Assembly: GCA_017590115.1 (NCBI GenBank)
Contig: JAGGNK010008781.1
Coordinates: forward strand, 2,546,861 to 2,610,860
Direction: 5' to 3'
Source: Montifringilla adamsi
Lineage: Eukaryota; Chordata; Aves; Passeriformes; Passeridae
Length of the DNA stretch: 64,000 nt
Part shown: positions 1-64,000 of the stretch, one piece after another
Numbering within the stretch: the first letter of the stretch is position 1
How the letters are laid out: each line of letters begins with the position of its first letter
Notes under the pieces: generated by a model
The model's input: the letters and a program-made list of their open reading frames with translations, nothing else
Databases searched by the model: none
What the model was told of the DNA's origin: nothing
Program-made: the position numbers and the translations under genes

Positions 1-165
1 GGAACGCCCCGCGTGTGCCGTGCCGATGACTCGCGTGTGTGTGGCAAACCTTCTGTACAACTTCCTTCTCCTCCTTGCTGTTAGTGCATCGTTCCAATGC
101 CTGGTGTGCTTTGTGTACAGTACCATTGTGAGTTACACAGATTAAAGAAATGGGAAGGCTCTTCT
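1..165 (+). other. PITPNM2: 3' UTR end of an upstream plus-strand gene, probably PITPNM2
   Basis: No coding sequence is visible. The stretch ends in a polyadenylation hexamer ATTAAA at 141-146, followed by a T- and G-rich run at 170-192, as expected for a cleavage region. The name comes only from synteny: in other vertebrates PITPNM2 (a membrane-associated phosphatidylinositol transfer protein) lies tail to tail with ARL6IP4, and ARL6IP4 is the next gene here on the opposite strand. The identity is an inference; the presence of a 3' end is moderately supported. Confidence 0.5.
141..146 (+). promoter_or_regulatory. Polyadenylation signal ATTAAA (plus strand)
   Basis: Common variant hexamer at the end of the presumed PITPNM2 3' UTR, with a G/T-rich downstream element at about 165-192. 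It lies only about 95 bp from the opposing signal of ARL6IP4. Confidence 0.5.
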
Positions 166-238
166 CTGTCTGCTTTTTTGGGGGGGGTGGGGGAATACTT
201 CAGGAACAGACAAGTCATCAGATGTGAGCAGGTGCCAG

Positions 239-244
239 TTTAAT
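239..244 (-). promoter_or_regulatory. ARL6IP4: Candidate polyadenylation signal for ARL6IP4 (ATTAAA, minus strand)
   Basis: TTTAAT on the plus strand reads ATTAAA on the minus strand, about 865 nt past the ARL6IP4 stop codon. It is the only hexamer I noticed between the stop and the convergent neighbour. A nearer non-canonical site is possible. Confidence 0.4.
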
Positions 245-1108
245 GGGGTTACAGCCATGAACAGAATGAGGAAACCCTCTGTGGAGATCAGTCCTGCAGG
301 ACTCATTTGTCCTTTAACCCATTTGTCCTTTTGTTTTTTTTACAGTTTGCAGATTTATGGACTTCCCAGCAAGGGAAAAGGCTGCTGTGTTTGCTTCAGA
401 GCAGCCCTGGGCCCTGAGAAGCCCAGAGCCACAGTGCTGCCCAGGGCCTGTGCTGTGGGGAAGGGACACGAGTTGCATGCAGGAGCAGAGAGCAAGGCAA
501 AGCCACCCCTGCACAAAGCACACCTGCACAGATGCCAGTGCAGTGTGCCAGGTCAGTGCTCCCCTACCTGAGGAGGTGAAGCTGCAGGAAGGCTGGGAGA
601 AACTCAGGGGTGCAGAGGAGCTGCAGCCTGAGCAGAGCCACAGCCACTCCTCTCTGAGCAGGCTCAGTGAGTGCAAAGGGCCTGTGAGCAGGGAAAGGGC
701 CATGGGCAGCCCCTGAGGGGAAGAAGTGGCAGCCAGCTGTGTGTTGTGGCCTTGGTACACACCCTGTCCTGCCCCCAAAGCCCAGAGCACCCTGAGGTGC
801 CCAGCACCCTCGAGCCTGTCCCCTGGGTGCTGCTGAGCTCCTCCAGCATCCAGAGGAGCATCAGGGCAACTGGCTCAGGTACATTACAGCCACACTGGCC
901 TGAGCTGGGACAGGGAGGGGAGAAGCTGTTTACTGGGAGATGAGCCACTAAAGTCGCTCTCCTTCCCGGTCAGTAACTTACAGAGCAGCTGGAAAGGGCC
1001 CCTGGGGAACATCTTGACACGGTGCTGTCTGCGAGGTCCTGAGGCAGAGGCTCCCCCCGGGCTGGCAGGGGCAGCAGGTCGGGCTCCTGGGCTGCCTGGT
1101 GCCTGCCC
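245..1108 (-). other. ARL6IP4: ARL6IP4 3' UTR (inferred)
   Basis: About 860 nt between the ARL6IP4 stop and the candidate poly(A) signal. Open frames on both strands here show no family resemblance and look like chance ORFs in GC-rich sequence. The UTR extent rests only on the hexamer. Confidence 0.4.
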
Positions 1109-3926
1109 TCACTGCAGCATCCCCGTCCTCACCTGGAAGGCCAGCCCATCCCCACGCGTGGCTTGCTGCAGGGGACACACAGCACTCACAGCACGCCCTG
1201 CTCTGGGCTGCAGCACCACCCCGGGGGCCCTGGCAGTGCTGCCAGGGCTCAGCTTGTCACCAGGGTGGAAACACAACCCCTCTGGCTGCAGCAGCTCCCT
1301 GGCTGTGCCCAGCCACCCCGTGCAGCTCATGCTGGTGGCCAGTTCCCACTACCTTGTTAATCTCCTTGTGTCTCTCCTTGCTGACGATTTCTTCCAGGAC
1401 TTCCCCGTCCCCTTTAATGAGCCTGCAAGACAAGCACAGGCCCAGGAGCCATGAGGGTACTGGCCAGTTCCTGCAGCTGCAAAGGTGCTGACCCCCACCC
1501 CGAGGGCTCCTGCTCTGCCCCAGCTCCCCCAGACCCAGGAGCAGGTGCTGGGCTGATGCTCCTCCAGGCAAGGCCAGCGCTGACCCGCCCCTGACATTGT
1601 ATTTTGTGACTCTGTTTTTGTGTCAAGCTTAAACAGCACAGCAGGCTTTGCCATTGCTCCCGTGGGATTAATGTCACCACACTGCAGCAAGGCAGGAGTT
1701 CTCCCCTGAGAACTGAGGGCCAGCTGGCTCTGCCCCAGGCTGTGGGCACTGCCTGCTGTGTGCAGTCACACTGGCACAGCAAAACTCCTGGTGAAAGCAT
1801 CCCCTGTCACCCTACAATCCACAGTGCCTCAACCTATGCAAAACCTCTTATTTTTCTCATAGAATTCAGGTGTGGTCCTGGCTGCCCCAGGAAACTGCAA
1901 AGCCATTCAGGAACAGGAGCCAGTTTGGGCCTGAAATGCAGCCAGGATGGGGAATATCTTGCTGAGCAAATTCCAAGCAGTGTTGGAGGCGGCTCACACC
2001 TCCAGACATGAACAGAAATTTAATTGTCTTCATTACGTGCCTTACAGGGAACCGACCTTTGTTCCACACCTCCCTGAGCCCTGCAGGCTGCCTTCTATTT
2101 TAAGACTGGACTTGTCATACCCAATTCTCTTCAGCATGACGTTTTCTGCTTGCTGAGAAGATGCAGTTTATTAAAAACTGGGTCATTTCTATTTGGCAGC
2201 TAAATGAACTTGGGTTTGATCACTGCCTGTAACCCACAGGGCACATGTTCTTCACTCCCACCTGGGTGCTTCCAGGGCCCAGGGCTTTGGAGCTGAAAGG
2301 TAAGTGGATGCAGCAATGGGATACTGGGACAGCCCAGAGTCCCTTGTGTGGAGCCCCAGCACAATTCAATGATTTGGTGTCATTGTGTCACTTTGTGGGT
2401 AAGTCACACCAGGCCTGATGAGGGGGAGCTGTGAGGGGTTGGCTCAAGCCTTTGGTGGTGCTGCAGTGCCATGGACAGGCATCCTCCAGGCCCCCAGCCC
2501 GCTCAGCACGGATGGGAATGGAGAAGCCATCTCCCTCTTGCCCAGGGTCATACCTGGTTCTCCCCGTTTCAGGATCCACCACTCTCCTTATGACGCTCTG
2601 CCTCGCGTCCCACTCCTCCTTTGTCATTGGCTTCATGGCCTGGATCCGGGATTTCTGTTCATCTGTCAGAACTGGAGTGCAGTGCTCAGTCAGAGCTGTG
2701 CTCCAGGAGAGGGGCACAGCACCAGGGTTCAGCCCACAGACAACACTCCACACCCCATTCCTGGCAGTGCTCAGGGTGTGGTGACAAACCTTGCAAAGAA
2801 AGGGACACTTCACATCCCAAAGCCAGGACCAGCTTTGCCAGGATTTACTGCTGACTGTGTCCTTCCATTTGGCCTCTTTGTTCCCCACTCACATCTATAA
2901 ACCACATCCCAACACTTCACAAAGCAATCTCTGAGTGTGGCTCAAAGCCATACAGAGGAGGGAGGAGAGCTTGGGGCTCCTCCCTGTTCCCAGCCCTGCT
3001 TCCCTCAGACACCCCAGATGGAAAGGGACAGCAGAGACTCCAGCAGGAGGGAAAGAGCCTCCTTACCTGGCCCAGTGTCCACCACTGACTCCTTCTGCCA
3101 CTGCTCCAGCGAGGGCCCGGGCACGTCTTCTCCCTTGGCTTTCTCCTCCTTAGCCCTCTCCTTTGCCTTCTTCTTTGATTTCTTCTTTATTTTTTTTTTC
3201 TTCTTCTTCCTCTTCTTTTTGTCTTTTTGTTTCACTCGCTTTTTTTTGCTGTCTTGATTCTTCTTCACTTTGGAGTCGCTGTCACTGGAGTCATCAGAAG
3301 AGGAGCTGGAGGAAGAGGAAGATGAGGAAGAGCTGGTGGACGAAGACGTCCCAGAGGAAGAGGTACTGGCCTTCCTCTTCTTTTTGTCCTTTCCTTCCTT
3401 TTTCTTTTCTGCAATACACAAGAAGAGGGTGAGTGGAGCAGCCAGGCCCTGCAGCAGCAGAGATGTTGGTTTTTATCCCCCTCCCAGCCTGGTTTCTTTC
3501 CTGCCTGGAATTCCCCTCTGTGCCCACGTTCAACCCAGGATGCTCTGTGGTACCAGGGCAGCTCATGGAGGGGCTGAGAGCTCTGCACTTGTCAGAACGA
3601 GACCGAAATGAGCACAAAGTGCAGGACAAGGTGACAGACACCAACTAAAAACAGGGACCCTCTCCTTCCCCTGAGCCCCCTCTGTGCTCCTGCCCCAGGG
3701 ACGTGGTGACACCAAAGGCTCAGGGGCCTTCCCCACCTTCCCTGGCTGCTGCCAAGCTCGAGGTGTGTCCGTGAGAGCCAGAGATCCTCTTCCTCAGTGG
3801 AGAGCTGCTGCCCTGCTGCGAGTCCTTGCTGCTCTTCCTCCTTTTCTTCTCCTTCCTCTCCTGCCTGCTCCGAGAGTCGCTTTTGCTCCTGCTCCGCGAC
3901 CGCTTCCGAGAGCGGCTGCGGGCCAT
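1109..3926 (-). CDS. ARL6IP4: ARL6IP4 (SR-25), ADP-ribosylation-factor-like 6-interacting protein 4, complete coding region
   Basis: A basic, serine-rich nuclear-speckle protein linked to splicing regulation. The coding exons on the complement are 3737-3926, 3067-3408, 2554-2671, 1353-1422 and 1109-1165; all have GT-AG borders, join in phase and give 258 aa. The start at 3926 opens directly into an Arg-Ser region ([16 protein letters not shown]). A serine tract follows at about residues 78-112, then a lysine-rich block at about 115-150 and a PGPSLEQWQ motif. The strongly conserved C-terminal half starts with [20 protein letters not shown] near residue 179. A splice acceptor (pyrimidine run, then CAG) lies about 10 nt upstream of the ATG, so the first exon must be non-coding and further upstream. 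The human protein has alternative N-termini, so other starts are possible. The lysine and serine runs are of low complexity and could vary between individuals. Confidence 0.93.
3067..3408 (-). other. ARL6IP4: ARL6IP4 exon 2: serine and lysine homopolymer-rich segment
   Basis: This exon encodes a run of mostly serines followed by long lysine/arginine runs. On the plus strand it appears as a pyrimidine-rich tract near 3160-3250 and purine-rich tracts near 3290-3360. Such sequence is typical of disordered splicing factors and prone to length change. Confidence 0.8.
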
Positions 3927-4323
3927 GGCAGCTCCTGGGGAAAGGAGGGGGTCACACCAGAGCCACGGGGGCACCAGCCCTGCCCAGCAGCCCCAAAATC
4001 CTTCAGTCTGAGCCAACAGCCCTGGCAAACCTGCTCCTGGTAAACTCCCTCCCTGCTCACACAGCTCTGCCCATCTCCCATCGCAGCCGTGGCCTCGGGG
4101 AATTTCACCAACCCCCAAGAGGGAGCCTGGGCAGGGAGCTGGCACAGGGACAGCCTCAGCTGCCCACACAAGTGTCCCCAGGCAGGCTTTCCACCAGGAA
4201 AACCTTCCAGCAGGTTTTCCCTGCTCTCCTGCTATTTGTCCCTGGAGGATTGGGCTGACCCCGCTGGGGCAGGCACGGAGGAGCAGCAGCAGGGCTGTGT
4301 CTGCAGCAGGGCTGTGCCCGGGG

Positions 4324-4391
4324 CCACCCCATGGCCACCCCATGGCCACCCCATGGCTACTCCATGGTCACCCCATGGTCACCCCATGGCA
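4324..4391. repeat. 11-bp tandem repeat (CCACCCCATGG-type), about 6 copies
   Basis: Imperfect head-to-tail copies of an 11-bp unit, some varying to CTACTCCATGG or TCACCCCATGG. It is a short minisatellite within the presumed ARL6IP4 first intron. The reading frames through it are not coding. Confidence 0.85.
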
Positions 4392-5007
4392 CCAGGGCCC
4401 AGCAGGAGAAGCTGCACCACAGATGGCCACAGGCAGGGGGAGATGGACACTGCAGCCACAGTCAGCAGCACAGAACGTCCTCCCCGCGTCCATCACCCCG
4501 GTACTTAAAATGCTGCGAGCAGGCACAAGCCAAGGGGAAGAATGAATTTTTAATATTCCAATTTACTCTTAGAAAACAGATGATGCATTGAGCTGCTACC
4601 CCTGTCCATCAGCCCCAGGCCAGTGTGGTCCATGCTCTCATTAATTTAGAAAACAAACTGGCACCGTGGGCAGAGCAGGAGCTGGGAAACGCTTTCTCAC
4701 AGCCACCTTCCAACCACCACATTTAATGAATTGTTTGTTTACCACCTCAACATTCCCAGGCAGCAATTTGGATTTGCTCCCAAGCGAATCAGACCTTTGA
4801 TTGATTTCCACAGGGAAATTTTAACCAGAAAAAAATCCAGAACCAATGACAATCAATTACAGGCATGCAGGGAAGGATGAGAAGATGAGAGGTTGAGAAT
4901 CCTCCATGGACACACACCCAGCAGCTGCCCCTTGCACCAGGGCCTTGCTGGGGGCAGCGTTTGGGACTCAGATCTTTTCATTCTGGCTGTGGCAGCAGGA
5001 AAAACCC

Positions 5008-5103
5008 AAGGTATCCATTCACAGCAGGAGGAAAAACCCACTGTTATCCATGCACAGCAGCAGGATCCAACCCCACTGTTATCCATGCACAGCAGCAGGA
5101 TCA
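5008..5103. repeat. Short tandem repeat of about 34 bp, 2 good copies plus one degenerate
   Basis: The unit contains ACTGTTATCCATGCACAGCA followed by GCAGGATC. Two near-identical copies are preceded by a decayed one. No function is evident. Confidence 0.8.
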
Positions 5104-5340
5104 GTGGCGCTGCAGCTGGGCTCAGACAGCAGCATCCCCGTGATGAACCCCAAATCCGCCCCAGCAGCATCCCGGGCTGGCTGAGCCCCAGGCCGGGCTC
5201 TCCTCCGCCCTGACCCCGGGCTGGGCCCGCAGCGACTCCTGCCGCCCCGCCCAGGCCGGGCCCCGGCGCTGCTCTGCCCTGGGCGCCTGCAGGGGCTGGC
5301 CCTGCCCTCGCCCCCGGCACGGGGAGCCTGCGGCACGCAA

Positions 5341-5580
5341 GGTGTGCTGGCCCTTTAAGAACCCGTGCAAGGTGCGCTGGCCCTTTAAGAGCTCAGCACG
5401 GGTGCGCTGGCCCTTTAAGAACCCGTGCAAGGTGCGCTGGTCCTTTTAAGAGCTCAGCACGAGGTGCGCTGGCCCTTTAAGAACCCGTGCAGGGTGCTCT
5501 GGCCCTTTAAGAGCTCAGCACGAGGTGCGCTGGCCCTTTAAGAACCCGTGCAGGGTGCTCTGGCCCTTTAAGAGCTCAGC
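5341..5580. repeat. Alternating 30-bp minisatellite, 8 monomers arranged as 4 A-B dimers
   Basis: Each monomer begins GGTGCGCTGGCCCTTTAAGA. A-type monomers end ACCCGTGCAA or close variants; B-type end GCTCAGCACG. They strictly alternate A-B-A-B over eight copies, and the fourth copy has a 1-bp insertion. A weak ninth CCCCTTTAAG-type element lies near 5612-5625. The array abuts a CpG island and the monomers contain CpGs. Confidence 0.95.
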
Positions 5581-5920
5581 GGGCGCGTTCTGCGCGCGCG
5601 GCTCCAGGCGCGGCCCCTTTAAGTGCGCAGCTCTTTATCAGCCCCCCCGGCCCCGGGGCCGCCGCAGCGCTCGGGCCTGTGCCCCACCCCGGGCCCCCTT
5701 CTCCGGTGTCCTCAGCGGCCCCGCCGCAGGTAGGAGGAGCGGGAGGGAGCGGGGACTCACCGGGCCGGGTCCCGCCGCCCCGAGCGGGGCTCCCGCCGCC
5801 GGGGCCGCGCTGGCCGCCTCCCGCCTCCGTCCGCCACGCGAGGGGCCGGGCGGCAGCCGGGCCGCGCTCTTTGGTTCCGGGGGCCGCCTAGCCCGGGCAG
5901 CAGCTCAGTTTTTGGGGTGA
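5581..5920. promoter_or_regulatory. ARL6IP4: CpG island, probable ARL6IP4 promoter and non-coding first exon
   Basis: Very GC- and CpG-rich sequence. On the minus strand a strong donor (GTGAGT, 5755-5760) follows a GC-rich stretch from about 5900 down to 5761, which would be a non-coding ARL6IP4 exon spliced to the acceptor at about 3935. On the plus strand there is also a plausible exon end at CCGCAG/GTAGGA near 5728, so a divergent non-coding transcript is possible. The exon assignment is an inference. Confidence 0.5.
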
Positions 5921-6800
5921 ATTCGAGCAGATTGGGAGCGCTCACGCTCGCCAGTGAAGGGGGTAAAGGCTTCGAGACTGCGTTTCTTGGCAGCGACTCC
6001 TCGCTCAGATACAACCGCCGGCTTCCTTCCCTCGGTGTAATTTTGATGAGCTTTGCTCATCGGTGCCCTGTGTAAAGGCAGCCCCAGCCAAAATCCAGCG
6101 GGGCCGCTGCGAGAGCTTCAGTGAACACCTTTTGTGCGAGCTGCTCACGTTCAGCCCTCCACAATTACCGAGTCTAATTACTGCACTGAACGCCTCAGTG
6201 GAAAAGCCCCTCATAAATTCAGCAGCATTATCGAATAATCGGGTTAATTTTCCACGGAGAAATCAGACGGTATTTGGCTTCTTTAGTTTGTTTAGCAGAT
6301 GGAAGAGTCATGTGCTTTCAGCCAGCTGGAAGGAAGGAGGGGAAAGCGCTCGACCCTTCCAATCCTTCAGCTCCTGGGGGATCTTGGTGCCAAATTAAGC
6401 AGCCCCAGGCCTCGTCTGCTGCTGCACCCAGGCTGGCAGAGTTATTTGATATTTTCACTGGCTCATGTAACTAAAGCAGAGGGAGTTAAATGTACATCTC
6501 GTCCTCCTCTGGGGAGTTCTGCTGTGCTGCAGGTGGCTCCCAGAGCTCTGGCTCTGCTTCATAAGGTTCACAAAACCTTTGAAAGGGAAGTTTGTGCTCC
6601 CAAGAAGCCTGGGTAGATCTCCCAGCCACCCTGGGGGATCAGTGTTGCTCCTGGTGGGTTTTCCTGAGCCTGGGTGAGACAAACATCCAGTGATGGTAAT
6701 TCCCAGCAGCTCGCTGTGAATCACCTGCATCTCATCCTGAGCAGATCCTTTCTGGCCACTCAGCCACACAAAGCTCTTCCCCTCCCCTGGCAGAGGACAG
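5921..6800. other. Spacer between the ARL6IP4 promoter and the OGFOD2 3' end
   Basis: Composition drops to average after the CpG island. I see no coding exon, RNA gene or recognisable repeat on either strand. Confidence 0.5.
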
Positions 6801-6826
6801 GAGGCCCTAAGAACAGCAGAAAATGG

Positions 6827-6832
6827 TTTATT
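6827..6832 (-). promoter_or_regulatory. OGFOD2: OGFOD2 polyadenylation signal (AATAAA, minus strand)
   Basis: Canonical hexamer (TTTATT on the plus strand) about 312 nt past the OGFOD2 stop codon. This gives a short 3' UTR. Confidence 0.7.
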
Positions 6833-7143
6833 GTCCCATTCTGCCCTGTTTCCAGGGGGACCTGGGGTGCTGCTGCTGGCAGAGAGGCCAAGGAGCTTTG
6901 GCTGCTTTCCTGGTGCACTGGGAAATATTGAGAAAGCTCCTGCAGGGAATCAGAGCTGGGCTTTCTGTGCCTCACAGTCCTCCAGCCCCAGCCTGAGCCC
7001 TCGGGAGCTGAGTTCCAGCTGGAATTCTGGCAGGGCTGGCTTTGCACCCCTCCCAAGGCCAGAGCAGCTCCCTGCAGGACTCACCCCGCGGCGCAGAGGT
7101 CAGAAAGGAGCTTCGGGCAGCTCGGTGTGGGGAATCCCCGCTG

Positions 7144-10100
7144 CTACCCCAGGGCACAGACATCCACGGTGCGCGGCAGCTCCTCCTCCGGCGGCGGCTC
7201 CGTGAAGCCGTCCCCGAAGCCCTCGGCCTCCACCAGCTCGGGTTTCCTGCGGCACATGGGGCACAGGCGGTTGCGGATGGCCGATGATCTCATCCACACG
7301 ATGAGGTTCCAGCGCTGCCCCGAGGCGATGGGCAGGGCGCCGTGGATCTGCCCGCCGCGGTGCAGCAGCCCCCGGCCCCACACGTGCTCCACCTCGATGT
7401 ACCGGGGCACGGGGCTGGGCTCCTGCAACACAGGCAGAGGGATTTGTCACACCGTGAAATCCCTCAAGTGGCTGGAATTTGTCACCTCTTACCCCACGGC
7501 ACCCAGGGAGCACGACAGAGAGGGGAAACCCTCATTCCCAGTGCCAAGCTCAGAGGGAATTTAGAGAGATTCAAGAAAAAATCCCATGTTTTACTGCTGT
7601 GTGAGAACATCTACCCCTGTCTTGCCCTAACAACAGGGGCTAGAGATGTAGGTTGAAGTCACATCTGAAATCAATCCCTCCCTCAGCACCTCCCTGCTCA
7701 CAGTTTCAGATGTGGAAAGGGGATGGTTTGTTCCACTCCAGTTTCTACTGTGAAGCTGCATCTGTCCTCTCTTTAAAATACTGAATATAGGTATTGGATG
7801 CTGGAATATTGCAGCAAAAGAGGCTCCTGTATAACCAAGCCATGCAAGAAATGGGGAAGGGACAGAGCAAGTTTGGCTCTCAGAAGTGAAGAATTGTTTT
7901 GTAGAACACAGTGGAAGCCTGGAAGCTGAGGGGTGAGGAGGGAGAGACGAGTGAGCCGTGCTCAGTACCTGGTTGAATTCCCCAAAGTACAGATTTCCTT
8001 CTGTGAATTCTTTTCCCAGGGAAACGTTCAGGGTGACTTCAGCGTTGTCGTAGTGAGAGCTCAGGTCCAGGTCCTCGTGCAGGGAGTACCTGACCACGAA
8101 AGCTTTGTGGCTGTCCAGGCAGGCCCCGCCCAGCTCCGGGTACAGCAGCGCCGTGATGGGCAGGAGCCGCTCCCGCAGCGGCGTCAGGAAAGGCTCGTCC
8201 ATGCCCAGCTCGTTCAGCAAAACCTGAGCGAGGACAGCAGGGGGGAGCAGCTCAGCAGCCTCGTCTGCTGCTGCTCCTCAGAGCTCTGTCCTGCAGCCCT
8301 GCTGCAGGCTCAGAGCATTTGGGAGCAGAGGGAAAAGGAAGGAGGATCAAAGTGAAAAAGGATGGGGGAAAACAGAGTAATAAGATTAAAAGGTGAGTGT
8401 TCTTTAAAAACTGTCACCTTGATTAAAATTTGGAGGAAAAGAAGCACAAGGGATGAGTCCTACCCCGTAGTTGTTCATGGTGTTGGGCCTGCCTTTAGGC
8501 ATATCCGACTGCTCAAAGTTCTCCAGCTCATCCACCAAGGCCTGGCAGAACTGCTCTGTGAACACCGGGAGCCGATAGATCCTCTTGTCTGCCGGGACAG
8601 GGCACAGGGTTTGCTGGGGAGATTCCCAGTGCTCCTGGCTGCCTGTCCAGCTGCACTGTGCTGGTGGCAGTGAGCACAGCACCCACAGGCTCCCCTTGTG
8701 CTGGGACCATTTCCTGGGTCAGCCCTGGGGTGTATTTGTTGCTTTTCATGCTGGTTTTTGTTGTTGTTGTTGTTGTTGTTTTTCATGCTGGTCTCCCATT
8801 TCCAGAGCAGAAGGCTGTGTCTGGAACTGGTGCCCTGGATAAATCAGAGCTCTGCACACAGGCATTGCTGTCCTTTGCCTTGAGGAAAGGAGGCAGCTCT
8901 GCCTCTTCCCCTCTGCATCCTGGCAGCTTTTCTGCTAGGCAGGGAGCTGCCTCCAGGGAAGCTGAAAACCCAGCTCTCTTTTTCAAAGACTGAAATCTAG
9001 ACTGAAGCTGTTTCAGCCCAGACTAACCCACAGGAACTGTCTGCAATGGGAAAGCACTCAGGGAGGAAAGCCAAGCTCCCAGTGCTCCCTCAGCAGGCTC
9101 CCTGGTGAGGTGTGGAACAACCAAAACCCCAGCCCTGCTGCAGCTGGAGCCTCTGGTGAGACATCAGCAGGCTGGGATGGGAAAGAAGAAAACAGCCTCT
9201 GATCCAGAGCAGAGCTGCTGCCTCTCCAGAGACCCTCCTCAGGCAGGAGAAACATCCCGTGTGCCTCAGCCTGTGCCACAGCAGAGCTGTCCCACACAGG
9301 GCACCAGGGAGATGTGTGTGACTGAGGTGTTTTCTTTACCTGAGAAGGACTCGAGGTAGCTCAGGAGGCCCTGGAGATCAGCACCTGGAGATGTGCAGAA
9401 CCTCTCGATTTCCAGAAACTCTGGGGCCAGGAAGGAATCCTGGTGTCAAGGGAAGGATGGGAGAAACACACAGACACACAATCAGCCTGTAGAGCCCAGA
9501 GGGAAATGGACTCCCAGGGAAATACCCAGAGCCTGGGGAGCAAGGCTGAGTCACACTCAGTAATTCCACAGCAGGAATGCAGAAAGGCACTGGTGCTTTA
9601 CCAGGTGGGGCAGGGAACTTGCTGCTTGCTTTGGTTCATGTTTTTTTTTAGGAGTAACTGGCCAGATTTATCACAGACATGATAGGAAAGAGCCTTTCCT
9701 GGCTGGAACACCAGGAATCTTGCCTGGAGAGCACAATGTGCTGTCGTGTTTTTAAAGTTTTAAATCCAGTTTTCAAATGCTACACCTGTGTTTTAATTCA
9801 GTGCAGCTTTAGCACCGTGCAGTCCCGAGGAGAGGGGGAAACATACTGCAAAAATAAAACTCTCAGGTGATTTTTTTCTGGGTGCAGAAGGGATTCCAAA
9901 CCTCCTGTGTACCTGCAGAGTGTACACCTCTGGGCGTTTTGGTTTGTAGCACTTGGAGATGATGGCTCTGCGTTCCACTGACTGATGGATTAACTCTTTT
10001 CTCCTCTTCACTTCTGCCTCAATCTGCAAGTAAACAACAGAGCACACTGTCAGAAATCAGCAGGGCTGAGTGAAACAGCTCCAGGAATCTGCTCACTGTT

Positions 10101-12131
10101 TTAAACCAGTTATTTTTGTTTGGGGGCACCTCTGGGAGACAGAGTGTTTGCTTTGGTTCTCTGTGGTCAAGACAATATCTGTAAATATATTGTCTTATTA
10201 TTCCAGTAAATATCTGGAACCAAATGCCTGAGAGGAGTTGATGTTCCTTTTACAGGTAGCTTAAAAAGTGACTGAGGAGTTTTCTGTGGAAGTGTCAAGT
10301 GCAGCTGTGAGGTTTCAGCTCTTTCAGGCATTCTGACACCTCCAGGATCTGGCTTTTGTCCTGACAATAGAGGCATTGTCCAAAACAGAGACATTTGCTG
10401 GGAGTGAGACAAGGCCTGTCATGAAGGGATTACTGCTAAGTGTGGTGGAGACCGGCTAAGCTGCCCTTTCAGAGCAAACAGCTGATCCCGGCAACTCCTC
10501 CCGTTTATTTCCCCCTCACGAGATTCACTTGTAGCAATCCTCACTGAGAGAGTGAGCAGCCATTCCCTGGGACCAGGCAGCTCCTGTGTTCATTTCCTTG
10601 GGAACCAAGCAGACAAATCCAACAGATTTCTCAGCTTCCTTCCCCTCCCTGCCAGCCCCAAGGTCCCTGGGCACCAGCTCACAGGGCAGGGATCTGTAAC
10701 CCAGCACTGCCTAAAAAATCAGTATCAAGTGGGAAATTTGGACTGGAATTGCTGCTGGACAGGGAGAAGTGTGCCCTCCCCAGCCAGGGACAGCCACTGT
10801 CATCTGCTTCCTGCCAGCACTGAGTGACTCCTATTTGTTTGTGTAATTTTTAAGTCTCCTTTATGATGTTTATATTGATACAGCAAAGCCTGTATGCAGA
10901 TCTGAGCAGATCTGCAGAGAGCCCAGGTGATTAAGCAGTGCTTAGGACCAGGGTGATTATAAATTACAGCCAAAGTTAGGATCTTGTTTTTTAAATTCTA
11001 TATTACATTGCTCCTTGTGCTCCATTGATTCTGCCTGGGGAAATCCTGTGCTGTTCTACTCATAAATTCCCTGCTGTATGAATCATAATATCCAGTTAAT
11101 AAAGCTTTAATTACAGTATGATTTACAGCCACCATCACTCTGCCAAGAATTCCTAAAAGAACCTGTCTGTCCCCTTAGTGTCAGGTGACATTGGAGCTGG
11201 TGAGTGACTGATCCCTGTGCCTGGCCTGGGAAGAAGCAGAGATTCCGTGACAAAGGGTGAATTTCTGCAGGATCCCATCTCGGGGCTGCCTTTAAAAATG
11301 ACTGGCACAAGAAGGGACAAGGAAAGACAAAGCAGGGCACTGGCGGCCAGCGGAGTGCATGCAGGGCGGGAGCGGCTGGGAAGCGGTGACTGACAGGGTT
11401 TAATTGCAGGGTGTTGGCTGAATAAACTCCTCGCTGATGGGCGCCCGCGGGGAATTCTTCCCTCGGCACTCCGCCCGGCACCGGGCTGGATCGGGAGGAG
11501 CAGAGGGACCCCGGCAAGTCCCAAACTCCCTCGGGGAGCGACCTCGGCGTGTGGCGCTGCCGACAAGGGGCCGACAAAAAAGGAAGGAGAGAGACACTTT
11601 CCGAGGGCTGGAGTGACAGGACACAGGGAATGGCTTCACTCTGGCAGAGGGCAGGGGGAGATGGCATTTTGGGGAACAATTCCTCCCTGTGAGGAGGTGA
11701 GGCCCACAGGGTGCCCAGAGCAGCTGTGGCTGCCCCTGGATCCCCGGCAGTGCCCAAGGCCAGGCCGGAGGGGCTGGGAGCAGCCTGGGACAGAGGAAAT
11801 GTCCCTGCCGTGGCCAGGATGAGTTTTAATGTCCCCCCGAGCCCCCGGCGGCCGTGAGGGGCTCCCGCTCTCACCTCCCTCAGCACCTCCCGGAGCTGCT
11901 CCTCGCTCCGGCAGCCGCGCTCCCTCAGCGCCTGCAACACACGGGCCCGTCACCGCCGCGGCCGCCAGCGCGGCCCGCTCCCCCCGGCGCCGCCCGCCCC
12001 CGCGCTACCCGGCCGTGGTCCCGGCGGAGCTGCGGCCCGTCCCGGTACCGCACGTGCAGCCCGAACCGCCCCACGAAGATGTTGTCGGTGAAAAAGCAGG
12101 CGCACCCGCGGAACGTCGGGCCCGCGGACAT
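7144..12131 (-). CDS. OGFOD2: OGFOD2, 2-oxoglutarate and iron-dependent oxygenase domain-containing protein 2, complete
   Basis: A predicted Fe(II)/2-oxoglutarate dioxygenase; the substrate is not established. The seven coding exons on the complement are 12009-12131, 11875-11931, 9913-10023, 9340-9439, 8464-8588, 7969-8223 and 7144-7422. All have GT-AG borders, phases close, and the product is 349 aa, matching the human protein (350 aa). Exon 1 encodes an N-terminal segment with FRGCACFFTDNIFVGRFGLH. Exon 5 carries FEQSDMPKGRPNTMNNYG. The prolyl 4-hydroxylase-like core supplies the iron ligands H229 and D231 (SHYDNAEVTLN) and a distal histidine, H284 (RGGQIHGA). R294 (GQRWN) is placed to bind 2-oxoglutarate. 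The C-terminus contains a CPMC motif and ends DVCALG. All catalytic positions are intact. The gene is head to head with the GIN2-like gene and in the same orientation as ARL6IP4, as in other vertebrates. Confidence 0.96.
8757..8782. repeat. (TTG)n trinucleotide microsatellite
   Basis: About eight TTG units in OGFOD2 intron 4. No function is evident. Confidence 0.9.
10024..11874 (-). other. OGFOD2: OGFOD2 intron 2, largest intron of the gene
   Basis: Non-coding. A 277-codon open frame on the minus strand runs from exon 2 into this intron but loses all family similarity after the exon 2 donor. No repeat family is recognised here. Confidence 0.6.
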
Positions 12132-12480
12132 GTTTCCTGCCGGCGAACGCGTCTCGGTCCTGCCCTCAAAGGGCTCCGCTTCCGTCCGCGCGAGGGCGCG
12201 TCGGCAAATTCCCAACCGGGGCGAAAACGGAAAGCGGCGGAACTCGCCCGTTCTCCCCGGTTTTACGCTTGTTGTTTTTTGTCATCGCCGTGACGCCACC
12301 GCGGCCCGTTCCAGCAGCGCGGCCGTTGCCCCGCAGCCCTCAGGGCCGGGCCGGGCCGGGCCCGCTCGGAGCGGCAGCGGCCGCCGAAGGTTCTTTGCAG
12401 ACGGTCCCTGAGCTCCCCTGGCGGGGGCGCGCTGCGGGGACGCGCACGGGCGGCGGGGTCAGCGCGGGCCCGGCCCGGCC
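12132..12480. promoter_or_regulatory. Divergent CpG-island promoter shared by OGFOD2 (minus) and the GIN2-like gene (plus)
   Basis: Only 349 bp separate the two start codons, and the interval is dense in CpG, as are both flanking first exons (island about 11,830-12,720). No TATA box is visible. A TGACGCCAC element lies near 12,290. Shared bidirectional regulation is inferred from geometry. Confidence 0.75.
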
Positions 12481-15400
12481 ATGGACGCGGCGCTGCCGGA
12501 GGCCGAGCGGGAGGTGGTGGTGGCGGCCGAGCCCTGCGGCCACGACAGCAAGTTCGAGGACATCTACCGGCTGCTGGCCGAGGGGTACTTCCCGCCCAGC
12601 TTCTGCTCCATCAAGAGGAAGAACCTCAAGCGCTACGCCCAGAAGTTCGTCGTGGACGGTGGGGACCGGGGGGCAGCGCGGCGGTGTCGGGCTGCCCCGG
12701 GGCAGCCTGTGGGGGGAAGGTGGCCCCGCAGGCACGGGGGGATGTGGCGGAGGCTCGGCCTGGGGAGGGGATGCGGTTTGTGGGCAGCGCCGCCCGGCCG
12801 GCCCCGAGCCCCGGCACAGCCTCAGGGCCCGGAGCGGGGTCAGCCCGGGCCGGCCCGCTGCTCCACGGCTGCCCCCGGCTTTGGTGCACCGGAGGATTTC
12901 ACACGGTCCCGGGTGCAGAAAAGCTCGGTGGGCGTGCGGAGGGGTGATTCCAGTGTAGCAGCTCCTCCAGGAGCTCCGCAGGCAGCGCAGCCCCCGGAGC
13001 TGTGTCTCAGCTGGGTTTCCCGGTGTGGAGAATGACCCTGTTCGGAGGCGAGCAGCTGTGGGAGGGCGTTGTGGCAGACAAACCTCTGGCATCCGCAGGC
13101 GGCTGCCTCTACTACGTGGGACCCAAGAAGGAGGAGAAGCGAGAGGTGATCGTGGATCCCGAGCGGAGGCGCCAGGTCTTCCTGGAAAGCCATTTCACCG
13201 AAATCGGGAACCACCTGGGCCAGAAAAAGACCGTGCACCGCATCCAGAGCCGGTACTACTGGCTGGGCATCGTGAAGGATGTTGTGGACTGGGTAAGTGG
13301 AGAGCAGTGACCGTGTCCGTGACACCGGTGCTGGCAGCAGTCCCGAGGCAGAAGCCACAGGAGCGCTGGTGCAGGGATGATGTCATTCCCTGTGCATGTG
13401 CTGGGAAGCCACACACCGAGCTACTCTGCAGGTGAATCTTGGAACGTCCCGAGGCAGCTGGGTAGGCTGGACGTCTTCCCCTGAGTGTCAGGAAGTCTCC
13501 TCAGCCTCCTCGTGCAGGGCAGTTTTGGTCAGCATGGCAGTGTGGGATTGTTTCAGACAAGTTGCTGAGCCTAGCTTTGGGCAGTTTGGATTCTTTCCAG
13601 AGCTGCCCAATTGCCCAAACTATGGCAAGAGGAGTATCTCGGTGTCTGCTGAGCTGCTTTGCCTCGCCTGTTTCATTGCTGGCAGTTCCCTGCAGCAGGA
13701 CTCTGCAGCACTGTGGTTTGAGGAGTGTGCTTGTGTTGCATGGTCTGAGCAACTCCAGCATCCCAGGGCTGAGGATTTCTCTGACCAGCAATAGGAGGTC
13801 AAAATACAATAAAAATTTGCCAGGAAATTGGGTGAGAAATAGCTTAGCTGTAGGCCACGTTGAGAAATTTGCTTATTGTGTCAGAGAAAGCTGTCAGGTG
13901 AGCCTTGTGAAAGGTGAGATGCGTCAGCCTGTTGTGTTTCGCCCTTTCTTTCCTGCACCACCTTATTTTAGTGGGAGAAAGGAAAGTGCTCGGCCCTGCT
14001 GTGTGTCTCACGGTGCAGTCTGAGCCTGACAGGATCCATCAGCACATTCCCAAGTCCTTTGATCCCTCTTTTTCCCTCTGCAGATCAAGATGTGTGAAAC
14101 GTGCCAGAACGCGGAGCACAACAAGAGCGCGATGCGGAAAGCCAGGCCCGTCAGGGTGGAATCCCCCTGGGAGGTGCTGGGATTAGACATCCAGGGTGAG
14201 TGAGTGTCTCAAGTCAGGGTGGAATCCCCCTGGGAGGTGCTGGGATTAGACATCCAGGGTGAGTGAGTGTCTCAAGTGGCTCTCGGGGCTCCTCCCCTCA
14301 GCCCGGAGCGTGGCAGACCTGCTGCCACACGCACCGAGGGAAAGCCGCCGCTGCCTCTGAGGAGGTGCCAAGGAGGCCACAGCAGCCGCCCAGGCTGCAA
14401 CCTGATCCCTGGGCTTGGCTGGGCTCCCTCTGCACACACAGTGAGAGCTGTGGGCGGGCCCTCTTCCCCAGAGCTGAAACTCCCATGATGTATTTTTGCT
14501 GACCAAGGTGACCGATAAATGTTCTGGCTGAAAGACATTGCAGAAGAGAGTCGTGGTCACTTCTGCAGCGACTGGGTTTTTCACTTTGCCCACTTGGGGG
14601 ATATGAGGGCATCACATTGATTTTTTTTGATGGCTGTTTACACAGGGCCTTTTCCTGAGACAAGCCAGAGCAACACACACGTCCTGCTTGTGACTGACTA
14701 CTTCACCAAGTGGGTGGAGGCTGCTCCTCTGCAGAAGAAAGATCCCTTCTTCGTGGCTAAAGCCCTGGCTACTGTTTTTTACAGGTGGGCTCCTCTGCTG
14801 TTGGTTACATTGCACCCCTGCAGTGCATGGGGAGCACTGGGGTGTGTTGCAGAAATACCTGGTGCCCTCAGGATGTTTTCCTATGAGAGCAGGAACTCTC
14901 CCTTCTGCAGGAGAGACCATGCAGTGCCTCTCAGTTGCTCTTTACAAAGTCCTTGGGAAGAGCCTGTTACCCTGTTACGGGCTGAGAAGAAAGAGGCAGA
15001 AATGTTTCTCTGAGTAGCCCGAGGCCAGGGGAGCTGTGTCCCAGTTCTCTGCAGAAGCTTTAAAGCCATTCCCAGATTTCTCCTAGAAAGTGTTCGTGTC
15101 ACCATGTGACATTGTCCTTGTGGAAAACAGCGTGGGGCCAGTGGAGATTTGAATTCAGAGCAAGAAGCTGCTCTCATTTCTGCTGCTGCCTCATCATTCA
15201 AAAGCAAACAGGCGTGGCTGGTTTGGAGCAGAGGGACCAGCAGACCTCTCTGTGCTCTTGGGGAGGTCACAGCAGCCTCATCTGGAGGGTCCTGTCCCCT
15301 TCCTATCCCATTTGCACCCATAAAGATGGAATTCCTTGGGCTCTGCCTCAGCTGATGCAGTAAAACCAGTTGTGTGTCCTCTTCTTGCCCAGGTTTGGCG

Positions 15401-18150
15401 CCTCCAAGAACATTTACACCAGTCAGAGCTGGGACTTCTGCGAGGAGGTAGGTCTGGTGTGGGGTGGTTCAGGGGGAAGCAATGTGACCTTCAGCAGGTT
15501 TTTTGGGCAGTGTGACCTTCAGCAGGCAGCAGGTCCTGAAGGCAGAGTTGTGATGTGCTGTGTAGGGGGGGCGAGGCGCTGATGCTGCCGTATCCCTGCC
15601 CCAGTCCTGTTGAGAGTAGGAGCTGATTTGCCAGTGCTTTCACCTTGGCAGAGATTTAAGGTTGTGGATCAGTGGTGCAAGTCCTCTCTGCTTAGAAGGA
15701 ATGACCATGTGCACAAAATTCCAGCCCTACCCCGGGATTAACCCAGCTCCTCAGCACTGTGGAGAGCTTCAAACACAGGAGCAGTCGTTGCAAAACATTT
15801 TCTCAAGCTCTAATTTTTCTGGGGAGCATTTTGTGCTGCACATCTGCTGGCACAGGGGGGACAGTGGCTGTCCTGGCACAGGGGGACAGTGCCCTGGAGG
15901 CTGCTGTAGGGCTGACACGCCGTGGTCTCTGTGCTCTCCCAGGTCAGCCGGCACCTGTGTGAGCGCTGGAACATCTCACAGCTCCTCACACCCACAGACC
16001 CCACAGACCCTCCCAGCCCTGGTGACCACAGTGCTGAGGTGCTCAGGGCCTCCATCTGCAGCATGGTGAACGAGAAGCCCAGCGAGTGGGACGCATACCT
16101 GGACCCCGTTCTCTTCGAGTTCCGCACTTCGGTCAACTCCGCCACCAAGTACAGCCCCTTCTTCCTCATGTTCAACAGATACGTGTGCCTGTCCTCAGAG
16201 GTAACTGCCCGGCCCAGGGGAGCCTTGCATGAGCTTTGTCCCTACCGTGGTTGCAGAGTAACACCCGAATCTGTGCCTTGCAGGTGGATTTTGTCAAGGA
16301 CTCTAAAGAGCAGGGGGCTGGCTCCGGTAAGGCCGACGGCCTCCCGCCGTTCACAGCCACGGTGCAGGAGCAGCAGAACGTGGTGAAGGAGATTGTAAGT
16401 CTTGTGGTGCCTTGAAATCATTTTGCAGGAGAGGTGGCACCTCAGTGTGTGCCAAGGGCACCAGGAGCAGAGCTGGGCCAGCACCACAGGGGAGGTGCTG
16501 GTGGTGCTGCTCAGAGGTGGGTGATGATATACGAGGGACTGACTTGCCCCATCAGGTTAATGAGAGCTGTGTCCCAGCCTGCCCAGCTCCCTGCCTTGTA
16601 ATCTGCATCCCAGATCAGCCAAAGGAGTCCCTCCTTAGGCAGGACAAGAAGCCTTCAGGGAGATGCTGTGTAACTGCAAAAGGTTTAAAGTAGCCCTGCT
16701 CCAAAACGTGAGGAGGTTTGGGCTGCCATGAGGAGTAGTGGCCCAGTGGGCAGGGATATGGGCTTGGAGAGCAAAGTCAGCACGCAGCTCCTGACTGTCT
16801 CTGACGTGCTGGGTGACCTTGGCAGCTCATTTTGTCTCTCTAGTCTTTGGTTCCCTCACTTGAAAAATGACCTCAGTGTCCCCTGTGAAGTGCTTGGTGA
16901 GCTGTGTGCCAAAAAACCACAGACAAGGCTCAAGTGCTTTGTTTGCTCAGTCATGTCTTACACTCAGTCAGGGCTGTGTGGTTCTCTCTGATCTCACCTG
17001 GACTGTGGTTGTTCTTGCCAGGGAACAACAGGAGGAATATGGGACAGGAGGGAGGAGGGCCTGGGAACTGGATATGTAGGATCTGATCCCTTTGGCAGCT
17101 CAGGTTCACTAGCTCAGCTCCTCTTTTGTGAAATGGAGCTGCACATCCTGGCACAGGGCAGTGAGGGCTCTGTCCTGTCCCCAAGGGAGCTTTGGCTGTG
17201 GGATCACCGGCTCTCTCCTGCATGCAGGCAGGGATTGGGGCTGTAATTAACGGGAGGTGGTAAAGCTTCCCTGGGCTTTGTGGCACTCCAGCCTAGATCC
17301 CCTTCTGCCCTCTGCTGACTGACAGCTCTGAGTACGGCCGCGGAATTGCAGTTTCACATTGCGAGGGCTCCTGCTGGTGTGGGGTGGTGAGAACAAGGCT
17401 GGGACGTCCCTGCTGAGTCCCTCCCTTGCCCCAGGTGCATCCAGCTTGACGCTGCCAGCTCTCACTCACTCTCAGCCTCTCTTACGAGGAGAGACCGTGG
17501 GAGCTGGGCCTGCTCAGTCTGCAGAAGACTGAGAGGGGATCTCATCAAACATGGAAATATCTCTGAGGGGTGTCAGATGATTGTGCCAGGCTCTTCTCAG
17601 TGGTGCCCAGTGACAGGATGAAGAGGAATGGCCATAAACTAAACCACAAGAAGTTCCACTTCAACATGAGGAAGACCTTCTTTCCATTAAGTGTAGCAGA
17701 GCACTGGAACTGCCCAGGGAGGCCATGGATTCTCCCTCTGTGGAGACATTCCAAACCCACCTGGACATGTTCCTGTGTCACCTGCTCCAGGTGACCCTGC
17801 CTGGACATGGGGTTAGCCTGGATGATCTCCAGAGCTAAGGATTCCATCCCTAAGGATTCTGTGATTCACTGGGCTTGTGTCAGAGCTGAGCTGATTGCTG
17901 AGTGACACCTGGAAGCCCAGCCCCTCCATTCTCCTGGCAGGTGATCTCCAACATGACCATGGCCTGCAAGCACGATCGCAAGGGCGTGAAAAGGAAAACG
18001 CAGGGGCTGCCCTCTCTGGCCTTCAAGGTGGAAGACAACGTGTTTGGGGGCAGCCCTGCCAGCTCCCTGAAGAAGGGCCAGTTTATGTCGTTCCAGATCA
18101 AGACGATGCTGCCCCCCGAGCAGAGCATGTCCGGGAAGAAACCCAGTTAA
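12481..18150 (+). CDS. GIN2: GIN2-like domesticated Gypsy/GIN-transposon integrase, complete
   Basis: Eight coding exons (12481-12658, 13099-13292, 14084-14195, 14646-14784, 15393-15447, 15943-16200, 16284-16394, 17941-18150) with GT-AG borders and consistent phases give 418 aa. An N-terminal segment (KRKNLKRYAQKFVVDGGCLYY) leads into an integrase HHCC zinc-binding domain, H91-X6-H98-X29-C128-X2-C131. The RNase-H-like integrase core follows: D159 (VLGLDIQGPF), then LLVTDYFTKWVEA, then FGASKNIYTSQSWDF, where the second catalytic Asp is Ser218, and finally E258 (GDHSAEVLRAS). A C-terminal FKVEDNVF motif recalls the integrase C-terminal domain. There is no protease, reverse transcriptase, gag or LTR. 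Marin (2010) described GIN1 and a paralogue, GIN2, as vertebrate genes derived from GIN DNA transposons with Gypsy-type integrases. GIN1 is the main alternative, but its locus lies elsewhere in vertebrates, so I prefer GIN2. KRBA2- or SCAND3-type genes carry extra domains not seen here. Its molecular role is unknown. Confidence 0.88.
12659..14083 (+). other. GIN2: GIN2-like gene introns 1 and 2 (with exon 2 between them)
   Basis: Non-coding apart from exon 2 at 13099-13292. The first half is GC-rich island sequence. No repeat family is recognised. Confidence 0.6.
14151..14276 (+). repeat. Exact tandem duplication of a 63-bp unit across the GIN2 exon 3 splice donor
   Basis: Positions 14151-14213 and 14214-14276 are identical base for base. 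The unit covers the last 45 nt of exon 3, the donor GTGAGT and the start of intron 3. Continuing past the first donor meets an in-frame TGA within a few codons, so only the first copy's donor gives the conserved protein. Confidence 0.95.
17490..17867 (+). mobile_element. CR1 LINE 3' fragment, plus orientation
   Basis: Recognised by the ordered CR1 3' landmarks: GGGAGCTGGGCCTGCTCAGT, then AAGAGGAATGGCC, then CACTGGAACTGCCCAGGGAG, ending in the ATTCTGTGATTC-type 3' terminus. It lies in the last intron of the GIN2-like gene, is 5'-truncated and diverged, and has no ORF2 coding capacity. Confidence 0.9.
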
Positions 18151-18690
18151 CCCTGGGCGTGCCGGGGTCCTGCGGCACCGGGGACAGCATGGGCTGTCCC
18201 CAGGGTTTGTGGCCCGGCTGCGTGGCAGTGCAGGGTGCAGACGTGCCTGCTCTGTCCTGGGAGAAAGGAAGGGAAAGGTTCAGACAAGGGGGTCTGTTCA
18301 GTCCCTTCCTGGTCTGGGTTTGCCCTTGGATCAGACCGAAGGAGGTGGCACCATCCTCGTTTAGGTTTGGCAGGGAGAGACTCGGTCCTGCCAAAAAGCT
18401 GCACCTTGACTGTGGCTTGGAAGTTGCCCTTTGGGAGTGTTTGGGTGCAGACCAAAGCCCGGGAGTGATCTGGGTGCAGGTGGAGGAGAAGCAGAAACCA
18501 GACCCAGCCACGGACAATGTTTCCTGCAGCTTAAAAGCATCCCTGCTGAGAGCCTGAACCAGGAATAGTCACTCCAGCTCTGACTGTGTTCCTGGTGGAT
18601 GTGGGAAGGGCTTGAAGTGAGAGATTTTTTTGTTTTTTAATGTTTTGTTTTAAACACTTACTAGCAGAAATAAAACCAACAACAGAATGT
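18151..18690 (+). other. GIN2: GIN2-like gene 3' UTR
   Basis: Non-coding sequence from the stop codon to just after the AATAAA at 18669-18674. The open frames here are chance. Confidence 0.6.
18669..18674 (+). promoter_or_regulatory. GIN2: Polyadenylation signal AATAAA for the GIN2-like gene
   Basis: Canonical hexamer 519 nt after the stop, followed by a T/G-rich stretch (TGTGGTATTTTTGGTTTTGC). It supports a normal polyadenylated transcript. Confidence 0.75.
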
Positions 18691-19025
18691 GGTATTTTTG
18701 GTTTTGCTTATCCAGGCAGATAAAAATTAATTTGTCTTTTGTAATGTCACCATTCTGTTCTCTCCAGAAATGGTGCAAACTCCAGGAATTTTGACATCTG
18801 TGCCTGTGCTAGTGAGGGTCACAGGGGTGTTTTTAAGCCCAGCACTCCAAAAACACCTGGAAATTTTGGGATAATGACACTGCACCTCTGTCACCTGTAT
18901 AGCTCACCTGGATGCATGGGTGCTGTCCAGGGAGGAGCCAGAGCCCTTCCATTCCTTAAGAGTTGGAGTGGGAGGTGAAGGGGAAAATAATTTACAAGCT
19001 GGATTTCTTGAAAGTGGATTCCTCT

Positions 19026-19110
19026 GTGTTAGGGGTTAATTAAACCCTTGTCAAGCCCCTCTTAAGGAGTTAATTAAACCCATCGAGGCCCTTTTTAAGG
19101 ACTAACTTAA
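19026..19110. repeat. Imperfect ~36-bp direct duplication (TTAATTAAACCC ... TTAAGGA)
   Basis: Two adjacent copies begin TTAATTAAACCC and end in CTTAAGGAG or TTTAAGGAC, in the AT-rich spacer between the GIN2-like gene and the ABCB9 promoter. Confidence 0.7.
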
Positions 19111-19259
19111 AATATTATTTCGAGCTCTTTTCCCGGTCGCTTTTGAGCCAACTCCTCTGTTGTATTTTCCCTCTCTACTGCAGAAATGACATAGAACCAA
19201 TAAAAAATTTTAAAAATTTAAAAACATGTATATTTGAGGAGGATAAAAAACCTTCTAAG

Positions 19260-19730
19260 GCGGGGAAAATTCCAGGGCTGCCTTTGCCGCGTCGGGGCGG
19301 GGTTTACCGGGACAGGGCGGAGCGGGGGGACCGGGGACCCCCCCTCGAACCCCGAATTTTGCGGTCCCCGGTGCCGCTGCTCGGTCCGGCCGTGGGCGGG
19401 GCCGGGCGCGCGCCGCAGGAGGGGCGGGGCCGGGGGCGGGGCCACATCTGGGCCACGCCCAGCACCGACCTTGTTCCCGGGACGCGCCGCCGCCGCTCGC
19501 AGCGGGCTGATCCCGCCGATCCCCGACCCGCTGCCGGTAAGAGCCGTCCGGGCGGGCCGAGGCCGTGCTGCTCGGAAGCGGGAGCCGTGTGTGGGTGTCC
19601 GGCCGGGCTGTGGCGGGCACGGCCCTTCCCGGGTGTCTCCCCCTCCCCGCCTCGGGACATTCTCCTGCGCGGGAAAGGCGGGATGCGAGTGCGGACCTTG
19701 GGCGGCTCCATCTCGGGGGCTGGGGACGCT
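19260..19730. promoter_or_regulatory. ABCB9: ABCB9 CpG-island promoter with GC boxes and non-coding exon 1
   Basis: GC-rich island with at least three GGGGCGGGGC/GGGGGCGGGGC Sp1-type boxes between about 19394 and 19444. A splice donor at 19537 (CTGCCG/GTAAGA) would end a non-coding first exon, which splices to the acceptor at 20976 in front of the first coding exon. There is no TATA box close to the island. Exon 1 is inferred. Confidence 0.65.
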
Positions 19731-19760
19731 GCTGCGGGTGGTGGCGAGTGGCGGTGGCTG

Positions 19761-19785
19761 CCTCCTCCTCCTCCTCCTCCTCCTC
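19761..19785. repeat. (CTC)n trinucleotide repeat in ABCB9 intron 1
   Basis: Eight consecutive CTC-type units just downstream of the ABCB9 CpG island. Confidence 0.85.
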
Positions 19786-20987
19786 GGGCCGGATCCGCGC
19801 AGCTTTGCAGCGGATGGCAGCAGCGAGCACCCTGGGAAGCGTGTGCTGCTCCTCCCTGGCATCGCTGCTCCGCTTTGCGTCCATCCCTCCTTCCCCACCC
19901 GCCCCGTAAACCCCCGTGCTCCCCCAGATTGCAGCCTCTGCCCTGCTTTCCTCCGCTTTTTAGCTTTTTATCCCACTTGCCCGACCACCGAGCGGCTCTC
20001 CCCAAGGGCGCAGCTTGTCCAGCGCCAAGGGCTGCCCCTCGTCCCGGTGGTTTGGTTTTGGGGCGCTGCGGTCACACAGGCCGGAGTGTGGCCGCCACAT
20101 GGCACCCTTAGCGCGGTGCCTTCCGCACTGTGCACCGTCACCAGCGCTGAGCCAGCACAAATTCCAGGATCGGGCACCTCCCTCTTGCCAATGCGTGGCG
20201 GGCATGGCACTGGAGCAGGTCAGCGGCTCGCTGGGCTTAGGGCAAGTCGAGCTTTCCGCCCTTTGCCGTGTCCGTTCAGAGCCTGCCCCACCGGGCAGAC
20301 CGGGCGGCAGCAAGGGCAGCGTCCCGCCCGCCCCGGAGCCTTCCTCTCCCGCGGGACCCAGCCGTGGAATTCCAATCCCTTTTTAATTTCCTCTCGGGAT
20401 TTTTGTTGTGTCATTGAACTGCACGCTGGCTGCACAGCGGGTTCAGTGGGCTACCCCGAATTACTATCCAAGAGGGCTGGGGACGGTAAGGTGTGGCAAG
20501 CTGCGGTTCATGTGGTTTAATCTTATTTTGATGAGGGGGATCCCTTATAGAACTGAGCTGCTCCCTTGTCTGCTTTCCTACGGTTTTGACTGCTTGGTTT
20601 CAGCTTTGTCCTGGGAAGGGTGGGCAGGGACTCTGGGATCATGACTGTCCAAGTGTAACACCTCCACGGCTCCGTAGCGCAGGACACGTGGCTGCACGGA
20701 TGTGATGGCAGCACCACAGCCAGATTCCCATCGGGATGTGCAGATTTCTGCTTTGGGATTCAGGATGGGTGAAGGCATCCGGGAGGGAAGTTTGTCTTCC
20801 TTTGTGCTGCTCATTTAATGAAACACCATGTGCAGCAGGGGAGGGAGGTGCAGACAGTGATGTCTGCGGTCAGGATGGGTTGCTGGGGAGCTGGCACGGT
20901 TGTCCCCCCATCCTGCTTCCCTTTCCCTGCCTCCTCCCTGGGCTAAATAACCCCGTCCCCCTCTCTCACCCCGCAGCAGAGGCCGAC

Positions 20988-21011
20988 ATGAGCACGTCCT
21001 TCCTGTGTTAG
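20988..21011 (+). CDS. Upstream ORF of 7 codons in the ABCB9 5' leader (MSTSFLC)
   Basis: After the acceptor at 20976 the leader contains an ATG with G at -3, seven codons and a TAG stop. It ends 43 nt before the ABCB9 start at 21055 and does not overlap it, so re-initiation is possible. Whether it is translated is unknown. Confidence 0.5.
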   Translation: MSTSFLC

Positions 21012-21054
21012 GGCTGCCCTTCACCACGTCAGTGACCCCAGCCCTGCGGCGAGG

Positions 21055-24000
21055 ATGCGCGCCTGGAAGGCGGTGGCCAGCACGCTGGCGCTCAGCGGGG
21101 CCGATGTGGCGGTCACCACGCTGCTCTACACCCACGGCCAGGGCGGCCGCAATGTCCTGCAGGACCTGCGGCACTTCAACATCTTCAACTCGCTGCTGGA
21201 CATCTGGGGGGGCTGCCTGTACCGCAGCTGCGTGCTGCTGGGGGCCGCCATCGGCGTGGCCACCAACACGGCCTACGGCCCCCGGCGCCTCAGGGCATCG
21301 CGGACCTTCATCGCCGTCGTCTGCCTCCTCATGGGCATCTACATGATGGTGAAGCTGCTGCTCTACTCGGAGGTGCGGAAGACCATCAGGGACCCCTGGT
21401 TTTGGGGGCTCTTTGCCTGGACCTACGTGGCGCTGGCGGCCACCTTCGGGCTGTGGCAGCTGCTGGCCTGTGTCACCTCCTCCCGCGAGGCGCTGGGGCC
21501 CAGCTCCGAGTCCCGCGCCGAGGTGGAGGAGAGCTGTGACGGGGGCACCCCGAGGGACAAGAGGGAGGAGGCAGCAGGTCCCACCATCCATAAACTGTTG
21601 TCCTACACCAAGCCGGATGCCTTATTCCTGGGCATCGCCTCCTTCTTCCTCCTCGTGGCCGCCTTGGGTGAGTGAAGGGACCAGGCAGGCCGTGGTGTGC
21701 TCCCATTCCCACCAGGAGGGAGGGAGGAGCCTTGGTCATGGGGCATGGAAGCACCCTAGGATTGCTTTTTTGGGGGGTGCTGGGTGGTACGTGCTGCCTG
21801 GGGTGGGTGAAAAAGTGCAACAGAGCAACACCAAATGCAATAGGGGATAAAATACTCTGGAATGTAACGTCCCCATTGTGTGATGGCTGGGTATCTGGGG
21901 TGGGGATGGGGTTGTCCACAGGCTGTCACAGTTGGGAATACAGATCCTGTGCCAGTCCCATGCAGTGGGGCTGAACCCCCATGTCCTGTGCTTGTCCTGC
22001 AGGAGAGACCTTCCTGCCCTACTACACAGGGCTGGCCATCGACGGCATCGTGGTGCAGAAGAGCATGGATCGCTTCTCCACGGCAGTGCTGGTCATGTCA
22101 CTGCTCGCCATAGGAAGGTAATGCAGGGGCTGGATCTGGCCCTGGCAAGGAGTTTGGGGTTTTCCCACAGGAGCTCATGGTGATGGTGGGCACAGGCACC
22201 CGCTCTACCAATTTGCTGCCAGGCCCCAGGGATGTGCTGTGAATTCTCTGCACAGAGAGGCTGTGGCTGGCATCACAAGGCCTTTGTGTGACCCTTCGCG
22301 TCCATCTGCTGGAGGTGGGGGAGCAGGAGTGGACACAGGGAATGGGTTCCCTGGGGAGTGCTGTTCCAGCAGTGCTGCATTCCTTCCCAAAGCTTGTGAC
22401 TACCATGATTAGGACCAGCCACCACTGTGCTGGTGGCACCCAGGAGAGGTGTGGGCTGGTGATAAGTGGTGTCAGCACTGCCCAGGCCCTTGGCCCGGCG
22501 TGGGGATGTTGGTGTTGCTGAGAGGGTTTCGTGTCCATGGCTCTATAACGTTTCTTATCTGCAATTAGCTCATTTGCCGCAGGTATCCGGGGCGGCGTTT
22601 TTACGCTCATCTTTGCACGGCTGAACATCCGCCTTCGGAACTGCCTCTTCAGGTCCCTGGTGTCTCAGGAGATGAGTTTTTTTGATGAGAATCGCACAGG
22701 TTGGTTCCTCTCTCCCCTGGATTTGCTCTAGCCCCTCTATCCCATCCCAGATTTTTTCCTCTTGGCTTGATCTACTGCCATGCAGCAGACTGGGGGCAGC
22801 CAGAGGCGGCACCCACGTGCTCGTGGTTAGAAATAGAGACAGAAAGTTCTTCCCTTTCTGTTGTCTTCCACCGTGGGGATGTCCCATTGCCACCCATCAG
22901 CCTGGCATCCACAAGTCCCACCCCCAAAACTCCCATTTCCTTCCTCCCATCAGTGCCTATTGCTGGGCTGCTCTCCAGCTCTGCTCCTGTCCCTGAAACC
23001 TCAGATGTGTGAGGCTTGCTGGGTGTGCTTGTTGCTTTCCCTGCTTCCAGTTCAGTCCTGTCCCAGTCCCAGGCTGTGTGTGCCACTCTGGTGTAACTTG
23101 CACACATTTAATTTTGTCTCAGTGGTATTTTTAGTTTTGAGGCTGCTGCTGTATTTAGCAGTCACTGCACAGTGCCTTGGTAGCTGAGGGCAGCAGAGAT
23201 GTTACTGGAAGTGGGATGTAGGTAACCGTGGACTTGCACAAAAGCATGGGAATTCAGCTGGACTCAAACACATGCCAAGGATTCAGGAGCCAGCTCAGTG
23301 TGATGTTTGCTGGCTGTAACACTCAGCTCCACCAAAAGGCACCGCCAGAGCTTCACCCCTCAGTAGCTGGACCCATGTCCTCAGGTCCCTCGGGCCAGCT
23401 CCAGGCTGTGGACTGTGGGCTGCCCTCCAGCATAGGATGCTGCCACAGTCCCCTTTGCTGTCCTACAGCCACCCCTGGTGACCCAGGGATGCAGCTTGTG
23501 CCTTCAGGTGCCACCTCCTGCTCCTCGTGCATGCTGCAATCCAAGCTCCTCTGTTTTGCTCTGCACCCACAGCGGTGGAGAGCGGCCCCCCTTCCACGCC
23601 ACCCTTCAGACCCCCAGCTGGATGGATGGGGAGCTCCATCTGGCCCCTGGCATGGGATGTGGGACACGGTTAGGCAGTGCCCTGCCGTGGTGACACGTCC
23701 CTGCTCTCCCTTTCCCTGACCCCTCGTTGCTGCAGGCGACGTCATCTCCCGCCTGACGTCGGACACGACCATCGTGAGCGACCTGGTCTCGCAGAACATC
23801 AACATCTTCCTGCGCAACGTGGTGAAGGCCACGGGCGTCATCTTCTTCATGTTCAGCCTCTCCTGGAAGCTCTCCCTGGTCACCTTCATGGGCTTCCCCA
23901 TCATCATGCTGGTGTCTGATGTCTATGGGAAGTACTACCAGGTAGGCAGGAGCAGCTGGCATTGCCGCAGTGCTGGGCTGGTCTCCCTGTGAAGCCATCA

Positions 24001-27000
24001 AGGAGCCTGTGGGTGGCCTTGGAGCCATGCTGGGAGTGATGCTGGAGTGTTTTGCTGCCAGCAGTGGGGACAGAAAGGTGACATTAAACCTGTGTGGGCA
24101 GACAGGCGTAGCCTGGGCTCTTACCTTGCTTCATGCCCAGGAGTGGAACCATCTCAGGTCTGATAGAAGAGGTGGCTGGGCTGTGGAATGCCCTGTATGC
24201 ATCTGCCTGTCCTCATGCCATCTCCCCCTTTGGAGTCACTTGGTGGAGTCCCAGAGCCCGGGGCGAGCACGGAGATGTGCCATGGGCAGCCTGGCACCCA
24301 CTGAGCTCCCTCTGCCTCCCCCTGCTCCCTGCAGAAGCTCTCCAAGGATGTGCAGAGCGCTCTGGCCAAGGCAAACAACACGGCTGAGGAGACCATCTCG
24401 GCCATGAAGACCGTCCGCAGCTTTGCCAACGAGGAGACGGAGGCCAACGTGTACTGGCAGAAGCTGCAGCAGGTGTACAAGCTCAACAAGCGGGAGGCCA
24501 TGGCTTACACCTACTATGTCTGGTCCAGTGGGGTAGGTGGATGACCCTTGGGCTTCCCTGCATGGGGCTGGGATGGGCAGGGAGTCTCTTCAGATCCCAA
24601 AGCACACGTGGTTCTCCTCTGCTCACAGGGAACCCTGTGCCCAGCCCTGCTGTCCACTGCCAGTGATCCCCGGGCACTTGATCATTTGTTACTTTTATCC
24701 ATCAAAAAATGCATCCTGTTCCGCCCCGAGGCAGCGTTGTGTCGTTCCCTGGAGCTGCTTGTTTTCCCCTGCAAATGGGGCAATAATTGCTAAGAGCTCA
24801 AGGTCGTGGAGCAGCCCATGGCTGCGTGGTGCTGCAGTGAGTGCCTGTGCCAGCTCCGATCCGGGCTCCGGCTGGGAACAGCCGCGGCGTTGGTTGAGCT
24901 TCTGCTCAGGAACGGAGATCTTCTGCGTGTGGGTGGTGGCAGGGGGAGGCTGCTGGGCTTTGGCTTTGGGCATTTTTTCTGCCCCCCCCCCCCTTACAAA
25001 ATGCTTTTTCATCATTTAGCACCAGATGGTTTGGGATTTCTCCAGGGCAAAACTCGCACATGAGGCTGCCCTTGTCTCTGCACGTTCAGGGATCGAGGCA
25101 GTCGCTGGTGAAGGGTCTGTGAGTTATGGTGCCTTCATGCAGCTGTGAGAGACTTTATGGCCTCCCAAGTCTGGAAACAAGATGGGAGCATTATTAGCAT
25201 TGTTTCTGGGCTCCCAGGTGAAGCTGGAGCATGAGTGGGTTGACACTGATCCTGACAAATCTAAGAACGCAAAAGCCCTCAAAAACTGCTCCTGCAGAGC
25301 TCACGTAGAAAGAAGACAATGGATATAGCTCAGCCCTGGTAGAGTCTTTCTTGGAGGGAACACAGGAGCTTAAGGTCAGACCATGGCAGAGCTACAGAGG
25401 AGGCTTTTTTTCCCCTGTATTTTTGTCTGTGTGAATTTACAGCCTCTTCTGGTCCTACAGGGCACAAGGGCATCACTGCTTTTTGGAGCACCAGGGCAGC
25501 ATGGAACAAAACCAGCTGAATAAAAGGGGCTGGTATTTGTCACATCAGAGCTGATCTGTCTCCTTTCTAGAGTAGGTGGTACCCCCCACACTAACTTCAG
25601 GTGACAGCTGGGGTTATGCTTCAGGGACTTGTACAGGCAAGGAGGATATTCTGCATTAACTCCTGGCTTGATTTTGTGTTCTAAATTAAAATGTGTCACA
25701 CTCTTATAACAGAAAGTTTATTTTAGTGGTGAGGTGACTGCATGCCTTGGGTAATTTGAACATAGATTATTATGCTTGAGGACCTTAGTCGAAGAGAGAA
25801 GTTCACGAGATGCTCTGTTATTTCAGATAAATTCTGCCTCCTTGGCTGGTGTCCCTCGGGACTTGTTTTGTTGAAAGATATCTGCCCAGCTCCTTAAATC
25901 AGCCCATGTGCTTGAGTTGTTTTTCTCATTTCCATGCTCGCTGCTAGGGCTGTCAGCTGCACTGTCAGGGATCCTCAGCTCAGGGCTCAAAGAATAAATG
26001 TCAGCACATCAAGATTGGGCTGTTGTGTGAGTAATGACAAATGCACCAAAATATCCATTTGTTCTTGCTGATTCCGGGGTGTTTTCTGGCTTTCAGCTGA
26101 CCCTGCTGGTGGTCCAGGTCAGCATCCTTTACTACGGTGGGCACCTCGTGATCTCTGGGCAAATGACGAGTGGAAACCTGATATCCTTCATCATTTATGA
26201 GTTCGTCCTGGGGGACTGCATGGAGGTGAGTCAGTTTTAGCAGGGAATCCCAGAATGGGTTGGGTTGGAAGGGACCTTAAAGACCATCTCATTCCAGCTC
26301 CCTGCCATGGGCAGGGACACCTTCCACACCTTCCCAGGTTGTTCCAAGCCTCATCCAACCTGGCCTTGGACACTTCCACAGGTGGAGCAGCCACAGCTGC
26401 TCTGGACAACCTGTGCCAAGGCCTCCCACACTCTGGGCTATCCCTTCTCTCTCCCAGAAGGTCCCAGGACAGTTGCAGGGATAGATCCAGTGCTGACTTT
26501 CCCATGACTCATTTCTTTGGTGCTGTGGCGCTGCCAGAGGGGGACTCTCCCCTCTGCTCCCCATTCCTCCCCTGCTGTGGTCTCACAATCTTCATGTTCC
26601 TGAAGCAGCTTGTCCCCCAAAAAGGCAGCTGGGACCAGAGGGGTCAGGCTGGCCCTGCTGAAGGGCAGAGCCCTGGCTGCCTGCCAAGCACATTTCCTGG
26701 CGTGAAGAATGAAGGGATTACAAAGCTGCCTGTTAAATTTCAGGCTTCATTAAAAACTTAATTATATTACTTTTTTTTTTTTTTTCCTTTCCCTGGAATA
26801 GGCTGCAAGCTGCTGCGTTGGCAGTGCATTAGCAAGATGGGATTGTGGGTGGGATGGTAGAGCCCACCCAGGGCTGCCTTCCCCTTGCAGAGGCATAAAC
26901 TTGGCTAATCCAGGCAGGAATGATCCAGTCGAGGTTTCCTCACAGCCAAGTGTGGTTTTGGTGGTGCTTCAGCCTCTGTGCAGGGGCAGAGCAGAGCTAG

Positions 27001-30000
27001 AGGCAGCCTGCCCGGCTCTCACCATCTGTTCAGATCACTGCAGGCTCTGGTGGGGTTTCCAGGCTGTGGTTTTGGTGTGGATTTAGTTTGGTTTGGGGTT
27101 TTTTTTCCCCCTCCTGCTGGGAGGGCCAGCTACAGTACAAACTGTTCTGCAGCTCTGGGTTTAACATTGCAAAACACCCTTTCCCAGGGCCGTCCATGTA
27201 TCCCTTCCATACCCAACAGAGGAGGGAGAGTTTTCTTTCCCTGTGTCTGATGCCTGCAGTCAACATCAGGCGATGGCAGACTGGGGGGTGCTTCAGCCAC
27301 CCCCCTTTTGAGTGGCAGTGGCTGATTTCCCCATCACTCAGGAGGGTCTCACTGCTGCCTCTTCCCTTGCAGTCCATCGGCTCCGTGTACAGCGGCCTCA
27401 TGCAGGGCGTGGGGGCTGCTGAGAAGGTTTTTGAGTTCATCGACCGCCAGCCCACCATGGTGCACGACGGCTCCCTGGCCCCGGATCACGTGGATGGGAA
27501 GGTGGAGTTCAGGAATGTCACCTTTTCCTACCGCACTCGCTCTGCCACCCAGGTCCTCCAGGTGAGCCCCGGGAGCACTCCCAGCACCCTGTGCTGCTGC
27601 TCCATCCTGGCCAGGAGCAAACCCCAGCCCGTGGGGAGTGGCAGCTGCTTGTCAGAGATGTGTAAAGGCAGGCTCAGTGCTTGCTGGGGAACAGATTAAA
27701 AGGAGCAGCGGGTGTTTAGGGCCGGCTTTCCTTACAAGGAATGAGATTTATTAATAAAACCCTTGTTCCCTGCTCAGGCATTAAACATGTCAGCGTGGTA
27801 CAGGGCTTTGTGCCAAGCTGCCTCAGACTGTTTCCGTGGGAGAGGGGCTGGGATCATGGGACAGGGGGAAGTAGCAAAGAGGTCAGTTTGCTTTTTGGAG
27901 CTCCTGCTACATCAGCAGGCAAATCTGAAGCAATTTGGAGGCTTTTTGCTTCCTCAGAGCCAGGAGAAATGGCTGATGTGGCACATCAAGGCAGAGGGGC
28001 GCTCTGGCCAGATTCTGGCTCCTTCTCTTGTGTAGTGCCCCAGGACGCTGAGAAAAGCCTGGCCCTGAGCACGCTCTCCCATCCATGTTGCAGGATGTGT
28101 CCTTCACCCTGCACCCTGGCAAAGTGACAGCGCTGGTGGGTCCTTCAGGGAGTGGGAAGAGCTCCTGTGTCAACATCCTGGAGAACTTCTACCCTCTGCA
28201 GGACGGGCAGGTGCTGCTGGATGGGCGTCCCATTAACATGTATGATCACAAGTACCTGCACTCCGTGGTACGAGCGACTGATACCTGTATTCTGGTTGTG
28301 ATTCCTGTGTTCTGCTTAGCCCACTTACCAGCTGCAGGGCTCTGAGGGGGATGCATGGCACTGCTGCACGTTGCTTTGGATTTGATCTGGCAGCTCCAGA
28401 AATGTCCAGAAAGCTGGAGGCTGGAAGTGGTCCAAGAAATGAATTTGGATAATTTGTGGGGGTGGAAGGGAAGGGGATGGAGGGTGGTTTCAAGGGGAAG
28501 GGGAAGCCTTCCAAAAACAGAACAAAAACATCTTTTGTTTGGTATTTTTTGGCCAACACAGTAGAAATATGTTTTTGGCTGTTGGATTAATTATCATCTA
28601 AATTGGGTTTGGAAAAAGAGTTTTGTATTCCTCCAGAAATTTCTACCTTAGGATCTTAGAGTAATTCTCAGCTAATTGGGAGTTAAACCTCTCAGGATCC
28701 TGGCAGCAGCTGGAGCACCAGAAGGGCTGGTGCTTTGCCTAGGAGAGGGGTCCGGGCCCCTCAGCTCTCATCTGTGTGTCAGCACAGATCAGCCTTCATC
28801 TCTGCAAGTAACTGCCTCCTTTGTTTGCCCCCAGAGCAAATGGCCTCAGCAGTCAGCAGGAAAACCTGAAAACAATTGATCAGAGACAGGCTGGAAAGCC
28901 AAAGTCACTGTGACTAATTTACATTCCCTGCCCGTACAGAGCAAAAATCAAAGGCCAGGCAAATCTTTCAGTTCAGAAAGCCTGGTGTGGTGTTAGGGGC
29001 ATGGGGAGAACTCAGTTAAATATGACTGTGTCTCCCTGGCTCTCTCATGCACAATTCTGAGTAATAGTTTGAAAGGTTTGATTTATTCCAATATCAAGGA
29101 TTTGATAAAGCGTCTGAACGTGACAGTGAACAGCCATGGCTGTAAGGCAGGACAGGGAGGCTGTTGCTAAGCAATTAAGGAATTGCAGCAGTTACTTCCC
29201 TAACTTGCTCATTTGGGATTAAAAGATGCAAGAGGGCTCATTCACATGGCCCAAGTGTGACTACTGGCCTTGAAAGGAAAATCAGCAAGGGCCTGGGAGA
29301 GGGTCTCTCCAGCCTGACTTATTCCAGCAACTGGTTTTCCATTCTGAGAAAAGCAAACATTGATGGGAATAACAGATCTGGAGCAAAACCACAGCAGGCT
29401 TTAGGAGGGGGAAGCCCATCCCAGATGCCAACGTGCCAGCATTGCTTTAGGTTTCTTTCCTGCAAAATGGCTTTCCAGCAGAAAATGCAAACTGCGTACC
29501 CTGACGTTGGCATCCTCACTGGAAGCTCACCTTGAGCACTTCTCTGTCTTGGTTAATGACATTTCTAAATCTTGATCTCGGTCCTTACTCAGCAGGAACA
29601 AATATCAATGGTCAGAGATATCACGCAGTGCATCTTCTGCTCCTGACCCCTGCTCTCCCTTTGCTTCCTGCAGATCTCCCTGGTGAGCCAGGAGCCCGTG
29701 CTGTTCGCCCGCTCCATTGCAGACAATATTTCCTATGGCTTGGCTTCAGCCTCCTTCGAGTCCGTGGTCCAGGCTGCCCAGAAGGCCAACGCCCACAACT
29801 TCATCACGGAGCTGCAGGACGGCTACCACACAGGTACGGCACTGCTGGGCCTGGCACTGCACGTCCTGGCACCTCCTGGTTTTCATTTTGACCCCTTCCT
29901 CTCTCCCTTGACCCAACAGAGGCTGGGGAAAAAGGAGCTCAGCTGTCAGGTGGGCAGAAGCAGAGAGTGGCGATTGCCAGGGCCTTGATCCGAGCCCCTC

Positions 30001-31440
30001 CCATCCTCATCCTGGACGAAGCCACGAGCGCGCTGGATGCAGAGAGCGAGCACGCGGTGAGTGGGGGGCCTGGCTGCCTGGGACAAAGAGGGCTTGGAGG
30101 ACAGACTGTAGCCTGTTTCCAGCCAGTGGACAAACCTATTCTTGATAGGGTGCTAGCAGAGGGTTGAGTAAAGCACTAATTCTGTAGCAGGAATTTGATT
30201 CCGATGCTCTTGTAGCCACCAGAAAATAATTCCATGCTCACAGCAGCCAATGCCTGACAAACCTGATGAAGTAGGGATCTTTGCTGATTTTTTTCAATGT
30301 GGAAGGTGTTAATTGTCATACAGAGAGTCTGTGCAGCCTTTTAGGACAGGAAGACCGTATAAAATGGTGCTGCAGCAAGGAGAGTAGGAGTGCCTGAGCT
30401 CAAATCCCAGCCAAGGCACCAAGGAAGCCGCATTTGCAGGAAAAACCTTGAGCATGCTGGGAACTGGTTTATCTGTCTGGAAGTTTGGCCTCCCTGATGC
30501 AATGACATGAAGGAAAGATTGTTCAAGGTTGGGATTTGAGGATGTGCCTCCAATCCCAGAGGACAAATCCTGCTGGGGCAGCACAAGTATCTGACCTTGG
30601 AGCAGTTTGCTGCCTCACAGGTCCTCAGTCACGTGTGTGGTACCTGGTGCCAGCCCAGGGTTGGTTTTGGCTACCCAGGGGTGTCAATGTGACCTGTGCC
30701 TGATGGCCACCTGCCTGCCTTTAGACATCAATGCTATTGTCTCTTGACTGGAAAAAACCTCTCTTGCCTTGCCTTGATACACTGAGGAAAGAATTCTGCT
30801 TTTCTGAGCAGCTGCAGTCACCAGGTATTCCTGCAGTCTCTGCCAGCACCACGTGGTCTCCAAATTTGGGGCCCAGCTGTAACAAGTCCCCAGCTTGCAG
30901 GATCAGACCTGTGCTCGTAGCTCACCTGGCTGGACTGAGATGGTCTTTGGGCTGCAGCTGGAAGCTGGGCTGGACATGTTTGTGCTGGTAGTGCTGCAGG
31001 GAGCAGAGCAGAACACATCTCCTGTCCAGAGGTTTCTGGACAGAGACCACAAAGCTGCTGCTCTCCCAGTGCCCGGGCACTAACGCCTTTTCTCCCCGCA
31101 GATTCAGCAGGCGATTTACGGCGACTTGCAGAACCACACGGTGCTTGTCATAGCTCACAGGCTGAGCACTGTGGAGAGGGCACACAACATCATTGTGCTG
31201 GACAAGGGCCGCGTGGTGCAGCAGGGCTCGCACAAGGAGCTGATGGAAGAAGGAGGCCTTTATTCCAAGCTGGTGCAGAGACAGATCCTGGGGCTGGAGG
31301 GGGGCGGCACGGACAGTGGCCAGCCTGCAGCCCGGGGGGATGCAGCCAAGGCGCCCGGAGGGCTGCAGGAGGAGTTCAGGATAGACCATTCCCTGCCGGC
31401 CGCGGCACAGGACGATTTCACCAACGCCGCGCCCAAGTGA
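21055..31440 (+). CDS. ABCB9: ABCB9 (TAP-like, TAPL), lysosomal peptide half-transporter, complete
   Basis: A homodimeric ABC half-transporter that moves peptides from cytosol into lysosomes. Eleven coding exons (21055-21667, 22003-22117, 22569-22699, 23736-23941, 24335-24532, 26097-26225, 27373-27561, 28094-28267, 29674-29833, 29920-30056, 31102-31440) join in phase to 796 aa; human ABCB9 has 766. The first coding exon encodes an N-terminal four-helix region like TMD0, the lysosome-targeting part. Exons from 22003 to about 27400 encode the core transmembrane domain ([36 protein letters not shown]). The nucleotide-binding domain has Walker [10 protein letters not shown] (543-551), Q-loop Q591, signature LSGGQ (647-651), Walker B ILILDE with D671 and E672, and H-loop H703. 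All catalytic residues are present. The start matches the family (MRAWKAV). The C-terminal tail after [10 protein letters not shown] is longer than in human and not conserved. Confidence 0.97.
24533..26096 (+). other. ABCB9: ABCB9 intron 6
   Basis: 1.56 kb of non-coding sequence with a short poly-C run near 24983. No exon or recognised repeat is seen. Confidence 0.6.
26242..26475 (-). mobile_element. CR1 LINE 3' fragment, minus orientation, in ABCB9 intron 7
   Basis: Reverse-complement CR1 3' sequence: GAATGGGTTGGGTTGGAAGG, then GACCTTAAAGACCATCTCATTCCAGCTCCCTG-type text (in part) and GGGCAGGGACACCTTCCACA. It starts only 16 bp past the exon 7 donor. Confidence 0.9.
28268..29673 (+). other. 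ABCB9: ABCB9 intron 9
   Basis: 1.4 kb of non-coding sequence without a recognised repeat family or RNA gene. It splits the nucleotide-binding domain between Walker A and the Q-loop. Confidence 0.6.
30057..31101 (+). other. ABCB9: ABCB9 intron 11
   Basis: About 1.0 kb of non-coding sequence between the Walker B and H-loop exons. No recognised repeat or alternative exon was found. Confidence 0.6.
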
Positions 31441-31464
31441 GGGCGGCCGGCGCTCGGACGCTCC

Positions 31465-31533
31465 CTGGGATGGAGGTGGCAGAACGGCTGGGATGGAGGT
31501 GGCAGAACAGCTGGGATGGAGGTGGCAGAACGG
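31465..31533. repeat. 23-bp tandem repeat, 3 copies, in the ABCB9 3' UTR
   Basis: The unit is CTGGGATGGAGGTGGCAGAA plus CGG; copies begin at 31465, 31488 and 31511 and differ by one base. It starts 25 bp after the stop codon. Confidence 0.95.
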
Positions 31534-32843
31534 CGCCGCTGGCTCGCCCCACGTCACGCACCCTGCACACCCAAACACACACCATAGAGCTTCCTGCAGG
31601 ACACCTGCCGGCCGGCAAAACAGGGATTCACTGGAGGGAGCTGGGTCTTTAGCAATTCTCAGCATTTCTACTGGGTTCCTTTTCTTACTACCAGTAACTC
31701 CTCTCGACTGGGACTTTTCTCCCATCGATCTGCATGTGTAACTGCTATTAACTGTAATGGATGTTAAATGCATGCGTGGGGGGGAAGGTTGAAAACCCCC
31801 TCCAGGAATTTCAGGGGGTGGCTTTTGTGGCTGGATAGAAAAATGATGACTGTAAAGCGAGGTCCTGCTCCCTCTGTCAATCTATGGGGCTAATCCAAAG
31901 TTGGCTGAAGCCTGTAGGGAGCTCCCTTTGGCTTTGGTGAAAACTGGATCACTCCCATGGAGCTGAATGCCGGGAGAGTTTTGCACTGAGTGCCTGCAGG
32001 CTCAGGCTCTCAACCATTGCTGCTGAGCTTGTATTACGTAGTATCCATCCTTGCTGGGACAAGCCAGGGGACCGGGAGGCAGATGTTACTCTCTGATTTG
32101 CTCTTGGTGCTTGGTGGGTGTTTGTTTTTAAGGATGAAACGTTTTACCATAACAGGGTTAGGTTTTGGGGCTTGGGGGTTTTTTTGGTTCGATTTGTTTG
32201 TAGTTTTTTAAGGTTATTTGTGTGCACTGTGCAATGTCTGTCTGGCTCCAGCATCCACTGAAAATTGGTCTGTTATTTCAGAATTTTTTTTAACTCACAA
32301 CCCCGGTGCTGGTGTGAAAAAAACCACTACTAAAGACAGGCAAAAAACACTACAATACAGCACTTTATAAATCCCACCAAAGCTTTGTTCAGCTTCAGGC
32401 CATGCTAGCGACTTCACTGCATGGGAAATCCGTTCTGTCACGTTCCTTGAAGTCCAGCTTCAGCTGCCTGAACTTTATAATGTGTTTCTTTGAATATAAT
32501 TTATTTTAGTATGAGGGGTAGAAAGAAATGTGTCGCTCCTAGCCCTTTGGGGTAATGGCTCTGGCTTCGTAGTGTTGTCCTGCTATAGATTGGTGAAAAA
32601 TCCTATGCAGCCAGGCAAGTGCTGTTTTAAAAATAGCATTTCTAGGGGAACACTGACTTCAGACTCTGCATAGTTAAGAAATTCTCTCAAGCACTTTAGC
32701 TCTCATGTTTTCTGATACTTGAATGCTGCTGCATTTTCCTTTCCAGCAGGTTTGCATTTTTGTTATTGGCAATGTTTTGTTTTCAGTTAGTGATGTTTTA
32801 CAAACTCTAAATTTAGTGTCCTTGAGGGGGGATGCTCAAAAGA

Positions 32844-32849
32844 AATAAA
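32844..32849 (+). promoter_or_regulatory. ABCB9: Polyadenylation signal AATAAA for ABCB9
   Basis: First convincing canonical hexamer after the ABCB9 stop, followed by a T/G-rich stretch near 32890-32910. Confidence 0.65.
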
Positions 32850-32879
32850 ATACTACCTCTGCCACTCAACGCTGAGCTG

Positions 32880-35800
32880 CTCTGGCTGGGAGTGTTTTTT
32901 GCTTTCTGGGTTTTCAAGGTAACGTTCATCTGACACCACAGCTGAATGCAGCTGCTCCTGCACACGTGTTCTGGGGAATGACAAGAGGAACCCACAGAGA
33001 AGGAGGTATGTAAAACACTTCAGCATCTGATGATGGCTGTGAGCCCAGCAGTCTGGAGAACTCATTTCCACCCCGGATCCCGTTGGGTGTCAGTCTCCCA
33101 GGGAAGGACAGGCAGTCTAACCTGTTCTCAAAGCATGGTGCTTCCTGACTGGAATCTTTTCAGCTGCTGGCTTTTGTGATATGATAACAATCTGTGCCTC
33201 AGAAGAAGAACAAGATCTGTTTTTGTTTTCCCTCCCTCTACTTAGGGAACTTGTGTGGTGCTCTGAGCTCCTCAATCATCCTTCAGTAAATGGCCAGGAG
33301 TTCTGCTCGATGAAAATTTGCTCTGTGGGTATGAGGAGGTTGGGGGTTCCACCCAGTGCTGACAGGCAAGTGATTAATTCTGCATTTTTATCAGTACCTG
33401 GGAGCAGAATGTGGCCACCAGTTCCTAGAAGTGGAATTGATTTCTGCTTAATTAAAAAACTGGGGGAAAACCCAAACTGGGTTACCTGGGAGAAGCCAAC
33501 TCACCCTGCAAGGTACTGGTAGGACAACGATCATTAGTACATGAGATGCCAGGAAAGAGAATTTGATTGTGTCCCTCCCAGGCGTGACTGCAAAAAGGGA
33601 ACTGGAGGATGCAATCAGATTAGTTTTATTGCAAAAAAACTACACTGAATTTCAGGAAGGGGAACCCTGTTTCCCAAGGCTGCTGTGATGACAATCCCAG
33701 CATTGTATTCCCAGGTTAGGTCCAAACAGTTTCAACTGAAATGGCACTCTAGAAACAGCAGATTGTCTGTGCTGGTGGCACCAGTCCAAGCTGATAACAG
33801 GGCCTGACTTTGTTCATTGCCACAGGTGCTGAATTCTCTCTTCTGCATCCAGATAACTCAAGGCTACTTTTCCCCTGAGCCTCTCATCTTGTGGCTTGAA
33901 CGGGCCCTTTTATTGTGCTGTTGGCATGTGACAAGTGGCACTGCTTGTGTGCTAAAGCTGTGAGGGTTTTCTATGCCCTGGAAGATGGGTGGGAGCTCCA
34001 CACAGCACCAGGGATCCAGCAGAATTAATCTAATGCAGATCTTTTTGCCTGCACAAACCCTGGGACTGCATAGAAAATCCTGCCTTTCTAAATCATTCCA
34101 GCTACTGCTTCTTTTTGAAGTGAAAATCAGGGTCAGCCGTGCCCATTAGCCAGCCTGAGCCTGGCAGCAAAGCTGGGCTTCACCCAGAGCAGCAGTGGGA
34201 ACTGCTCCAGTGCTGGAACAGGAGCTGCTTCCTGGAGCTGCCCAATCCCTGGGGCCTGGCTGCCTGTGGGCAGTCTGTGTTTCAGGCTGTTCTCCTGGAA
34301 ACAAGGCCACTGTTCCCTCTGAAACCCTGGACTGTAGAATGTTGTGGCTGTGGCTTTGCCCAAAGTTGGGAACGTGAGCAAAATCAGTTTGAGAGCTTCT
34401 CAGTCAGAGTGATAGAGATAAAAAGTTCTTTTTCTTCAAAGGCAAAAGTCCTCTTGGGGAACTTGGAGGGGTTCATTTGAAACCTTAACCTGGGGGCACT
34501 GAAGACTGTCCTGGCAGAACTGTAAGCAATTAAGCATTTGAAAGCACGACTGATTGCAAATTGACTGTATATCCCATGGCAGGTTGTTTGCCTCACTATT
34601 AATAAGCTCTAACCATTCCCTGTAATAGGTAAAACCACAGCTTTATTTGATTTAAACAACAGTGAACCCCATCCAAGGTGAAATTTGAGAGTGGATCCTA
34701 CAGTCCCAGTGCTTCCCCAGAGACAGGGATTTACCCTGTACCCTTTGTACCAGGGTCTGTGGCTGACTGACCCAGTAAATGAGCACACAGTGATGGAAAA
34801 AACACAGCTGTGTTTATTCCAACAACTTGTCTCCTGCCACACTAACCTCTGCCTCAGTAACCAAGTGTGTGTGTTTCAGTGGCTGCACTTTCTAGGCCTT
34901 CAGCAGGTCTGGAAGTGCCACAAGCAAACAGAAAGTGCTTCTAGCTCGGGTTCAGAGATGTGGTTTAGTCTGGGGAGGAAAAATAAAATCTGCCTCTTCT
35001 ATTCCAGATTCACTGTGAGCTTAAGGCAAAGAAAATAAGTGCAGGTAAATAAACCTGCTGCTCTTCTGACACCTGCAGCTCCCTGAAAGGAAGGAGCACC
35101 TTACAAACTCCTAATTCCTGCTCTCTCTCAGACAGCAGGGGCACTGATCTCTCAAACAGAAGGGCTGTTTCTCTGCAGGGATCCTGGATATGCAGGTCAT
35201 TTCCATGTGTGAAGGAATCTGGGTTGTGAAAACTAAACAGAAGTATGGGCTGTGCTTAATATACAGAAGGAAGTTAAATTGCAAATAAGCCTCAAAACTT
35301 ATCTGCACATTGAGCAACCGGACTAATAGGGGTTAGTGTACACCAGAGATGAGATTTGCAAATTCAATGTGTGCATAACCAACCAGTTTGTCCAGGAAAA
35401 GAAAATAAGATGTGAAGGTGACTTGCAAAATATGTTTAAATCTAATAAATATGCATGAGGGCAGTGCTACTGACCGTAAAAGGATATGAGGTACCAGGAG
35501 GAAATTCAAGATCAAGTTTAAATAGAAAAAAAATACCTAACATCTTATTAAAACTAGTCTGGATGCCAGTTCTCCCCAAGATTGGAGCCTGACTTCTTAT
35601 TCACCATGACATGGTTTCCCCTGTAATCTTCACAATTTTTTTACTCCATTTCTCCTGTAATAAGAAATCCTCACTTCTGTACTTTGCCTGCTTACAGTTC
35701 TAATGTACTCGAATGCTGTCACCCTTCAAAAGGATTTCAGCAAAGGCAAATAGGAACCAAGCCTGGGGAGATGATAAATCCCAGCCTGCAGCACTGCAAT

Positions 35801-37960
35801 ATTTGATAAACCCTGTAGTCCAAAATCGTGGTTTATCTGCAGTCCTTCATATCCTGTTCCAATGATGTGCTGTCACAAAACCTTTATCTACCATGAAGAC
35901 TGCAGAAAGGGAAGGCACCCTCCTACCTGTCCAAATAGAAAATATAATTATACAACAGCAGTTGACTTCTACCTTGTGTTTCAGTCTCGGCTGCTTTTCT
36001 GGACAACTGGAGAGCTCAATTACATGCAGGTGCTGACCAAAGTGCTCAAAAACAACCCAGATGTTTAATGTAGACTCCTCTCCACCATCACCAGAACCCA
36101 AATTACCCACCCAGGGAGAAACAGTATTTTCAATGTATGTTGTACTTGAGCACAAATGAGTTGTGTTCTCACCTGTGACTGAGCAGTTCTTATTATCCCC
36201 CTTTTTCAGCAAAAGGCACCATGGGAATCTGAGAACTCCACTCAGGATCACAGAGCAAGGCAGTGGTAAAACTAGATTTACAACATGAAGCTGAGTCAGA
36301 CTCTTCTGAACCACACTCCCCCCAAACCATTTATTTAGTTATGGTATGAAGTTCAAATTACCAATGTTCTTGGGAAGAAAGGACTTCTCCTAATCCCTCA
36401 GCTAATTCCTCTGTTTGCATGTGTGCATATCTGTACGTGTGTTTGCATGTGCAGATTTACAGCAGGTTTAACCCGTGGCTGTAACCCTGTTTGATGGGCA
36501 TGTGCAAGTACAGGCTGGGTGGAACAGTGTTGGCAGGGCGACTATCTGCTGGTTTTAAAGAGCAAGGCAGGGCTGCAGTGACTGTGCAAACCCCTGCCAG
36601 TGCCCAGGGCACGGCTGCTGACTCACCTGGCGCAGAGCACATACCTGCAGCAGGCAGGTGTGCTGGGGTGGTGAGAGCTGTGATGCTGGGACATTCCTGT
36701 ACCACTGAACACCTTCTCCCCACCCTGGGCTCAGCTTCCTGCTGCACAAACATCGCGCCCTCACCTTCCTCTGAGCGCGCCCTTGGATCTGCACCAGGCT
36801 GCCAAAAGGGCTGGAAGGCTTCCTCTAGTAGGGTCACCTTGCTGGTCGTTATTGCCTGTGGATAATAACGACAAAGAGGGCTTTTGGGAAGGTGGGAGGT
36901 GTGGGGAGCTGAGTTTAGTTATAGGACAAAAGAACAAGGATAAAGCTGTCATGTCATCGCAGTGTCCTGCCAGGAACTGCTGGGTCACTTCCTGAGTGTG
37001 ACTGCAACTTCATTGCATCAGAATTGTATTCGGTCACTGTATGGATTTTTAATTTTTTTTCTTCCTAGTTAGATCAAAAATATCAACTCCAAAGGACAAG
37101 GAGCACGTGGCCATTCCCTCCCCTGTTCCCTTGGCTCCTGGCTCCTTTTGGCTCTCTCTCTCCAGAGTTACACACACGGAAATAATACACACACCCACAC
37201 CCACGTAGGGACAAAAGCAGGCCAGGAAGGTGCTGCATGCCAAGTGATGCATATAACTTAGGCTCTTTTAACACAATTAATTGTTTCCAGGCATAATTGC
37301 CTTTATCAGCTCTGCTAACAGCAGCAGTAATTGGGAAGCTGCTGCTCCTAAGGGTTACCACACACTGCCTACTCCAGTGCTGGTGACATGACTGATAAAA
37401 ATCAGAAGAACAAAATATATGGTGGTTTAATTGACGCAGTTTTTACTACATTGCATTTCAAAAGTATTTAAATTTACCATGAAACACATCTTTAGCAGAT
37501 TATTTATTGATCTTCACTGTTGAAGAAGAAAGGGTTTAAGATGGATGAAATGGCCTAGCACCAAAGCTTGGCCAGATATGATTTTTAGCTATTTTTAACC
37601 TAAAAAAGCATTCAGCCTAGGTTTGAGAACAATAACGCAATCACTCTTTTGAGATTTACTCCAGCCAAGTCCCAACTTGGGTAAGGAAATGCGAGTTAAA
37701 TCTGACTGATTTTCCTTCCGAATTTACAGCTGTGGAGTTTTAAACAAAGGAGGCCACGAGTAGCTATGGCACTTCAGGCAGGGGTTGGGTGCTGGAGGGG
37801 CTGGGAAGGCTCTCTGGGAGCCCAGCTCCGTCCAGCAGGACACGGGACAGCCCGAGCCATCCCAGGGACCTGCCCGACCTCCGAGTGTCCCAAAGCCACA
37901 ACTCCGGGGCCACACCTCGAGTCCTGCGCCCATTTCTGGGGCCTCCATTCAGGATGAATT
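32880..37960. other. Intergenic region between ABCB9 and VPS37B
   Basis: About 5 kb of average-composition sequence. No open frame shows family resemblance, and I find no tRNA-like or other RNA gene and no clear repeat until the CR1 fragment at its right end. Minus-strand AATAAA-like hexamers exist (for example near 33625 and 34643) but no exon can be attached to them. Confidence 0.55.
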
Positions 37961-37969
37961 GAGGAGCGT

Positions 37970-38326
37970 GTCCAGGGAAGGGAGCGGAGCTGGAGAAGGG
38001 CCTGGAGCACCAGGGGAAGCTGAGGGAGCTGGGAAGGGGCTGGGGCACCAGGAGAGGCTGAGGGAGCTGAGAAAGGGAGTCAGCCTGGAGAGGGAACAGC
38101 CTCAGGCTGGGCTAGGGGAGGCTCAGGCTGGACACCAGCAGGAATTTGTTAACTGGAAGGGTGATAAAACATCAGAAAGGGCTGCCCAGGAGTCCCCATT
38201 GCTGGAGGTGTGTAAGGAACTACTGGACGTGGCACTCATGGCTGTGGTCTGGTGGAGAAGGTGGTGATCGGTCACAAGCTGCACTCGATGATCTCAGAGG
38301 TCTTTTCCAACCTCAGTGACCGATCC
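37970..38326 (+). mobile_element. CR1 LINE 3' fragment, plus orientation, upstream of VPS37B
   Basis: CR1 3' landmarks in order: GGCTCAGGCTGGACACCAGC, AGAAAGGGCTGCCCAGGAGT, ACTGGACGTGGCACTCATGG and CTCGATGATCTCAGAGGTCT plus TTTCCAACC. A GGGGCTGGGGCACCAGGAGAG block near its 5' end is locally duplicated. It is non-coding and ends about 450 bp before the VPS37B start. Confidence 0.9.
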
Positions 38327-38440
38327 CTCGGGACTCCGAGGGCCCCGAGCGCCTCACGTGAGCGCAGCACACAAAGCTCGCTCTGTGCGAGGCTCTGCCC
38401 GGCACTCCGCCCATGGAGGGGCTTCAGCCACAGACCCTCG

Positions 38441-38560
38441 AGGGGCTTCACCCCCTCACAGGGGCTCCCTCCATGGACCCCTCACAGGGGCTTCACCCCC
38501 TTACAGGAGCTCCCTCCATGGACCCCTCACAGGGGCTTCACCCCCTCCCGAGGGCTCCCC
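38441..38560. repeat. 45-bp tandem repeat, about 2.7 copies, upstream of VPS37B
   Basis: The unit starts AGGGGCTTCACCCCCTCACA and ends GGACCCCTCAC; copies begin at 38441, 38486 and 38531. It lies between the CR1 fragment and the VPS37B CpG island. Confidence 0.93.
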
Positions 38561-38771
38561 TCAGCGCGGGCTCGCTCAGCCACCGCGGCCCCCGTCCCCA
38601 GGCCCCTTTGGTTCCGTCCAGCAGCGCCCCCCTCCCGCCGCGCAGCCCCCGTGGTACGCCCCGACACGCCCCCCCGGCAGGGGGCGCTGAGGGCGGTGCC
38701 CGCCGGGCCGGGGCGAGACCGCGGCGGCACTTCCGGTCCGGGGCCGGGGCGGGAACGGGAGCGGGGCCGGG
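38560..38771 (+). promoter_or_regulatory. VPS37B: VPS37B CpG-island promoter with an ETS-type site
   Basis: GC-rich, CpG-rich and TATA-less sequence directly upstream of the VPS37B ATG. A CACTTCCGG element at 38728-38736 matches an ETS-family core, which is common at housekeeping promoters. The island continues into intron 1 to about 39,190. Confidence 0.7.
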
Positions 38772-41700
38772 ATGGCGCTGGACGCGCGGCGCCTGGAGGC
38801 GCTGAGCCTTCAGGAGCTCAGCGCGCTGCTGGACGACGAGGAGCAGCTCCAGGACATGGCCCGCGAGATGGAAGAGGTGAGGGGCTGCCTCGTACTCCCC
38901 GGCCGCGGCCTCTCCTCGGGCCGCCCCCCTCAGCCCGCAGGGTCCCCGCCGGCCCCGGTGCCGCTCGGTGTTGGGGACGTTCGTGACTCCGCGCTCCCCG
39001 GAGCCGCCGGGCCCCGGCGTGGAGCTGCCGGTGCGTGAGGAGCCCCGGGGCTGCGGGAAGCGCTGCCGGTCCCTTCCTTGCTTCCCCTCCGCTGCCGCCC
39101 CCGGCCCCCGTTCTCCCGGCCCCGGCCCTCCCGGCCTTTTGTTCACCGGCCCGCGGCGGGGGGATCGGTGCCCGCTGGGTGCCGTAGGAGGGGTGAGGGC
39201 TCGGCGGGCTGAAAACGCGGAATTAAATTAATTCAACCATTGAATTAGGAGACATTGACGGCCTGGAGGTGGGATCAGCTTTTCCGTCCGCACAGCCCGT
39301 GTTTTGTGCCGTGGCCGTGGTGAAGGATTTTGCCAGGGTGAATTCAAAACAATGTGAAAGAGATTTCTGTGTGCCTCGGTTGGTATGCCGGGCGCAGCCA
39401 GGGCTGTCGGGCTTTTCTGCTGCTTGTTTTGCCTATTTGAAGTGTCTTTGTCAGTGCATCAGGCTCTAAATCGTGCTTTTGGATCTGTGATTCTTAAAAC
39501 AAAATAGGAGCCTGTTTTCTTCCTCTGGCTGAGGTTGTCTTTAACTGGTTTTTCTATGTGCCAGTGGACACTGGGTGTTACAGTTCAGATACGAGACTAT
39601 TCTGGGTTTATTTGGCCAGAGATGTCCCTGAAAGAATCTTACTCTCAGTCAGATAAGAGCGAATAAGATGAAACTATATGTATGAAAACTTGGAAAGAAA
39701 AAAATTTGCTCTGCTTCTCTGGGTCCTGTATTTATTGGTTTTTTTTTTTTTGTTTTCTTAAATTAGAGGACAAACCCTTTAGGAGAAGAAAAACATTGGC
39801 AATGTGTTCTTGAGAAAGAAGCTTAGTTTATTAAGTGAAATCAATTATAATTGTGTTCTCTCAAAGTAAGATTCTGGCCCTTTTGGCGCTTCTGAGAAAA
39901 TTGTTCTGGATCACCTCGAGCCAAATAACCAAAGTGTTACACACGGAGAGGCCCACTGAAGGCTGGGGCTGAGTTGATGAGGTGTCCTGGGGAATTTATT
40001 TGCTGTATTATTCAACAATTTGGATTTTGAACTTTGTGCCAGTGGATTTCTGAGAGTGGGGCAGCCATAATAACTTTTTGTGCAGGCCTGTATTTTGAGA
40101 ACTTAGAAGAACCAGGCGGTGCTGTGGAAAGTAGAACACGCAGAGAGCTCTTGGTTTGCTGGGGGCAGGAGCACCCTGCTGAATAAGAACTATTTAAGGA
40201 AACTCAGCGGGTTATAATGGGCTTAACTTGGTGGAGATGTGAACGGGTGCAGTGCTGCTGCTTCCAGAGTGACCCCTGACAAGGGACACAAACACAAGGC
40301 CTGCCTTGGTGGGCTCTTTTTTATCATTTATTTATCAGTGTGGACTTAAGATTGTAGGTCAGAAGTGACAAAAAACCTCATGACCTCAGTAGAAAAAATC
40401 CTTCCTCTCAACCCAACCAGCCCATATTCTCGATTTGACCCTCAGGTTTTCCTCTTTGGTTGGCATCTTAAGGCTTCTAAATTGTAGAGTGAGGTTCTGC
40501 GGGCCCGAGGGAATATTTTGTGGTGTTTGGAAAGCGTGGCCAGGTTTGGAGGTGCTCAGGCTGTGTGGAAACAGGGCAGTGCTGCTGTCTGCTGTAATCC
40601 TCTTTTATTGGATGTGGAGGCTTTTACTGGAGTCTGTTCAACTAGAAATGTGTTTACCCATCTTGGAAGGAATTGGCCATGCTCGAATATTTCTTCCTCC
40701 TCCTGTTTTTGCCTTCACTGAATTGTTTATTGCATGTGCTGCTGAGACCTGAGTTTTCACTGGGAAGTGTGTGGCAGGAAGAGGGAGAGAGGGAAATCCT
40801 GAGCATTAAGGAGGCACCGTGGTGACCTCACTGCTGTTGGCTGTCAGTCCATGTGTATCCAGGTTGTGGGGTTATTCCAAAGTCCTTAAATTCCTGATTT
40901 TACTGTGACATTCCAATCAAATCACGATTCTCGAGTCGCTTCTCTGAGGTGACTTGTATTTTCACTGGCAAAGTTGGTTAAAGCTGATTATTCCACAATT
41001 GAAAAAACCCTTTGTTCTCCTTGTTGCAAGGGAAACCCAGCTCAAACCCCAGTGTTTTGTTCACAGAGGAGGAGGATTTGGAAAAACCACTTGCTAACAG
41101 CTAAAAATAGGCACTTCCAGCCTTAGAGGGAATGTATCCTCTGTGGCATTTGAGCAGGATTTGTGGGGGTGTGTGCCTGGGTGTGTGTGCCCACGGGGTG
41201 ATGTGCTCCCAGAATGTCCTGCACGTGTGTCCCCAGGTGTGTGACACGGTGGCATCAGAGCTGAACTGCTGCTTTTCCTGTCTGAGGCTGGGTTTGCAGG
41301 GCTTGAACAGCGAACATCTTGTCTGCCAGAAAAAGGAAGGAAGCTGCTTGTCTGGTACTCCCAGTCTTCTAAAACTGAGGAGGGCTTTTTTTATCATCTC
41401 TCAGGTTGATCTCTGCAGTGCATGTACAGCATCCATCTTCATTAAATAGACAATCACAGGATGGTTTGGGATGGAAGGGACCTGAAAGATCATTGAGTTC
41501 CAAACCCCCTGCCGTGGCAGGATCATAAAAGTAATTTGTTTATAAAAGTCAGTCTCAGTGAGATAACCCTAAAAAGCACAGATGAGAGAATCTGTGACCT
41601 GACACTGGTGATGATTTGATGAATCTCCCTGTGAAAGTCAATTTTCTTTTTATCTCCTGGCGCATCACTTCTGTAGCAGTGCAGTGTTGTGTTACTGACT

Positions 41701-44700
41701 GCTAACGTTCCATGGCCAGAAACTGTTTGCTTTTCAATACCTTAATTATGTGAAATCAAGAAGTCAGAAATGCATTGCCTTCTTCTCATTCCAGCATTTC
41801 AGAGTACACTGGCAAGCACAAAAGGAATTTTTTGAGCATAGTCCTTTTCTCAAAAGCTGGTTGAACAGATCATGCAGGGCAGAAAGTCCAAGTTAAACTA
41901 TGTGCATTCATGCCCAGATTTCTTGGATTCCTCTCCTGTCCTAAAACCACACTGTGCAAGTGGTCATGTTCTTGTTGGCCAAACATGAAATTTAGTTGCA
42001 AAGTTAGGAATTAGACTTGGTGACAACTACAGATTCTTCTCTTCTAGCTGAGCATCAAATGAGTAATCTGTCTGTGTCTGATGAGTGCAAATTGCAGTGC
42101 TGAGTGTCTTGCCTCTGCAAGAAATGTCTAGGAACTGCAGCTTACCTTCTAAGCTTTATTTTATCATTTTCAAGTAATCAGAAGAGCTAAATTTAGCCAA
42201 TCTAATTACTTTGCAGTATGTTTTAATATTTATTACAGAACAGATGTTGTTAGGGGGTGTATTATTATTCACGAGTCCTTGATGAAAAGCACTCCTAAAT
42301 CTTCTGTAAAAGAAGTCTCTTCTCCTACTCTGCACCTGTCAGCTCCTGTTTCAGGGGTTAATTTGACACTCCAAATGTGCATCTTTGTACTTCCACAGTG
42401 TGACTGCATATTTTCTTCTTAATTTACAAGCATGTGTAAGTGAAAGAGAATGTGGGAATGATAGAGGCTGGAGAAATCTAAAACTACCATGGATGTGTCC
42501 TATGTATAAAGCAATTAAAACGGTGCCACACAAAGCTGCTTTTTATTTATAGCTCCTTAAGAGACTTTTTCTCGAAGGTACCCAGAGACTCCTTGCTGTG
42601 GTGCTGGCCAGAGCAAGCTTATAATTATAGCAGCTCTTGATGGACTTTGTGGGTAGTCAGGATTGCTCAGTTTCTCAGGAGGCAGCTCCTCTGGGAATGT
42701 GCTTTTGGATGAACCAGGGTGACGCTTCTCAGAGATGTTTTACACAAATAACTCTTGCTGCAAACCATTATTTTGGAGTAAGGGATCAACATTTATAGTA
42801 TGAATGTTGCTAAGCTAGTACTAGTTCTGGTTTAATTTTATCCAGCTTTTTTTTTTTCCCCTTTTTTTAAAGTGGGATGAAACAAAGCTGCAGTTCATAA
42901 AAGTAGTAGACTCTAAATTCCCAAAGCAGTTACTGCTGCCTGCTCTTGGAAATGCTCATTAAATAAATCCTTGAGTAAAATTATTCAAATTTTGTCCATT
43001 AAAGAAATTAATTTTTAAGCAGCTGAAATTTTGAAGTGCTGCATAAACCGTGACTTTTGTTTTTAATAACCTCTGTGTGTCCCTGGCTTCATTTTCTTGC
43101 AGCACACTTTGGTGTTGAGTGGTCTGCTCAGGAGTGAGCAATCCTTGTACCAAGAAAATCCCCCTATAAGCAGCTCAGTATGGTTGCCCTGTTTGTCCCA
43201 TTCAGAATTCATAGTGAGAGCTTAGCAGTTAAAAAAAAAAAAAAAAAATTACATTCTCCTTAATATTATCCTGTCTCATTGTGTCTTGTGATTCTGACTG
43301 GTATTTTCATCTGGTTTCAGATTAAGGTTTCCTGCCTGTTGAAGTGCTCATGACCTCAAGAGTCTGGTTAGGAATTCTGCTGGACTCCCATGCTCCTGAC
43401 TTTTATCCCTAAATAACTTTTTTTCCTCACACTTCCAGTGGGCAGGTGAACAACCAGTGCAGGAGCAGTTCCCTGCTGATGCACATTTTTGTCACACGTG
43501 ACAACAAAATACCTTTTGTTGGATTTATTCCTTCCTCAGCCTTTGTCTTGGGCTTGTGGAAAGCTGTGAATGGATGCTGAAAGCATGTTTTGTGCTGCAC
43601 TGATAATCTTAATAGACTGCTCATGCTGGACTGTGCCTTCAACCCTTGGATGATTTTGCAGCTGGTTTTTTTTTATAGTTTTAAATTATTCATTTTTAGA
43701 AAGCTTTTCTGCAGCACTCTTCAGGCAAACTTTACAGTGTTTGCTTTCTGATTCCTCGAATTAACTTCCAGTTGTGGTGGAACAGTTGCTGTAAGGTTTT
43801 TGCACAGACCTTAACATCAGTGACAGAGATTATTCTAGTTTATAGATTGTGACTGTATTCAAGTTGCATCATTCTGGGATTATATCTGTTCTGTTTGTGA
43901 AATAGAATTCACAGACTTCAAAATTCTTTCAGGGACATGAAATATTTCAGTGTGCTGAAACGAGTGGATGGGTCTTCACCAGATTCTCCTTAAGTTTCAT
44001 TAAACATAATTCCTAAGTTTGCTTTGTATCTGAGGAACTGGTTCTTCTCATGGTTTTGGGTGAGATTCAAGTTTCTCTTCTCTCCAAGTGTGCATTGTTA
44101 AAAGAAATTTGACACAGACCAATGCTGGCAGTGAAGACTTCAGGAGTGACATTTTAATTCATCATTGAGTGTCAATTACCGTTTTTTATCAATTTCTGTT
44201 AGAAAAAATATGCCCTTCTCAGAAATGTTGTAATATGGAGAAAGTTTAGTCATTAAGTCCTGTGTAATTTCAAGCACTATAACTTAAAGTACAGTTACAA
44301 ATACCTTAGTTTCTTCAGTTTAAAACAAGTATTTTTAAAACTTTTGCTAAAGTTTAGTCCATAATTATTAGATATCAGGCGCAAAGGACAGGATGTCACT
44401 CTGCCTTAGAGGTAGGCAGGTCATATTAGTCACGTTTTTCTTATTTTTACAAGTCAGATACATCATGTCATAGTGGTATTTACTCATCTTCACACATTTG
44501 AAATGATTTAAAGTTCTTCAGCAGATCTTTATGAAAGGTTAGGAATTTGTTGCTTCTTCCTCCTGCCTGGTCCTGTTGAGAAATATTCTGACACTTGAGG
44601 CAGGGACAACATCACAAAAGTCACAAAAGTCTCGTCTGACTTTAGGAAGCCTTCTCTTACTCTGTTTATTTGGAGTTCTACCTCCTCCTCTTTGCTATAA

Positions 44701-47700
44701 ATGATTATAGTGAAAGCTTCCTTTTCCTGCTGTTTGTGCTCTTGAAAGGCTTACAGGTTTGTGTCCACTGGCTTTTTCTCTGCCCTGAGTAAATGTGCAT
44801 CTTCTTCATCCTAAAAGAGAGCTCAGAGTTCACTCATTAAGCTGCTCTCTCCTGACTGACTGTTGGCATGTATCAGCCTCCCAAGCAGTGCAGATACTGA
44901 ATTTGCTCTGAGGAGGTAGTGAGCTCATTAAAATGGTGAAAGAGGCACCAGAACCCATCAATCTTTTTGCACCCAGTTTTCCTTGGCTGGCAGTTCAGGA
45001 GGCAGCCAGTAACAGGGCTTGTGGTGATGGCAGGGGGTTGGTAAGAGTTGGATGCCACTAATTAAGCTGTGTATTGAAGTTTCCTTCATAATTCTTTTTT
45101 AAAAAATGTAAAATAGGGGAACTTCAGCTTTCTGAAAGCAACAGTCCTAACTGGATCGGATTATATGAGAATAAACAAATGGAAACCAGGTTGATTTAAA
45201 TTATTTTGCATTAGATTCAAAGGTAAGAAGAGAACTTTCTTTTTATTCTTTGAAAGGATCCACATTGAACACAAGCATAGGGCTGGGTGTTTATTTAGGC
45301 TTGAGAGACAAAACAATATTGAAAGGGTTATTTCTGAATTTCACAGTTTGGTGTAGAATTGGGATTGATGTAGAATTTAGGATTATCTTTGTGGTGGTTG
45401 TTGGGTTTTTAAAGGATTTGGTAAGAACAGGGTGAGAGTGAAGCTTTGGCATTTGAAGAGCAGTATCTGGGGACAGAAGTGTTTAAGTAACACCAAGCAA
45501 GTTTTGAATGTAGGAAATTAAAATAGCATATAAATATTGCAAAAGGAAGTAATTGCTCTCAAAGACAGTTGCTGTGCTTGGAAAAACACCTGAATTTTGA
45601 TGCTGACCTTTTCTGGGGCTATTAAACAGCTCATTTGGGTTTCCTCCTTTGCTGTTTGTGGGGTGTGGCTCTGTGTCCACCCAGAAGTGTGGCAGGAGCA
45701 AGGTCTGTGCTGCTGTTTGCAGGGGCTGTGAATGGGAGCAGCTGAACAGGGATAACCTGGACCAGAGGGGGCACGTGGATGGAGCAGGTCACAAAAATGT
45801 GCCAAACTTCTGTTGGTTTTGAAGGCAGCTCAGTAGAATCAGTCTGTTGTGCCCTGGGAGGACTGTTCCACTTGTTGATTCAGCCTGAGAATCTGAAATC
45901 AAATCCCTTGGTTTTTTTTTTTTTTTTTTTTCCCTTTTGACATCTGAATATTTTAATGAATCTAATGTGGCACCCAGGGCAGACTTCTCCAAACACTATA
46001 AACTCATGTGCATGTGTGTGAGCAAACTGGAATCTGGCTGAATCTTGGGTGTGTGAGAATTGTCACTTTTTCTTTAGGCTAGGAACTGTTAAGCAGAAGG
46101 ATTAACCTGAAAAAAAATGAAGGTTTTGGCATTAATCCAGGATTGGTGTCACAGTTGGGGAATAATATTCTGGAGAAGGAACAGTCACGATGCAATCCTT
46201 ATTTTTTACACATTAATAAGATAAGGGATGATAATCTTCTGCACCCATTGTATCTCACTGCTGGAATTCAGATTTTTTCAAGAGCTGTTGCTTTATCTGT
46301 CAATTTTCATCATTTGTTCATCAGCTGCAGGTCCAATGCCACAGCACTAATTCTTACATACTTCTGTTGTTTATTTAAAAAAATTCAAAGCCTCATCTTG
46401 TCTTGCTTAATAATTTCACTGTCATTTCACACACTTTTTTTTGGTTTTTAATTTCTATCCAGGCCCAAAATGTTCAGCACAGCAAGGACATGACTCTTGC
46501 CAGCAACCGCAGTCTGGCAGAGGGAAATCTCCTGTACCAGCCAAAGTTGGAGTCTCTGAAATCAAATTTAACCGAGAAATATCAAGAGCTGCAAGTTCTT
46601 TTTGAAGCATACCAGATAAAAAAAACAAAACTAGGTAACACTGGCTGTTGACAATTATGACTTGCTGTTTTTTTAAGCGAATGTAAATCTGTTGCCTGTT
46701 TGTTGTTTGGTTTTTGGCGTCTCATTTTTAGCTGTGTGAATTAGGGTACAAAGTGAAATGTCATTCTTGTGTAGTGCTGAAATAGATCACACTTCTGATG
46801 ATTTATTAAGTGACTGTCACACCTAGTAACAGATACTGTGGATTCTTCTGTTACCTACCTGTTCTTGACCTTCTCTTTTCTAAATTATCTACTTCAGTTA
46901 CCTTGCTGAAGAGCAAAACACTTCGAATTTTCAGTGACTATTTATAAATCAAATGGAATATTAAATATAACTTTCATACTGAATTATATTGTACATCTGA
47001 TAACTTCACTTGCTGAAGTGCTTTCAATATTATAAATGTATAATTGGAATTAAATTTCAGCTCTTAGCACTCTGACAATATTCTTGATATATTTCTTACT
47101 GTTGCCTTGGAGGTTGTTGTGTAGTTCCAAGTCACTTAGAGCCTGCTCTCATTTTCTGTCCTTTTCCTTCCTGTGCCTTTGCAGACAGACAATCCAGTAA
47201 TGCTTCCCTGGAGACCCTGCTGGCACTGCTGCAGACTGAGGGGGCGAAGATTGAGGAAGACACAGAGGTAATGACAGAACTCCCCAATTCTGCCACTTCA
47301 CCCATTACCAGAACCTTCCAGTGTCCATGGCTGCACTGCTGGGCTGAGCATGTGACAGATTAAGGAGCAGTTTTAAGAATATGGACTTGTCTCTGCTTTG
47401 AACTTCAGGGAGCAGCTATTTGATTCCAGCAACTGTATTTCTTTTTTATCTGAGTAATTTTTTGCTCTTAACATATTTGAAGTTCAAGAGAGAAAGTGCT
47501 CTTTTCTAAAAAAAGATAGGCAAACCCTCTTAGTTCCTTGGCTTTGACTTCAAACTTGTAGAGTTTAAAAATGTGGAATCTTTTTTCAATGGGGTTTGCC
47601 TGGTACATGTATTACTTCATAATAAATGTCAATTAGTAGCCTAATAAAAAAACCTGTGCCTGTGCTGCTTTTCCTCCAGTGTTTCTGGTGAAATATTGCA

Positions 47701-48897
47701 TTGTGATTTTCAGTGTGTCTGTGCAGGTGCCAGTGGTCACCACTTGCTGACACACAAGTGCTTGAAGGGTGGTGTGACTTCAGAATAAATGGGAGTGTTT
47801 GGTTTTGCTTGCTGATTTGCATGCAGGCATCTTCTGTAATTAATCAGGAGGAAAAAATGTGCTTATTAGCCTTGAGTTGTGATTGTAAAAAGACATTGCC
47901 AGGACAAGCTGAATTTTGTGATTTTATGTTTGTTCAGCTCTCAATCATTAAACATCATTTACCCAAAGCCACAAGTAAGGGTGAGTCTTAAGCCTGACTT
48001 AGCAATAGTCTCTGTGCTGAGTCCCACGGAGTTCCCAGTGTTTCTGCTGGCATTCAAGGAGCACTCAGCTGCAATTCAGCTTAGCTGGCAGCCTGGGAAG
48101 CTGCTGGACCTGGTTAGTTCCCACCTCTGATGATCAGGGGAACGCTCAGAGCGAGATTCAGATGTTTTTATTGCTGTTACTTCAGTATAAATTTATGCAT
48201 AAGTGATATTTAACTCTCAGTGCTTCTGAGTAATAAGTAACTCAAAGTTCTGCTCAGAATTCTTCAGTATGCCAGTCATCTTCCATATGCCAGCTGGAAA
48301 ATCACAGGCAAAATGCTGCTATTTTTGGGATGTGAGCCATTTAGATTCTGTTGCAGTAGGCTGTTTCCTAAGAGAATGTTCTGTATTTGACAGAATATGG
48401 CAGAAAGGTTCCTTGATGGTGAAATACCACTGGATTCTTTCATCGACGAGTACCAGAGCAAGAGGAAGCTGGCTCACCTGCGCCGGGTGAAGATCGAGAA
48501 GCTGCAGGAAATGGTGCTGAAGGGACAGAGACTTCCTCAGGTTCAGCCGCCGGCACAGCCGAGGGCACCCGAGCCCGCAGCAGCCCCTGGCGATCCCTAC
48601 AAGGCGGATGCAAACCCTCCTCCCTCGGTGCTGCCCCGGCGGGTCCCGCCCCCGCCGCCCCCCTCGGGCCCGGCTGGACGCTTCCCCACTCCCTTCACCG
48701 CAGCCATGGGCTCGGGACCGGCTCTTTCCCACCCCGGTGCTCCGTACCCTCCTCTCCCGCCTCGGCCGGGAGCAGCTCAGCCCACGAGTCAGATGCCACA
48801 GCCGGGATACCCAGCTCAGTTCGTGCCACCCTATCCTCCACCTCTTCCCCAGAGACCACCTCGCCTTCCACCACATCCTGGCTTTATCCTCCAGTAA
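38772..48897 (+). CDS. VPS37B: VPS37B, ESCRT-I subunit, complete
   Basis: VPS37B is a subunit of the ESCRT-I complex with TSG101, VPS28 and MVB12, which sorts ubiquitinated cargo into multivesicular bodies. Four coding exons (38772-38876, 46463-46634, 47185-47267, 48394-48897) join in phase to 287 aa, close to the human 285. Residues 1 to about 170 form the Mod(r) coiled domain, with MTLASNRSLAEGNLLYQP, KYQELQVLFEAYQIKKTKL and PLDSFIDEYQSKRKLAHLRR as highly conserved segments. Residues from about 170 on are proline-rich, with PPPPPP and PYPPPLPQRPP motifs, ending HPGFILQ as in other vertebrates. The N-terminal 20 residues (MALDARRLEALSLQELSALL) diverge from mammals but fill the same position. 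No defects were seen. Confidence 0.97.
41450..41526 (-). mobile_element. Short CR1 3'-end remnant, minus orientation
   Basis: About 75 bp matching the reverse complement of the CR1 3' end: CAATCACAGGATGGTTTGGG, then ATGGAAGGGACCTGAAAGAT and CATTGAGTTCCAA. It lies in VPS37B intron 1. Confidence 0.8.
43230..43248. repeat. Poly-A run
   Basis: About 19 consecutive A residues in VPS37B intron 1. There is no adjacent retrocopy sequence that I recognise. Confidence 0.8.
45911..45931. repeat. Poly-T run
   Basis: About 21 consecutive T residues in VPS37B intron 1, followed by CCC. Confidence 0.8.
47268..48393 (+). other. VPS37B: VPS37B intron 3
   Basis: 1.1 kb of non-coding sequence with no recognisable repeat or exon. 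Confidence 0.6.
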
Positions 48898-51744
48898 ATA
48901 TTTGGGTGCGCCTGACTTACGTATTGGTGCTTATTTTCCTTTTCCCCCATCAGAGACTTGCTGTAGGCAATGGGAAGCCTCTGTTCTTTGCACAATGGAG
49001 CACAAAGGCCGAGCTGTGGCACAGAGGTTTGCAATTGCTTTGCTAAATGTGATGATGTTTGTTTGCAAAGGTCAGTGGTGACAAGGTTTTCCTAGGAAGG
49101 TCTAAATTCTGTAAGTCCATCAAAATGGGAAGGCACTTGCTGTGGATTTGCTGACGTTACGAACCGCGTCATGCTCTGAATTCCTCAGTGATGGGAAATC
49201 AGCATCCTCCTGTGTTCTGATGGATTCCCCTGGCAGCTGGATGGATGTGTGGCAAACGGGGAGCTGGTTGTCCCCCTAAGGAATTCTGTGACAGTGTTGG
49301 GATGGTAACAACCATATCTGAGTGCTGGGCACGGGGTGTGCACAGGACCCCCCTCGGCGTCCTTTTGCATCCAGGGCAGGTGCACGGTGTTTTCAGAGCT
49401 CACTGGGCTGGAACTCCTGTCAGAACACCTTGTGGGGGGGTTTAGACAGGGAAAAGGACAAGAGTTTCATTTCTGCATTTCAGTTGTTACCTTAGACAGC
49501 GTGTAATCAAAGTAGGCACTACTCCCACTCCTAAATAGCTTGATACCCTCAAAGTCCTGGTCTCTTGAAATGAAACTAAACTGTTTGTAGAGCCAGTTTA
49601 GGGTTTTATAGACACTTTACCAGGCAGTTTTACTTCCTTGCCTGTTAAGACTCTTTCTAACAGTTGATTTTTGTCTCCTTTTCCACACCTTGGATACAAA
49701 AATGATTTTTTTACACAGGTGCTTAGCTTTTGCTACCATGTGATTCCAGGAATCTAGGCAGGGTATTTTCTTAGTCAAATACTGGATTTTCACATGTAAT
49801 TGCCCACTTGAATTTCCACAATTTCATTTTATCTCTTAACTCTGTCTCTCACTTGGCAGAACTACTTTTAACTTGCCCATTTCATTTAGTTTTGCAGTTT
49901 GGGGCATGTATATCTATCTGGATTTTGCAGTTAATGTTTCTCTGCAAGTAGGTAAAAAAGAAAAGCCTTTTGCAGTCCATGGTGGCTGTTTGCATCTTAC
50001 AGAATCTGTTCTTAACTTCTGCCACTGGATGGGAGAGGCTTTTTAGGGCAGCTCAGATTTCACTCTCGATGTGACTCTTGAAGCCTAAGGTACAAACACA
50101 TGCTGGTATTTTAATCCAGCACTGGGGGAGGCAAATTTTAACCCCTGTTGTTTGCACAGAATGTGTCTGTGAATTTGTTATCAATCAGTCCAGAATCTGC
50201 CAAAGCCCCTGGTTATTTCAGTTATTTTGGTATCATTGTGCTGGAATGCACTACATTGTTTGGAAGTTTGTACTACAAACATCAGTCAGAATAGAACATC
50301 TTTTTTTTTTTTTTTTTTTCTTTATGTAAGACCTGGATAGTTCCTTAATCATTTCCTCTGGAGTGTGGTGGTTAGCAAATACTAATCTGAAATTAAGCTC
50401 ATAACAGGAAGCTCTCTTTTCTGAGAAGATGATACAGTCATTTGGCTGGTTTTGCCTTCTGCAGACCAGGGGCAGAAGGTTGGTCAGTGTTACTGGCATC
50501 TGAACCAATTCCCCAGTGTAAGTCTGGCAAGTTTTTATAGATGGGGGATTTTGTGAAGCAATGTGCATTGGATTTGTTTGCAAAGTGTGTTTTTTCTGTA
50601 ATCTAGTGATGGTACAGGATGTGGTTGTTTTGTTTTTCTTTTAATAGTGTGATATCTTTTCTTGGTATTATTTTCTCACTGAAGCTTTGTATAAGCATAG
50701 TTAATTATGACTCGTTTCAAAGTAACTTTGCTGTGCTGTTAGTGCTGGTATTTGGGTGGCAGCTGTTGTATCTGGATGCTAAACATGAGTCTGCTGTAGA
50801 AATGGTTTGTGTCCTAGAAAGAATTAAAGTGGGTGGGGGCTACCAGGGTGGTATCTGAGTACTGAAATTCATACTTTGAGCCTGCTACACAAAAACTCTA
50901 AAACACTCCCAGTTCAGTTTTACTAAGATTTCATAGAAACAACCAGGTATATTTTACACTTATCAGGTGCCAACTTTTTTTCTGAGGGTTGGAAATCCTC
51001 AGAAGTGATGGGGGTGATAGGTAAGTGTATGGTGAATTTGCACTGCATTTTATGTATCAGACTTTATTGGTATTAGTAGTCCAGAAATATTTTTACTACT
51101 TGTTCAATCTTCTGTCTTTTGGTAACTTTTGTGATAACAATGACCTTTCAGGGATACTTTATCTAAAAACAACCTCTTGTGCACACTAAATACAGACAAA
51201 GCTAATGCAATTTTTTTGTCTGAAAGCAAAACAATGCATTATTGCATATGCATGTGGCTGATGTGCCTTAGGATCACTACTTGTGATTGTAATTCTAGGA
51301 TATTAGCATTTTTATCATTTGAATGGCCATTGCTTAACTCTAATTTAAGGGCTCTTCGAGAGCACTGACTTTTACAAAAACTGACCCTCATACTTCAGAA
51401 AAAACATCTGTATCTGCTATTTGTAAGCTTATAGTTGCCTTCACTGATGGGTAAGTTTGAACATAGCTGATGTAACTAATGTGATGTTTCAGTTATTGCA
51501 AGCTCATAACTGAAGTCCAGCTGCTCATGGAAAACGTTTTGCCATTAATTTTGTGTGTGTGTGCACACAAACTGTAAATATTTACTTGACTGCTGGTGAT
51601 GTTTAAGGGTAAAGGAGAAGAATGACTGTGGAAAGCTGTTCAATCCTTTCAGCAACAAACTTGATGAAACACTAACCTGGCAAGAGCTGTGTCAGTGCTT
51701 TCAACCTGTTGCCCTTCAACAGCTTCTCCTGTTCTGTTATAGCT

Positions 51745-51750
51745 AATAAA
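51745..51750 (+). promoter_or_regulatory. VPS37B: Candidate proximal polyadenylation signal AATAAA for VPS37B
   Basis: Canonical hexamer 2.85 kb after the stop codon. The downstream G/T-rich element is weak. Confidence 0.4.
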
Positions 51751-52565
51751 TTAATTCTGCTCTGCCTAGGATGTTTAGAATTGTACTAATTTGCACTGTT
51801 TATAAGATAGTGAGATTAAAATGCCATAGGCAAGCTGAAACTTGAGAGGGGGTGGCTCATGATGCTTGCCAAAAAAATATATATATATATTAAAAAAAGG
51901 ATTTTTGATGTCTGCTACAAATAGCATATACTTCCCCAAAGCAATTGGAGTGGAGAAAAATCCTTTAAATACAATGTGTAACACGGCTTTAGGGTGTTGG
52001 TAGCATTGGAAATGCTCTCTTTGGGCAGCACTGTTTGTGCCAGTCTCGTGTGCAGTTCTGTGAGCTGGGACTTGGAGCTGGGGCTGCAGTGAGCAGTTCT
52101 GGCTCTGGCTGGGTCTCACTGCACTCAGGGCTGCCTCCCAGGGAAGGTGGAGTTGTTGTTCCAGCACAGCTGATCCACACAGGTCACCTCACGGCTGGAG
52201 GGAACAGGAGCTGCCCTGGATGCCTGGAGGCACCTGGGCACTGCCTGGTCGGGGTCACCATCCCCATGACTGCCCCAACCTCCACAGCCTCAGTGTCCAC
52301 CTCTCCTGGGCCTTCTCTGCCCTCTCAAACTGGAATCACGATGTAGATACAGAGCTCAGACCAACAATTCTTTTACCCTCCCGTGGAGCTGCGTGGTGGA
52401 CGTGGAGTTCAGAGGGGGCAGAGTCGTCCTGTGCCTGAACAGTTCCTCTGTGTGATCCTGGACTGTCTTAATAAGGGGCAGTTTTATATGCTGAGCAAGT
52501 TGTGAACATACAGTGGAGTTGTTTGCATAATAAGTCTTTCTGTTATCTACTGTGTTCTGATTTTA

Positions 52566-52571
52566 AATAAA
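52566..52571 (+). promoter_or_regulatory. VPS37B: Candidate distal polyadenylation signal AATAAA for VPS37B
   Basis: Canonical hexamer followed within 20-50 nt by a T/G-rich segment (TTGGTGTCCTGTCCCCTTGT), as expected for a cleavage region. Confidence 0.55.
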
Positions 52572-52599
52572 ATAGCATATCTCTTGGTGTCCTGTCCCC

Positions 52600-55500
52600 T
52601 TGTGGCTCTGTTCAGTCGTGGTGCAGTTATATTAATGATTTTCAACCCTAATGGGTTTTTTTCTGTAGCAACATAAATGCAGTTGTAGGTGGATGTAGAA
52701 CATAAGATTGCAAAATTCTTTAATTATTCATAGTAAATCTGTTGGCTGTGGTTTTAGTGACTGGATATAAAGAGTCCATTTTGTATGGAGCTGATACAGG
52801 ATGGGTTTGCTCACAGTAGATTTCACACGTTGTAATCAGGGCACTGGGGTAGGTGGGCTGTCTGTCAGGTAAAACCCCTTTGCTTTTCTTCTAATTTCCT
52901 ACAATTAGCTAGTGGGAATGTTCAGAATCACCTGGAAAGGCTAAAGGGAGAAAGCTTTTTTTTTTTTTTTTTTTTTTAAGAGAGGAAAATCTTAGCTCTC
53001 AGCCAAGTTAGGAGAAATGAGTCAACCAGACTTATTTAGGAATATGAGTCAGAGGGCAGAAAAGACCTGATGTAATTTTCTGTGATATGTGTCACTTTAG
53101 TAGTGATGCAAAATAGAAATCAGAATAACTGATCAGGGAAGAAATTCCCTTTTTTAATTGTTTCTTGATCCCTTCCCTTTGTGGTGGCTGCAGAGATTGG
53201 AATACCCTTCTGCAGAAAAGAGAGAGTGCAGACGAGGAAAAGCTGCTGTGCTGACTCAGTGCAGGTGGGCGAGGGCAGGGGAAGGTGTTATGTAAAAGCT
53301 GCAGCTCTTCAGCTCAGCTCTTCTAAGAATTTGCTGTTTTGTGGCTTGAAGAGCTGTGGGGCTCCAGCTGTGCCTGTTCCAGCCCTGGGGTTCTGGTGGC
53401 CCTTCCCTGTGGTTGCTGTCCCCAGAGGGTGGGATTGTTCCCAGTGCAAAGGAGCTGTCACCTGATAGGGTCAGACCTTGCCAGGGAGGGGACTCGGGTG
53501 GCACTTGGGTGTTGAACAAAGCAAAATGCCACAATAAAAGGTGGTGTGTTGGGGACACACTTCGGTGTCCTTGCGGCTTGGCTTGTCCCTTCCCTGGAGG
53601 TGGCTTTGGAGGCTGTGCAGGTCCTTCCCTCGCCCTTGCTCCTGTAATTGAGTCCCCTCAGGTTGTACATTAATCATCCCTCATGCCAGGCTTTTACAGC
53701 TTTGCCTCTTCACCTGTCTGAGACGTGGTCACCAGGAACTGGGCGTGTTGCTTGAGGGTTTTTCAGAGATTTTGGGTCTCCACTGAAGTTTTAGAGGTGC
53801 CCTGCTGAGGCTGTTCCCAGGACACCTTGTCCCTGAAGGAGGCTGTCCCTGGGCAGCCTGTGCTCTCACTCCATTTTTCCTCCTACCTGCAGGACAAATC
53901 CAGGCTGGGAGATGTGCCAGTGCATACCCTGGATCCTGCTGTAAGCTAAAAGCTATTTTTTAAATACTGCTTATTATTTCCAAACCGCTCAAAGGTGCTT
54001 CTTCTGCACTCCTGTAGCTGATGAGTAGGAATTATTTTTTCCTTCAAAGCTAAAAATGTTTCCTTCTCACCACATAATCCCACACCTTGCTACTTGCACT
54101 TAAAACTGCACATTATTCTAGCAACCACTGCTGGGGATGGGCTAATTTCTGATGTGTTTGTTAGTCCTGGAGGAGCCAGCCACAGAGGATGGGAGGTGAC
54201 AAAGTGGCTCCAGTTCTCAGCACTGCAATGAGACCACCTGGCTGAGCAGAAAATGCTGGAAATGCCTTCTGGCCTGGCGTGTGTTGTCTCACACGGTATG
54301 AGGGGAATCCAGACCAGCTTTCTATTTTTTTTATTTAAACTTGCATACTCATTAAGCATTTGTTAAATGATTTGATTAGCTGGTGCTTCTGGGTCATTTT
54401 TCTGAGTGGGGCATTCAGGAAATATCATCCCTAACTACTGTGCTGCCCAAACTCATCTAATTCATGCCTGGTTGCACACAGCAGAAAAATAACTTCTTGC
54501 AAAGGACTGGCTGCTTTTTGTGGCTTCAAGGGCTCTTAAAAACCTACTTTTGCAGAAGTTTTGTGGTTTGGTTTCTTTACCTGACTTCCTAGAGCCTGCA
54601 CCAGCCTGTTTTTTTATTTGTGAGCTTAATTTCCATGCACTTTTTGCCCCCAGTGACCTGACACTTGTGTTTTGCCAGCTTTGCTGTCTGTGCTGCTGTT
54701 GCTGAGCTGCAGCTGCTCCGTGTGCTGGTGTTCAAACTCATCTGTGGTCACTGGAGGTTTGGCTACTGAGGGAGCCAGAGGAGGGCTGTGATAACAGCCT
54801 GCTTGAAAGCTGCTAAGAGAAAAAAATAAAGTACTTTACTCACCTTGGTGGAAGAGAGCTGAAGGTGGATTATTTCACAACTTGGTTATTTTCCACTGCT
54901 CTTACAGATACTGAGTAAAATTTGTTCTCAGGAGCACATGGAGTGAAACATCTTCCTCTCTCCACGGCCAAAATAACGGTATTTAAAAGTCATTAGCAAA
55001 TTGGATCCTGCACAACAGGATGTCTTGATGGAATCTCAAAATTAACCTCTGCAGACTCACAGTTTGTCGTTCTGATATTTTTGTCAGCTACAAATAGCAA
55101 ACACTTTCCAAAAAAGTATAGGACTGAAGAAAAAAAATTAGACTGGACAGTAAGAATAACCTAACAAAACCTAACTTAGATTGCATTTCAAGTGGTTTAT
55201 AGAGCTTTTATTTGTGCTGCTATTTTTTGAGGCTTTTGATTATGCTGGCCTGGATGGTTTTAAGTAAATCAGTGTGACAGCAGTGGAGGTAAACAAGTTC
55301 AATTTAGCCACAGCATCAATCTCAAAGCCACATTTTATATTTGAATTCTTTAAATATAACGAATCCTTTAAGTAGGACTGTGGCTGGACTTAGGGTAGTG
55401 AGAGTTTAGAAGTTGGTTAATCAATATTTCCGGGATGAACTGTGATGGTGTGAGTGGTTGGGTGACGTCAGTCTCCCAGCAAATATATCTTTATCACTGT

Positions 55501-56180
55501 CTATAAATAGACCTTGAGCCTGCAGAAAGCACTTCCTTGAGAGAAAAGGGCTCTGAAAGAAACGAAACTCGGCAGGGAGCTGGCCCCTGTCACTGCTGTG
55601 TCATTGTCACTTGACGTGACAGCAGCCACCCAGGGCTGTGTGTCCCTCTCCAAAGGCTGAGCAGGGAATGAACCTCGGGGCTGGGCTGGGCTCAGCAGCA
55701 CCTGCAGGATCTGAGCAGCTGCTCACTTCATCAGCACCCCAGGGAACACCAGAGCCCTTCTGGGCACTGCACTTTGGCCACACAAGGAGCTGGGGAACAA
55801 GCCCTGGCTCTGTCACTGCCCATAAACCTGCCCAGGCCGTTTGTGATGTGTAACCTCAGAAAGCGGCGGCCGTCACGAGGCTGTTTCGTAACTAAAATAA
55901 ATAATGGAATACTTTATAAATGTGTTTACCTGAGATACAGCCACTTGTAATTCTTGTTAACTGCTTTACAGCCTCTTGGCAGTCTCAGAGAGGAAAAGGC
56001 CTGGGTTTTACTGTGGCTTTTATGAAGTTTGATTGTAATTGGGCCTGAGGGTAACAAGGGATGGGATGTAAATGTTGACTGAACATGACAAGGACCCTCA
56101 CAAGTCACCACCTAAATGCAAGGCAGCTGTGGTCACCTTGTCATGCTGAGCTCTAAATGCTCCAGTTTTATCACCTACAT
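52600..56180. other. Intergenic region between convergent VPS37B and HIP1R
   Basis: About 3.6 kb. It holds a poly-T run at 52957-52979 and further plus-strand AATAAA hexamers (for example 54825-54830) that could serve rare long VPS37B transcripts. No coding exon, RNA gene or repeat family is recognised. Confidence 0.5.
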
Positions 56181-56185
56181 GATAT

Positions 56186-56580
56186 TATGCATCATATATA
56201 GCTGCCTATTTTATATATATATACACATATATATACACCTATATTTTATCTAATAGATATATAATAATATATATGCAACATGTATATAGTATGTACTAAT
56301 ATATATTATAAACCATCTAGATCATCTGTCATATATCTATAATAATATATGTATATATATATATATATATAAAAAATAATTATCTCACATTTTATATATA
56401 GTGCATAACAGTATAGGTACATAAAATATGCAAAAATGCATACATACATTTGCATATCTATATATATATGTGTATAGGCACATGCAGAACCATAGACACA
56501 CATGGCTGCACATTCATAGAGAGGAATCTCTCTAAATATATATATATATTTATGTGTATCTACAGATATATTTATGCACA
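56186..56580. repeat. (TA)n-rich, low-complexity region
   Basis: About 400 bp dominated by TATA, TATATG and ATACAT motifs, including an uninterrupted (AT) run near 56350-56370. Small ORFs within it, rich in Y, I and C, are compositional. Confidence 0.85.
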
Positions 56581-57587
56581 TTTAGCTAATTTACTGCCTG
56601 TCTCTTCCCCACAGCACAGGGCCAGTTTCCTGCAACCAACCTTGTCATGGCCCTGGCCCTGTCATCAACCTCCTCCCCAACAACAAAGCAACACAAAAGT
56701 ATTTTAAATATTGCTCCTTTAATAATCTACATCCTGGTAGTTGCTCCAAGGGAAGACACAGCTGACAGGGTTTTGATTCTGCCCCCGCATCTCTCCACAT
56801 CAGCAATTCCTTATTGCTGCAGACTTCTCCAGTCCCTGGCTCCCGTAGGCCACGGTTAGATTTAATTCTGCTAATTATCTTAAATATAAAACATAACGCA
56901 ACTGATCCCTTGACATTGCTGTAGTAATAAAAAATAGAAAAGGAAAAAAAAAATAAAAACGTTTATCTTCTTATTGCCAGTGTGTGTCAGTAACTGCTTT
57001 TCCCTAACAAAAGCCCCGCTCCATGTGCTGGGGAAGGCAAACGTTTCCCTTCCTGCTGAGGGCTGATCCCACACCAAAATTAAGTCAAATATTCCTCAGG
57101 CTGGAAAAAGGGGAATTTAAAAAAATGGTTGCAAGAAAAGCCCACCAGTTTCCTACTGTAAAACCAGTTCACAGTTCTTGGAAAGGGTCTGAGCAGTACA
57201 GTAGAGCTACATTTACTGAAAACTTCTAGTGCTGATAAAGTCCTTAAAAAAAAAATACAACCCAAACAAACCCCAAATTAAATTAAACAGGGAGAGCCGG
57301 TTGGCAGGTGAGGAGGAGGAGGAAAAAGAGGAGGAGGAAGAGAAGAAGGAAGATAAGGAGGAAGAGGAGAAGGAGGAAGAGGAAAAGGAGGAGGAGAGCA
57401 CTCAGCGGTGCCTGGGGAGCACAGCAGCCCCGCCACTCTAGAGTTCAGAGAAAAGGAAAACAAAAAATAAGATCTGTTCCTCGAGAAAACATCCAGTTTG
57501 GGATCGTTTCCAGGCCGGGCGCTGAGGAGACCCCGCGCGTGAAGGCACAGCAGCGCGAAGGCAACGCGGCGTGAGGGCCGGGGGCTG
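56581..57587 (-). other. HIP1R: Presumed HIP1R 3' UTR and downstream flank
   Basis: Read on the minus strand this contains candidate ATTAAA hexamers at 56861-56866 and 56718-56723, and the pyrimidine side of the GA tract. No sequence resembling the conserved vertebrate HIP1R C-terminal tail was found here. Confidence 0.35.
57308..57398. repeat. Polypurine (GAGGA/GGAAGA) tract
   Basis: About 90 nt of nearly pure purine on the plus strand. It gives an apparent poly-Glu frame on the plus strand and a CT-rich tract on the minus strand just past the HIP1R coding end. Confidence 0.85.
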
Positions 57588-60500
57588 CTAGGGCTGCAAG
57601 AGAAGGGGACAGAGAAGGGGACAGAGGCCACCCCGGTCAGAGCCCGTGCCAGGAACACCCCCCTGCCCAGCCCTCACCCCCAGCCGGGTCCCACCTCTCC
57701 CAGGCCGGGTTTCTGGGCAATGGGGGGTTTCTTCAGGATCCCTCGCCGCGGGGCCGGTGCCGGCCTGGCCTCCCCGTCCTCCGGCGCGTCCTCGCAGCCC
57801 CCGGCCAGGACGTAGTGCTGCTTCCTCAGCTCGCCCAGACGGACCCGCTCGCCCTCCAGCCGCTTCTCCAGCTCCAGCACCTTCACCTGCGCCCAAAAAC
57901 CAGCCTGGGACCCGTGCTGGGGGCACAGGGACCCCCGCTGCGGGGCAGGGCCCGTCCGCGGCCACGCTGAAGCCGCCTCAGGGCCGTACCTGTGTTTCCA
58001 TCTCCTCCTTCTTCAGCTTGATGAGGGACATGCCCGAGAAGTCCATGGTGTCTGTGGGGGACAGAGGGCCCCTACTGAGTGCACCCCTCACATGCCAAAG
58101 CAGAGCTGGACAGACACCTCGGGGTGTTCCCCAGGCCAGAAAGGGATGTGGGGTCGGGTTTTCTACCTTTTCCTTGCAAAAAAACCCCCAAAACCTCACC
58201 TTTCTCCTCTATCTGCTCTTGCCCCGACTTGGTGGAAGCCACCACGTTTGCTGCCATCTCGTTGACGTTGCGTGAGCACTCCTGGAGCCTGGCCAGGTTC
58301 CTGCTGCTCTTCTCAGCCTTCACCTGCAACGAGCACAGGAATGGCTGTGGGTGCCCACCATGACCCCAAGGAGCTCCAGGCAGAGGAAAAGAGCTTTTGG
58401 GCATGAAAACCTGGGAGTGGAAAGAATGGATGGATGGACAGATGGGAAGGTTTATCCTCAGTGATCCCATCATGGCCAGACAAGGTGATCCCTGCAAAGC
58501 CCTTCAGCCCCAGGGCACCAAACCAGCTCTGCTCCCACCTGAGCCAAGCACTCAGTGAAGACACAGCTCTGGTTTTTTAACTGTGCTCTTAATTTTAAAC
58601 CCATCTGGTGTAAAAATCCCTATGGATCCCTGTCCCCCCACACCTGCATCACTAAAACTCCACCCCTCACTTCCACACACACCAACAGGAAAGGTGGCAA
58701 GGACCAAAGTCCACCATCCTCAACTCCAGCTCCTGCAGCTGCTTCTCTGGATTTCTTGTTAGTTATTAACATTTTCTTTACATAACCAGCTTGGCAGGAG
58801 GAAGACGGGAGGTTTTACACATCTTCGTTTCCAAGGCAAGCCTCGGGTGTGGGAATATTAACGCACGGATTAAAATCACAGCCTGGAAAACAGCAAGAGC
58901 TTCCCTTCCCCCTGCTCTGGGAGACTGCAGGGTTGGCAGAGAGGAGGGGAACACCGTGGGACAGGAGTGGGGGACACCCAGGGGATCCTGCTGGGACACC
59001 CACCTTGGAGGCAGCCACCAGCTGGGCTGTGCTGGCAGCGATCTCGTGGGAGCAGACGATCAGCTCCTCGTACTTCCCTGTGTGCAGGACAACCCTGTCT
59101 GCTGACTCCCTGCAGCGGGGGTCAAAGGGAGATTGTGTCAGAGACACAGCACAGCCAGTGCAGATTATTTATCTCCTGCTAATACCCTCAGGAATCAGCA
59201 GCTGGATCCAGCAGCTTTGTAATTACAGAACCGTGGAATTGTTACAGTTGGAAAAGATCTCTAAGATCTTTGAGTCCAGCTGTTATTAAAGCTCATACAC
59301 AAAGCAATTATTCAAAGCCATGATCCAGGTGAATTGGACCAAGGCAGGATTTTGTTTTTGTAATGGATGAGAATTTTAAAGCTTTGTCCAAGACACCCCC
59401 CACATTCCTGCACTGGCACAGAGCAATTTCCAACCACCCCATCCACAACCAGGACAGGGGGGATTTGATTTCACATTTTGCAGACAGGGAGGACCTGCCT
59501 GACCTAGCTGGGTGACCGTGTGGTCCCACCCAGACCACGGTGCTCCATGAGGAATTAGCAATGAACCAAACTGAGGCTCCATAAAAACAGAGACCTCCAT
59601 CAGGAGCCAGCAATGAGGCTCCACAAGGAACCAGCAATTCAGCAGTGGGAATTTTGGAGGAGGGGGTGACAGGGAAGCACGGTGCAGCCCCTGGAGCTGT
59701 GTCCCAGGGGAAGCTGCCAGCCTGGGGGTACCTACACGAGCTGTGTGGCTCCCCAGCCCACAGCCTTGGAGGCAGAGATCAGCCCTTCGGTCCAGCGCGA
59801 GTTCTTGGCATAAAACTCCTGAGTTGTTGCTGCCCCCTGTTGTTATGAGAATATTATGGCCTGGATTAACTTCTGTCTAATATACAACAGCACATAAATC
59901 TGTATTAAATACCCATATAAAGTGTAACAATGTGTAAATTCATATGTAAAGCCATAAATCAAGGCAGCGACAGCATTCCTGTGCTCTTCATGCTGCTCTT
60001 ACTGACCTGCTTAAACAATTATCAAAAAACCATCAGAGCCCCAAGCCTACAGATTTGAGCTGGGTTTGGTTTAAAACACACAAATTTGAGCCATGATCTT
60101 TAGATGGACAAGGCTTTGCAAGTGTGACAGCAATTTGTGCAAGAGAGCACAGGGCTGAGCAGCCCAGCTCCAGCAACTGGGACTGCCAGAGTGCTGCTAA
60201 CATGGGAAACCATGAAATCCAGAGTGTTTCTGCAATGTGGGGGAAGTTCTCTTGTATTTCATCAGCACAAAGAGATGAGTGTAAGAGAGGACTCACCCGG
60301 CCACTTTCCACTATCTCCTTCTGTAGGTTTGTAGATGTTGTTACAAGAAGTCTGATAGCCTGGAATGAAGGAAAACAGGTTTTGGGGTTTGATGGGGGTC
60401 TTATAGAGGAGATTGATGCTGCTGCTGGTGGGAGGTTACAGTTTTGTGCAGCCCAGATGGGTTTCTGCAGCACTGACCTTCATTAGATCCGTGCAGGAGT

Positions 60501-63500
60501 TCAGAATCCTGAAGGGAAGAAAATGAAAAGTGTTCAGCATCCAGGGAAGCTTTGGCCTCAGAAAATGGGGCTCTTTTCAAGACCAGCCAGCCTGTTTTGG
60601 AGCACAGCACACCCCAGCAGGGCACAGACCTGTCACGTGTCCCTCCTCAAAACTCACCTCTCGTTCACTTCCAGCTTAACCCCAGAGCTCTCGTTCCTGG
60701 CCTGGCTCATCATCTCCTGTTGGGAAACACAAGAGGAAGGGTTGGATGCCATGTTGGGGTGAGGAAGGTGGAAGAGTGATGGACACTCTGCCACCCCAAG
60801 GCCCCAGAATGGCCCATCCTGCAGCTCTGTCTCACCTCTATCCTCCTGACAGCATCCTCAATGGCCTCTGAGGTGGAGGCCATCTCCTTCTCAACCATGT
60901 CCCCCAGCTCCTCCTGCTTGATGTCCAGGCTCTTGGGTCTCAGCTCCTGCCAGAGGAGGCAGCAGGCATGAGGAGGGTTTAGGCAGAAAAACAGAAGGGA
61001 ATATTTATAAGGAATAACTACAAACCAAGATATCCAATTCCTTCCCGCCCCCACCAAATAATGCAAGCTGCAGGAGCAGCATTCTGCAGCCTGCACAGTG
61101 AAGGTACATGTGCCACCAGCTTGCAGCAAACATGGGACCTCAGAGGTAAGAAATGCCCCAAACTGAGGTGACAAAACTCCATCATAGGAGCAGTTTCTGC
61201 TCCAGGGGGCCCTGGAGAGCTGAAAGTGGTGTAAAAGAAAAGACTAATAGGGGCTTCACCAAGAAAAATATGTGAAAGATGGGAAGTTTCCTTCCACAGG
61301 GGTTATTGGGCTGAAAGACTGCAGCTGATCTGAGGGTGACCAGCTCTGTGCACCACCAGGAAGGGTCTCAGTGCTTGGAAGCTGAGACGGCTCAAGGAAA
61401 GCACCACAACTTGTGAGTATGGGGGACAAACCACCCCAAAGTGTTCCCTGGGAACCACCCTGCCAGCCTCAAGTGGGAATGCTGTGCTGGGCTCCATCTC
61501 CTACCTGGGCCAGCTGCAGGACCCCTCTGAGAGCCCCCTGCACGTCCCCCAGCTGGGCACTGCCCAGCCTCTGCCTGTCCTTCAGCTGCTCCAGGTACTC
61601 CAGGCTCCGCTGGCCGCACTCCCGGCACGTCTCCGTCAGCCCTGCCGAGAGCACAGCCTGGGCAAGGGGTTCCCTTCATCCCAGCCCTGCCCGCCCTCAT
61701 CTTCCTCCTCCCCTCATCCACAGCTGAGCACCAGCAGCATCCCCCAAATGTATTCTAGGAGATTACAAATGAATTTCCAGGCCCAGGGAGGGGCACTAGA
61801 GGGCAGGGAATGTCGGGAGGGGGAGCATGGGGAATGTGCTGTGTTTAGTATAATCTGCCCCTGGCAGAGAGGGCTTTGGCATGGCTTCCCTGAAGAAAAG
61901 GCCCATGAGAAAAAGTCCCCCCAGCACCCCCTGCATCCCTGCACTCACGGTCAGCGTGGTCCGTGGGGGCCAGGTGGGCCGTGGCGCTGCCGTTGATGAT
62001 GGTGTCACCTGTCAGGTGTGCAAAGAGGGCCAGAGCCCCCACCAGCCCCGCAGCATCTGCCACAGACAGCACAGGCTCAGCACTGCCAGCCCCTGCCAGG
62101 TCCTGGGCGCTGCAGCTCGTCCTTGAAGGCACTCAAGGATCAGTACAAGGCTCAGAGATGTTGGGATTGACCCCTCCAGCTGGAAGGAGCAACGGGAACC
62201 CCCCAGCCCCGCCCGTGTCCCTCTGTCACCAGGGCACTGCTGCTTGCCCGTGGCCCCAGAGCTGCTGGGGGGATGGAAACACGAGCAAGCTGGGAGCAGT
62301 GCCAGTCCCCAGCCCCAGGTACCTGCCATGGAGGCCACGTACTGCGCGTGCCCCTTCTCCAGGGCATCCGTGGACTCCAGCGCCGCCTGCGCCCGGCTCA
62401 GCAGGTAATCTGCAAGGAATCCCATTTCATTTCCCTAGCACAGGCTGGTGGGTGTCTGCACCAGTGCTGACTCCACAGGGCACCACTGAGGGGAAGAGTA
62501 TCCCTGGCTGGGGAACAGCTCTAAAATCTGAGCAAAATAGTGCTGAACATGAGAGCTAAAAATTCATCCTGAGAAGTCTAACACAAACCACCTCAGGCAT
62601 GATGGAAACAAAGCCATGGGAGAGCTGAGATGCAACATTATCTGTCCAGGAGGGAGAAGGCAGAGCGTGTTTCAGCCCCCTGATGAGCAGGACATACCTG
62701 GGGAGCTGGTGCAGCGGAGGTGCAGGGGGTCATCCAGCTTGGCCATGGCATCACTGAGGATGGCCTGGGCTTCTCTCACTGTCTCCTGCAGGACTCCAAA
62801 CTGCTCATCCAGCAGCTTCTGCTGCAGGCTCTGCTCCTGGTTGCTCTGTGAGGCAGGAGGAACAGGTGAGTGGCACAGCACCCCCTTCAGCAGCAGCTCC
62901 CTTGAGAGCCCCTTTCCAGGATCAGACCCACCCATCCCACGACTATTGGTGCAGGTGATATCCCACAGGCTACATCATCTGGCACCCCCCAAACATCTCA
63001 TCCCGGTGAGTAGAGGGGCAGTGGGCTCCTCACACAGCCCTGTACCTTCTCCAGGAGCCTGCCCTGGAGCTCTCGGATCTCCCTCGTGGCCTTGTCTGTC
63101 TCCTGGCTCAGCTGCAGCTCCTTCTCCTGGACGAGGCCCCGTGTGGACAGCAGCTCACACTCCTTCTCGCTCACCGACCGCCTCAGCACCTCCTTCTCGG
63201 CGTGCAGAGCATCCAGCTGAGCACTGAGCTCCACACCTGCCTGCCATGGGGGGCCAGGACACCCTGTCACTGCCCTGTCACTGCCCTGTCACTGCTGGCA
63301 GCCCAACAGAACTGGGGGGAGCTCGGGACATGCCCAGCTCGTGACACTGATGGGCTGGGCCCACGCCCAGCCCTGTGACAGCTTCTTGGGCTGCTGCTGA
63401 AGCTCTGGCTCAGCAGGGGTGGCAGGTCCAGCACCCTGTGACAGGGTTGGATGGGGACCTGGGCTCGTGCTGCCTCCCCAGCCCTGTACCTGCTTGGCGT

Positions 63501-63591
63501 GGCTGAGCGAGCGCTGCGCCTGCTCCAGCTCGTCCCGACGGGCGTCCAGCTCCTGCCTCAGCTGCTCCATCTGCACGCTCTGGTCCTCCAG
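57588..63591 (-). CDS. HIP1R: HIP1R, huntingtin-interacting protein 1-related, C-terminal half (5' end outside window)
   Basis: HIP1R links clathrin-coated pits to actin. Exons on the complement, 5' to 3': 63490-63591, 63046-63240, 62698-62845, 62323-62409, 61949-62056, 61505-61641, 60836-60946, 60658-60716, 60478-60508, 60297-60359, 59736-59836, 59004-59109, 58200-58323, 57990-58051, 57695-57886. All phases close, giving about 542 aa that correspond to roughly residues 527-1068 of the human protein. The first exons are coiled coil (QMEQLRQELDARRDELEQA). KLDDPLHLRCTSSPDYLLSR follows, then the talin-like I/LWEQ actin-binding domain (LAPTDHADR, AIEDAVRRIE, SSGVKLEVNERILNSCTDLM, KYEELIVCSHEIAASTAQLV, ANVVASTKSGQEQIEEK), and a terminal helix plus proline-rich tail (KKPPIAQKP). 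A 6-nt terminal exon at 57588-57593 (Pro-stop) after a strong acceptor is tentative. The N-terminal ANTH part lies beyond 64,000. Confidence 0.94.
59110..59735 (-). other. HIP1R: HIP1R intron between the exons at 59736-59836 and 59004-59109
   Basis: Non-coding apart from the CR1 remnant. Local near-repeats of a CAGCAATGAGGCTCC / CAGCAATGAACC type occur at about 59550-59640. Confidence 0.6.
59226..59300 (-). mobile_element. Short CR1 3'-end remnant, minus orientation, in a HIP1R intron
   Basis: Reverse-complement CR1 terminus: CAGAACCGTGGAATTGTTAC, then AGTTGGAAAAGATCTCTAAG and ATCTTTGAGTCCA. About 75 bp, non-coding. Confidence 0.85.
63262..63295. repeat. 11-bp tandem repeat (CCTGTCACTGC), 3 copies
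   Basis: Three perfect to near-perfect copies in a HIP1R intron, about 20 bp upstream (in the sense of transcription) of the acceptor for the exon at 63046-63240. Confidence 0.9.
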
Positions 63592-64000
63592 CTGTGCCCA
63601 CACACCGTGCCCAGGCTCAGCCCCTGCCCCGCTCGGCACCAGCGCCAGCCGGGATGCAGGGAATGAACCCAGCCATGCTTTGCAGGGAGGGGGCTTTGGG
63701 GTCTTGGGCAGGGGGTGTCTCCTGGAAGGGCTCCTTTTCCCATGCCAGGAAATTTGGGAGCAGCCCCCACCTCAAGCCCCCAGAGAATGAAAGCACTCAA
63801 CCCATCAATTTGCACGGTGGCATTTTCTTAGGGGAAGAAAAGGCAGATTTAGGCAAGAGGGGCTGAGTCATATATTAATACCTTCCTGAGGAGCCAGGGC
63901 AACTCTTCCTGGAATCAGGGCCCAAAAGCAACAACCTCCCCCTTCCCTTGCTCCCAAACTGCATTTCGCATGCTGGGGAGGGCTCAGTGCTGGCAGGGAA
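63592..64000 (-). other. HIP1R: HIP1R intron at the right edge of the window
   Basis: No further HIP1R exon is recognised between the acceptor at 63592-63593 and the window end. The preceding coiled-coil exon must lie beyond 64,000. Confidence 0.6.

Follow-up and report, generated by a model that had tools for sequence, protein, structure and literature searches.

What is an integrase-like gene doing between OGFOD2 and ABCB9 in a songbird, and would its product still be capable of acting as an integrase? The gene lies within what is here called the window, i.e., the whole 64,000-nucleotide stretch of Montifringilla adamsi DNA that was analysed. A preliminary description of this stretch had proposed a domesticated, GIN2-like integrase gene. 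The gene is indeed already known: It is GIN2, the position and main features of which were described in 2010–2012. The 2012 report (PMC3424704) gives GIN2 as present in birds, as possessing eight coding exons, as located between OGFOD2 and ABCB9, and as combining kept HHCC residues with a doubtful catalytic triad. That same source reports GIN2, an ancient domesticated transposase, as lacking from placental mammals as well as monotremes.

The orthologue in the window is, then, an ordinary one apart from some noteworthy details of its lineage. What is added to the literature is a missing second catalytic aspartate, an integrase-type structural model, the introns of GIN1 from the same genome, a 63-bp duplication, and faster change among songbirds. 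The best overall explanation, to which we give a probability of roughly 0.55, is that this is the songbird orthologue of GIN2, that its product would be without strand-transfer activity, and that it may serve instead as a non-catalytic scaffold.

Gene structure and neighbours

The coding exons of the gene, along with its poly(A) signal, are as follows.

12481-12658, plus strand: GIN2 coding exon 1, with start codon at 12481
13099-13292, plus strand: GIN2 coding exon 2, carrying H91 (13191-13193) and H98 of the HHCC module
14084-14195, plus strand: GIN2 coding exon 3, carrying C128, C131, and D159 (14186-14188, first triad position)
14646-14784, plus strand: GIN2 coding exon 4, core
15393-15447, plus strand: GIN2 coding exon 5, core, with S218 (15421-15423) at the position of the second catalytic D of integrases
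15943-16200, plus strand: GIN2 coding exon 6, core
16284-16394, plus strand: GIN2 coding exon 7
17941-18150, stop included, plus strand: GIN2 coding exon 8, C-terminal tail
18669-18674, plus strand: AATAAA poly(A) signal

These eight protein-coding exons match the published structure of GIN2. Each of the seven introns begins with GT and ends with AG, for 14 intact splice-site dinucleotides; phases at the seven joins are 1, 0, 1, 2, 0, 0, 0, and splicing yields, as had been proposed, a single frame of 1257 nt and 418 residues that is open throughout. The earlier claim of eight exons with correct splice sites and phases consequently stands except in one respect, which is that the donor of exon 3 is present twice. 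The joined exons possess only the terminal stop in frame 0 versus 10 and 9 stops in the other two frames, and third-position GC is 0.83 versus a GC of 0.56 in the introns; this frame therefore is more than chance. The poly(A) signal attributed to the gene is likewise found, at 18669. Within intron 7, about 17440-17870, is a stretch which we take to resemble the 3' part of a CR1 element.

Placement of the gene involves the following features.

2391-2888, minus strand: SR-25 domain of a neighbouring gene (Pfam, 99.3 bits)
7630-8277, minus strand: open frame with OGFOD2-like domain, neighbour (Pfam, 22.7 bits, below the cut-off of 31)
12132-12480: CpG-rich stretch of 349 bp between the OGFOD2 and GIN2 start codons (GC 0.74, CpG observed/expected 1.16)
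28052-28342 and 29892-30164, plus strand: two ABC-transporter exons, neighbour, with the ABCB9 nucleotide-binding domain, found by motif

Both of the neighbours expected of GIN2 thus are present, the OGFOD2 domain match being one that falls under its Pfam cut-off. Ten plus-strand frames first examined for ABCB9 gave no Pfam match, and the exon at 28052-28342 has ABCB9 as its best match among solved structures (8.3e-30). The SR-25 gene, which as seen from GIN2 lies beyond OGFOD2 on the upstream side, is known as ARL6IP4. With the minus-strand start codon of OGFOD2 placed by eye, the CpG-rich stretch is a possible promoter for OGFOD2 and GIN2 both. In a different species, Umbra pygmaea, a 1282-residue predicted protein (P0121) fuses GIN2 to an ABC transporter that is named as ABCB9-type. 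This probably is a run-through gene prediction, and it fits with an order of GIN2 and ABC transporter in that fish which is as seen in the window.

Orthology and transposon origin

Searched against about 5.8 billion proteins, the window protein gave 198 matches, of which 120 are listed, the best being a woodpecker protein (84% identity over its full length, from a cluster of 75 sequences). Other relatives among the matches listed come from turtles, starling, lizards, snakes, crocodile, coelacanth, marsupials, frogs, sharks, rays, and ray-finned fish. A tree was built from 38 rows, including 36 of the 120 listed relatives, and rooted on a very long GIN1 branch; in it, the window protein groups with that of starling (100/100) and does so inside of birds (99/97), with the tetrapod portion broadly following species. 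At its base, contrary to species, ray-finned fish fall outside of sharks plus lobe-finned vertebrates, and the forks near that root are weak. Membership in GIN2, as the preliminary description had suggested, is borne out by this tree as well as by the 84% identity with woodpecker GIN2, versus 23% in a joint alignment with this genome's own GIN1, which is partial there. It is as a consequence practically certain that the window holds a songbird's orthologue of GIN2, and inheritance of the gene appears to have been vertical. With published GIN2 it shares full-length homology, eight exons, the place between OGFOD2 and ABCB9, the HHCC residues, and the lost triad; it differs in its faster songbird change (as seen with turtle outgroups), its duplicated exon 3 donor, and three missing tail residues.

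The gene is, as had been proposed, transposase-derived, and Ginger1 (GIN) DNA transposons have been published as the source of both GIN1 and GIN2 (PMC2836005). Ginger1, known here from descriptions, and GIN2 have in common an H2C2 finger and a DDE-type core. Two profile searches for Ginger1 transposases (first row X-padded) had GIN2-type proteins among the matches listed, i.e., among the best 120 of 229 and of 419, respectively. Mobile Ginger1 elements are described as carrying a DDE triad and a GPY/F motif, an OTU or Ulp1 protease domain, and terminal inverted repeats at their ends. GIN2 showed none of them, and is by description thereby set apart. Over 11000-20500, inverted-repeat pairs are 17 in number and weak, none more than 85% complementary, which gives no sign of transposon ends. 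Nor was a protease domain (OTU, Ulp1) found in the window's GIN2, for which three Pfam families appear up to an E of 1.

Copy number was judged from an H2C2 scan of the 1.03-Gb genome, with 57 matches and with 150 of 239 candidates scored, together with tblastn against 20 of these 57 loci. The window gene and GIN1 are both among the 57. Among those 20 the window gene stands alone at 96-100%, the best other match being at 35%, and the many genomic copies that a recently active family might have left are not seen there. The top H2C2 score in the genome belongs to a proviral locus whose open reading frames are long (L023, G000:C390:5487001-5496000).

The GIN1 of this genome is found on a different contig (L021/L022, G000:C121:118001-138000). 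It displays the same order of domains as GIN2 and, in the joint alignment, invariant HHCC columns, but is only 27-35% identical over matched exons. Its exon joins, as placed by eye, are equivalent to GIN2 residues 60, 124/125, and 226/227, with phases of 1, 0, and 0, such that three intron positions along with their phases are common to the two genes, while introns 3 and 4 of GIN2 are absent from GIN1. Conservation of three introns across GIN1, GIN2, and Ginger1-5_HM has been published (PMC2836005), the comparison made here being with GIN1.

Might the locus nevertheless be no domesticated gene at all, but a still-mobile Ginger1/GIN element or one that inserted recently? Its integrase-type domains are what one would expect of such an element. 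The vertical placement in the tree, conserved synteny as published (PMC3424704), introns held in common with GIN1, and the lack of terminal inverted repeats over 11000-20500 together make that idea scarcely credible, as does the fact that, of the 20 H2C2 loci compared out of 57, no other exceeds 35% identity.

Domains and catalytic residues

Of the protein features that had been claimed, the integrase zinc domain gives a Pfam Integrase_H2C2 match of 1.6e-17, above cut-off, with H91, H98, C128, and C131 making up an HHCC which is kept in 119 of 119 relatives. The integrase core is recognized by Pfam (rve) at 4.8e-4, though with 20.8 bits against a cut-off of 32.6. The structural model is of the woodpecker orthologue (P0001), made using 55 of the 120 listed relatives and standing in for the window protein. 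It predicts an integrase-type core and a disordered tail, with the fold comparison spanning model residues 144-308, i.e., without that tail. The C-terminal FKVEDNVF motif, as read from the translation, is residues 377-384.

The DDE triad, by contrast to the HHCC, is incomplete. Position 218, which should be the second catalytic aspartate, is S in the window protein and is D in 0 of the 117 relatives having a residue there; the column aligned with the triad's E holds G253. The first position, residue 159, is D in 85 of 119 relatives; counting those with E as well brings this to 109. The GIN1 of this same bird possesses E at that first position and retains the second catalytic D which GIN2 is without. 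By group, the window, starling, and woodpecker carry D at residue 159, two galliform-like rows carry A, and the six frog rows have A, T, or V. The first triad D has been said to be absent from birds and amphibians (PMC3424704), from which the D159 of window, starling, and woodpecker differs as regards birds.

A further difference concerns the C-terminal module. From its figure legend, PMC3424704 seems to mark GPF as the GPY/F motif. GPF in the window protein is residues 162-164, right behind D159 in the core. GP occupies this spot in 117 of 121 rows, but only 4 of 121 have a GP[YFCL] string beyond residue 312, on its C-terminal side. It is because of this that we take the C-terminal (GPY/F) module to have been lost from GIN2, unlike GIN1, which has such a module with a GPC sequence.

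From these residues, canonical catalysis has very probably been lost. It has been noted (PMC3424704) that conserved D and E residues are displaced from the triad, with the question that they raise left open; activity in DNA cutting and joining could, that is, have been retained via shifted acidic residues. Consistent with such a shift, all 111 rows have D179, while D222 is present in 88 of 111 and D254 in 93 of 120. D179, however, aligns with a foamy virus integrase aspartate lying outside of that enzyme's triad, given the residues which we take to form it. D222 is missing from every marsupial (3) and chondrichthyan (9) row examined, and D at position 218 in 0 of 117 relatives also argues against an active, shifted triad, such that retained activity seems quite improbable.

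Possible function

Given a zinc module that is invariant and a second aspartate that is gone, a role in binding or scaffolding seems the likeliest for GIN2, though whether the protein is in fact a non-catalytic binder or scaffold we would put at about even odds. Against this, the acidic residue that most relatives have at the first triad position could hint at some metal binding. In a scaffold role the HHCC module and a dead RNase H-like core may together contact either nucleic acid or some chromatin partner, and might self-associate as integrase domains do; the basic, disordered tail could supply a nuclear signal or else a motif for a partner, with transcription starting presumptively in a CpG-rich promoter that OGFOD2 and GIN2 would share. 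The kept zinc module, in combination with loss of the second aspartate and C-terminal module, makes binding or scaffolding worth testing ahead of integration.

Two published proteins serve as precedents. Imagin, of malacostracan crustaceans, is a Ginger1 derivative which, like GIN2, has kept its zinc finger and lost its triad, and as such it is a precedent for a triad-less derivative. It differs in its host, in its location inside of an MMUT intron, and in belonging to what its authors consider a clade distinct from human GIN1; as a mainly cytosolic protein it also counts against the analogy to a scaffold. Zbtb11 displays an HHCC domain with the same HX6HX29CX2C spacing as GIN2 residues 91, 98, 128, and 131, and is a precedent for this finger serving a transcriptional repressor. 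Zbtb11 instead is a BTB/zinc-finger transcription factor, for which an integrase core is not described in what was available, and its mutant was still rescued by protein without the whole of the N-terminus, which again counts against the analogy.

In the literature covered, largely outside of subscription journals, expression reports on GIN2 were found and functional study beyond expression was not. As given in PMC3424704, these are a listing of chicken GIN2 ESTs along with qPCR in which zebrafish GIN2 expression rises from dome stage, the highest levels being those of brain in zebrafish and of gonads in platyfish.

A duplicated donor and faster change in songbirds

The exon 3 donor is doubled by the following feature.

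14150-14275, plus strand: perfect 63-bp tandem duplication that takes in the last part of exon 3 together with the splice donor

Donors consequently follow both 14195 and, as duplicated, 14258, with use of the second resulting in a TGA after residue 163, i.e., a premature stop. The duplication could be recent, polymorphic, or an error of assembly.

Rates were assessed at the level of protein in place of dN/dS, with conservation and constraint alignments consisting of rows of 375-470 residues (9 of 121 lay outside of that range and were left out). Changes in the window lineage versus woodpecker number 40:10 with P0002, which groups with turtles, as outgroup (p 2e-5), 33:13 with Pelodiscus (p 0.005), 39:9 with Pelusios (p 2e-5), 28:16 with crocodile (p 0.10), and 26:14 with coelacanth (p 0.08). 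Starling has a similar excess (36:14, 30:17, 37:13, 29:15, and 26:15, in the same order of outgroups). Of the 40 lineage changes, 4 fall at 90%-conserved sites, where 12.1 would be expected (p 0.002), and 2 fall at 95%-conserved sites, where 8.4 would be (p 0.004); at 80%-conserved sites, with 14 versus 18.0 (p 0.12), avoidance is not clear. Because changes avoid the 90% and 95% sites, the gene looks to be constrained even as it changes faster.

From a different perspective, GIN2 might be weakening in this songbird, with the duplicated donor diverting transcripts to a premature stop and constraint having become relaxed. The perfect duplication of that donor would be in line with this, as would the faster change seen with P0002 and the two turtles, the L252P found where 108 of 111 relatives have L, the three lost tail residues that starling keeps, and a starling protein model which is without about 60 core residues. 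Yet the frame is open with every splice-site dinucleotide in place, changes avoid the most conserved sites, the rate gap is smaller with crocodile and coelacanth, and the duplication itself could be an assembly error. Starling, moreover, possesses much of the faster change (36:14) as well as L252P, and most change therefore predates the duplication, should the latter be private to the window's bird. Weakening consequently is unlikely.

Less probable still would be a remodelling of GIN2 in the songbird lineage, wherein the doubled donor allows for either full protein or a coreless 163-residue product (N-terminal part plus zinc module), while core and tail change faster. If true, this would represent a natural separation of HHCC module from integrase core. 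Regardless of which applies, the duplicated donor in combination with the songbird rate shift is a natural variant worth checking. The starling model in question (P0004, from Lamprotornis superbus) lacks what are exons 4-5 in the window, either as an annotation gap or as a real loss.
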